Source: Ypsolopha sequella (taxonomy: Eukaryota; Arthropoda; Insecta; Lepidoptera; Ypsolophidae). From it: DNA of 64,000 bases. Location: positions 4,650,001 through 4,714,000 of the forward strand of contig OW204012.1 in NCBI GenBank assembly GCA_934047225.1, in the 5' to 3' direction. Shown piece by piece: positions 1 through 64,000 of the stretch (within the stretch, counting starts at the first letter, position 1; the number at the start of each line of letters is the position of its first letter). The position numbers and the translations under genes were made by a program. Under the pieces are notes generated by a model. It did not search any database. It was not told where the DNA came from and saw only the letters and a program-made list of their open reading frames with translations.

Positions 1-465
1 TGCGGTCAATGTTCAATAATCCAATAATTGAGATTTGAGTGGATGACGACGCGCCATCGCTCCGTGTTCCAATTTACGCGGGTATAAAATGGCGGGAAAT
101 CTTGGCAGGAGCATCATTTGACGTTTCATATCCTACAGGGATACCAGCTGTAAAGAAAAAAAGACTTTGTAAAAAACACGTGACAAAAATCGAAAATAAT
201 ATTTTATCTTCTCCCATACTGCAATAAGGTAATTACAACATCATAAGCTGTTTTATAAGAACCTACATTATTTGACCGATGCCATAATATTACATATAAC
301 ATGGCAATTCTGCACTGTGATTAGCCAAATTTAGTAAATCACCGCTAGAAAACCAATCACAAGCGATAACGGTCTGTCTTCATTTTTTAAGTCACGCCCT
401 CTTTACTCTTCTCGCTTCTGATTGGTCTCAGGCATCTACATACTAATTCCGTGTGCTCAGGTAAT
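1..465. other. Intergenic, no gene recognised
   Basis: No coding exon, repeat boundary or RNA gene can be supported here. Short open frames are AT-rich and lack any recognisable protein motif. Confidence 0.5.
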
Positions 466-469
466 CATG

Positions 470-1135
470 ACAAACATGGATCATCCATCCATCCATCAGC
501 CTAGTTCGTCCACTGCTGGACATAAGCCTTTCCAGGACTTTGCCACTCCCAGCGGTCACCCTGGAAGAATTGCGGCCCCAGTGGCGTGCACAGAACTTTT
601 TGCTGGAAAAGCAAGCAATTGGTCAAGAATAACAATAAAAAAAATATGAAAAAATTTAAATATCACTTTGAAAAAAAAAAGTTAGTATAGGAAATTTTCA
701 CTCTAGGGTAGACATTGTCTACCCTGCCGTCATACATTTTTTTTTTTCAAATTGATATTAAAATTTTTTCATATTTTTTTTATTGTTGTTCTTGACCAAT
801 TGTTTGCTTTTCCAGCAAAAAGTTCTGTGCACGCCACTTGCCCATACTCACACACGCTGGGCAGGCGGGTTGGTGAGCGCGGTGCCGGAACCCTTGCACC
901 AGTGACGCCGCTGCTCGTCACCAGTCTGTTTCATACTCCTTATTCTGAGGTTTCATATCAGGCCCGGCTATTAGGGATGGATATACCTCCATCCATGGTG
1001 GGCCTCCTGGTTTTTTGCCTGTGAGCTGTCCTCTTACTCTCCCCCGAATTACGTCGAGGTGGTCTCCAAGTAAGATGGTAAGAAGGTGGTACCTCCACAG
1101 TCGAGCAAGGCATCAGTCACGCTTTTGTCCAAACA
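470..1135 (-). repeat. SINE-like ~340-bp repeat, copy 1 (interrupted by a MITE)
   Basis: Three copies of one short element occur in the window: here, at about 51673-52010 (+ strand) and at about 62655-63007 (- strand). Read on the element strand they begin near ACAGGTGGTAGAGCTGATGCC and end in a (GGAT)n-type tail after the motif CCAGCAGTGGACGAACTAGG. The shared 5' boundary suggests a short non-autonomous retroelement rather than random LINE truncation. This copy is split by the MITE at 580-838 and is diverged at its 5' end. Confidence 0.65.
580..838. mobile_element. Foldback MITE nested in the SINE-like repeat
   Basis: Near-perfect terminal inverted repeats start AGTGGCGTGCACAGAAC and run about 80 bp inward on each side, leaving an AT-rich centre. 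The uninterrupted copies of the host repeat read straight through this point, which shows the insertion. The flanking bases are not a clean duplication, so the superfamily is left open. Confidence 0.75.
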
Positions 1136-1225
1136 ATCTTAAAATACTGTTTTAAGTATGTTTCGACCAAATCATGGCTAATTGTTGTTCTTAACAGGAA
1201 AAATAAAGTTAAGTTGTGCACTTTG

Positions 1226-1505
1226 TACTGTGGAGACCGCGCCGGTCTACCGCGTAGTTCTGATTTTCATCAACATCAACTTGAGATTGAAATTTGACGT
1301 GCGTGCGAAAGAGATGGCATATTAGGCGGGCGTCGTCGCACGCACCTCTAATTTCAATCTCAAGTTGATGTTGATGAAAATCAGAATTACGCGGTAGACC
1401 CGCGCATCAAGTAAGACACATTGGACTTTGTACCTATCTTATATTCTTCTCTGAAGGGGCTAATGTCATACTGCAAGTGTATAGCTTGATGTGGTCTCCA
1501 CTGTA
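1226..1505. mobile_element. TA-flanked MITE (CAGTGGAGACC family) carrying a nested palindrome
   Basis: The outer element has inverted ends CAGTGGAGACC (one mismatch on the left), is flanked by TA on both sides, and matches the shorter intact copy at 52291-52405. Inside it, at about 1244-1400, lies a second palindromic element with ends GGTCTACCGCG and ~50-bp arms. A TA target suggests Tc1/mariner-type mobilisation; no transposase is encoded. Confidence 0.7.
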
Positions 1506-1672
1506 CCAAGCAGCTGACGTTTAATCTTAAGTGTAGAGTCCGCGCCACCACTGAAGTCCGATGGATTAAGGCATTTTGGTTCATATTCCAAAGTTAATAA
1601 AGACTTTGCCGCAGTGGTGGCGTGGACTCTTTCTATGATCATCATTCAAAAGCTTTGCGACATTCCCAATAG

Positions 1673-3657
1673 ATGGCGAGCCAAGATATGATGCGCTTCA
1701 CTATCGGCATCGTGTGTGTGGTGGCAGTCATCCTCTCCCTAGCTGAAGTCACTGAAGCCAACTACAAGAACGCTCCGATGAATGGCATAATGTTTGGAAA
1801 GAGGGGACCGACAGGTAACTTTGGGTCTTGGTAAAATCTGTTCACTCACATAGCTTGGCGTTTGAAAAATGTCACCCGCGGATCGGTCGCGCGCCACCAA
1901 AGGAGATCAAAGGATACAGACACCGGCGTACACACACACGCACGTCAGTCTGTCTAGATCTGCCCCCCTATTCTGTATCTTTGGTTGCCGACTGGACTGG
2001 GTGCCTATCATCAAAAACATAGATAAAAACTGAACTTTCAAAATTGCCTTTAGTGGGTATTGAACTATTTACGAACTGTGTCGTCACTTCAAGTGCAAAC
2101 ATATCCTTAGGACATCGGAATTCGATAGTGTATCTATGTTTTTGATGATAGGCACCCAGTCCAGAAGGCAACTAGAGATACATAATAGGCCCGCTGGTCT
2201 TCTAAAAAGGCCGTTTTGCGTGAATCACATTATGATTCTGTTCTAATGCCATCTCTTTTGCACGCGTGTAAAAACTCTGACTAAGTATATCCTACTTTCA
2301 AATAATTTTATGATTCACCTAAGTCGGCCTTTTTAGATCCCCAGGTCCTCTAAAAAGGCCATTTTGCATGAATCACATTATGATTCTGTTCTTTTGCACG
2401 TTTGAAAAAACTCTGACTCCAATGATACTACTTTCAAATCATTTCATGATTCATCAAAGTCGGCCTTTTTAGATCCCCAGTGCGTTACGGTGAAAGGTAT
2501 TTTGATATTTTGTGTATCGAAATTATTTTTTCGTCCATGGAAACATATGGATATTTTTAATATTACATTCCATAATATTTCCGTTGGGCTGTACCGCAGC
2601 TACTTGCCTGGATAGGTATTTATTTTCACATAGTAGATATCAAAAATAGCGTGCGGGTGTACCGGAGCTATGCAAGGGCGTAGCAATGATTTTTTCTGGA
2701 ATATTGGATAATTGAATAAATAATTGAATAATACTCATATTGGAATAAAACATAAAACAATAATTAACCCAGCCGACCGACCACTGACAGATAGATGTTA
2801 AAGACAACAACTTTTCGTTTTTGTTTATGCATGTTAGACATGTTAGTGATGTTAGTATACACATTAGAAGGTGGTGTAGGTATTATTAAAAACATTAACA
2901 TTGTTTTACGTATATTGCTGATGTATTTTGGTTTTATTTTATATTTTACTTTTATTCTGGGGTGGGCCGGACCCACTTACCCCCCCCCCCCCCTTGCTAC
3001 GCCTATGGAGCTATGTGAGTGAATGACTTTAATTTTAAAGAGAACCAAAAAGAAAATCTACAGTGAACAACTGTTGTATAGAGAATAAACGCGAAAATTA
3101 TAAATAAAATCGAGCTGCCCTGCCCATACAAAATTGGCGGTAGATTTTCAAATTACATACGGAAACGCGAAAATATTGTCAAAAGCTCAAAATGTTAGGC
3201 GAATTAGGCTACTTGACGAAAATAAATAATTAGGCGATTTAGGCTACTCGGTAGTCAAAATTAGGCGAATTGAGGTAGCGGATATCTGGCAACCCTTCAG
3301 TTTCAACTTGATATCTCACACGGGTACCGAGCAAAAGGGTCTTGACAGACAGACAGACGGACAGATAGACAGACAGACAGAAAGGCAGGCAGACGGACAA
3401 CGAAGTGATCCTATAAGGGTTCCGTTCTTTTATTTTGCGGTTCATAATCCTAAAAATGCATTCAGTGCGGTTAAAATAAGCGCTGCTCTGAAGTTAATAA
3501 ATAGATGGTTGTTATTGATTTCGTTAAGTCAGTTGATCTGACTAAAGCCCTGTTTTTTTTTTCAGATTACGATTCCCGGGCCAGAACTTATACAGCACTA
3601 TGTGAGATTGCAACAGAAGCTTGTCAAAGTTGGTTTCCATCGCAAGAAAATAAGTGA
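1673..3657 (+). CDS. IMFa: IMFamide (SIFamide-family) neuropeptide precursor, two coding exons
   Basis: The coding exons are 1673-1814 and 3566-3657, joined across a phase-1 GT-AG intron (donor ACAG|GTAACT, acceptor TTTTTCAG|AT). The predicted 77-residue precursor has a hydrophobic signal peptide (about residues 7-29). It is followed directly by the peptide NYKNAPMNGIMF (30-41) and the amidation/cleavage signal GKR (42-44). The C-terminal propeptide has two cysteines (60 and 67) and ends WFPSQENK, the conserved tail of insect SIFamide precursors. The family produces a secreted, C-terminally amidated brain peptide that acts on a G-protein-coupled receptor. Lepidoptera carry an IMF-amide ending in place of SIF-amide. 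The start is the first ATG in the open frame; ATGs at codons 6 and 7 are alternatives. No 5' UTR exon was identified. The intron carries several MITEs. Recognition is strong because signal peptide, amidated peptide and tail are all present. Confidence 0.93.
1959..2196. mobile_element. Palindromic MITE (GGGTGCCTATCATCAAAAAC family), copy 1
   Basis: The two arms carry GGTGCCTATCATCAAAAACA in opposite orientation around a ~100-bp centre. Related copies lie at 17035-17656 and 60183-60910, both with further insertions. This copy sits in the IMFamide intron. Confidence 0.7.
2201..2480. repeat. Two tandem palindromic units
   Basis: Two diverged ~130-145-bp units (2201-2345 and 2349-2480) each start TCTAAAAAGGCC and end GGCCTTTTTAGATCCCCAG, so each unit is itself an inverted repeat. 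They lie in the IMFamide intron. Confidence 0.7.
2672..3006. mobile_element. hAT-type non-autonomous element with 8-bp duplication GGAGCTAT
   Basis: The ends read CAAGGGCGTAGCAATGATT and CCTTGCTACGCCTAT. The 8-bp sequence GGAGCTAT flanks the element at 2664-2671 and 3007-3014. A second copy lies at 10185-10483 with its own duplication. An 8-bp target duplication is characteristic of hAT transposons. Confidence 0.8.
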
Positions 3658-3915
3658 ATAATTCCCATTTGTTCTTTGTACTCATATATCAATCTGACTT
3701 GACGACAATACGATTGGCTTCGCGGATAACTGACCTGTTTGTGTAAAATCTTTTCAAGCATAAAATGACTTGCCAAAATTTATCTGTTTTCTGTAATTTT
3801 CAAGATCTTGTAGTAACTACTATTGAACTTGGTATTTCTATATTACTTATGTATTTTTTTATTGTAATGGACAAGCTGAGTCCTATAAACGCTATTTGAT
3901 TTCTGTATATGATAC

Positions 3916-3921
3916 AATAAA
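3916..3921 (+). terminator. Probable poly(A) signal AATAAA of the IMFamide gene
   Basis: AATAAA lies about 260 bp after the IMFamide stop codon and is the clearest polyadenylation signal before the next repeat. The exact 3' end cannot be read from sequence. Confidence 0.5.
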
Positions 3922-3959
3922 AAAAACCTGATGCTAATTGTTTTAATAATCTTTTTATT

Positions 3960-5390
3960 CCTAGGTATTGACCTATATGTCTTCTTTGACTTTGTTCCTA
4001 GGTATTTATTTATTTTTATTTTATTTATTGAAGGAAAGCTTACAGCTATAATATATATATATAAAACTATTATTAACTAACAGAAACTATCACTATTAAC
4101 TAACACTATTACTAACAGAAAAGCCAATTACAAGTTTTCACAGATAGGTTCAAGGTACAAAAAAAAAGTTACGAGTACAATACAGATATTCACAGTTTTG
4201 AAGTAAGGTAAGAGGTGAAGAAAGAGTAACGTATATAACAACGTAAAAATAACGTCACAATTTAAGAGTATGACATAGCCAAAACAAAAACCAGTTCCGG
4301 GCGTGGCTTATTCTATTTTACGATAGCGCGCGGGGGGAAATTCGTCCCGGTCTCTAAGCTCGCGTCACCATAGCAAAAATACGAATAGAGTGGACGAGGC
4401 AGGGTCAAAAGTAATACGTATTTTATTTTATCTAATTTATTAGTGTATTTCGATCATCGTCACACGGCATTGATCCTACTTGCTATCACGTCGGGACGTA
4501 AATTTATTATGGTCGGCTAAAAGTGGTTTTTTGAGTGTTTGATTTATCAGTTGACCCTCGGAACATTTCAGACACTCCTTTAGAGATACATAATAATATC
4601 GTGACGGTTAATTGTCACCATTACCCATTCTTTAAATATTTTTCGCCCGTTGAGCTGGTTTTACACTTGCGGGAAAATAAATTGGACCAAAAATTTCTTT
4701 ACAAAAAAATTTTACTAAAGTTGTTATTACAAAAAGTGGAAACTAACAAATATTCTCAGAAGGAATGCACCACGTCACTATCTATCTCACTGTAGCCTAT
4801 ATCAATTATGCCTCTCTCACTATTTACTATTTATCTCACTCTAACGCGTGTTAAATGGCATTTCTAATGAACGTCAAATATTTTTACTGCCCGCCACTCT
4901 TTCATTCTAAATTCTAATTATTTAAAAAAATACGCCGCTCCTTTGGTAGTAAAATAGCAATAACTTTTTTTTCAAAAGTAATACACAGAAATTGCCAGTT
5001 CATTTGAAAAACAATATTTGATGAGCCGTTATTTAAGACAATTTGCAAAACTAACATAGGACATTTTTTTCAGGGTGTAGTATCGAACTAACCTAATTAC
5101 AAAAAATTGCTCATAAATTGGGTTTTTATTTTTCTTCCTGATGTAACAGCATTTCAAGGTTTATTTTTGACTTTATCAATAGCATGACTATTCAGAGTTG
5201 CGCAACAAAAATTTTATTCTTAGATTTTAGAACTGGTTAGCTTTGACTCTCAAAAATTTATTCGAATTTATAAAAGTACCATCAACTCGAAGACTATCTA
5301 CTTTTTGCTGAGGTCATAATTGGATATTCTGGTCAGTCATGAGCTGGCTTACCAGCCTTCCAAGGGAAAGCGTTGACTTTTGGGACACCT
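3960..5390. other. Intergenic, decayed LINE 3' end, no gene recognised
   Basis: At 4000-4210 there is a fragment related, in opposite orientation, to the LINE-type tail at 18930-19175 (shared CCAATTACAAGTTT-like segment). The remainder is AT-rich, with no supported exon. Confidence 0.4.
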
Positions 5391-5392
5391 GT

Positions 5393-7185
5393 TTACCCTT
5401 GGGATAAATCGCCAAGTGTTTAAAATATAGAAATTTATTTGTATCATAGTTTGAAATGTTCAGGTCCCTTTACGCAAAATGAAAAAACAAAACTCTTTTA
5501 GGATTAATTTGTTGTCCCTATGTTTGTCTGTTTGTCCGTTTGTCTAGGCAATTTTTCTGGGTAAAATCAATAAATGCTAATATTTACAGCCCTGTAAAAT
5601 ATACATATTATAACGTTTTTATGGCCTTTTGTTTAACTTTTTCATACAAATTTTCTCCTTATGAAAATATAGAGATCAACAATTGACATAATATTTTGCA
5701 TTTGAAAGAAAGCACAGAAAGGAACTGTAGAACAAATAATGTAAAAAATATAAAACCATATCTTTCTATTCTAAAGGGATTAATAATTTACTGTTTGTTC
5801 AATGTGGCGATAGCTTTGTTTATTTTTTTTTTCTTTGTTACAAAGATAACAAATATTTTCATACAAGGTTTTCCTTAAGGGCTATTTCTCCGAATTTGTA
5901 ACAAAATATTAAGAAATAATTATAACGGTAAAGTACAACTTTTAGCTAAGACAATTTATTGTTAAAAGTTTGCTATATGCATAAACATACTTTAATGATA
6001 TTATGGTATCTTCAAAATAATTGGGTTTTCCATAAGCGTGATATCAGATTATTTAAGAAATTTACGGCTGGTATCACGACGACGGATAAGCCAATTATTT
6101 TATTACTATTGTAATATAATTAAAAATATGTTAATGCATACAGCAGACCTTTAACTATAAGTTTTCTTAAGTAAAAGTTGTATTTTTACTTATTGAAATT
6201 GTATTTCTCATCAAGAAGTGCAAGATGACAAGATATTCAAAATAAGTTAATTGAATTTGTGAAATGGTTTCAGGTCAAAACAGTTTTCCATGAAACGGTA
6301 ATTGTTTATACTTAGCAAAGTGTGTAAACTTAGTCATCTTAACATGAACGACGCCTGTATTTCTCTCTTTTTTATTTCCAGTATAGATAATAATATACAA
6401 ACTTGTTAAACTTTGCGTAAAAACGAGGCAATATTGACGATATCCTGATAGCTATTATGATGGTCTTTTATCAAATTTTGCTTTTTGAGCTGTAAAGAGA
6501 CGTAGTTAGATGTCACTAGAATATACTCATGAAAAAAGATATGAAGAAAATAAGCTGTAGACTTCACATTCGGTTTATACCTATTGTATGAATTTTAAGA
6601 AAAATACAGGGGTAAAGGGACCTCTTAAGGAAAACCTTGTATTAAACTATTTGTTATCTTAGTAAAAAATAATTCAAGGAAAAAAATAAACAAAGCTATC
6701 GCCACATTGAACAGTAGATAATTAATCCCTTTAGAATAGAACAACATGGTTTTCATATTTTTTACATTATTTTGTTCAACAATTCCTTTCTGTATTGACT
6801 TTTAAATGCAAAATATTATCTCAAGTGTTCATCCCTACATTTTCATAGTGAGAAAATTTGTATGAAAAACGTAAAAAAAAAAACGTAAAAACCTAAAACG
6901 TAATATAAATAAAAACGTCAATAGTATGTTTTTACAGCTCTATAGAGGGCCGTTTATATTGGTATTTATTAATTTTACCCAGGAAAAATTGTCTAGACAA
7001 ACGGACAGACAGACAAACATAGGGATAACAAATTAATCCTAAAAGAGTTTCATTGTTTTCATTTTGCGTAACAGAACCTGAACATGTACCGACAGGATTA
7101 TCTACGATCTAATAATTTTGCCATGCACTGTAAATATTTCAAAATCTATATTTTAAATGCTTGGCGATTTATCCCAAGTAAGTGT
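5393..7185. mobile_element. Large foldback element (~1.8 kb, ~500-bp arms)
   Basis: The left arm (about 5396-5885) and right arm (about 6610-7182) are inverted copies. Shared blocks include the CTTGGGATAAATCGCCAAG region at the outer ends, a GTTTGTCTG-rich block, and AAGGTTTTCCTTAAG at the inner edge. The ~700-bp centre has no recognised gene. The arms differ by many small changes, so the element is not recent. Confidence 0.7.
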
Positions 7186-7189
7186 ACCT

Positions 7190-9840
7190 ATATAATTTGC
7201 AAAAAACTTCACTTATTGAACCTGAAATGGTGAGCCAATACTAGAGGGTAATTTCACGAAAAGGTCATTGACCTTTGTTACAGATCTCAGTAAGTATAAG
7301 TAAATTAATTTGGGTTTCAATAACGATCACAAAATTATTCTTTTAGAGTAACATATATTATTTTCCCGCATAAAAGTATGAATTCATTCCAAATTCATTC
7401 AGTTTTGTTGTTATGACTATGGCACGATGTAGCTAAATCACTCATACGCATATTTTGTTGAGTTTTTAACGGCAGGAATATGATGCTCGTTGAAATATTA
7501 CTTTATAAAATTAATTTCAATGTGTTTTGAAGTAGTTTTGGGAGATATTTATAGCTTGCAAAAAAGGGCACAGGTTCCACGTCTTACGGGCGCCAACGCT
7601 AGGCGTAGACTAACAATATCTTGCTGCCGCTGACTGCATCAGTGGATTTACGTATTTTTGGAAAAAGGGGGTGCTTTTTTTGACCCGAATAACGTGGTAT
7701 TTGGAAAATGAATAGATATCATTCACACTAATTTTATTAAAAAAAAACCAACAAAATCGCGAAAGCGATACCTGAAACAAAATCGATAAGAAGTGTGCAA
7801 TAGAGGGTTACAAAAAAATTCATTGACAGTACAAATATGAATCGATTAACGTGGTTTGTGGAAAATGAATACCTTAAAGTTCAACCAAAAACATGTATTT
7901 TTTTTATGGCTATACGTAACCTAATTATTGCAACAAAATCATCCGAAAGCTGACATTTTATTTCTGTTTGTATTTTCGTTCCCCATCCAGCAAGAAATAT
8001 TTTAAATTTGAGACCAAAGAAAAGTATCTTACAATCTATTTGTCAGAATCACAAATTATTTATAAACTAGCTTATATACAATATGTAAGAGAAAGATGTA
8101 ACAAAAGCCTGGAAGAACGGGCGGCCATTGGTGTTGAGCTGCAGCAGAGGCCTCCAAGTGGTGCACATATGCAGCCTTAGGAGATGGCTACATATTTGTG
8201 CCTTTTGGGGTAGAAACCCTTGGGCCAGGGAGACCAGAAGCGCGACGACTTTTCAAAGAAATATCCTCGCGCCTGGTCGACGCTTCTGGTGATCGGTGGG
8301 CTGAGGCTTACCTCGGACAGCCTCGCATTCCAACGGGGTAACGCCATCAGCCTGCTAGGGATTCTCCCTTTCGGCAGCGATCTAAATAATATTTTTTATT
8401 TAATTGAGGCGATTTTTTATTTTATTTTCTTTGTAGTTAGTGTTTATTTGAAGTATTACTTACTTCGTAATATCTCAAACAGACAGACGGACATGGCGAA
8501 ACTATAAAGGTTCCTTGTTGTTGACTAGGGAACCCTAAAAAGAAGTAAAATAAATAAAAAATATATTTTGTAGAAATATAATATGGGTATCAAATTGTAT
8601 TAATATCAAATTGGGTATTAAAAAGCTAATTGTAAAAATATATAGTTTGGCTATATTTAATTGCATCTGTTTTGAGAAATCCTTGGAAAACCATAAAAAA
8701 TGTATGTCCCCCCACCTTATCTCCAAACCTGGGGGACCGAAAAATATGAAAATAATTATAGTAATATGTGTTTACGTAAAGATTATAGGAAAAATAAAGT
8801 GGTTATGACAAAATTAAATTTATATTCCACAATACGGAACCCTAGGTACGCGAGTCTAATTCGCACTTGGCCGGTTTTTTTATAATAATCTTTGATGTGT
8901 TGCGATGGATCTGAAATATTTTTTGTCTTTATTTTACCTCTAATTAAACCTCAATACCCATGATTCGCCAATGCTTGTCGAGAGTTTTTCTTGAAGTTCC
9001 TGATTTCTTTCTGAAGTAACTATAAAATTGTGCTGCAATTATCTTTAATGATATGATACTATAAGATATGATATGGTATTTCTTTAATGATAGTTAGATA
9101 ATTAATGATTATTTTCTGAAATACTTATCTATAAAATTGTGCTGCAACTATCTTTAATAATCTTGTACCTGTTTTACCTTATAGTCTTGCAAATATTATT
9201 TATTTTGTTCAAGTTTTTAATATTTAATTGGTGTCTATTTAGAGGTTTGGCTTTTAAATTTAAATAAAACACGAAAAACAATGAAAATGGAAGAAAAATG
9301 GCCATGATGTAGGCTTTGTTTAAAACTCATTGTTATGCCATATTATCTTGGGCATATGGGCGCCACGGTTGGTTTGAATGAAGCACAATCTGGAAGTACA
9401 ATTTTCGACTACCTTAACGGGATACCTGACGCTAGAACATCAACAACACCAGGTTTTTAAGGGTTCATTGGAAGAAACTAGGTCTCTCCTCATATTGAAG
9501 AAAATATATTTGATTTATCGATCTTTTTTCTAAGGATATCACCTATAAACAATGTTTTAAGATTTATACTTTTGTCAAAAAAACATGTTTTCCACCCTCT
9601 TTTTTTTGCTTTTCAAACGTTCGTTTCAAAAACGCGGTTAAGAGATCAACTTGATTTTTTTTTATAAAATAGGCAATAGAAATATGAAGGGATTTTACCT
9701 AAATCCAATATTTTTTTCCCTACAAAATATTTCAGTATTAACTAAAAACACGCCAATTTGTTGTTTCCGTGCGTGATCACTAGTATTATGCGTCCAAGAA
9801 AAAGAGGCCAAAGAAAGAGCCAACATATAATCGCCTCTAT
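7190..9840. other. Intergenic repeat remnants, no host gene recognised
   Basis: At 8110-8390 there is a GC-richer stretch that may be the decayed 3' end of a LINE; I cannot assign it. At about 8480-8880 is an inverted copy of the common lepidopteran repeat with ends resembling CCGGCCAAGTGCGA and an internal GACAGACGGACA block. Relatives lie at 11130-11425, 15780-16000 and 52235-52660. Confidence 0.4.
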
Positions 9841-9849
9841 GAAAAGAAA

Positions 9850-10045
9850 ATAAGGTCTTTGCCATTAGACTTATTGTACTGGACGGGTAATAAAAAAGTT
9901 GCTAGGGGAGCAACTGGGGCCGTATATCGGCAATAACGCGGCGGATATTGGCTTCCAGGTGGTCCAACGTCTGTGATATATTCCCAAAGAAAACAATCCA
10001 TAGGCGTAAGATCACACGACAGTGGAGGCCAGTTGCCACAGTAGG
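9850..10045 (-). pseudogene. Degenerate mariner/IS630-superfamily transposase fragment
   Basis: The - strand frame contains NWPPLSCDLTPMDCFLW, matching the WPPRSxDLTPxDFFLW block around the third catalytic acidic residue of mariner-like transposases. Only this block is recognisable. The fragment is cut on its upstream side by the element starting near 10043. It is a remnant with no function expected. Confidence 0.65.
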
Positions 10046-10727
10046 GTTCCCAACCCTCCCGGAATGCCCGGGAGACTCCGGGAATATTGTTCAACCTCCC
10101 GAGCTCCCGGGATGCAATAAAATCTCCGGATTTTCTAAAATAAAATAATTGTCGTTAACGAACAGATAAATCGCGCGAAATAAAACAAGGGCGTAGCAAT
10201 GATTTTTTTCTGGGGGGGGCCAGATTTTATTATTAACTCAGCCGACTGACCACTGACAGATAGATGTTAAAGACAATGAATACAAAACTTTTCGTTTTTA
10301 TTTATGCATGTTAGACATGTTAGTGATGTTAGTATACACATTAGAAGGTAGTGTAGGTATTATTAAAAACATTAACATTGTTTTACGTATATTGCTGATG
10401 TATTTTGGTTTTATTTTATATTTTACTTTTATTCTGGGGTGGGCCGGGCCCACCTGCCCCCCCCCTCCCCTTGCTACGCCTATGAAATAAATAATGTAAT
10501 GACGAAATAAATTTTGATTTTTCATATTAAATATGAATATTAAAACATGAAAAAATAAAAAGTATTTATTTTCCAACACAAAGTAAGAATTGATTTAAAG
10601 CAACTGGCTCCCAAAAATTTGAAACTAAGCATATTAAAAATAACAAATATTACCGACTTTCATTCAATTGCCCACCGATTTGTTCAAATTTCCCGGGTTG
10701 GTTCCTCGGAGAGTTGGCAACCCTAGC
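10043..10727. mobile_element. hAT-like element (AGGGTT..CCAACCC ends) split by a second hAT element
   Basis: The ends are TAGGGTTCCCAACCC and GTTGGCAACCCTA, flanked on both sides by GCCACAG-type sequence that looks like a 7-8-bp duplication. It interrupts the mariner remnant. It is itself interrupted at 10185-10483 by a copy of the CAAGGGCGTAGCAATG element, flanked by GAAATAAA on both sides. Confidence 0.7.
10185..10483. mobile_element. hAT-type non-autonomous element, second copy (duplication GAAATAAA)
   Basis: Same family as 2672-3006, with the same ends. The 8-bp GAAATAAA lies at 10177-10184 and 10484-10491. Confidence 0.75.
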
Positions 10728-10729
10728 CA

Positions 10730-12080
10730 CAGAGTACATTATTAGTCCAGAGCCGTAAAACTATTAAAAAAAAAAAAAAGTACATTATTAGCCAGTTGCT
10801 CAGTTGGACGTAGCAGCGCACGGTAGGTTTGGCAAGCTGAACGATTTTATTTGCATACCTAATAAATTTGCACAATTTGCAAGCTTTGTTCTGGCGTAAG
10901 TCTATTTATAGTAAAATGGCAAAACTTACATAATAATAATAATTACAATGTTAATTTGCGTAAAGAGAACTTAAGATAAGCACATTCAAAACGGCTAGTA
11001 AAAAAGATTTTTATACCTACTTATTAGATTATACTTATCTATGCTTACTGAACACAAATCAACTGTCAACAGTCAAATTGACAGTCATTAGAAAAAGTAT
11101 CGATAATTTAAAAACCAAACCTCTAAAAAAACCGGCCAAGTGCGAGTCGGACTCACACACGAAGGGTTCCGTACCATTATCTATAAAAACGGCAAAAAAT
11201 CAATTCTGTTGTATGGGAGCCCTTTTAAATATTTATTTTATTCTGTTTTTTAGTTGTTGTAATAGCGGCAACAGAAATTAATTCAGCATCTGTGAAAATT
11301 TCAACTGTCTAACTATCACGGTTCATGAGATACAGCCTGGTGACAGACGGACAGACAGACGGACAGCGTAGTCTTAGTAACGTAATCCCGTTGGTTACCC
11401 TTTGGGTACGGAACCCTAAAAACACCTTTACTACCAAGCCGTGTTTTGCCGAATTTAATAACTCCGACCCATTTTAAACATAATATTTGTTATAATTTTA
11501 TGGTCTCAGGCTCATGAAACGTAAACAAGGAAAGATTTATCGTATGAGAAATCCATCCATCCACTGAAGCAGTTATATTTTCATTATTGGATTTTGGAGC
11601 GGCGCGCAACTTATTTGCTTGGTTCCTTGTCTTGTTTAAAGTTAAGAGCAGTCTCTTCTCTACAAATACGCAACGTGTGAAATGAAGCGTGAATATGACC
11701 TACATTTTAATTTTTTTAGTATAGCAACATCCGTGGGAATTTTGTTGATTTACGCGAATAAACTTTCGATTATTGTGTTTTTTGTGTTCCAATTAGTTTC
11801 TTACTAGCCTTACATTTCCATACGGCAATAATGAAATTTTCCCACAAAGAGAAAATGTTAGTAGTTGCATTTTCTGCGTTATTTTAATAATTTACTGATA
11901 AAACAACATATCGCGTTTTGACATCTGTCAACAAAATGTGTGACGTTTCGCATTGAAAATAGCGAATTTGTATTTCTACCTTATTTTTTTGAAAATGATT
12001 AAACGAGTCTTTAAACTCGTGGTGAAGTGGAAAAAAAACATCTAATTTCCTAATTGAGTTAAAAACCTAATAATACCACA
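10730..12080. promoter_or_regulatory. Region upstream of the myosin V start; promoter not resolved
   Basis: At 11130-11425 lies a copy of the lepidopteran CCGGCCAAGTGCGAGTCGG repeat. The 11570-12080 segment directly upstream of the myosin ATG has no recognised repeat and should hold promoter and 5' UTR. No TATA or initiator can be called with confidence. Confidence 0.35.
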
Positions 12081-12107
12081 ATGACTACGAAAGAGCTGTA
12101 CACGAAG
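12081..12107 (+). CDS. didum: Myosin V coding exon 1
   Basis: This is a 27-nt coding segment, ATG to AAG, followed by the donor GTAAAT. It encodes MTTKELYTK; the ELYTK end is the usual N-terminus of class V myosins. The intron is phase 0 and the context ACCACAATGA suits initiation. Confidence 0.85.
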
Positions 12108-15100
12108 GTAAATATTGCACTGCTTGCTTATGTCTTGTTTCTTAGACTTTGTTTTGTTTTGGTTAATAATTTGAACTTGGAATGCGAAAAAGAAAACACG
12201 TTTTTATTTTTAATAGTTATTTGTACTCACCTTGCCAGTATCCTGATACCTATTAAAAATAAATTAGACTGCATTCAAACATTGAAAATGATATCACTTT
12301 TACTATCAAACCCATCAACATGGAACTCGTTTATTTTACTTGCTCATGTATGGACATTCATAAACCCAAGTAAGCATGCAATATGAACATACATTACATA
12401 ATATTCATGCTACGCTGACTCCTTTGATAAACAAATCATGTATAATTTATAATTCTTTTATTTATCTTTACAGCATCATCATCATAAACAGACACTTAAT
12501 TGTAATCTGGTCTTTATATTGCTAGCAAAAACATTATTTACTTATCAGTTTAAATTACTAGTAAGTACAATTAGTTTTATTATGAATTTCCATCAAGCCC
12601 ATATGTTTTTGGAGGGGATAAAACTTTCAGTAGTGCCTGTAATGCATAATAGTAGTTTATGCTACAAGGGCGCAAAGGAATAAATTACGAGAACGATTTA
12701 AAACACGAGCGTAGCGAGTGTTTTAAACATAATCGAGTAATTTATTGCTTTTATGCCCATGTATCATACTACGTTTTTCAATGCATAGTGTGAGGAAATG
12801 AAAACAAATATAATCTTGTGAACTTTAAATTATGATTGGCTCAAAAGGACTGCATCCAGAGCCGTTAAGTAGTGGAAAAAAAGTATAACATCTATGGTAC
12901 ACAGGAAAGGCTGCAGGTTAGCCAACCATTACAAATAAATTAAAAAAATAATAATAATAAAGCCCTAGGGCAAAATAAACGACTTTCTGTTCGGTTTTGA
13001 TGCATAAAAAGTGGGCCTTTACGAGCACTTGCATTGAAAAATATATTGTATCATGTTCCATTCTATTTTTGAATATTTCAATAATGAACTAGAGATGTAC
13101 CGACTAGTTGGCTAATCGGGTAGCCGGCCAAAGTCATAGTCAGCCCATCTCTATTATGAACAGGTGGTTGATGTATCACCAAACATTTTTGAATTCACTG
13201 ACATGCCAAGCATCATTGCATCTCTTCAGAGGTAGTTTCTCTATGATTATAGCTATGTCGTGTTGTGAAACTTCAAATTATGCTAATTTGACAGTAAAGT
13301 TTTCACTTCTGTTGGCAGTCCCTATTACTGCCTACAGTTTTTTTATGGTGACATGTCTTATACATAGTAAAATTATTTCAGATGATTTCGAGGGTGATAT
13401 AACACCTACATCCCGACCCCCTGTATACAGGCCTGATTTCCATAATGTCAATCAACAATTAGAGATTTGACTTTATGGAATGACAGACCCAATGTTCTAT
13501 CACAGCACTGTAACTTGAGGTTTTCACAGACTGAAGGTGATCAAGCGTTCATTCTGCTTTCCTCAAAAATGGTATATGAAGTTCTCCATCCTGTTCTCTA
13601 TGCCTGCGACTGTAGATTGCTTGAACATGTGACCTCCTTGTAGAATGTTTGAACATGTGACCTCCTTGCAGAATGCTTGAACATGTGACCTCCTTCTATC
13701 TGTAAAATCTTTTTATTGAGAAATAACAGTTTATTTTAAGGAATTCTCCTGGCTGGGCTAGCTGACTAGGGAGAAGTGCACACTACTTACAGCCACTAGA
13801 AGGTTTTTGTTAAATCTATTCACTGTCACAGTTGACCTTTAGTTGATTTTGGTCAACAATTTGGTGAAGTAATCCTACTTTTGGACTTGTCACATTCACT
13901 GTCCATTTTTGCTAAAATTCCACACATTTTTGAACTGGATACTTCTTTCAGATCAGTTCTAAATTCTAAATTCATAGCGGGGGCGATGAGTCCTGCACTG
14001 ATTCTTCACTATTGTGAATATTGTGCACTTCCCCCGGTCAGTCAGCCCAGCCAAATAGAGCCAAACAGCTTCAGCTCTAGTTTCCCTTCAAAAGGTATAA
14101 ATCAGATTAGTTCAGTTACTTCATGTTCAGAACTTCTAAGTTACTTCCGGATTGACTTTTATTAACTAGGATAAATTATTATTACATAGGGCTTGAATAC
14201 TCACGTGTGATTGTTGTTGACTACATGCCAACCGTTTCACCGATACAATTTCGGCATTATCAAGGCGACTGTCGTTCTTAGGACGACGACGCGGCATTCA
14301 CCGTCGTTGTCAAACGGGCACTGGTTGCAGGTTCAAATCCTGGCCCGAGGAATTTTTCAATAGTATTTGTGCTTTTAATTTTGTTTCTGATTGATTTCTA
14401 GTTGGTAATTCAATTCAATTCAATTCAATTCATTTATTTATGTCAGGCTCTAGGCCAATATAATATTAACAAATTACAAATTATCAACTAGTTATTATAA
14501 ATATTAAAATTAAAATCAAAATTAAAATATGGTTAGTAATTGTTAGTAAGTCATCAATTTTACAGCAATAATAATTTCATTTAACTTTGATTGATTTCAT
14601 TTTACAATTTTCACACATTAATATTTCAGTCCAATGTCGATCTATTACATTCAATACATTATTATATAAAACATTCATAATTTTATTATTACTTTTCTCC
14701 AGTCGGGCTCTGATGGAGCAGATTCTCATTCTGATGATACCATAAAAATCGTCAATACTTGCCTCTGCAAACATTTCTTTTGCACTACAGAATCGAGGAA
14801 GTCTCATCAACATTCTAAAAGCGTTATTATACTGTACTCTTATAGTGTTAAAAGCACTGTTTGTGTAGTTTACCCACAGAGCACAGGTGTAGAACAACTG
14901 ACAATATGACCGAAATAGTACATTACGATACGAGAGCGATGAAACGTTTTCTGACGAGTGTGAGTTTGCGGCACGAGCCGAAGGCGAGTGCTGCAATCAC
15001 ACGAGTGGAGAAAAAGTTTCTCGCACGAGTTTCGTATAATTTTTATAGCACAAGTGCGGAAAATGCCGACTTTACGCACGCGCAGCGTGCGTAAAGCGGT

Positions 15101-18100
15101 CATTTTACGCACGGTGTGCTATAAAAGTATTTTTTTCACATCTGTACTACATTTAGCAAATCTACAAATGATCATATTACTTTTAATTGCTAGAGACCTT
15201 CTTTCCCTTTCTATATCATCATTACCACATAAATTACTGGTAATAATATGACCTAGATATTTACATTTCTCAACTACTTTAAGTTTAGTTTTATTCAGGT
15301 ATACAGATGGAATATACTCTGGGCCTTTTCCTGCTCTAAAGACAAGAACCTCGCTCTTTCTTGCATTATATATCAAGCCATGACTATCAGCAAACTTTTC
15401 ACAGATTTCGACTAGCTTTCTTAATCCCTTAATTGAAGGACAGAGCAAGACCTGGTCATCAGCATAACTTATATTATTGATGCAGATTCCACCATAATGG
15501 CAACCGACTCCACTCTAATAATGCACTCTAATAATAATAACTCAATACATACTTTGTGGTAGGGCATCGCTCTCATTAAGATTGTATGCAACAGCGTCTT
15601 GACTGCTCCAAATTCAGAGGAAGCTAAGATACTGCTGAAATTAGCAAAGATTTGTATCAAAATAAGAAATGACTGTATGTAGTCAGAAGCAAATCTCTAG
15701 CTTTAATTTGTACAATTAGGGTGACATGATCAAATCATGACCAAACCCTCCATTAAAGATAAAAAAAAACAAACTTCAAAAAAGAAGGTCTGTCCGTCTG
15801 TCTGTATGTCTGTCTGTCGGCGGCTTAGCTCAGAGACTCTTAGTACTAGAAAGCTGCAATTTAGCATAGCTATACAATACATATTAATCACACTGACAAA
15901 GTAGTAAAATCTTTCATTTTTTAGGGTTCCGTAGTCAACAACAAGGAACTCTTATAGTTTCGCCATGTCCGTCTGTCTGTCGGTCTGTCCGCAGCTTAGC
16001 TTAGAGACCATTAGTACTAGAAAGCTGTAATTTGGCAAGGGTATACATATTTATCACGCCGATAAAGTGGTATACAGGAAAATTTTTAAAAAGATTTTTT
16101 TTTAGGGGCCTCCCCTACACGTAAAGTGGGGATGATTTTTTTTTTCTCGTCTATCCCCTAGTGTGGGGTGTCGTTGGATAGGTAATTTAAAAATATTGGC
16201 GGTGCAAGGAGACCATTTTTCGATCCAGGGTTCCGTTTGCGAAATATTAAGCTTAAAAGTGTTAATTTTTGTTAGAGTCAAGTGCCCCCTGCCAGCGAAA
16301 CGATTGTATTTGGAGACTTGAAAAAAATCATCGCAGTAGTATACATAACGAAATTAAAAGAAGTACAAATCGCGCCAAACTTTTAGTCCTCTCTAAACAC
16401 GGGCGATTCGCATCGGCAGGAACAAAATGTATGGGCCGTTCTTCGAAAGAGCAACCTCCAAGCGGACTAGAAGTTTGGCGCGATCTGTGTAGTTGCAAAT
16501 TTATAAAATGTACTTGGAGAAGTCCGCATATTGTGTAGGGCAACTACGGAACCCTACACTGCGCGTGGCCCGACACGCACTGGGCCGGATTTTTTATTGC
16601 GCTTTCCCTACACGTAAAGTAGGGATAATTTTTTTTTCTCGTTAATCCGATGGTATGTTAGAGATAGGCCGTGTTACCACAAAACAGTGTTTAACTTTAG
16701 ACAGTGTTTAAATCTGTTGTTGTCGCCTTTTCTTTCATATTGTAAAAGAGTGACAGCAACAGATTTAAACGCTGTCTAAAGTTAAACACCGTTTTGTAGT
16801 AACACCGAGGTTGTTTAAAAATATTGCGGGTATGTGTGAACCATTTTTCGATACAGGGATCCGTTTGCGAAATATTAAACTTTAAAGTGCAAATTTTTGT
16901 TAGGGTCAAGTGTCGCCCCCATGCCAGATAAACGGTTGTTTTTGGATTTGTGAAAAAATTCACAGCACTCTTTAACGAAGTTAAAAGGAATGCTATCACT
17001 GCTAGTAGGCTCTACAAGTTAACCAGCCCCCCTATTCTGTATCTTAGGTTGCCAACTGGACAGGGTGCCTATCGTCAAAAACATAGATAAAAACTAAACT
17101 TTGAAAATTGCTTTTAGTGGGTATTGAACTATTTACGAACTGTGTCGTCACTTCAAGTGCTAACATATCCTTAGACCAGGGGTCGGCAACCTTATGACAT
17201 AGGAGGGCCACAAATGTTACCAGAGGATCAGCGAGGGCCGCATATAATAAATAACGTATTAGTCAATTTCGTGTCATATTTATTGTACTTTAAAATATAA
17301 TTTATTATTAAAATGTAATGCGATTTTTGCGGCTGGATTTGACTTGCATTTTAGACGTTGAAATGCGCAGTATTAGGTTAAAATGTGCATCCATTAACTG
17401 AGAATAATGCTTGCTTTTTCGTTAGTTCAAAATAGAAAATGTCTGCTCACACAAATATGTACAACCAAACACAGTTATCATGCAGCGATTGGAAACTTTG
17501 AGGGCCGCACCGAAGTGGTTCACGGGCCGCATGCGGCCCGCGGGCCGCCGGTTGCCGACCCCTGCCTTAGACAATCGGAATTCGATAGTACATCTATGTT
17601 TTTGATGATAGACACCCAGTCCAGAAGGCAACTAGAGATACATAATAGGCCCGCTGTAATAGTGAACCAACTTGTAAAAAAATCTTCAGTTACAATCATC
17701 CTACGTGGACCTGTTTTAAAAAAATATATAGAATTAGTTATATCATAAATATCTGATATACTCTGTTTATGATCAACCTAAATGTTATTAATCTATACAT
17801 ATATTTTGATGCGTGATTGATTATAAAAAAAGTGGTCTGTCTCTGTCCATAGAGTATGTTGAATGTCTCTGTCTGTCTACTCATCTGTCATCCATCTGTC
17901 TATTCAGTTGGCAGCAAATTTTTATAAATTTATCTTGATAGCAAAGGACACATTTCTAAACAGCCATTTCTCAAGTGACGTCACACGAAGCCAAATGGAT
18001 ATTGCAGCTTTTTAGTAAAAATATTCAGGAGGTTTTTTAGACCACAAATTTGAAAATACGGCTTATTAAACCTAAATCTCGAAATGGTTTTCGAATTAAC

Positions 18101-21100
18101 ACACCTTAACATAAGGGACCAAAAAATTATTAAAATACACATCATTAAGGCGATTACCATCGCCAAATTAGCAGCTCGATATTTGTCAGAACGAATATCA
18201 ACGGAAACGACAATGAAATAACGTTCATATCAGCGCGCAATGCATAGTGGCTGTTACGACGCTCGCTGCGTCCTTGATAGGGCGAAATAGGAGAAAATTA
18301 TACTTTTCACGTGGACGTGATTGTTCGATTGAATAATCCTATGTTATGTTTATAGCTATCAAATTTATCTATTTATCAAAGAATAAATAAATTCAATCGG
18401 CCAAGCCACTTAGGAGCAGTAGGATATTCAAGCCAAAAAACACCATTTAGTTAATAAATTTTTTCATGTAGAAGTTTTGGTGGTATGAAAAAGAAAAATG
18501 TTGCATATGTTGTCAAAGAACTGATTATACATAATACATTTTTTCATTATTTTTGGTTTGGCCGTAAACGAGGGGTAGGCTTTAGAAAGTACCCATTTGG
18601 CAATAGTAAGGCCCTTAATCTTTGTCCTCCTGTCCTATCTCGCCCATCACCTCTTACAGTTAGAATATATCATTTATAAATGCGTATTTGTGGCGAGCGT
18701 TTAACAATTTCAATGCAAAATCTCAGGAACTTGATCTCGATTTGTTCCATCTATCTGTAGCAGGGATAAGATCAAAAATAAGTGCAAATTTCTTTAAAAA
18801 TTAAATTTTGTTTGGTTTAATTATTAAATTAGTCTTTAATTTACATTGTTTTTTTTTCATGTTTGTCTATTTTTTATTTATTTTTACTAGCTTTTACTTT
18901 TACTTTCATAATAACGTTTGTGTCCAGAATACCGGTTTTTATTTTATTTTATTAATTTAAAACACAAAAATATGTAAAAGTGTAATATAGTAACTAACTA
19001 ATAACTACATTTTTAAGAATATTAATAATATAAGGCAGAAAATCTCGTACTGTGTATAAAGACTTAATCTATAACTATAAGTGGAAACTTGTAATTGGCC
19101 TTCTGTAATATTACTTTTAAGTTTATATGCTATTTATTGTGCTGTAAGTTTTACGAATAAATAAATATATATCTATATATAAGTTAATACTTAGCACGAC
19201 ACCAGCCTATAAATAAATTAACTTATTGCCACTCCAATGAATAAGGGTCATGGATTAGTTGACCCCGGGTGAGTTAAGAAGTCGGTGAAAGTTAGAGCCC
19301 CTTATACAGTAGAATCCGGATATAACGACGGTCAAGGAACCGATGATATTACATCGTACTAACCGGACAACGCGCAAAACTAACTGATATCTCTTCATAG
19401 TAAATTGTACAATAACCTAACTTAAGGTTTTACATACTATTTTTGTTTTTGTTTTGCAGGGTGCCCGAATATGGGTAGAGCACCCGGAAAAGGTGTGGGA
19501 GAGCGCCACCGTGACCTCGGACTACAGGTCCGGGGTGCTCATTGTGAAGGTGGACCAGAGCGGGGATGTCAGACAGATCAAGGTACGTTGAGTTGTCCTA
19601 CTTGCTCTCCAGATGTGGGTGGAGTATGGGAGCGCTACCGTTAATTCGGGTTGACAGCCCGCGGTGCTCATTGTGATGGTGGACCTGAGAGTAGAGGTGA
19701 GCTAGATCAAGGTGTGTTGAGCTGTCCTACTTACTGCCAAGATATGTGTGGAGTATGTGAGAGGGCGCCACTGTTACCTTGGACTACCGGTCCGGGGTGC
19801 TCATTGTGAACTTGGACCAGAGCGGAGATGTTAGACAGATCAAGGTACGTTGAGTTGTCCTACTTGCTCTCCAGATGTGGGTGGAGTATGGGAGCGCTAC
19901 CGTTAATTCGGGTTGACAGCCCGCGGTGCTCATTGTGATGGTGGACCTGAGAGTAGAGGTGAGCTAGATCAAGGTGTGTTGAGCTGTCCTACTTACTGCC
20001 AAGATATGTGTGGAGTATGTGAGAGGGCGCCACTGTTACCTTGGACTACCGGTCCGGGGTGCTCATTGTGAACTTGGACTAGAGCGGAGATGTCAGACAG
20101 ATCAAGGTGCGTTGAATTGTCCTACTTGCTCTCCAGATGTGGGTGGAGTATGAGGGCGCTACCGTTAATTCGGGTTGACAGCCCGCGGTGCTCATTGTGA
20201 TGGTGGACCAGAGAGTAGAGGTGAGCTAGATCAAGGTGTGTTGAGCTGTCCTACTTACTGCCAAGATATGTGTGGAGTATGTGAGAGGGCGCCACTGTTA
20301 CCTTGTACTACCGGTCCGGGGTGCTCATTGTGAAGTTGGACCAGAGCGGAGATGTCAGACAGATCAAGGTACGTTGAGTTGTCCTACTTGCTCTCCAGAT
20401 GTGGGTGGAGTATGGGAGCGCTACCGTTAATTCGGGTTAACAGCCCGCGGTGCTCATTGTGATGGTGGACCAGAGAGTAGAGGTGAGCTAGATCAAGGTG
20501 TGTTGAGCTGTCCTACTTACTGCCAAGATATGTGTGGAGTATGTGAGAGGGCGCCACTGTTACCTTGTACTACCGGTCCGGGGTGCTCATTGTGAAGTTG
20601 GACCAGAGCGGAGATGTCAGACAGATCAAGGTACGTTGAATTGTCCTACTTGCTCTCCAGATGTGGGTGGAGTATGAGGGCGCTATCGTTAATTCGGGTT
20701 GACAGCCCGCGGTGCTCATTGTGATGGTGGACCAGAGAGTAGAGGTGAGCTAGATCAAGGTGTGTTGAGCTGTCCTACTTACTGCCAAGATATGTGTGGA
20801 GTATGTGAGAGGGCGCCACTGTTACCTTGTACTACCGGTCCGGGGTGCTCATTGTGAAGTTGGACCAGAGCGGAGATGTCAGACAGATCAAGGTACGTTG
20901 AGTTGTCCTACTTGCTCTCCAGATGTGGGTGGAGTATGGGAGCGCTACCGTTAATTCGGGTTAACAGCCCGCGGTGCTCATTGTGATGGTGGACCAGAGA
21001 GTAGAGGTGAGCTAGATCAAGGTGTGTTGAGCTGTCCTACTTACTGCCAAGATATGTGTGGAGTATGTGAGAGGGCGCCACTGTTACCTTCTACTACCGG

Positions 21101-24100
21101 TCCGGGGTGCTCATTGTGAAGTTGGACCAGAGCGGAGATGTCAGACAGATCAAGGTGCGTTGAATTGTCCTACTTGCTCTCCAGATGTGGGTGGAGTATG
21201 AGGGCGCTACCGTTAATTCGGGTTGACAGCCCGCGGTGCTCATTGTGATGGTGGACCAGAGAGTAGAGGTGAGCTAGATCAAGGTGTGTTGAGCTGTCCT
21301 ACTTACTGCCAAGATATGTGTGGAGTATGTGAGAGGGCGCCACTGTTACCTTGGACTACCGGTCCGGGGTGCTCATTGTGAAGTTGGACCAGAGCGGGGA
21401 TGTCAGACAGATCGAGGTGCGTTGAGTTGTCCTACTTACAGTGCGCGCCAATCTTTTAGTCGCCTCTGAATGAGTAACAAGTGCAAGCTTGCGCATGTAC
21501 AGTCAAGGAAACAATAATATCAACGGTTGATTATTAAATGTTTACTATAAGTGGGAAGGTGTACTTGTTGTACCTACCTATTTAATTATTTATTTATTAT
21601 TTTAGTGCAATCTTAACTATATAAATAAAACGCATTAATATAAACACCATTTTCTTACATTGTCGCCTTAAAACGCTATAACGTCCGCAAGGCATAACAA
21701 TAACAATAAACATTAACAAACTAAATCAACAAAACAACAAATTTTTAATTAATTTATTTATTTATGATAAGAAAACAAACAGCTTTAAATCGAATCTAAA
21801 CATAACATGGTAATGCAAATTAGCCTATAGTTTTCACAATTGAATATAATACAGTTGATTTGTGAACTGCCTAGTAAATAAGAAAACATTCATAAAGGCA
21901 ACAAAAACAATAAACTATAACAAACAGATTCAACGATAAACTTAATGAATCATGGAATTTTTTCCTCCAAGGTACTTTTCATGCAACGCGCGCGTTTGTA
22001 GTGTACGGACGTAGCACTAACACTAACGCATAGTGACACCTGCTAAATGGCGAGCGGGGGGTATGGTGCGGCACGCAGGCAGGTGTGCTCCGCGCCCTCG
22101 CTCCTGTAACGTCCCCCTGACACCGTAAAACGGCTATTGCGTCGCCTCTTGCGGCTATCTTCAGAGGCGACTAAAAGATTGGCGCGCACTGTACTGCCAT
22201 ATGGATGGAGTATGAGAGAGAGCGCTACCATTTACTTGGACTACAAGTTCGGAGTGCTTATTTTGAGCACAGAGCACAGGAGAAAGCGTATTCGTCACCT
22301 CGGATTTAATTGCTTTTCAGCGACCAATTTCTTCAGTTACAACGTCTCACGCCTATTGAACTTTAATGCACAGTAAACCATAGACCATACGTCAGAAAAC
22401 GCAATTTAAAAAATTACCCACCTTTGCCATACCATAGGATTTTGCAATTTCTGAAACCAGACTTATTTTCTCCCCACTAGATCAAAGATGAAAGCCACAT
22501 GCCGCCACTGCGGAATCCCTCGCTGCTGATTGGCCAGAACGACTTGACGTCACTCTCATATCTGCACGAGCCGGCCGTGCTGCACAACCTTAAAGTCAGG
22601 TGGGTTGCTAATAGGGTTGCCAATCGTACTTTAAAATAAAGTATCTTACGTTATTTTGGGTCCCTGTACTTTATACTTTTGAATACCAATAAAGTACGTG
22701 AAAATACTTTATTTCAATCGTTACATAAAATTAGACGTAAACTGAAAACAAAAAGAGACCCGTAAAGAAATCCAAGGGAAAATGTATGACTTCCTTCATT
22801 GTGGATGATATTTTTATGTTGTGCGTTTGTGTTTATGCAAATGGCGCAAAAAATACAGTTTCACAAAAGAATTTGAGGATGTTAGTATGTAGTCTGGCCT
22901 TCCTAGTTCCTACCGCTCGCAGCTACCGTGACATTTTTTTCAAAAAATCTTTGAACTCCCTTGAATAAAGAATACTTTTTTCTAAAGGACCGTTCTTTTT
23001 ATTTACCTTCCCTGAAATCAGATATACTTTATTTCTTCTAAAAAAAGTTGGCAACCCTAGTTGCTAAGGTGTCTCTATAAGACGAAAATCCTTTCAGTAT
23101 AGTTCTTATTCGTAATTTCATAAGAGTCAAACAGGTGGCGGTTTGATTTAACAAAAATTACTACTTCCAATATGTAAATGGAAGCAAATTTAATAATTTC
23201 CGCTCTTGAAAATACGGCTTACAAGTATCTCTGGGTTTTGAGCAGAAGATCGCTCTTATGTTTTTTTTTGTTCTCTAAATACACGGAGTCTATCCAGTGC
23301 CGGTTTTAGCATTGACGGCGCCCTGGGCGAGAATTCTACGGCGCCCCCTATCTGTTTCCTAAATTATTCATGTGCAAAAAAGGAAAAAAAAACAAGGGAA
23401 AGATTATTTCAATCTTCAATCATGACCATTTATTTTAACATAATTTAACAAAATCTTACTTTTCTTGCCTTTCTATTAGCAAACTCCTTTATTAAGACAC
23501 CGAAATCGATGTTTTCTGCTATTTCATTTTCGATTGATAGAGTTGCCAAGTTTGTCAATCTAGATTGAGATAATGTCCAAACTCACGAGGGCGCGAGTGT
23601 TGAAATTCTTCCCAAAGTGAAACTAACTTCAAGCTGGGGGCCTGGACTGACCCAACCTATTTGCAACTACGCTCGCCGCGCCATCCCGTGATCCAAACTG
23701 ACGAGGGGGCGCTGGCGCCCCTTTATGTCTGGCGCCCTGGGCGGTCGCCCAACCGCGCCCTACCCTAACGCCGTCACTGAGTCTATCTTTGGAATTGCTC
23801 CAGAAGATCACACCATACCTAAGGGTAGACATCACATGTGTGGTACGCAGTCAGCACTGTGTTCATATCTGCTACTTTGCGGAGCATATACAGGGTGTAA
23901 TCGTTAAGTGTGACCAGGCGATTATTCCGTAACTATTACAGATATCAAAAAATTTTAAACTGATACCGAAAGTACGTTGCCTAATCAGTAAAATGACATC
24001 AATAACTTTTTGAAAATCAAACGAGAAGTATCCAAAATGTTGACATTAAACATTCCCATACATTTAATAGATATGAGATTAGTAGAACATTGGAATATGC

Positions 24101-24891
24101 CATTTTTCAATCAATAAATGAAACAATCACGATTATTAACAATTGGCAGTAATGACAACCCGCGATAAAGGTTTTGAATTTAGAACGAACACCAAAGAGT
24201 ATCTTTTTTTTTGTAGTGTGTTGCTTTTCAGCCAGTTCAAATTAATGCGATATTGAAACAAGGTTTATTACTAATTTGAAGTGGTAACATAATTAATCTA
24301 CACGTGTATCTACTTGAAAATCATTATTATCATATCATACGTAATCCTAAAATGAGATTAAGTTAAAATGGGTACATACTAGACCACTTAAAATAAGGAA
24401 ACTAAAACCTTTCTACTAATCTCATACTAAATGTATGGGAATGTTTAATCTAAAAATTTTGGATACTTCTCGTTTGATTTTCCAAAAGTTATTGATGTCA
24501 TTTTACTGATTAGGCAACGTACTTTCGATATCAGTTTAAATTTTTTTGATATCTTTAATAGTTACGGAATTATAGCCTGGTCACACTAAATGATTACACT
24601 TTGTATAGGGCATATGCAAACGAATTTATCTTTCTGCAGACATGTTCGATTTGCTTAGACCAACTTAGGCTACTTCTTTGTAGGTTAGCCTAGTTGTGCA
24701 CCATTTTATTCCTTATTTTACACCATAGGGTGCACGACTGTGGGTTATCGGCTTACTCTAAATTGGATTACACTATGACAACTTCATCAGATTGCGTTTC
24801 CCACTGATGTGTTTGTTATCATAGCGTTATCACATGTGCTTGCTTATAAATTAGAATAAACGTTATTAATTGACTAGTTTGTCTTTAATTG

Positions 24892-24928
<37 letters not shown>

Positions 24929-27900
24929 CATATACAAGGTGACTTTTTGATCATCGTCCAAATTCATACTGGAGGCTTGATTAGTGATCAGTATCTTGGA
25001 TCAGTAACAATTTTTGTGAAATTCGTAAAATGAAATTTCGCCTTCCCATAGAAATTCAGTTCCAGTCCCGAGTGAATCACTATGGGGAGTCGAAATTTCA
25101 TTTTACGAATTTCACCAAAATTGTTATTGATCCATGATACTGATCACTTACCAAGCCACCAGTATGAATTTGGACGATGATCAAAAAGTCACCTTGTATA
25201 TAAGGTCTTTCAATTTAAATGGAAAGTAATTTAGGAGGTGATTCAGTATCGTTAATACATCACATTCCACTGCAAAGCACTCTTTTTTGCGAGAACTTTT
25301 TTTTCACTTCTCAGTACAAAGTGGTCCGATCAGCTGACTCAGTTTGTATGGACAAGTGAAGAAAAAGTTCGCGCAAACAACAGTACTTTTCAGTTTAATG
25401 TGATGTATTAACGATACTGAAACACCTCCTAAATTACTTTCCATTTAAATTGAAAGACCTTATATAAATATACACTTAATATAATAAAATTCAAGTTAGT
25501 GTGAGATATATTTCGGGCCCTATCCTGGGTCCGGCGTCAGTCACTATGAACTTGACAAAAAAAATTAATAATTTATTTATTTGTTTATTTTATTTTATTT
25601 TTTATTTATTTTTTTGTCAATTTCACTGTGACTTATAAATTAGAGGTATATAAGTCGATTTTGAAGGCTTAAATTTGGTTTTAGTTCTGTCAAAACTTAA
25701 TTTTCTTGATTACAAAATAGTCTTTAAATGTTAGGAACAGAAGCTAAATTACTTTGGAAAAATTTAAGTTTTGACAGCACTACAACTAAAACTAAAGTCT
25801 TAGTTTTTGACGAGTACCAGAAGCGGTAGATTTCGCTCAAAAACATTATCCGAAATTCCATATTACCAGAGCCAAACAAACTACGCAAGAAAGACTACGT
25901 ATGAATACATACATATATATATATATATATATACAAGGTGTAACAGAAAGGTGTAACCATATTTGAAGAGCTTATTCAGTCAATGGTATAGAATAGCTTT
26001 TACTATGGAGCCAACCTCGAAATCTCAAAAAAAAATCTGCCCTTCCATACATTTCGGCCGAGCGGCATTGCATTTTTTTATGAAACAGTAAAAAAAATTT
26101 TTCGAGATACAGGTTTTGTTCTATAGTTAAAGTTGTTCTATACCATTGACTGAATAAGCTCTTCAAATATGGTTACACCTTTCTGTTACACCTTGTATAC
26201 TAATGGCCGTCCAATAAATTTTTCATCAAAATTGATCAATTGGGTTACTAAAATAAATATAAATAAACGGAAAGCCTTATAACGGGGCTGTAGTGTCTGT
26301 CTGTTTTTCTGCCATTGGCGTTGATGTAGATAGATAGATAAAACTTTATTTTCAATGCATGTGCTCGTAAAGGCCCACTTTTTATGCATCAAAACCGAAC
26401 AAAAAGTCGATTATTTTGCCCTAGGGCTTTATTATTATTATTTTTTTTAATTTATTTACAATGGTTGGCTAACCTGCAGCCTTTCCTGTGTACCATAGAT
26501 GTTATACTTTTTTTTCCACTGTTTAACGGCTCTGGATACAGTCCTTTTGAGCCAATTATAATTTTAAGTTCACAAGATTATATTTATTTTCATTTCCTCA
26601 CACTATGCATTGAAAAACGTAGTATGATACACGGGCGTAAAAGCAATAAATTACTCGGTTAAATCGTCCTCGTAATTTATTCCTTTTCGCCCTAGTAGCA
26701 TAAACTACTATTATCACCACAACACAATACAACACATAAAAAATAACATTCTAAAAATTTTTTGTTTTTCTATATAAAGAAAGTTGAAAATCGTTTGTAA
26801 ATTCTATGCGAATTACATAAATTGAGCAAAAATATAGAAATTTACCATTTGCATTGGGCAAATGAATACTGAATTTTACCAATATATTTTTCATCAATTT
26901 CAAAAAGACTTAAATATCATAGAAAGAACAAACGATTTTCAACATCCACTGTACTGGGTGTTAATATGATGTTGCGGTAGCCGGAAACTGGCGATAGTAC
27001 TCGTTCATACAAACAACTTTTACTATGGAGCCGTCCATCGAATAGCGAAATAAAATCTGCTGTTCCATAGAAAAGCTACATAGCTACCCGACCAAAATGT
27101 ATGAAGCAACAACAGATAGATATACACCGTACAGCAAGACAAACACCGCGTCTTCGCCATAGTTTCCATATTTGTATGAAACCCTAAAAACTTACGCAAG
27201 CTGTCTGTCCGTTCGGTAGTAAAGATTAGCGACGTCCATTCGAACATACAGACTGACAGACAAGCAAACACACTACATAAACATACATGTAATTTTAAGG
27301 ATTAAACCATTGAATCGGTTTTGTTTACCAACTCAACTAAATATAAATAGAATACTAGCTTTTCGCAAACGGCTTCGTCCGCGCTGATGGAGTATCAAAG
27401 TTGAACTCTCTGAGTTATAACACTAACAATTTTAATTAAAAAAAATGTTAACTGACCCTAGAGATGTGATTCCACCCGGGTAGATTCCCTATAAACACCC
27501 ATTTAAGGCGATATGCAAAAGTTTTAGCGTCCCTATTACTCCATATGCGAAAAAACCCTCAGTGCGAGAAGGACGGATTCGTGGAAAAGTAGCAAAATTT
27601 CGGTTTTTTATTAATATAAAATGTACTAAAGTTGCTATCAAAATTTCGTTTAACCAGGTCCTAGATACCGTTAAAACCCATCTAATAAAATATAATTGTA
27701 GTCCATATGTCATTCTAAATTATCAAACCAGAAGAATTGGTGTCGAAAAAGACCTTATTTCAATAAATATTTCTATCGAGGCAAATTTCTCCAATCGCGT
27801 TTCTGTTTTAACAGATCCCTAAATAAAGATTTCAAAAATATTATACTATTTTATCAAAATAATACATTATTTACCGAAGTAGATATGCAAGTTCTTAAAG

Positions 27901-30900
27901 TGTTGATTTTTTTTCCGTAGCGCCTTAATCTACGCGACGGGTATTTATTCGGGTATTTATGTTTTTCACTACTTTTAGGTTGGTAGTTGGTTGGAGTAAT
28001 ATATTAAGTTGGTATCTTACGGTTTTTATATTATGTAAGGTTCTATCTTACATTAATTATTATCATGTATATTGTACTTGTTACAATTAACTTTTGATAA
28101 AGCTCTCTGTTATTTGTAAAAGGTGTGCATCTGTAACGTTACAACACACGGATGCTAACCCTATATTTACTAGTATTATACTTTTTGTGTATGTAACATT
28201 GGTGCTCCTAATAAATAAATAATTTTTCAATGCATGTGCTCGTAAAGGCCCACTTTTTATGCATCAAAACCGAACAGAAAGTCGATTATTTTGCCCTAGG
28301 GCTTTATTATTATTATTTTTTTTTATTTATTTGCAATGGTTGGCTAACCTGCAGCTTTTCCTGTGTACCATAGATGTTATACTTTTTTTTCCACTGTTTA
28401 ACGGCTTTGGATACAATCCTTTTGAGCCAATAATAATTTAAAGTTCACAAGATTATATTTGTTTTATTTCCTCACACTATGCATTGAAAAACGTAGTATG
28501 ATACACGGGCGTAAAAGCAATAAATTACTCGGTTACGTTTAAAACACTCGCTACGCTCGTATTTTAAATCGTCCTCGTAATTTATTCCTTTGCGCCCTTG
28601 TAGCATAAACTACTATTATTTTTTTATTTATTTTATTTATTTATATATATATATTCATTATACATCACAGTGTATCGAAAACCTTTCGAGGTTTTTATGT
28701 ACACTCAGTTCCAAGATTCGTCTAATAACATTATTTCAACTGTCTGTCTCCTGGCTACTTAAATAACATTGATCAACTTATAAAACACAAAAACAAAATC
28801 GCGGGTAGAACTACACACCACTAAGTAACACAGTCGCATACTGTTTGGAATGCAGAATAACAAAATAAGGCATGTTTGTAGATATCAATTACATTAAGGG
28901 GATATATCGTCAAAATCGACACTTTTTAAAGTGATTTATCTGCTGTTCAAAAGAAGTCCCAAGTTAAATAAACTAGTATAACAATTTTTGGACCTTTTTC
29001 TAGATTTTGGACTATCAGAAACGCGATTGGAGGAATTTCACTCGATAGAAATAATTATGGAAATAAGATCTAAATTTACACTTTTTTTGATATTCTGACA
29101 AATTGGAATGGCATACAGACTTCAAAAATATGTAATTAAATGGGTTTTAACAGTACCTAAATTACTGGTTATGGTAATTTTCATAGCTATTTTATTTGAT
29201 TTTGTACTAATTTAAAACCGACTTTTTGTAATTTTTCACCGATTCCGTCCCTCCCGCACTGCGAGTTTTCCGCCTGGAGTAACGGGGACCTTTGCACGGA
29301 TGATATATTACCTTAATTCTTAATGCTACTATTTTAAGGACTAGTTGAGATTACCACCAGCTTATTACAATAAGTTTGCCTTATTAGATATGAGATAAGG
29401 ATTTACACTGCTAACTGCTATACAGGGTGATATATTATTAGACTACTGTGTTTGATACAATTACTTTTACATATTTAATAAACAATAATAGGCATGCAAT
29501 AATAGAAATTATAAGTAAATAAACTATAATAGGTACATAGTAGTAGAAATTATATGTAAATAGATAAAATGCAGTGCATAATAGATACATAGTGCTGTTT
29601 AAATAAGCTCTAAGAAATTTAGTTTTAATTTACATTACTTTCGTTAATTGATATTCGTTCAAATAATTAGTTCATGCCGAAAAAAAATAAAACAGTCACA
29701 AAGTAATGTTGTTAATTAGATAATGTGATAGGTGGGCTTGTTTCTTGTCGCAAATTGGGTCGACTTTTGGAGCAATTTTGCTCAATTTTCATGTTCCCCG
29801 CGCGAGCTAGCCAGTCAGCCACCAAAAACTAAATCTTGTCACGAACCCCCTACGATCAACTGGCGAACCCCGGGGTTTACCCCACTTCGAGAAACCCTGA
29901 CATAGAGCAATGCTTTAGACTTTTTCAAGACGTTTCCGAATATCCCGCAACATGTGGACTTTGAAAAGGTGCTTTTTGTTAAAAGTTTTCTTTGCCATCG
30001 CTATTCTAGCGAATAATACGTATTATGTCTGATCTACGTCTAGTCATTGTTAATCAAATCAGACTTCCTAAGTATTTACACTTGGTTTATTGGTTTTTAA
30101 TGAAATTTTATTGGGTTACGTTTTGCTGTAGTTTTTTGTATTATTACAATTTTAGTTTTATTTATGTGTAGTTAATTTAATTTAATTTTCTTTCTTTGCT
30201 ACTAACCAATTATTAATAAGTCTTACTAACATGCTATGGATCCAAGTGGTCCGAAATAAAAGATTTTTATTTTTATTTATTTTATTACAAATTTCTGGAA
30301 ATACTAAATCCATATCTGTTACTAATTCCGCTAACTGATTTGGTATTTCCGCAAGTGCTGCAATATCATCAGTAAAACGAATGAACTGCATTTTTGTTTC
30401 ATTAAACTTGACTACCTTTTTCCTGACTGTTATTAGTTTTCTGACTGCAGATTCTATAAAGATGTTAAACTTAATAGGTAAAAGTGGACACCCTTGTCTT
30501 ACTCCTTGTCTAAATTTTCTTTTTTCTTTCTCTTCTCCTGTTTCTACCTTTGTTTCTTGGTTTTTGTATAATTCAAAAATAGTTATTCTGTTTCTATAAC
30601 CTAATCCTAATTTTAATGAGGGAAACTTATGTTTTCTATTGGGTAGTTTTTAAATTCAAATTTAAGGTGTCAGAATACTTTTATTCGCCCAGTAAAGACT
30701 TAGTATTTTAGTACGCTAAATATAGCGTACTAAAATACTAAGTGGGCAAAAGACTGGGCGAATAAAAATGTTGAAACCTGCGACTTGAAAATACAAATTT
30801 GGGTTGAGTTGAATAATTCTCAGGCGAACAATATTCTATTTTAGTGACAATTTAATATTAAGTAATATTCTGTTTCTATAACCTAATCCTAATTTTAATG

Positions 30901-33900
30901 AGGGAAACTTATGTTTTCTATTGGGTAGTTTTTAAATTCAAATTTAAGGTGTCAGAATACTTTTATTCGCCCAGTAAAGACTTAGTATTTTAGTACGCTA
31001 AATATAGCGTACTAAAATACTAAGTGGGCAAAAGACTGGGCGAATAAAAATGTTGAAACCTGCGACTTGAAAATACAAATTTGGGTTGAGTTGAATAATT
31101 CTCAGGCGAACAATATTCTATTTTAGTGACAATTTAATATTAAGTAATAAAAATAGGGACGTCGCCTCGCTCCGCTGCGCTTCGCTCGGCTCCTTATTTT
31201 ATTTTACATGTAAACCTTACACGCTCCTTCTCGCTTCGCGTCGTCGCACCTATTTTTGACTTTTGGTGAAATAATTTCTATTTCATACTTTAAATTCGCC
31301 CGCTCAGTATTTTTAGTCGCACGCTTTGGTATTTATTCCGGACACTTAAAGTCGCTAATTAAATTTTTATTCGCCCGATTAATAATTTCCCTTTTCTATT
31401 TAAGGCGTATGACCACGCTAAATAAGCAACTCGATGTGTGTCGGTACAAATATCAACGGAAACGACATTGAAATAATGTTCATTTCAGCGTGCCTTGAAA
31501 AGTGGCTGTTACGACAACCACTAGTAGGTGTCGATTGGGCATTCTAAAACAGTCATTCGTTTAAACACCTTCACTTCACTCCGAGCTCCGCTCCGCTCCG
31601 CTCCGCTACGCTCACTCGGAGTGAAGTGAAGTTGTTTAAACGAAAATCTGTTTTAGAATGTCCAATCGACAAAGCTTTAGAACAGAATCCATGACGATAA
31701 AACCGACTCTTTCATCATGTTATATCTAGAACTCTGCGTTGTACGTTCCGTAATGCACGACAGCAGAATCAAACCTTACAAATCTTACAATTAATTTAAA
31801 ATTAGCTCTCGCTATCGCAGTAGGAAAATAAAAACACCTGTCAATAATTTTTATAGTCATTGCATGTTTAGCGTTTATTATATTCACAAGAACATGGAGT
31901 TTGTGAAGCAACCATTAACACTGCAACTTGAAAATATTTGTCCTAACTTGAAAAATATAAATTTTCGACATGGAAAGCTTTTACCTAATACCATTCGATG
32001 TATAATATGTGGTCCATCGAATTGTGGTAAAACGAATTTGATGATTGGTCTACTTTTACACGAGAACGGATTGCGCTATCGTCATGTTTCCGTGTATTCC
32101 AAAACACTTTATCAACCTAAATACGTTTTTCTAGAAAAGGTTTTAAAACTAGTACCTAGTGTATCATTTGCAAAATACCAAGAAAATGAACAAGTGATTA
32201 GCCCACAAGATGCAAAACGTAATTCAATTATTATTTTTGATGATGTATCATGTGAAAATCAGAACAATGTGAGAGACTATTTCGCAATGGGAAGACATAA
32301 AAATATAGATTGTTTTTATTTAAATCAAACATATAGTAAAATTCCTAAACAGCTTATTAGGGATAATACTAACTTAATTGTACTTTTTAAACAAGACGAT
32401 ACAAATATGAAACATATTTACGATGAGCATGTCACTACAGATATGACATGGGCACGATTTCGTGAAATGTGCTCTAAAATATGGAGTAATCCTTATAGTT
32501 ATTTGGTGATAAACAAGGATTGCAAAAAAAATAAAGGTTGTTACAGAAGAGAATTTGATACATTTATCACTTTCAATTAATCGTGGGCACACGGCTCCTA
32601 TAAATAAAGTATTTTTAATATCATATATCCATATGCTGTTTGGTTGCTACAGGAGCAATAAGTTTCAAAACCATATTAAAAATGGAAAAAACTCTAAAAA
32701 AGAAAATCGTTGATGCTGCCGCAGCAATCAAGAAAAAAGTTCAAAAAATGCGAGACATTGAAACCGATAATGAAAAAGTCTTACAGACGGTCTTAAAACC
32801 TATTACTGAACCATTAAATCACATGATGGAAGCAAGTAATAATCGTAATAACAAACACATAAAAAAACTGAAAAAGGATGGGTTTAAATCTGGAAGTAAT
32901 TCATATTTGGATAAAACTTTTACTGAAAGCGAAATCAGTGAAATAGATGATGAAGATAAAGAAGAATGTAATGAAGAGGGTAACACCGGAGGTAACCAGT
33001 TTGATGACTCATTTAGGACAGTATCTTCAAAATCGAGTGCTAAAGACACGTCGATTTGGTCTTTATCTGCCGAAGTGATACGTAACGTTCCTTTTGGAGT
33101 TAGATATGATCATGGAAAACTCAAGTTGGGTTTTGCAAATGTAACGATTAGTGATGACTTAATTTCAGTAGCTGGATGTAAATATAAAAAAACAAAAGGA
33201 TTATTAGAATTGTTAGTCAAAAAGAACCCTGATCTGAGTTTGGTTACTAAAACTGACACTGCATGCTATAAACGAATGTTACTAGACACAAATGCTCATA
33301 GACAAGGTTTTAATCCAAGTAAACCGATCAAAAGTAATAAAGGAAAAAAATACATGCAAGTTATTAAACCATTATTTAAGCTACGACGTGATACTGTAAG
33401 TACAGAAGATAGCACTGTACAAGGAAAAGGCTTACCTATAATGAAGAAATATAAAAAAAATGTAGATTTTGTTTATTGGGATGATCCAAACGAGTTAGTA
33501 GAGAGACTAAAACTACTAATTGCTTCACGTGATGCTGGCAATACAGGACTTGACAACGAGATCATATCAATAATAGAAGAATTGCAAGAAGCTGGTATAA
33601 TAAATAAATAAATAAAATAACTTTTTATCTTTCCCCTCAGTTAAAAGTTTATTTTTGCTATAGTCACTCGTTAACATGAATATCGATAAATTCGGTCACC
33701 ATGTACACAAAAGATTGCGATTGACTGATATGTTAGATTCTACTGAAAGAAGTTTGACGAGAGAAGAGAACGGTGATTACGATTTACAACAAAGGAGATT
33801 AAAAGGCGTTAAATTTCCTGTAACGTCAGATGATGCTGTGAATAAAGAATACGTAGATAAAACTAAGCTGGACTTCTATACCAAGAAAGAAGTTGATGAA

Positions 33901-36900
33901 ATAGTTGTGGGTGCCATAAAAAAACTTAAAACTCGTTTATACGTAGACATTTATACAAAAGGGGAAATAGACAAGCTAATTAAACTAACAAAAAAATGAT
34001 TAAACAACACATAGTTAATGAAATTCATAAAGCAGCAAGAAAAAATTTTATACGAAGAAATGTTGTTTTAAAAGGCATAGATGATTTATGGCAAGCTGAT
34101 TTAATAGATTTTAAAAATTTAAAACAGTTCAATAATGGATTTAAGTATATTTTAGTAATTTTAGATTGTTTTTCTAAATATGCTTGGGCAATACCAATTA
34201 AAACAAAAACTAAATCTGAAGTAAGTCTAGCGTTTGAAAATGTTTTCAAGAAGTCATCTCGTCATCCAATTAACTTACAAACTGATATGGGTACTGAATT
34301 TTATAATGAAAAATTTAAACAACTAATGAAGTCATTAAATATCAATCATTATTCTACTTACTCTGTTAAAAAAGCTTCAATAGTAGAAAGGTTAATAAGA
34401 ACACTGAAAACAAAATTATTTAAGAGTTTCAATTACAATGGCAGTTATAGATGGTTTGGAGAACCACTTAATAATGTAATTAAAACATATAATAATACTA
34501 AGCATCGAATAACAAAACATAAACCTATAGAGGTAAATAGTAAAACAGCTAAAACTGTAATGGAAAATATAAAAAAATCTCAATTTACCATAAAAAATGG
34601 TTTAGCAAAGTTTAAGCCAGGAGATTATGTTAGAATCAGTAAATACAAAAGCGAGTTCGAAAAAGGCTATACACCTAATTGGTCATCAGAATTATTTTTG
34701 ATTAAAAACATAAATAAAACGGTGCCTATTACTTACAATCTTCAAGATCTTAAGAAAGAACCAATACTAGGATGTTTTTATGAGCAGGAGCTTCAAAAAA
34801 CTAAATATCCGAATGTGTATTTGATTGAAAAGATCATTAGGAAAAAAGGTAATAGTTTATTTGTGAAATGGTTAGGCTTAAAGGAAAATAGTTGGATTGA
34901 TAAAAAGGCAGTGATTTAAATGAAGTCATCATTTCGTTATCAGTAATGCGAGGAAAAGGACTTCTCAATTATTTAATAAATAACTTGCCTTTTGAGTTAC
35001 ATTTACCTGGTTACAATTATTGTGGACCGGGAACAAGACTTAAAGAACGTTTATCAAGAGGTGATAAGGGTGTTAATGCGTTAGATGAAGCTTGCAAACG
35101 ACACGACATAGCATATTCAAAGTACTCGGATTTGGATAGTCGACATAAGGCAGATTTAGAATTGATAGACATGGCTAAACGAAGACTTCGTTCAAATACT
35201 GCTAGAAGGGGAGAAAAAATGGCTTCGTGGTTAGTAAAAAAAGTTATGAAAGCAAAAGTTAAATCTGGTGGAGGAATAAAGAAATTCAAGACTGTGATTT
35301 CTAAAATACGTAGGGAACTCAAGAAGCAAAAAGCATGTAATAAAGATAAAGCTATAAAAATTGCTTATTCAGCAGCAAAAAAACTTCTTTCAGAATCAAA
35401 AGTTCAATTACCACGTGTAATACCTTTACCAAAAACAGGAGGAATTCTACCTTTGATTCCAATTTTTGCTGGTTTGTCAGCATTAGGAACATTGGCTGGA
35501 GGAGCAGCAGGAATCGCTAAGACTGTGAATGATTATAAAGCTGCGCAAAGAAATTCACGTGAATCTGAGCGACATAATAAAATGATGGAGTCATTAGTTA
35601 TAGGAAAAGGATTGTATATTAAACCGTATAAAAAGGGAGAAGGCATATTTTTAAAACAAGCAAAAAACTGAATGAGAGGCTACCCAATCGTGCACTTACT
35701 AATTTAGAGATTTTAAGAAATGCTGAGGATATACCGTATTTTAGAGGTGTTTTTATGAGGGACAGATTACCTCAAAAGCCTAGAAATATAGAATGCGGTA
35801 TAATTAACTTGGATCAATTTAAAAACCCAGGAACTCATTGGGTGGCCTATATTAAATATAAAAATCATTGTGAATACTTTGATAGTTATGGTGATTTAAA
35901 ACCACCATTAGAGCTAATAAAATATTTAAAAAAAGATAATATTTTGTACAACTATTCTAAATATCAGAATTATAATACTGTAAATTGTGGTCATTTATGT
36001 CTTTCATTTTTAAGAAATTATTGGAATAATATTGGTATAAAACAGTAAACACGGTTTTTTATTGTATCATTAGCATAATGTCCTTCACACTATCCATTAC
36101 AGGTAATAAATCGGTTTTAACTACTAACTACGCTCCTTCGTTACAACTTGATGGCTTATATGAATGTGCTTTGTTATATATTTCTACTTTTAATTCTATC
36201 CCAAATGTAGACAAAACAAATAATAAATTTTATTATGGTGATCAAGATGTTATTGAATTGCCTGAAGGAGCGTATGAACTTCAAGATATATGTGATTTTT
36301 TAAAAGCTAATATCAAAGATGCTACCTTAAAATTATACTGTAACAATAATACTTTAAAAACATACATTTTCTGTTCAAAACCTATGCATTTTGAAAAAAG
36401 TAATTCTCTTGGTAAATTATTAGGATTTGACAACCAAGTATTAGATGCATATAAATTACATAAATCACAGTCACCTATAAACATTTTGTCTACGACAGTG
36501 ATAAGGATCGAATGTGATATAGTGAGTGGTTCATTTATCAATGGTGTATCAAGTCATATAATTCACGAGTTTGCGCCGAACGTACCTCCAGGATACAGAA
36601 TCATCGAAGTACCAAAAAACGTTATTTATTTTCCTGTTAACCAGAACAATATAAGTTCTATGAATATAAGAATATTAGACGTCCATAACAACTTACTAAA
36701 TTTGCGTGGTGAAGAAATTCAATTATATTTTCACCTGAAGAAACAATGATTGACTATAAGAACGAACATAAATACAACCCACAACTTTTAACCGGAATCA
36801 CTTTAAATCGAGCTACGTATAAAGAAGCAACTAAAAAGAAACCAAGCTTGACGAAAGCAAATAAACAATTTCTTAAATTTATTGGATTACTAAAATGAGT

Positions 36901-39900
36901 ATTTTAAACATAGTAAGTACACCAAACCATGACAACTCTATTGATGGTATTGAATTTCATTCATACAAGCCATATATTACAAGTTTTAATAGAAATGATG
37001 AAATTCGCATTCCAATCAACCAACAGGATTTATATGTACTACCGTCTGCTAGTACATTATATTTGGAAGGTACTGTTAATGTTTTGAAAAAAGAAGCGAA
37101 GGAGAAAGCTAAATGCGTACATTTCACGAATAATCCGTTCTTGTACCTTTTTCAAGACATTCGTTACGAATTAAACGGTATAGAGATAGACAAAATTAAG
37201 AATGCTGGTGTAACTACTACGATTAAGTCTCTGCTCTCAATGAACGAAAACGAATCACGTATGGCCAAAGCTTGGGGTTGGGATATTGATGGTTCTAAAA
37301 ATGATCAAGGAGGTAACTTTTCAGTTTCCATACCGCTTAGTAATATCCTAGGATTTGCTGAAGATTATAAAAAAGTGATAATGAACTGTAAACATGAACT
37401 TATTCTTTTGCGAAGTAACACAAATCTGAACGCTGTTAAACTAAGTACGGGTGAAGTTGTGGAAAATATAATTATGCATAAAATTGTTTGGCGTGTACCA
37501 CATGTGAAAGTGTCTGACAAGGAAAGAATCAACTTACTTCGACTGTTAGAAAAGGACCGTTCCTTACATTTAGCCTTTAGAAATTGGGATTTGTATGAAT
37601 ATCCATTACTACCACAAACAACTAAACACACATGGTCAATAAAAACTTCTTCTCAAATTGAAAAGCCTCGATATGTAGTTATAGCTTTACAAACAAACCG
37701 AAAGAACAGTGGAAGTGCTGATATGTCACAATTTGATCACTGTAACTTACGTGATGTTAAGGTATATCTTAACTCTACATATTTCCCTTATGAAACCTTA
37801 CAAGTGAATTTTTTGGAACAAAAGTTTGCTTTATTATACGAACAGTATGCTAGATTTCAACAGTCTTACTACGGGTGTGACAGAGTAGAGCCACTTTTGA
37901 ATATCAAGCAATTCAAAGATTTAGCGCCATTGTTTGTTATTGACTGTTCACGACAAAGTGATAACATAAAAATAGGACCTGTTGTTAACGTACGAGTGGA
38001 AATAGAGAGTAATTCTGAAATACCTGATCAGACTTCTGCATATTGTCTTATTTTAAATGATTGTATTGTAGAATACAAGCCTTTGTCTAATATAGTTAAG
38101 AAAATATCATGAATTTTCTAATCATTGATGTACAAGGCTTTAAAAACTCTAAAAACGAATTCATAGTGAAAGAATTGGCAATAGCAACTCTTGAATACAC
38201 TTACATTTTTTTAGTAAAACCACCATACCCTTACCTAAAATTAACTAAAGAAGAAAAGAGACAAGTGTCATGGATTGAAAAGAATCGAGGAATTTATTGG
38301 AGCGAAGGTTATATAGATTACAGTGAATTTAAAAAAATAACTTTTGCTTATTTAAAGAACAAAAATATTTTAGTGAAGGGTTGTGAAAAAATCAAGTGGA
38401 TTAGAGAATTAAGCAATAATTGTAGAATAATAGATGTCGGCGATAAAGGTTGTCCTAATATTAAAAACCTTCATGATATGTATGGAAGAGATCTTACAAA
38501 CTTTAACTGTATACATCATAAAAATCAATGCGCTTTAAAAAATGTGTTATGTCTCAAAAAGTGGTACCATGAAAATAACATGTATGCATTTAACTTTTTT
38601 TATTGACACAAAAATTAAAATAAATGATTTGTTAGTCCCTATATACAGGAATTTTATTTTCACATCCATCCAGGTTCAAAAAGGAAATGTTGTTTTTATA
38701 TAATGTAATAAATAATAGATATTTTTACTTCAAAATCAAGTATATTTTTTCTTTTTCAAGTTCTTTTTAATTTGCATAACCATACTTTCTAACAAACGTC
38801 TTAAATTTGTATTATTTTGTAAATAAATTTCTACTTATAAATTTCAATATACTAATACTTTACGTTGAATCACACATGAAAAAATATATTTCATTGTTCT
38901 AAAAAATATTACATAATTAAGAATTAACAAAACAATTTAAATTATTTATTTCATTTTTTCAAAATGTTGAGAAGGCGAGGTTGTCCGTCATTTTGCATTA
39001 CCTGGGAAAAAATAAAAAATAAATTAAAAATAAATAAAACTAAATACATTTTTTGTTTCACTACAAGGCAAAAATAAAAATGGAACGCATACAAATAACA
39101 AAGAAAAAATAAAAAAAGTAGTGTTATCACTTACTGTGATGTTGTAAAATCCGAACGTTCAGCCATTTCTTTGCTAATGAGAAAGAGCGTATGCGCCGCG
39201 TGTCTCAGCACAGGATCAGCGCTGTCGTACACGCAGTACCCGCTTTTTACAACAGTCCTCACAGCCACACTGTTGTTGTCTTCTGTGCTGTACTCCAGTA
39301 TTTCTATCTTCACTTGGAACAAGGGTACCTCCTTAGCCTTTTCACGTTCACCCAACACGCACAAATAGGAAGGTCGCGCGAAGTTGGCCATAGTAAAAAT
39401 CACGCGCGCACTGTTTGAAGACTAGTTGTCAAGTGAGTGAATATTCAATGTGTCGCGCGCTGCAGCAATTCATACTTGGAATCTTACTCAGCAAAATCAT
39501 GTTTGAACAAGTTTTGGGTTCATTGTGTAATTGTGTTCAAGCAAGCTCGTTTTGTTTTATTTACATGTATCAATGTTTTAACGCATAGGTAATTCGATAT
39601 GAATATTTGATGATGATTTGTGACTGATATTAATTTTATTTTATTTAAAAAAGGATGAAGTAGTAAAATAAAAAATAAAGATTAATCCAGTGTTAATTTA
39701 TTTTTATTAAAATGCATAATTTTTTATTACTAAGGTAGATAAGAGATTACAAAAGAAATTTAAAAAAATATGCGCTGCCTATACTTACAATTTCATGCTC
39801 AATTAACATACGAGGAGAGGTCAGACAGTTTAACAAAGACATTAAATTTTGTAATGATGATATTCTTTTCATTCTTAAAGTACTTTCAACCTTATCAATA

Positions 39901-42900
39901 AACTTACAGGCTATAGCGTAATCTGCTACAAGTTCTGCTAATCTTAAATTAGTACACAATGCAAAAGTATTCAAAGCCTCTAAAACCATGTTAATGAAAT
40001 TTATGGAACAACGTTTATCACAATACATTAGTTCAAAAAGGAATAATTTGTTCTTATCATAAGTATTATTTACAGATACATGGAAGAGTTGCAGTTCCTT
40101 AAATTCTTGGTAAATGAGGTACCATTCTTCCAAGGATAAAAAGAAATATTCATTTTCGTTGAAAATATAAACTTGTGGCTTAAAATCTTCTTCAACCCAT
40201 AGTCCTGTTTTTATCTTTATACTATTAGTGTGAGAATAAATCCGCATTAACACTACACAGTCAAATAAGAAACTTTCACTCATTGCTTCAGTAGATAAAC
40301 TAAAAAAGAGAGTTCCAGTGACCCCATGATAAAGTAGACATTTTGTCTTTTAAAATAACACGTTTATCATCATTTGCTGATAATGCAATTTTGTTTTGTT
40401 GTTGTGTGAAAATTTCATGTTTAAGAGATTTGAATACAATATTATTTTTTCTTATTACATCATTTTTCTTTAATACTTTATAGTAATCGTTAAATTTCAC
40501 AGTTTTAGTTACATGCTTTTGAATTCCTTTTGCTTTTTTTAGTTCATCTTTCCTTGTTTTAATACAGTACAATTTTGATCTCAAACCGACAAACTCCGTT
40601 ATCACCTGTCCACCTAGTTCATCTTTAAAGAGGCCAGGCACTTTTTTGTTTAAAATTGGAATACCATAACAATTATCTTCTTTATAATTACTTGTATCGA
40701 AGTGAGAAATAAAATGAGATTTCAAATCTTCATAAAAATTGATACAGTCAATTGCATATAAAAAACTGTCGGTGTCACAATAGGCCATAGTTATCTTTTC
40801 TCCATAAAAAGGTTTCATTATAGAATAGTGAAAATCATACATATGAGCCTTAGATATTTCTAATACGGAAAATCCAATGTATATAGGTTTATCTAAAGTA
40901 ATTGTTTCAGGTTTCATTTGAACCGCTACAAAGTCTTCTGTGAAAATGGAAACACTATGAAAGTTGGGCCTAGCGATCAATTGTTCTGCACATACACTCT
41001 TCTTTGTTTTATTCCTAGAATCGTTCCACTTGTTGACTAACTTTACATCAACTCTTTTCTCGACATCTTCCAATGTCTTTCCAAAAATACTATTATTAAG
41101 TAGTTTAAAAAAATCTTGTTCAAATGTAGATTTTGCCTTTTTTCGTAACTCAGTATTCATGTCAATGTATTGTTTTAAGTATTGACCTTGTTTGAACTGG
41201 ATGACTCTATGTACTTTTTTTAATATCAATCCATGCTTAATGCATATTTTTAGATGAGCAAAATGGATGACATATTGGAATTTATCATACAAATTTGGAA
41301 TTAATTTTGAAGTTTTAGAACCCGGTGGAGTGAACTTCTGAGCACAAAATGGAATGTCATTATGGTAATCATGTAAATGTTCCGGATATTCTAAATCAAC
41401 TTCCAGAATGTAACCAACGTCACCGTCAATGGGTAGACTGTAAAAATTCATTTTAGCAATTTCCGACTGACTTAATAGTTTAAAATCTGATAAAGGTAAA
41501 TAATCACACATTGCATAACCATAGAGATTATTACAATCAATGTAAATTAAAAAATTGTTTTTAGCTGACGGGTCGTAACTTGTCAAGTATTTGTTATTGG
41601 CTTTTGAGTATCTAGTGGAACATAAACATATTCCACCACGAATACCTTTTTGGATCATTCTTATTATTTCCAAGTCGTTTATTAATTCTAACTTTACACC
41701 TGTTTTTAATAACATCGCGTCAAAACTTAAACTAGAAGCTGTCAGATAGAAACTTGGATCAAGTTTATAGGTTGCCTTACAAGTTTTTCGAAAACTTTCA
41801 AATACATCAGCAAGTAAAAGGACGTCTGACTTGATATATAAGTCAGTGTATTCTCCTAAATTATGGATATTAAAATAATGCCAAACATTTTTTGCATGTT
41901 CGTAATCTAAATCTGAAATATTGCTGTTATTTAATGTACTATAAAAACGTTCTTGAGGGGGGAGCTGATTTTCTTCATAGGTATTCCAGGTAGTCATATA
42001 TTCATAAGGATACACTCCTTTCCGTCTTATAAGGGCAAAATTTTCGTGGGAGGGAAAAAAGCTTGATAAATGTGTAAAACTATCATTACTTAAGTTTGCA
42101 GCAAGTTTTTCTAAGCTAGTGCTTAAAAACTTGAACGAATCAACAAAACGAACTGGCATGAAATCCTCATTATTAATGAGAAAAAATTTTGTAAATGATA
42201 TGTAATTTTCTTTATTTTTTGCTATAACTTTTATCCTACCAGATAATTTACCTAATTGTCGAATAAAGAGATGACTGTCATAACCAGATAAATTATGAAA
42301 AAAAACTGGAACGAACTTTGGCAGACGAAACTTAATGTTGCAATATGAATGAGCTGCACCTCTATAGCGTCCAGTAAGATGACAATGATCTCTCACCTTG
42401 TCATCAAATAATATTTTATCACAAAGAAAACAAAGTTTTGCTTGAGCAAAATTAACTCTATCTTCATCAGTTAGACGTATTGGCAATGGGGACTCGAAAA
42501 TATTGTAAATATCAGTAATATCAAGCAGTAGCGATTCTAAAAACTTTTCTACACAATCATGTCCTCGGTAGGATACGTATTTGTTACGTGCGCTATTGTA
42601 CGAACATACTATATAGTAAGCAAAAGCAGCTGGTACGTGTTGTTGCAGAGATGTCGTGAAACTTGATCCAGGTTCGGACTCATTCTCAGCTGGTTTTAAT
42701 AATGACTCGAAGTCAGCGTATATAACAAAAGGCATATCTTGCATTCGTTCATAATTTTTGAATTGAATGAGCGTCCCTTCATTAGGTAATATAGTTGCAA
42801 CACCGTTGCAAACATGAGCTTCCAGTTTATGATTGTTATCAAAAAATATCATACAATCCTCGCAGAAGTATATTTTTGAATGATGTTTAGTAAGTTGTTG

Positions 42901-45900
42901 GCGAAGTAATTTGGATAAATTTTTTATTAAACAGTAATGAGTACGTTCACCATTTTCAATGAAAAGTAAATTAACATGATGTTGTTTTCGACATTCAGTT
43001 TTATACAATGGTCCAACAATTTTAGTATTATTTTTAAGACCATAAATATTTACACTTATGCCAGGATTATTTTTTTCAAAAATTCTGATATCCGAAAATC
43101 CTACTGGAAAAGTCATGTTTTTAACATTAAGGGCACTTTCAAAATGTGGGTAAGCGGATGTTCGATGTGCATTATTTTTTGCCGGGAACAGCGCTGCCAT
43201 GATACACCATAAAAAGCAAAAGTTATCTGCATTTTGAATGTTAATGCAAGCGCGTTTTGATTTAATACCTTTTGGTAAATCGATATAGCTTGAAGCTCGC
43301 AGTGGGTTATATTTGTTTATGTTTATTTCCAAATACAAATTTCGTACAAAAGCCCAACCACTATCTCTTTCTTCAAAAACTTCAATTTTTTTGGTAATTG
43401 CCTGAATAATACTTGAAAAAGTGTATTCAAAATTGTAATTTTGATGCAAGACAATGTTTTCAGTAGCAAAAGATTTAATAGAATATGAATCATTTTTAGG
43501 CAAAGAAAATTCAGAAAACAGCTCAAAATTAACCTTTAGGCTAGAATGAGTTTGCAATCGTGCTGAGAGCAGATCACGTACGCGACGTTGCATGCGTGAT
43601 AAGAACTGGGCGGGCGGGCGCGCGCGCTCGTCACAGGCTTCGGGGCTTTTACTGTCCCGACCTTCAGCCTCGCAGCGAACGCGGTATGACGCTATGCGAC
43701 TGCGGAAAGCGCTATGAATTTTCTCGATTCCGTGTTGCTCAGTAATTGCACTGTTATCTTTATGTAAAGTGCTTTTTAAATGAGCAGAAAAGCTTTTACT
43801 TTTGACTGATGTGTCACAAACTGAACAGAAAATAGTATTAACCATGTTGCCTTGTAATTTTAGATTCTAATTTAGTGAATAAGGACACGCTACCAGGCAA
43901 AATATTTGACTAGTTAGAATGCCGTGTTCATCATTGATAAGGAGTTCTAAAACTTAGTAAAATTAATTTTTAGTTTGGCATTTAGACAATAAAATGTTTG
44001 ATTTGGTATTACGGTAAAAATAACAATTAATTTATTTTACTGTAAAGAAATACATATTTATTTTAACTTAAATATTAAGTGCAAATAACATAATAAAACA
44101 AAACTCAGTGACAAAAAGAAAAAAAAAAAACTTAAGAGTGGAAACGAAATGTAAATTATTAATTAAACATTTTTTTTCTTTTTCTCACTGAAGAAAGTCC
44201 CTTCCTCCGTGAATTTCCTTTTGCTTAAACTAATCGCCTTTTTTAAAGCGACGAATTCAGGGGATTCTGCTTCCCCCTGCAGGCGCAACCACACGATAGC
44301 CTTCTCGCATCGTTCGATACCGTCGAGGTCCCGCACCTCCTCGACGTTATACAAGCGCAGCTCCGCCAGCAGCGCTCCTTCCAGTTGTGCCGTCCGACGT
44401 AGCACCCCGCCCGGAACTTTACGCGAGAGCACACTCAAAGTGTGCGCAGCTTTGCGGCGAACCTGCTCCGTATCTTCGTCGTCGGACCCGAATAGCCAGT
44501 CCGTCGGGTCAACGTTGCTTGCAGGTGGGGCGGGTGCTGGCTTCGTGGAACGCTTCGCCACTGGCTTGATCTTCTTCTTGGAGCTATAAAATAAAAAACT
44601 ATATTATAAACAACTTCCTCTGTGGTGTAGTCGTTCGAGTACTCGAGTATTAATCTCTAGGTTGCGGGTTCAAATCCCGTAGGGATAAAATTTTATATTT
44701 TAAATGAAAATATATAATTAAAATATGGTTTACGTAAAGGATGATATCAAGTAAAGTGTTTATGACACGGTAGAAATAGTACTAGTAGTAGTAGTCTGAT
44801 AATGAATTATCAAATTGGAAAAAAAAAGTAGAATAATTAGATTTTCACTGAAACAAGAAATATTATAAAGACTGTCTTATAAACATGTACAAGAAACTCA
44901 CCTTGAGCCTTCGTCGTCGGAATCAAAGAAAGCCTCGCTGTTCGTTTTCTTTGCGGCTCGCTTGGAGTTGTAATTAGTTTCAGACCTAAGAAAATAAATT
45001 ATATGATTAGTATATTACATATGATTACACATGAGTATCATTAAAGTAAGAAGTGCTTTCTAATTTAAAGACAAAATAAATTTAAACAAGTGAAAAAAAA
45101 AAAAAAAAAACAGGGGAGCAACAAAGAAAAAATATCTGCAAAGTGAAACATTATTTAACAACTTACGAACATTATATCAACTGCTTTTATCCTCAGCTTG
45201 ATTTTTTATTCTTTTTGCAGGCAGGTAGCTGTGATACAGGTGTCAACTGTGGGCACTGATGTTCCGAATGTTGTGATCAATTAAGTTTTCCAAAGCTTTT
45301 ATTGGAAGAAAATGTTCGACAAACAATGATTTTAGCAGGGGTAACGAACCTTTAGTTGTCTTGTAAAGAACACCATGATGAGTATAATTTAATAATAAAA
45401 TTGCATAAGTAAATTTATTAGCAATCAAAATAAATGAAACTATAAATTGAATTACTTTAATTTAAAGATCAACTAAGTTAAAATTTCATGAAGTAGTTGT
45501 TAAATACTACCTCCATGGTTCAAACATTTCAACTCATTATGCGGAGGGGTACACATCAGTGTTCGGTCTGCATACTTTAGGAGGTACGTGAAGCTAAATA
45601 GGCTAGGGTTATATTGTTGTCTGAAGTATAGTAATAGGACTCGTCACCCATAACGCATAATTGTAGTAAAATCGTCGTTGTAACATAGGTGTACGAGTGT
45701 GATCTGTCACTTGCATTTCTTTGCATACCCAGAAAGATCACTGACACCTCAGAGATTTATGTTGTGATGATTTACAAGTAATTTGTTAAAAACTTAAATA
45801 TACTAAATATTATTAGAGTGCAATACAAACTAGAAAATATCAATCAGAAACAAACCCAAAGACAAGAATATGAAAAAATTCCCCGGGCCAGGATTCGAAC

Positions 45901-48900
45901 CTGCGACCTCTTGTTATCAAGACAAGCGCGCTACCAATTGCGCCACCGAGGTTCCTACCCGGACCGGTGAATTCTTCCATCATACTTGTCCACTGTTATT
46001 TTTGCTTCTGCTTGATATACTAGCTTGTACAACACATATAGAACGCTCACGAGGGCGTTATGTGATTTCACGCCTTGTTCTTAGAAATCTGATTGATATT
46101 TTCTAGTTTGTATTGCACTCTAATAATATTTAGAGTATTCATAGCGATGGATTTCGCAAAATAAACATAAACTTAAATATAGTTTTCTACCCCTGAATTT
46201 TAGAGAATACCTCAAAGACTTATTGTTTTCCGTTTTCAATTTTGTAATAATTCTCGGATTCAAGACAAAATGAAATCCACGTGTTACATATACAGGGTCG
46301 TATTTTGTATAACCAATTCATAACATCTATATATCAGAATGCCTCTGCGGTCTAGTGGTTTACATCTCAACTAGTGATCTAGAGGTCGCGGACGTATTAC
46401 TCGTATCCTTTACAAAATTGGTACACCTAATGGATTTCATGTTGTGCAGTATATGACGAACAATATTATACAAAAGCTTGTATAAATTGACTGGTGGTTG
46501 TGGAACAGGTGAAAGAGGTGTATTAGTATCGTAGCAGATAGAAAACTAACTACCCATCTGAGAGACTTGCGTGACTGTATGTACGTATGTTTGTAATATC
46601 TACTATTAGTTATGAATGGGTTAAAATATATTTTGTTTTATAACATAAAAAAACAAAGTTATTCAAGGGTTTAATGTTAAATTCATATTTATTATAGTTC
46701 AACAAGCAAATGAGTTAAAAGTACTAGTACAGTAAGGAAATTATAAGGATACATAATTTTTCTTATTCTTTTGTAAAACTTATAAAAAGATTTCTTTTTA
46801 TCGCATCCTGTATAATATAGGAAGTATTGTTTGCATGTGTCCGACATTGTCCAAATAATATGCTTAGTACCTATAAAGGTGTGTACTCAATAGGGTTTAT
46901 TACTTTTATTATATTACTTTATATACCTATAATATATATATATATTTTGATGTACAGATATTTCATTGACGAAGTAAAAACAATGATCTTCTCTATATTT
47001 ATAGCAATGTTTAGTAAATGTTGTGAAAAAGTAAACTGTTAGATAGATGCTTAGGTATTGAAACGTATGTTGTTACAGAATCGTCTCCGTTTCCGCTGAC
47101 ATGGTAAAACGTTCACTACCTATCTATACTAGTAGTCAGTGCCAAGGTTACAACTTGCATAATCCTCGACTAACTTAGTGTATAACCTTCCTTACTTTGT
47201 TCCATCGTGTTGGGACAGGAAAAACGATCGTCAGCATTCATGTTATTGTTGTGAAATTAATTTGCTAAATCATTTTAGGGATACGTATTTATCAAGTAGA
47301 ATCCATTAAAACCGTGGGAACGTAACTTAAGAACTCTCTTACTTGTATTAAAAAATATATCGTCTTTTGTACGTATTAACCAAAATAAGCATTCACTTGG
47401 CCGCCTCTGTGGTCTAGTGGTTCCAACATCTTACTCACTAAACCGGAGGTCGCGGGTTCAAATCCCGTAGGAGCACATTTGTGTTCGGTCTGCGTGCTTC
47501 GGAAGGCACGTTAAACTGTGGGTCCATATAATTAAGTACTGCAACAGAAACCCCTTCGAGGATTCATGTTTCAAACATTAAAACATGAGATACAAACATT
47601 CGTTATTAATAATTAATAATATATTAGGTTTATGTATGTAGCACAAGGTAAATAATATAGTTTCATAATTTTAAATAAGTACAAGTTCATACTTAGGTAA
47701 CTCTATATATTCGTATAAAATAATTAAAAGTAAGTACAGAACCCAAGATAATAATATAACGATCACGATAAATTATATGGTTTGGTCCAAGTTAAACGAA
47801 AAAGCAATGAGTAAAATATTTTTTATCTTTTTAATTTTATCATCTGAATTTTATTTATCAAAACTAAACACTAAATAAAGCATTGCTAAAGAATAACATT
47901 TAACAAAATTAAAATTAATTATTATGTTTTTTTATTATTATTATTATTTTTTTTTATATAGTTTACTATATAACTTATTTACTTCTATTTCACGTTATTT
48001 ACGTAAAAACCATACTAGTTTTAGTTAAATCAGTAAATTGTATTTTCACAATAATCATCTAAATCTCGTTCCGCTTATCGCTCTGCTTATGTATTAGACA
48101 TGTAAACATTCTCCATGTTATCATTATGGACATTCAGCAAAACTTGCAGTGTTGCTGTTATACCGACTTAGTCGATGGTTATAGGGAATTTATCAATGTG
48201 TAGCGGGAAAAAAATGTTTAATGATTTCTAACGTCTTTATTACCCGTAAGTCACCCTTGGTTGTTTAGAAAAAATCGTAATTTGTAAAACATTTTAAGCA
48301 AATTAACTCATTTGTTTATTCGATTCTCCTTACTCATGCTGGAAGATTGATTGAATAGGAATTCCCTACTATAAACAAACAGCCAAAGTTAGTTCATTCG
48401 GTTGTTGTCTTCATCGCTCATTGATTTATTTATTTATTTATTATTTATTTATACAGCATTACAGATATATATCCATTGAACTGTATAATTAAGTTTTTAC
48501 AAATACAAATAAAAACATTCACAAACATAATAGTTTACACATGTTTGATATCAAGACTAAGTGACCAAAATACTAATGATTAATATATCAACTTTTGTTG
48601 ACATTATAATTGAAGATACCGGTTCTTTGTATTTGATTTTGAGAATTAGGTACGACTACAAATATCTTATTTTTATATTAAACTTATTGATTATTATAAC
48701 TGGAAAATTAATTAAGGTCTGTCTGTCTACTACATAATATGTACGTCTTTTAATATTTGTTATTTATACATTGATGAATTATTAAATAAAAATAAACTTA
48801 AATACACCAGATGACTAAAAAAATAACAAAAATAATATTATTGGTTGATACAAAATAGTTAAACGACATTCAGCGGATTTTTAGCAAATACTTTTTTTTT

Positions 48901-51900
48901 TTTCCATATCTAACGGAATTGTTAAAATGGTCTGGAGACTTTAAATCTTGTAAAACGGTAACACTGATTAAACTTGTTACTTTGTAATGCTCTAGTGAAC
49001 AAGACGGTGGTTTATTTTTATGTGAAAATGTATAGCGTAAGTTCATGTCCGGGAATGACACAAGGTTTTCCTTTGTGGGGATCCACTTTTGGTTAGCTAA
49101 AGCCTCAACCAGCTAGCGGGTGCTAGACGAGGATCCACTTTAAACTATCTAAAAGACCCCAGCCAACTAAGTTGAAGATCTTGAAATATGTGTCTAGTAC
49201 TTTGAGTGACATGAACTCTTATTAAGACAGTATTGTTGTCTGAGTATATATTATTCTGATATGCTAAAAAAAGGCCTCAACCAACCACCTCTACTGTGGA
49301 AGGGGATCCAACTTTTTTTAGCTTCAGTAACCTATTCTCGGATGTGATACGTGCTTAATTAAATTTAAAAATGTTTGTGAGTATTGATAGAGTCAAGAAA
49401 CTTATCTGACAATTAATAGCGTAAGTACACGTCTTCGATTGACACAAGGTTTTCCTTTGTGGGGACCCACTTTTGGTTACCTAAAGCCTCAACCAGCTAG
49501 CGGGTGCTAGACGAGGATCCAGTTTAGACTAGCTAAAAGACCTCAGCCAACAAAGTCGAAGATCATGAAATATGTGTCTTACTTCGAGTGACATGAACTT
49601 ATTCTACTAATTTTCTCAAATTTATTAAGTCAGTATTGTTGTCTGAGTATAATTTTCTTTGGTAAGCTAGAAAAAGACCTCAACCAACCACCACTGCGGT
49701 GGAAGAGGATCCACTTTTTTTACAACTAAAGAAAAATTAAATTCTTAGATGTAATACGTACTTAATTAATTACCTCATATGATTAGTAGTTTGTGATTCA
49801 ATTTCTATATAAACATCAATAGAGTCAAGAAACAGCTGGAGGTGAGTCATAATTAACGAGTAAGTTTTTTATTTTCTGTTGTGTTCTAAATCATATTTAG
49901 TTATCATCGATTAGATATTTTTTTTACATCCTGTTCTGTTCTAAAGCTTTGTCGATTGAACATTCTAAAACAGGTTTCGTTTAAGGGTCGGTGTTCCGAG
50001 ATTCGGGGTTATGACTTTTTAAGACAAAACAGGGTTCGGGGTTATGGCTTTTTTAAGATAGTAAAATATTAATTTCTGAACAAAATAAATACCACTTGTT
50101 ACCTTACAAGATGAAGTGCAGGTTCATTAAAAAAATCACGGCAATAATGTATAGTAACTTGAAAATCCTGTTTTTTTTTTTTTTTTTTTTTTTTTCTGAA
50201 GTTACTATACATTAGTGCCAAGATTTTTTTTAATGAACCTGTACTTCATCTTGTAAGGTAACAAGTGGTATTTATTTAGTTCAGAAATTAATATTTTACT
50301 ATCTTAAAAAAGCCATAACCCCGAACCCTGTTTTGCCCAATCTCGGAACTCCGACTCTTAAACAACTACACTCCACTCCGAGAGAGTGAAAGAGTTAGTT
50401 TTTAACGTGTTTTATCGTCATGGATTCTGTTCTAAAGCTTTGTCGATTGGACATTCTAAAACAGATTTTCGTTTAAACAACTTCACTTCACTCCGAGTGA
50501 GCGTAGCGGAGCGGAGCTATTTGTCCTAGGACAAATATTTTCAAGTTGCAGTGTTAATGGTTGCTTCACAAACTCCATGTTCTTGTGAATAAATAAACGC
50601 TAAACATGCAATGACTATAAAAATTATCGACAGGTGTTTTTATTTTCCTACTGCGATAGCGAGAGCTAATTTTAAATTAATTGTAAGATTTGTAAGGTTT
50701 GATTCTGCTGTCGTGCATTACGGAACGTACAACGCAGAGTTCTAGATATAACATGATGAAAGAGTCGGTTTTATCGTCATGGATTCTGTTCTAAAGCTTT
50801 GTCGATTGGACATTCTAAAACAGATTTTCGTTTAAACAACTTCACTTCACTCCGAGTGAGCGTAGCGGAGCGGAGCGGAGCGGAGCTCGGAGTGAAGTGA
50901 AGGTGTTTAAACGAATGACTGTTTTAGAATGCCCAATCGACACCTACTACCACTGCGTCTCCGGCTAGCGCAAAATAGGACAAAATAATACTTTTCGCAT
51001 GGACGCCATGAACGAAAAAAAAATTTGAACTTAAATTTTTTAGATCTAAAAATGTTTCTATAATTTGGTGAAATAATAATTAACATCGCTTTAGGCGTTT
51101 GGAAGAAGAGAATTCTTGTGTTAATCATGTGAAACTTTCGATGACTTCGTTTTTTTTTGTCAAAACTTACAATAGAAAAACAGTTTATGAAACTTAAAAT
51201 TTATTTTTGACTCTATAATGCCTATCATATATTTTTATGAAAGTTTTTGGACCACCCGTGTGGGAGGAGTAGGCCTTCAAAGACAGGTCCAAATTGCAGT
51301 TCGCCTTAACTAACCTCTTAACCTTTGCCTCGTTATTTGAGGTATCCCAGAGCCTCAAATAATGAGGAACATACCTGCCAAATTTCAATAGACTTTATTC
51401 CCGTAGATGGTGACAGGGTTCGAAGTGATAATAATCATTGAAAATTATCTTTCATAATTATCAAGATTAATGCGGGTTCATAATTATCTTTGATAAGTAT
51501 AATCGATATTTTAGTCACGAAATTATGAACAAAAAATTAATAAAAGTTTACCTTGATTGTAAAATGTGTATAATTTATTTACTAAACTACTCGCTTCGAA
51601 TGTAAATGTCGATATGTAATACCAGTTAAAAAAGGATTGCTAGCCTTATATATGTTTGATAGGTATCGGATAACAGGTGGTAGAGCTGATGCCGGGCTCG
51701 ACTGTGAAGGTACCACCATCTTACTTGGAGACCCCCTCGAAGTAATTCGGGGGAGAGTAAGAGGACAGCTCACAGGCAAAAAACCAGGAGGCTCACCATG
51801 CCTGGGACCGATGGATGGAGGTATATCCATCCTTAATAGCCGGGCCTTATATGGAACAGACTGGTGACCGCGCTCACCAACCCGCGTGCCCAGCGTGTGT

Positions 51901-54900
51901 GAGTATGGGCAATTCTTCCAGGATGACCGCCGGGAGTGGCAAAGTCCTGGAAAGGCTTATGTCCAGCAGTGGACGAACTAGGCTGATGGATGGATGGATG
52001 TATAATTGTCTGATACTTATTATGACAATTATCGCGGTAATCATCAAGGGGCACATTTATCTTGATAATTTTAAACCCTGTGTGGTGATTAGTGAGTCAG
52101 TCAGTGGTATTTCGCTTTTGTGGTAGATAGAAGATGGTGAGGCAAAGTTTGTATGCTTATCAGTTGCCGGTTGTGCAAACATTGCTAACCCACATGTGTT
52201 CTCTGAATCACGCTTGGTCTGGCGAGAGGTATTTCGTAGTATTTCATAAACATACATAAAAATACCGGGCAAGTGTGTGTCAAACTCGCGTACAGTGGAG
52301 ACCACATCAAGCTATACACTTGCAGTACGACATTAGCCCCTACAGAGAAGAATATAAGATAGGTACAAAGTCCGATGTGTCTTACTTAATGCGGTCTCCA
52401 CTGTACCTACGGTTCCGTATTGTCATTTTTTTTTCGTGAATTCCTCAACCGCTTTATTTTTCCTGTAATCTTTACGTAAACACATATTACCATGATTTTT
52501 TTCATATTTTTCGGTCTACCAGTTTTGGAGATAAGGGGGGGACATACGTTTTTTATGGTTTTTCAAGGATTTCTCGAAATAGTAGCAATTAAATTTAGCC
52601 AAAATATATTATTTTTACAATCTGCTTTTTAATACCTACAATTTGATACCCATATTGTATTTTTATAGAATTTGTCATTTGTGCTCAACTTTTTTTGAAT
52701 CGCGGGATGACTGGTCGGTGCAGCGATAGCGACAGGCTAGGAAGCGTAATAAGTAAGTACAACCCGGTCACATTATCTCGAGACCTGGCGTCGATGACGT
52801 CACGTCGCGTCGGCGCTCAGATATAGACGCGCCGTGGCGAGCACGGGGAGGTGAAAGGAGAACGGGCGGGGTGGTTCGCATTCCAGCGAGGTCTCGAGAT
52901 AATGTGACCGGGTTGTAATAATAAACGACAGAGACGGAGGGTAGATCGCTACACTTCCTAGCCTGTCGTCATCGCTGCACCGACCAGTCATCTCGCGACC
53001 ATGGCAGATGAAACTCTGCCGAAAATTTGGGAAAATACATTGACGTACTAACAGGTAGACATCGAATCTGCGCTCAACAGTGTCCGAACCAAAAGAGTGT
53101 CAAAACCATAGAAAACTAAAAAAGCGTGTCAAACGCACTTCAATCAAAATTAAGCCATACAGCAATGACATACGATTAAAATTTAAATGTTTTGTTTCTT
53201 AATATTTTGACACTTCACTAACCCCCGGTTTCTGAAAGGCCAATCAAAGTTTACAGTAAATTAAAAAAACTTTAACCGCAAATAACGGTGAAAATAAAGC
53301 ATATATGAAGTCTGAATAGTGATGAATCAATAATTAACTTAGTAAATTTTTGATTTCAATGTAAAATTCCCACTTTTTCTGGCTTAATCCGCAGATAATA
53401 ATTTTTTAATCTACTGTTAACATTGATTGGCTTTTCAGAAACCGGGGGTAAGCATCTTTAATAAAACTCACTTGTACACTATTTCACACATTTAATTAAT
53501 AGTTATACACCCAACCGGTTTCGAATAATTAATTCATTTTCAAGGGGTTTTATTTATTTTGGAACTACTGCAACTACGTACTGTAAAAACCAATTTATTT
53601 TTGTGAAATAGTGTACAAGTGAGTTTTATTAAGGCGATATGTAAAAGTTTTAGCGTCCCTGTTACTCCATATGCGGAAAAACCCTCAGTGCGAGAGGGAC
53701 GGATTCGTGGAAAAGTAGCAAAAAGTCGGTTTTTTTATTAATATAAAATGTACTAAAAATGCTATCAAAATTTTGTTTAACCAGGTCCTAGATATTGTTA
53801 AAACCCATCTAATAAAATATAATTGCAGTCCATATGTCATTCTAAATTGTCAAACCAGGAGAATTGGTGTCGATAAAGACCTCATTTCAATAAATATTTC
53901 TATCGAGCCGAAATTCTCCAATCGCGTTTCTGTTTTAACAGATCCCTAGAGGAAGATTTCAAAAATAATATACTATTTTTTTTAATTATACATTATTTAC
54001 CGAAGTAGATATAGAAGTTCTGAAATTGTCGATTTTTTTTCGTAGCGCCTTAAAGATGTTTTCCAAGTTTCACCAAGTGCCGACAATCGCAAGTATAATT
54101 TAGAAGTTCTGAAATTGTCGATTTTTTTTCGTAGCGCCTTAAAGATGTTTTCCAAGTTTCACCAAGTGCCGACAATCGCAAGTATAATTTATACTTCACT
54201 AAGGACACTTTTTTCTTAAATCTTGTACTAGACCCGAGGTCCATGATTTGTATGGAAATGAAAAATGAAAAAATGTTTATTCAATAACAAGTAATACATT
54301 AAATTACAATGCTGGGGCCTTCTTTTAAGGCCCTTACTATTGCCAAATGGGTACTTTCTAAAGCCTACTCCTCGTTTATGGCCAAACCAAAAATAATGAA
54401 AAAATCTATTATGATTAATCAACTCTTAGACAACATATTATGCAACAGTTTTCTTTTTCATACCACCAAAACTTCTACATGATTTTTTTTTTTTTTACTG
54501 AATGGTATTTTTTGACCTCAAATTCCCTACTGCTCCTGAGTTGCTTGGCCGATTGAATTCATCTATGCTTTGATAAATAGATAAACTTTATAGCTATAAA
54601 CATAACATAAGATTATTCAATCGAGTAATCATGTCCAAGTGAAAAGTATAATTTTCCCCTATTTCGCTCTATCAAGGACGCAGCGAGCGTCGTAACAGCC
54701 ACTATTCATTGCGCGCTGATATGAACGTTATTTCAATGTCGTTTCCGTTGATATTTGTAGTGACAAATATCGAGCTGCTAATTTGGCGATGGTAATCGTC
54801 TTAAGTATAGAAATACTTGTTCCAGAAGACCTCGCTCCTTCAAATCCATAGCTTAAAGTTAGAGATAAACAAGTATTACAGTTATAGGCTGAGAAATGAG

Positions 54901-57900
54901 TGCTCTCTAAGGGTATGTGGATGGAAAAGTCGAAAGCAGGGTCTTTGACTTAAGAACTTTGTTTGGACTAGTTAGGAAATAAACATACTAAAAGTCCTTA
55001 TCCCTCCGAGTCGAGCCCGAGGGGGGGGGGGGGCACAAAGAAGATCCCGTTTTTTGGTTTTTTGCTTTGTTAGCGGAGGTGTCTGTGTCTTTGTGAGGGT
55101 GTGTGGCTTTGCGTTTGTTTGTATATAAGTATATAAGTGTATGTCAATGGGAAAATATAAAAACCGAATACGTTGAGTCCCGTACTCCTAATAATGTTTA
55201 TATACTGGGTGTAATGATGACCTGCTCAGAAAATGAAACCACATGTAGGGAATACCTCTACAAAGCCATAAAAAAAACAATTTCGAGAAAATATTTCTGT
55301 TTACAGAAATTTGTTTTCTCGAACAAAATAAATCGTGTTCCAAGTGTGCACCTTCCCTTCCAGTATTACTACATGTCAGTAACCTGCACGAAGCGGCAAC
55401 ATCGCATTTTTTAAGCCTGTTAAAAACTTGTGAGCGAAACTAAATTAATTATTAATTTGTAGATGTATTAATAGGAATGTCGAAATGAAATTTAGTACAA
55501 AGAACCCTCATAACATCCCCTATACGTGGTTTCATTTTCTGAGCAGGTCATCATTACACGGTGTATAGGTACTAACCAGTTGCTGACATCAAAGGAAAAC
55601 ACTGTGAGGTAAAACTTGCATGTCCTAAAAAGCTTGTATTTTTGCCCAAAGTACGGCGATAAGGCTGACCTCCTATCACGTTAGGGCCTAAAAATCGTCA
55701 GTGAAATGAGGGTGTACTAGTGTTTCCTGTTCTAATCTAGTGACAGTACACAGTGAAAACAAATCTGTCACGCTCTCGACTCGTGACGATACGAATCGGA
55801 AATCAGATGTATTATTGACTTTTTTTCTTTTGAATGATTATAATTACATAGAAAAACAGTTAAATAATTTTTTTTTTGTGAAAATTATAATCATTTAAAA
55901 GACAAAAAGTCAATATTTAAAATTTATTTACACAGATGTATAAATAAAATATTGAATCTCGTGTTATTTCAGATTCTGCGACCGCAACGCCATCTATACA
56001 TACTGCGGGATCGTCCTTGTTGCCATCAACCCTTACCATGATTTGCCTATCTACGGTAAGCATTCTTTCATCTTAAGGCCCTTAATACCGCCAAATAGGT
56101 ACTTTCTAAAGCCTACTCCTCTTTTATGGCCAAACCAAAAATATTGAAAAAATGTATTATGGATTATCAACTCTAGTACAACATATGCAACATTTTTCTT
56201 TTTCGTACCACCAAAACTTCTATATGAAAAATTGTTTCAACTGAATGGTGTTTTTTGGCTTGAATTTCCTACTGCTCCTAAGCGGCTTAGGTGATTTAAT
56301 TCATTTATGCTTTGATAAATAGATAAACTTGATAGCTATAAATATAACATAGAATTATTCAATCGAACAATGACGCCCATGTGAAAAGTATTATTTTCTC
56401 CTATTTTGCCCTTTCAAGGACGCAGCGAGCGTCGTAACAGCCACCACGCATTGTGCACTGATTTGAACGTTATTTCAATGTCGTTTCCGTCGATATTCAT
56501 ACAGACAAACATCGAGCTGCTAATTTGGCGACGGTAATCGCCTTAACCGATAGAGCGTTGGAAACAAAAATCACGAAATTCCGCTGAGCGTCGCGCGGCA
56601 AAAAAAAAAAACCGTGACCTTGACTTGCAAAAATAACTTATCAAGTTGAAACGTATAAGTTTAAATTCTATAGAATTTTTAGTCACGGAGCAAATAAAAA
56701 GAGAAATTGCCGATAGTTCATTTCTCTAGGGAACTGTGTGGATGGAAGGCAGAGTACGGAAAAGGTTGGCTTCGTCGTTCCACCAATCACAGAGCACATG
56801 CCACCAATCGCAATCGCCCTCTTTTGTGACGTTTTGACACCATTGATCGTACCATGGCTCCATTCACACAACAACTCTTCTTCATAATTGCTCCATGGTT
56901 TTTAGTATTCGATTACTTACATATAAAAAAAAACCGGCTAAGTGCGTGTCGGGCCACGCGCAGTGCAGGGTTCCGTAGTTGCCCTGCACAATATGCGGAC
57001 TTCTTCCCCAAGTACATTTTATAATTTTATCGACTAATACAGATCGCGCCAAACTTCTAGTACGCTCGGAAGTTGCTCTTTCCAAGAACGGCCCATACAT
57101 TTTGCTCCTGTTGATGCGAATCGCCCCGTATTTAGAGGGGACTAAAAGTTTGTCGCGATCTGAACTCGTTAACTTGTAAAGCCTACTTAGCTGTGATAGT
57201 TTTCCTTTTAAGTAATTATATTACCGCCAGTTTTCTTTTTAAGTAATTATATTACCGCCTAAACCCGCTTTTAGGACAAACTAGTTTGGCCTAAGCCAAA
57301 GTTATTTTTATAACTTTGGCTTAGGCCAAACTAGTTTGTCCTAAAAGCGGGTTTAGGCGGTTATCATAAAAATAACCACAAAGGTTATGTATGTCGGTCG
57401 TGGCGCAACTCGCCACTGACCTTCTAACCCAGGGGTCTCCAAACTTTTTCGCCTTAGGGCCACACTCATTCCTCCACTAAGTTTCGAAGGCCAAGACAAT
57501 AATATCTCATGATTCCAAAATACTGTAGTTTTGACGTGCAAATTTTCATATTGGGCTTAGCCGGTCAGTGAGATATCTATTGTGCAGGGTTCAGGAATGT
57601 TACTCCAGTCTGTTTGCAAATTCGGTTGGTACTTCGACGGAGTAAACTGCAGCGCGTGCTGTTCGCAGACCTTGAAATTAGGTTGTAAATAAAATTATTT
57701 TATACTACACCTGCTCGGAAAGTACCTTCTTACTTTTTTGAAAACGATGCAGAAAATACGTCATTACTGTCATACAAATATGCGGGCGGAAAAAGTGTAT
57801 GAAAATTCATTGTTAACGTGCTTGAGCGGGCAGAAAAAGTATATGCAAATCCATTGTTAACGTGCTGTTTTTTTTTTAATAACATAAAGAATGAGCAAGT

Positions 57901-59486: not shown

Positions 59487-60183
59487 GTAAGTATTCAGAA
59501 CAATGAACCGTGTAAAAGACGATGAAACCACCATGGCGTACTGCGGGTAGGCCATGGGAGACTTGGACCCGCACATCTTCGCCGTTGCTCAGGAAGCCTA
59601 CACCAAGCTCGAGCGAGAGCATAGCGACCAGAGTATTATTGGTAAGTATTCAGAACAATGAACTATGTAACAGACGATGAAACCATCATGGCGTACTGCG
59701 GGTAGGCCATGGGAGACCTGGACCCTCACATCTTCGCCGTTGCTCAGGAAGCCTACACCAAGCTCGAGCGAGAGCATAGCGACCAGAGTATTATTGGTAA
59801 GTATTCAGAACAATGAACGGTGTAACAGACGATGAAACCATCATGGCGTACTGCGGGTAGGCCATGGGAGACCTGGACCCTCACATCTTCGCCGTTGCTC
59901 AGGAAGCCTACACCAAGCTCGAGCGAGAGCATAGCGACCAGAGTATTATTGGTAAGTATTCAGAACAATGAACTGTGTAAAAGACGATGAAACCACCATG
60001 GCGTACTGCGGGTAGGCCATGGGAGACTTGGACCCGCACATCTTCGCCGTTGCTCAGGAAGCCTACACCAAGCTCGAGCGAGAGCATAGCGACCAGAGTA
60101 TTATTGGTAAGTATTCAGAACAATGAACTATGTAACAGACGATGACACCATCATGGCGTACTGCGGGTAGGCCATGGGAGACC
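59487..60183 (+). repeat. 155-bp-period tandem array of dead copies of myosin exon 5
   Basis: The exon edge ATTATTG|GTAAGTATTC recurs at 59486, 59641, 59796, 59951 and 60106, exactly 155 bp apart. A truncated sixth unit stops at 60183, where a MITE begins. Every copy after the real exon has GGGTAGGCC in place of GGGCAGGCC, giving the same in-frame TAG. All also start ACGATGA instead of GCGATGA, several with CAG changed to AAG at the acceptor. Copies 1 and 4 share CACCATGG, ACTTGGACCCG and AAAAGAC, which suggests a three-unit higher-order repeat. Confidence 0.93.
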
Positions 60184-60910
60184 AGCAGGCCTATTAGTAT
60201 CTTTAGTTGCCAACTGGACTGGGTGCCTATCATAAAAAACATAGATATACTATCGAATTCCGATTGTCTAAGGATATGTTATAATATGGGAGATGATAGG
60301 GTAAACAAAATATTATTCTATTTAGTCAGTCATTTAGATTATCAAAAAATATTGGACATGTATTGTGTCTTTCGTCAATCAAACAAAAAATGACAGAGAT
60401 AAAGCGCGTCAAAGTTTGGGAGTGGGGGGCTGGTGACGTCACGCCTAGGTAAAAAGTGTACTTAGGCGTGACGTCACGCGGAACTTTAGCGGGCTATATC
60501 TTCATAATTTTTTGTTTAATTGCCAAAAGAAAAAATACGTGTCCAATATTTTCTGATAATCTAACTGACGGACTAATTAATAGAGAATTTTTTAGTCATC
60601 ATGCCTATTATGATAAGTTCGTAAATAGTTCGATATCCACTAAAGGCAATTTTGAAACACTAATCAAAGTCTTCTTGTACGAGTTCCACTATTTTATTTC
60701 TTTAATTATTGCGACTAGTTTCGTCTATTTGACATCGTCAATTTGAAATAGTGTAACTCGTACAAGAAGACTTTGATTAGTGTTAGAATGAAGTTCCATC
60801 AAGGAGTCACACCTTACAGTATAAATTATGCAATTTTGAAAGTTCAGTTTTTATCTGTGTTTTTGATGATATGCACCCAGTCCAGTTGGCAACCAAAGAT
60901 ACATAATCCA
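60183..60910. mobile_element. Palindromic MITE copy 3 with internal insertions
   Basis: The ends match the 1959-2196 family (GGACTGGGTGCCTATCAT and its inverse). Inside are a palindrome on TGACGTCACGCCTA (60434-60478) and inverted copies of TACAAGAAGACTTTGATTAG (60655 and 60763). Confidence 0.65.
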
Positions 60911-61128
60911 AGGGCTTAACCCTGCCCTTAAAAATGAAGGGCAAGCTTTATCTTAAGGTGGATGCGATGGAACACGTTCTCAAATGCAAAAGTTATTATT
61001 GTTTTTCTTATTTTTGAATAGAAAGTATTAAATAAAAGTGACTTTGTATTCGCATTAGGCGACCATAGTTTAATGCCAGTTGGGCTTTTCTAGCAAAGTT
61101 TTTATTTACCATATTACATAAATATATT

Positions 61129-61520
61129 TTCAATGCATGTGCTCGTAAAGGCCCACTTTTTATGCATCAAAACCGAACAGATACTCGATTATTTTGCCCT
61201 AGGGCTTTATGATTATAATTTTTTTAAATTTATTTACAATGGTTGGCTAACCTGTAGACATTCCTGTGTACCATAGATGTTATACTTTTTTGTCCACTGT
61301 TTAATGGCTCTGGATACCTAGTCCTTTTGAGCCAATTACAATTTAAAGTTCGCAAAATTATATTTGTTTCATTTCCTCACACTATGCATTGAAAAACGTA
61401 GTATGATACACGGGCGTAAAAGCAATAAATTACTCGGTTACGTTTAAAACACTCGCTACGCTTGTGTTTTAAATCGTCCTCGTAATTTATTCCTTTGCGC
61501 CCTAGTAGCATAAACTACTA
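61129..61520 (+). repeat. Dispersed repeat (GTGCTCGTAAAGGCCC family), copy 4
   Basis: Closely matches 28228-28618 over its whole length. Confidence 0.7.
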
Positions 61521-61684
61521 TAAATATAATATTCACTCATAAGTTTTACACACATAAATATTATATAACCATATATATCTTCACATACTATATTATTTAT
61601 TTCGGCAGAATGATCAGTGCTGCATTGTGAATCTTTGCAGCAAATACTGAGTCGGAGCCCTTTTACTATTGTAATATGTCCATA

Positions 61685-61860
61685 ATTATAACATAACATA
61701 ACATAACATAAATACGCTTTATTGTGCACCAAAAGAAAAACAACAAAAAAGACAATACAAAGTTGGAAAAAAACAAAAATACAGGCGACAATGGGCGGTC
61801 TTATCGCTTAGAGCGATTTCTTCCAGACAACCTTTGGGTGGAACATATTTTGGATGTACG
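61685..61860 (-). repeat. LINE-type 3' end with (ACATA)n tail
   Basis: The run ATAACATAACATAACATAAA leads into TACGCTTTATTGTGCACC, a common lepidopteran LINE 3' end. A second, related tail is at 62290-62420. Confidence 0.5.
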
Positions 61861-62116
61861 TGAAGGCGTAGGCGGTGTACTTATTATAATCAAAAATACT
61901 TAAATAATGATCTGAACATATTTATGTATATATTAACTCAATACGTATCGTAATATACGTATACATAATATACGTATCAATACATATATTATGTATCTGT
62001 CTCATTATTATTATTGTTAAAACTTGTTCCTTGTCTTTTATTGTTAATGTAAATGTTTAATTGTGTTAAATGTAACTTGTGTACGTGTACGTATTGTAAT
62101 AGTGAATAAATGTTTT

Positions 62117-62294
62117 ATAGCACACCGTGCGTAAAATGACCACTTTACGCACGCGCATCGGCCTTTACCGCACTTGTGCTATAAAAAATTATACGAAACT
62201 CGTGCGAGAAACTTTTTCTCGACTCGTGTGATTGCAGCACTCGCCTTCGGCTCGTCAGAAAACGTTTCATCGCTCTCGTATCGTAATGTACTAT
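62117..62294. mobile_element. Inverted relative of the 14890-15122 insertion
   Basis: Shares CGTTTCATCGCTCTCGTATCG and TTTACGCACGCGCA with the intron 1 copy in opposite orientation. Confidence 0.55.
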
Positions 62295-62654
62295 TATCTA
62301 TCTATTTATTTATAACACTTTTTGCACATCCAATAACTTAAAAGACAAAGGAAACCATTAAACACGGTGTACAAGGGCGGCACTTATTGCTAATAGCAAT
62401 ATCTTCCAGGCAAGCCTTGGTACCTAACAGAAAGATGAACAAATTAACATTAATTAACATAAAGTTGTGTTATTTTATGCATAACTTTATAAATTATCAT
62501 GTTTAAAGCGTGTTTATAGTTGTTGTGCATGATCATTTTAAAATGTAAAGCATAAAATAACGCAACTTTGCTAGAAAAGCCTAATTAACATTAAACTATG
62601 GTGGTCAAATTCAGAATAACAAAATATTTGTCTTCTTTGGACTTCATTTCGTAC

Positions 62655-63007
62655 ACATCCATCAGCCTAGTTCGTCCACTGCTGGACATAAGCCTTTCCA
62701 GGACTTTGCCACTCCCGGCGGTCATCCTGGAAGAATTGCCCATACTCACACACGCTGGGCAGGCGGGTTGGTGAGCGTGGTGCCGGAACCCTCTCACCAG
62801 TGACGCTGCCCGTAACCAGTCTGTTCCATATAAGGCCCGGCTATTAGGGATGGATATAACGCCATCCATCGGTCCCAGGCATGGTGGGCCTCCTGGTTGT
62901 TTGCCTGTGAGCTGTCCTCTTACTCTCCCCCGAATTACTTCGAGGGGGTCTCCAAGTAAGATGGCGGTACCTCCACAGTCGAGCCCGGCATCAGCTCTAC
63001 CACCTGT
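62655..63007 (-). repeat. SINE-like ~340-bp repeat, copy 3
   Basis: Uninterrupted copy on the - strand, starting at ACAGGTGGTAGAGCTGATGCC (63007). Confidence 0.7.
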
Positions 63008-63079
63008 TTCGTACACATTACATTAAGATATGATAGACGTCTTCGATTATTTAAACAATATTTTTTATTGGTATTTATA

Positions 63080-63343
63080 CAAGGTGACTTTTTGATCATC
63101 GTCCAAATTCATACTAGAGGCTTGATAAGTGATCAGTATCTTGGATCAATATAAATTTTTGTGAAATTTGTAAAATGAAATTTCGGCTTCCCAAAGAAAT
63201 TCACTTCCAGTTCCGAGTGAATCACTATGGGGAGTCGAAATTTCATTTTACGAATTTTACAAAAATTGTTATTGATCCATGATACTGATCACTTACCAAG
63301 CCACCAGTATGAATTTGGACGATGATCAAAAAGTCACCTTGTA
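63080..63343. mobile_element. Palindromic MITE (CAAGGTGACTTTTTGATC), copy 2
   Basis: Same element as 24935-25200, with the same centre (GAATCACTATGGGGAGTCG). Confidence 0.75.
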
Positions 63344-63354
63344 TATTTATATAT

Positions 63355-63490
63355 ATTTAAAAAACACATTTAGAGAGATATATTTCGAACTTTATTGTTC
63401 GGCATCAGTCTTGTAAATTTATAAGACTGATGCCAAACAATAAAGTTCGAAATATATCTCTTTAAATGTGTTTTTTAAATATAAATATAA
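63355..63490. mobile_element. Palindrome with AGAGAGATATATTTCGAAC arms
   Basis: Long AT-rich inverted arms around ATTTATAAGACTGATGCC; it directly follows the preceding MITE. Confidence 0.7.
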
Positions 63491-63804
63491 ATATATATTA
63501 ATTATTTAAAAAAAATATAATAAATATAAAAAACCTAAATATTTATAAATATTATAATCTTAATAACGACAAATAAGTCTTTACTCTTTAATCTTTATTG
63601 TATTTGAACGATACAGACTTATGTATTTGTATGTTTTTTTATTTTTTATGCGTTAATTGAGTAAATACAAGAAAAATAAACAATATTATAAAACTTATAC
63701 AGCTAACGGAAACCACAAAGAGGTTTATGTGTCGCTGCAGGCGCTCACAACTAAAATTTTACTTATTTAATTTTATCAATTTTTTTATCGAGATAGTAAA
63801 GCCG

Positions 63805-63962
63805 ATTCTGAAGGCTTTAATTCTAGTTTTAGTGCTGTCAAAACTTAAAATTTTTCAAAGTAATTTAACTTCTAACCCTAACAGTTAAGGACTATTTTGC
63901 AACGATGAAAATTTAGTTTTGACAGCACTAAAACTAAAGTTAAAGCCTTCAGAATCGGCTAC
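63805..63962. mobile_element. Palindromic MITE (TTTTGACAGCACTA family), copy 2
   Basis: The ends GCCGATTCTGAAGGCTTTAA and CTTCAGAATCGGC are inverted. The same family is at 25640-25815. Confidence 0.7.
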
Positions 63963-64000
63963 AGTGACACTTTAAAATAGTTTTTATTTTGTGAGGATTA

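What the first reader, a model, noticed from the sequence alone, without database searches (positions are those of the whole stretch)
35632..35760. Candidate -1 ribosomal frameshift fusing the PLA2 virion protein to the protease
Seen: A AAA AAC in the right register at 35662-35668, a TGA straight after it, and a -1 frame open through to the protease. That frame carries protease-like residues (PYFRGVF) ahead of its first ATG and no ATG of its own there. Known: this heptamer type drives gag-pro shifts in retroviruses. Inference: the Polinton may set its protease:structural protein ratio this way and package the protease covalently. I know of no described case in Polintons, though this may reflect my limits.
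Basis: partly seen in the sequence, partly recalled or inferred. Interest (0 to 1): 0.8.

Follow-up and report, generated by a model that had tools for sequence, protein, structure and literature searches.

The report
Ribosome slip makes a transposon's protease
A virus-like jumping gene (Polinton) in what looks like a moth or butterfly genome appears to make its maturation protease only when ribosomes slip back one base at the end of a coat-associated lipase gene, the trick that retroviruses use for their protease.

Summary
Relatives take it beyond chance. All 120 listed PLA2 homologues (of 1,807 hits) carry Lys-Asn at the C-terminus, 115 as the last two residues. In the window's genome, 66 of 67 distinct copies examined, in six families, keep A AAA AAC at the same distance from the protease; 64 have a stop next, and all three stop codons occur. 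A distant Polinton-like virus contig has the heptamer in its only 22-nt overlap. Best explanation (0.93): programmed -1 frameshifting makes a PLA2-protease fusion. Against: three of six families carry a -1-frame ATG upstream, covariation is weak, and nothing was measured. Eight literature searches showed no description, only a hypothetical hexon-adenain shift in adintoviruses.

The parts
31522..50949 (.). the Polinton/Maverick element that carries the site; terminal inverted repeats 31522-31945 and 50527-50949, 424 nt, 99.5% identical
   Evidence: candidate 4-nt target duplication CCAC
34946..35671 (+). PLA2 virion-protein gene (0 frame), ATG to TGA; C-terminus KKGEGIFLKQAKN
   Evidence: Pfam PF08398 E 1.5e-15
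35662..35668 (+). slippery heptamer A AAA AAC
   Evidence: same position in 66 of 67 copies
35669..35671 (+). 0-frame stop TGA directly after the heptamer (TAG or TAA in other families)
35632..36048 (+). -1 frame open stop to stop; adenain-like protease, first -1 codon after the slip at 35668-35670
35677..35688 (+). 5' arm of the conserved long-range stem (AGGCTACCCAAT), 8 nt after the heptamer
35837..35848 (+). 3' arm of the stem (ATTGGGTGGCCT), in the codons of the conserved HWVAY motif
35755..35757 (+). first ATG of the protease frame, at the end of strand 37-42 of the predicted fold, T at -3; unlikely start

Best explanation
Programmed -1 ribosomal frameshifting. Ribosomes translate the PLA2 virion protein up to A AAA AAC. 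Most terminate at the adjacent stop. A fraction, held up by a 9-12 bp RNA stem that begins 7-9 nt downstream, slip back one base and read on as ...K-N-L-N-E-R-L-P-..., giving a PLA2-protease fusion. I infer that the fusion enters the particle through its PLA2 part, as retroviral Gag-Pro does, and that the protease then frees itself, perhaps at the conserved GxG motif about nine residues before the slip. Shown by computation: slippery site, overlap, lack of an in-frame ATG upstream in three families, conservation, stem. Inferred: that slipping occurs, its efficiency, the fusion, and its packaging.
For: 1) Heptamer, stop and open -1 frame are exact. 2) All 120 listed PLA2 homologues (of 1,807 hits) carry Lys-Asn at the C-terminus, 115 as the last two residues; the residue before it can be encoded by an NNA codon in 120 of 120, against 78% of residues overall. 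4) Own genome, DNA level: 66 of 67 distinct copies and 6 of 6 families have A AAA AAC exactly 78 nt before the FRG codons; 64 of 67 have a stop next. Silent four-fold sites of PLA2 agree at only 38-45% between the window family and families 2-5, and Asn is AAC in just 19 of 80 PLA2 cases (family 6 not in this test). 5) A stem with spacer 7-9 nt is in 6 of 6 families, pairing probability 0.90-1.00, folding z -2.5 to -5.05; within the 203 nt compared it is the only 7-bp helix that all six share at the same columns. Synonymous redraws keep it in all six in 0 of 20,000 trials, and any shared helix with a 5' arm at that spacing appears in 0 of 1,000. 6) The protease fold needs the stretch before the first ATG: predicted helix 24-30 and strand 37-42; adenain residue 1-2 aligns to model residue 19-21, six to eight codons after the slip. 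7) L001, one metagenomic Polinton-like contig with a 37% identical protease, has A AAA AAC in its only 22-nt overlap and no ATG/CTG/GTG/TTG in that frame before the FM codon.
Against: No translation was measured. Families 2, 4 and 6 have a -1-frame ATG 15 nt before the heptamer, and two copies of the window family have one just before LP. In three of 33 protein pairs the protease Met, by its distance from LP, would overlap the PLA2 stop. Among the 120 listed protease hits, 43 start within five residues before LP without reaching KKL, so some lineages may have their own start. The stem is almost invariant, so covariation is weak: the shuffle control gives 165 of 500, and a plain Fisher test of silent-site invariance (4 of 8 in the arms, 8 of 34 outside) gives p = 0.15. 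The six families share ancestry and one genome; families 2, 3 and 4 agree at 37-64% of four-fold sites. The 45-122 nt after the heptamer alone do not fold better than shuffles (z -1.6 to +1.7), and L001 lacks this long-range stem.
Confidence: 0.93

Rival explanations
1. The protease is initiated separately, by reinitiation after the PLA2 stop, leaky scanning, or a non-AUG codon such as the CTG at 35668.
For: Three of six families have a -1-frame ATG in the overlap; in three of 33 protein pairs the Met would overlap the stop; many more distant relatives have Met-started proteases.
Against: No -1-frame ATG before FRGVFM in 42 of 67 copies; 12 ATGs in any frame, the PLA2 start included, lie from 34946 to 35755; L001 has no ATG/CTG/GTG/TTG in that frame before the FM codon. 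It does not explain the conserved heptamer, stop and stem.
Confidence: 0.03
2. Splicing joins PLA2 to the protease frame.
For: Acceptor-like YAG triplets exist near the junction.
Against: No GTRAG donor-like site between 34946 and 35760 (other donor forms and donors further upstream were not tested); splicing does not predict A AAA AAC, the adjacent stop or the stem.
Confidence: 0.015
3. Transcriptional slippage in the A run makes RNAs of both frames.
For: The run is A6 in the element and A11 in L001.
Against: A6 is short for polymerase slippage (general knowledge, from no call); conservation of the terminal C, the register and a stem at 7-9 nt is expected of ribosomal slippage.
Confidence: 0.015
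4. Chance or decay: a relic whose frame was broken by an indel, with Lys-Asn kept for protein reasons.
For: Six As in an AT-rich gene are not rare in themselves; in-register X XXY YYZ of other types occur often.
Against: 29 copies at 93-100% protease identity, 99.5% identical TIRs, and the same arrangement in six families.
Confidence: 0.01

Closest known systems
Retroviral gag-pro -1 frameshift sites with A AAA AAC (BLV, HTLV-1/2, MMTV, IAP)
   Same: Same heptamer (listed for these viruses in PMC3835772, passages read); protease in the -1 frame after a virion protein; stimulator after a spacer (6-9 nt typical). That BLV has a stop directly after the heptamer is recalled, from no call.
   Different: The protease is an adenain-type cysteine protease, not a retropepsin; the upstream protein is a PLA2 virion protein; the host element is a DNA transposon/virus; the stimulator is a stem with a loop of about 150 nt.
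Hypothetical -1 shifts in adintovirus Penton and Hexon-Adenain (Hexain), PMC11071296
   Same: Related virus group; one of the proposals also puts adenain after a virion protein by a -1 shift (passages read).
   Different: KnotInFrame predictions, with no conservation shown in the passages read; upstream gene is hexon or penton, not PLA2; 'PLA2' has 0 occurrences in that text.
Sf Maverick 1 and 2 (Spodoptera frugiperda), PMC5803895
   Same: PLA2-containing CAP (fourth small ORF) listed directly before PRO (passages and one section read); a Spodoptera protein named CAP ends in PKN (P0200).
   Different: No frameshift between CAP and PRO is mentioned; the two occurrences of the word concern errantiviruses.
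Adenovirus pVI / pVIc and adenain
   Same: Core protein whose C-terminal peptide, freed at IVGL|G, activates adenain (PMC4246237, passages read); the PLA2 proteins have GxG about nine residues before the C-terminus in 118 of 120; same protease fold.
   Different: In adenovirus the link is a disulfide with a freed peptide and a separate protease gene; here it would be a peptide bond made by frameshifting. No cofactor role was tested.

Membership tests
Programmed -1 frameshift signal | X XXY YYZ heptamer in the 0-frame register within an overlap | tested here: met
Programmed -1 frameshift signal | downstream RNA structure after a short spacer | tested here: met
   9-12 bp stem, spacer 7-9 nt, 6 of 6 families; a crude scan found no compact H-type pseudoknot
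Programmed -1 frameshift signal | conserved beyond protein constraint | tested here: met
   covariation alone weak, plain silent-site test p = 0.15
Programmed -1 frameshift signal | measured frameshift product | not testable with these tools
   needs reporter, profiling or mass spectrometry
Retroviral gag-pro system | protease in -1 frame as C-terminal extension of a virion protein | tested here: met
   by layout only
Retroviral gag-pro system | retropepsin and Gag homology | tested here: not met
   adenain fold and PLA2 domain
Adenain-type cysteine protease (Polinton PRO) | fold and invariant His, Gln, Cys | tested here: met
   H69, Q112, C119 invariant in 23 rows; Foldseek 4piq E 3.8e-05, 1nln E 4.1e-05
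Polinton/Maverick | A32-type ATPase, rve integrase, double-jelly-roll capsid, PRO, TIRs | tested here: met
Polinton/Maverick | protein-primed DNA polymerase B | tested here: inconclusive
   the 1188-aa ORF 40300-43866 gave only Endonuclease_7 below the Pfam cut-off; Sf Maverick POLB shows the same domain note
Polinton/Maverick | 6-bp target duplication (recalled) | tested here: inconclusive
   only a 4-nt CCAC match
Termination-reinitiation | -1-frame AUG at or near the upstream stop | tested here: not met
   absent in the window; 42 of 67 copies have no -1-frame ATG before FRGVFM

The most novel reading that the evidence does not exclude
Retrovirus-like frameshift expression of the maturation protease is a standing feature of a large insect Polinton clade and was reached separately, or inherited, in a distant Polinton-like virus. 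The fusion puts a pVIc-like C-terminal peptide of the membrane-active protein directly in front of adenain, so that packaging, dosage and activation of the protease are settled by one slip.
Probability: 0.35. Interest if true: 0.92.

Novelty: new variant of a known kind. Interest (0 to 1): 0.82.

Why it matters
Whether Polintons make particles, and how they dose and package their protease, is open. A conserved frameshift that couples the protease to a virion protein is evidence that selection acts on particle maturation, and it makes the question testable with a reporter. It also suggests that many database entries for Polinton proteases are too short: 42 of the 120 listed hits begin at the internal Met. 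It would add a DNA-element lineage to -1 frameshifting of proteases, in parallel with retroviruses.

Tried and rejected
Compact stimulator: 45-122 nt after the heptamer do not fold better than shuffles in the six families, and a crude H-type pseudoknot scan found nothing, with 100 of 100 shuffles as good or better; the stem appeared only when sequence 163 nt further on was included. The first 74 nt after the L001 heptamer fold somewhat better than shuffles (z -1.8). Rfam: no match in 35560-35960 at E up to 1. Eight scans of viral contigs gave only one contig, held as L001-L004 (7 and 18 found nothing); both genome-contig scans found nothing; phage records found nothing. The PLA2 structure model was poor (pLDDT 52.6) and was not used. 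A helix check for L001 gave only one weak 7-bp match. The first counts read gapped alignment rows for some proteins and were redone. Queries for further families in the genome (P0003, P0072) did not complete. Structure hits of the protease to bacterial and host deubiquitinases/SUMO proteases reflect the shared fold and were not pursued. PMC8502044 is not held.

Full report
What is there. The window holds a Polinton/Maverick element, 31522-50949, with 424-nt terminal inverted repeats 99.5% identical, an A32-type ATPase, an rve integrase, a PLA2-domain protein and a double-jelly-roll capsid protein. The gene after PLA2 is an adenain-fold cysteine protease.

Why the first ATG is not a plausible start. 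The AlphaFold model of the frame (mean pLDDT 81) has a helix at residues 24-30 and a strand at 37-42; Met42 is the last residue of that strand. VIA-align places residues 1-2 of human adenovirus protease at model residues 19-21, and the first -1 codon after the slip is residue 13. The protease domain therefore begins six to eight codons after the slip and would lose a helix and most of a strand if started at 35755. The eight other + strand genes of the element have an ATG at residue 4-24 of their frame.

Protein-level conservation. A search with the PLA2 protein gave 1,807 hits, 120 listed. All 120 have Lys-Asn at the C-terminus; in 115 these are the last two residues, and in five there are one or two more. 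The residue before Lys-Asn is compatible with an NNA codon in 120 of 120. The protease search gave 418 hits, 120 listed. By simple patterns 23 reach a KKL motif three residues before LP, 43 start within five residues before LP (one of these, P0037, in truth starts further in), 12 start between LP and FRG, and 42 start at the internal Met. Seven reach KKL, and all seven are consistent with one DNA read in the two frames and force A AAA AAY. Eighteen start only at the internal M-R-D-like Met. Eight have another start; in three of these the Met, by its distance from LP, would overlap the stop.

DNA-level conservation. The window's genome became searchable (866.8 Mb, 151 contigs; 150 of 215 candidates scored). 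I read 67 distinct protease copies there, the best matches plus samples of each family seen, not a random sample (counts). The heptamer is AAAAAAC in 66 of 67; the exception, L032, is a damaged copy. A stop follows at once in 64 of 67; the exceptions are L045, L049 and L089. No -1-frame ATG precedes FRGVFM in 42 of 67; the other 25 are families 2, 4 and 6 and two copies of the window family. The copies fall into six families, grouped by eye, whose heptamers lie exactly 78 nt before the FRG codons and whose stops are TGA, TAG or TAA. Silent four-fold sites of PLA2 agree at 24/61, 25/65, 28/62 and 27/69 between the window family and families 2-5, and at 16/65 to 22/61 between family 5 and families 2-4; families 2, 3 and 4 are closer (27/73 to 43/67); family 6 was too short for this test. 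Asn is AAC in 19 of 80 PLA2 cases, yet AAC in all six families at this site, where C or T would be silent in both frames.

The stimulator. The six families share an invariant GGCTACC nine nt after the heptamer. Its only full 7-bp partner found downstream (up to 1,200 nt or the end of the stretch) lies exactly 163 nt further on in five of five families, and the sixth pairs at the same columns once its DNA was fetched. The stem is 9-12 bp, spacer 7-9 nt, loop 148-154 nt, pairing probability 0.90-1.00, folding z -2.5 to -5.05 over 180 nt (window alone -3.6). Within the 203 nt compared it is the only 7-bp helix shared by all six at the same columns. Sixty of 63 copies keep all seven pairs; two window-family copies and L090 keep six. 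Under random synonymous codons a family keeps the seven pairs with probability 0.084-0.090; all six together kept them in 0 of 20,000 draws, and any shared helix with a 5' arm at +5 to +10 arose in 0 of 1,000 sets. Families are related, so these figures overstate independence; three independent lineages would still give about 7 in 10,000 (my arithmetic). Covariation is weak because the stem hardly varies: 97% of cells pair against 21-56% when slid, but the shuffle control is not significant (165 of 500), and a plain comparison of silent-site invariance inside (4 of 8) and outside (8 of 34) the arms gives p = 0.15.

An outgroup. L001, one metagenomic contig that I call a Polinton-like virus from its A32-type ATPase and protease (protease 37% identical), has an upstream ORF without a PLA2 match and a protease in the -1 frame. 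Its only overlap is 22 nt (2977-2998) and contains A AAA AAC at 2980-2986; there is no ATG, CTG, GTG or TTG in that frame before the FM codon. Codon shuffles give such a site in 0.45%. It lacks the long-range stem. Most of the 95 further, more distant proteases begin with a Met well upstream of FRG, so the trait is not universal.

How it most likely works. A fraction of ribosomes slips at A AAA AAC, with the stem at the mRNA entry and the stop adjacent, and makes PLA2-protease. Slipping, its rate, packaging and self-release are inferred. The PLA2 proteins carry GxG followed by a short tail of nearly constant length (118 of 120; nine residues in 105), which resembles the adenovirus pVI site that frees the adenain cofactor (PMC4246237, passages). 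That resemblance is a lead only.

Known or new. PMC3835772 lists AAAAAAC for BLV, HTLV, MMTV and IAP and a typical spacer of 6-9 nt (passages). A recoding review does not mention Polintons in the held part of its text, 300,000 of 475,107 characters (PMC5009743). For Polintons and adintoviruses I ran eight searches, whose listings are capped. I looked at the frameshift passages of nine of the papers listed. PMC11071296 proposes hypothetical shifts in Penton and Hexon-Adenain. PMC5803895, PMC12567637, PMC8363768, PMC10120064, PMC12721341, PMC11089739, PMC10675110 and PMC8537868 have none for a Polinton protease. Other listed papers were not opened, and most subscription papers are not in that library.

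The host is probably a moth or butterfly: an inference from contig sizes (the contigs numbered up to 30 whose lengths I saw are 16-52 Mb) and from homologues named Spodoptera and Parnassius, not from a name.

Noticed in passing
window 35636-35668: Conserved GxG followed by a nine-residue tail at the PLA2 C-terminus (105 of 120 with exactly nine, 118 of 120 near), resembling the adenovirus pVI site that frees the adenain cofactor.
   Followed up: partly
L045, L049, L089: Three copies keep the heptamer but have lost the adjacent stop, so that the 0 frame runs on for a few codons.
   Followed up: no
L035-, L057- and L095-type families: A -1-frame ATG 15 nt before the heptamer, overlapping a Cys codon of the PLA2 frame.
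   Followed up: partly
window 36614-36620: A second in-register A AAA AAC inside the ORF 36030-36749 (presumed minor capsid protein; no Pfam match).
   Followed up: no
window 30698-30743 and 30980-31025: A 46-nt inverted repeat, 96% complementary, arms 236 nt apart, just left of the element; each arm looks palindromic itself.
   Followed up: no
window 39747-40349, strand -: A 200-aa open frame overlapping the end of the presumed polymerase gene; not searched against families here.
   Followed up: no
G000: Many near-identical copies of several Polinton families, suggesting recent bursts.
   Followed up: partly
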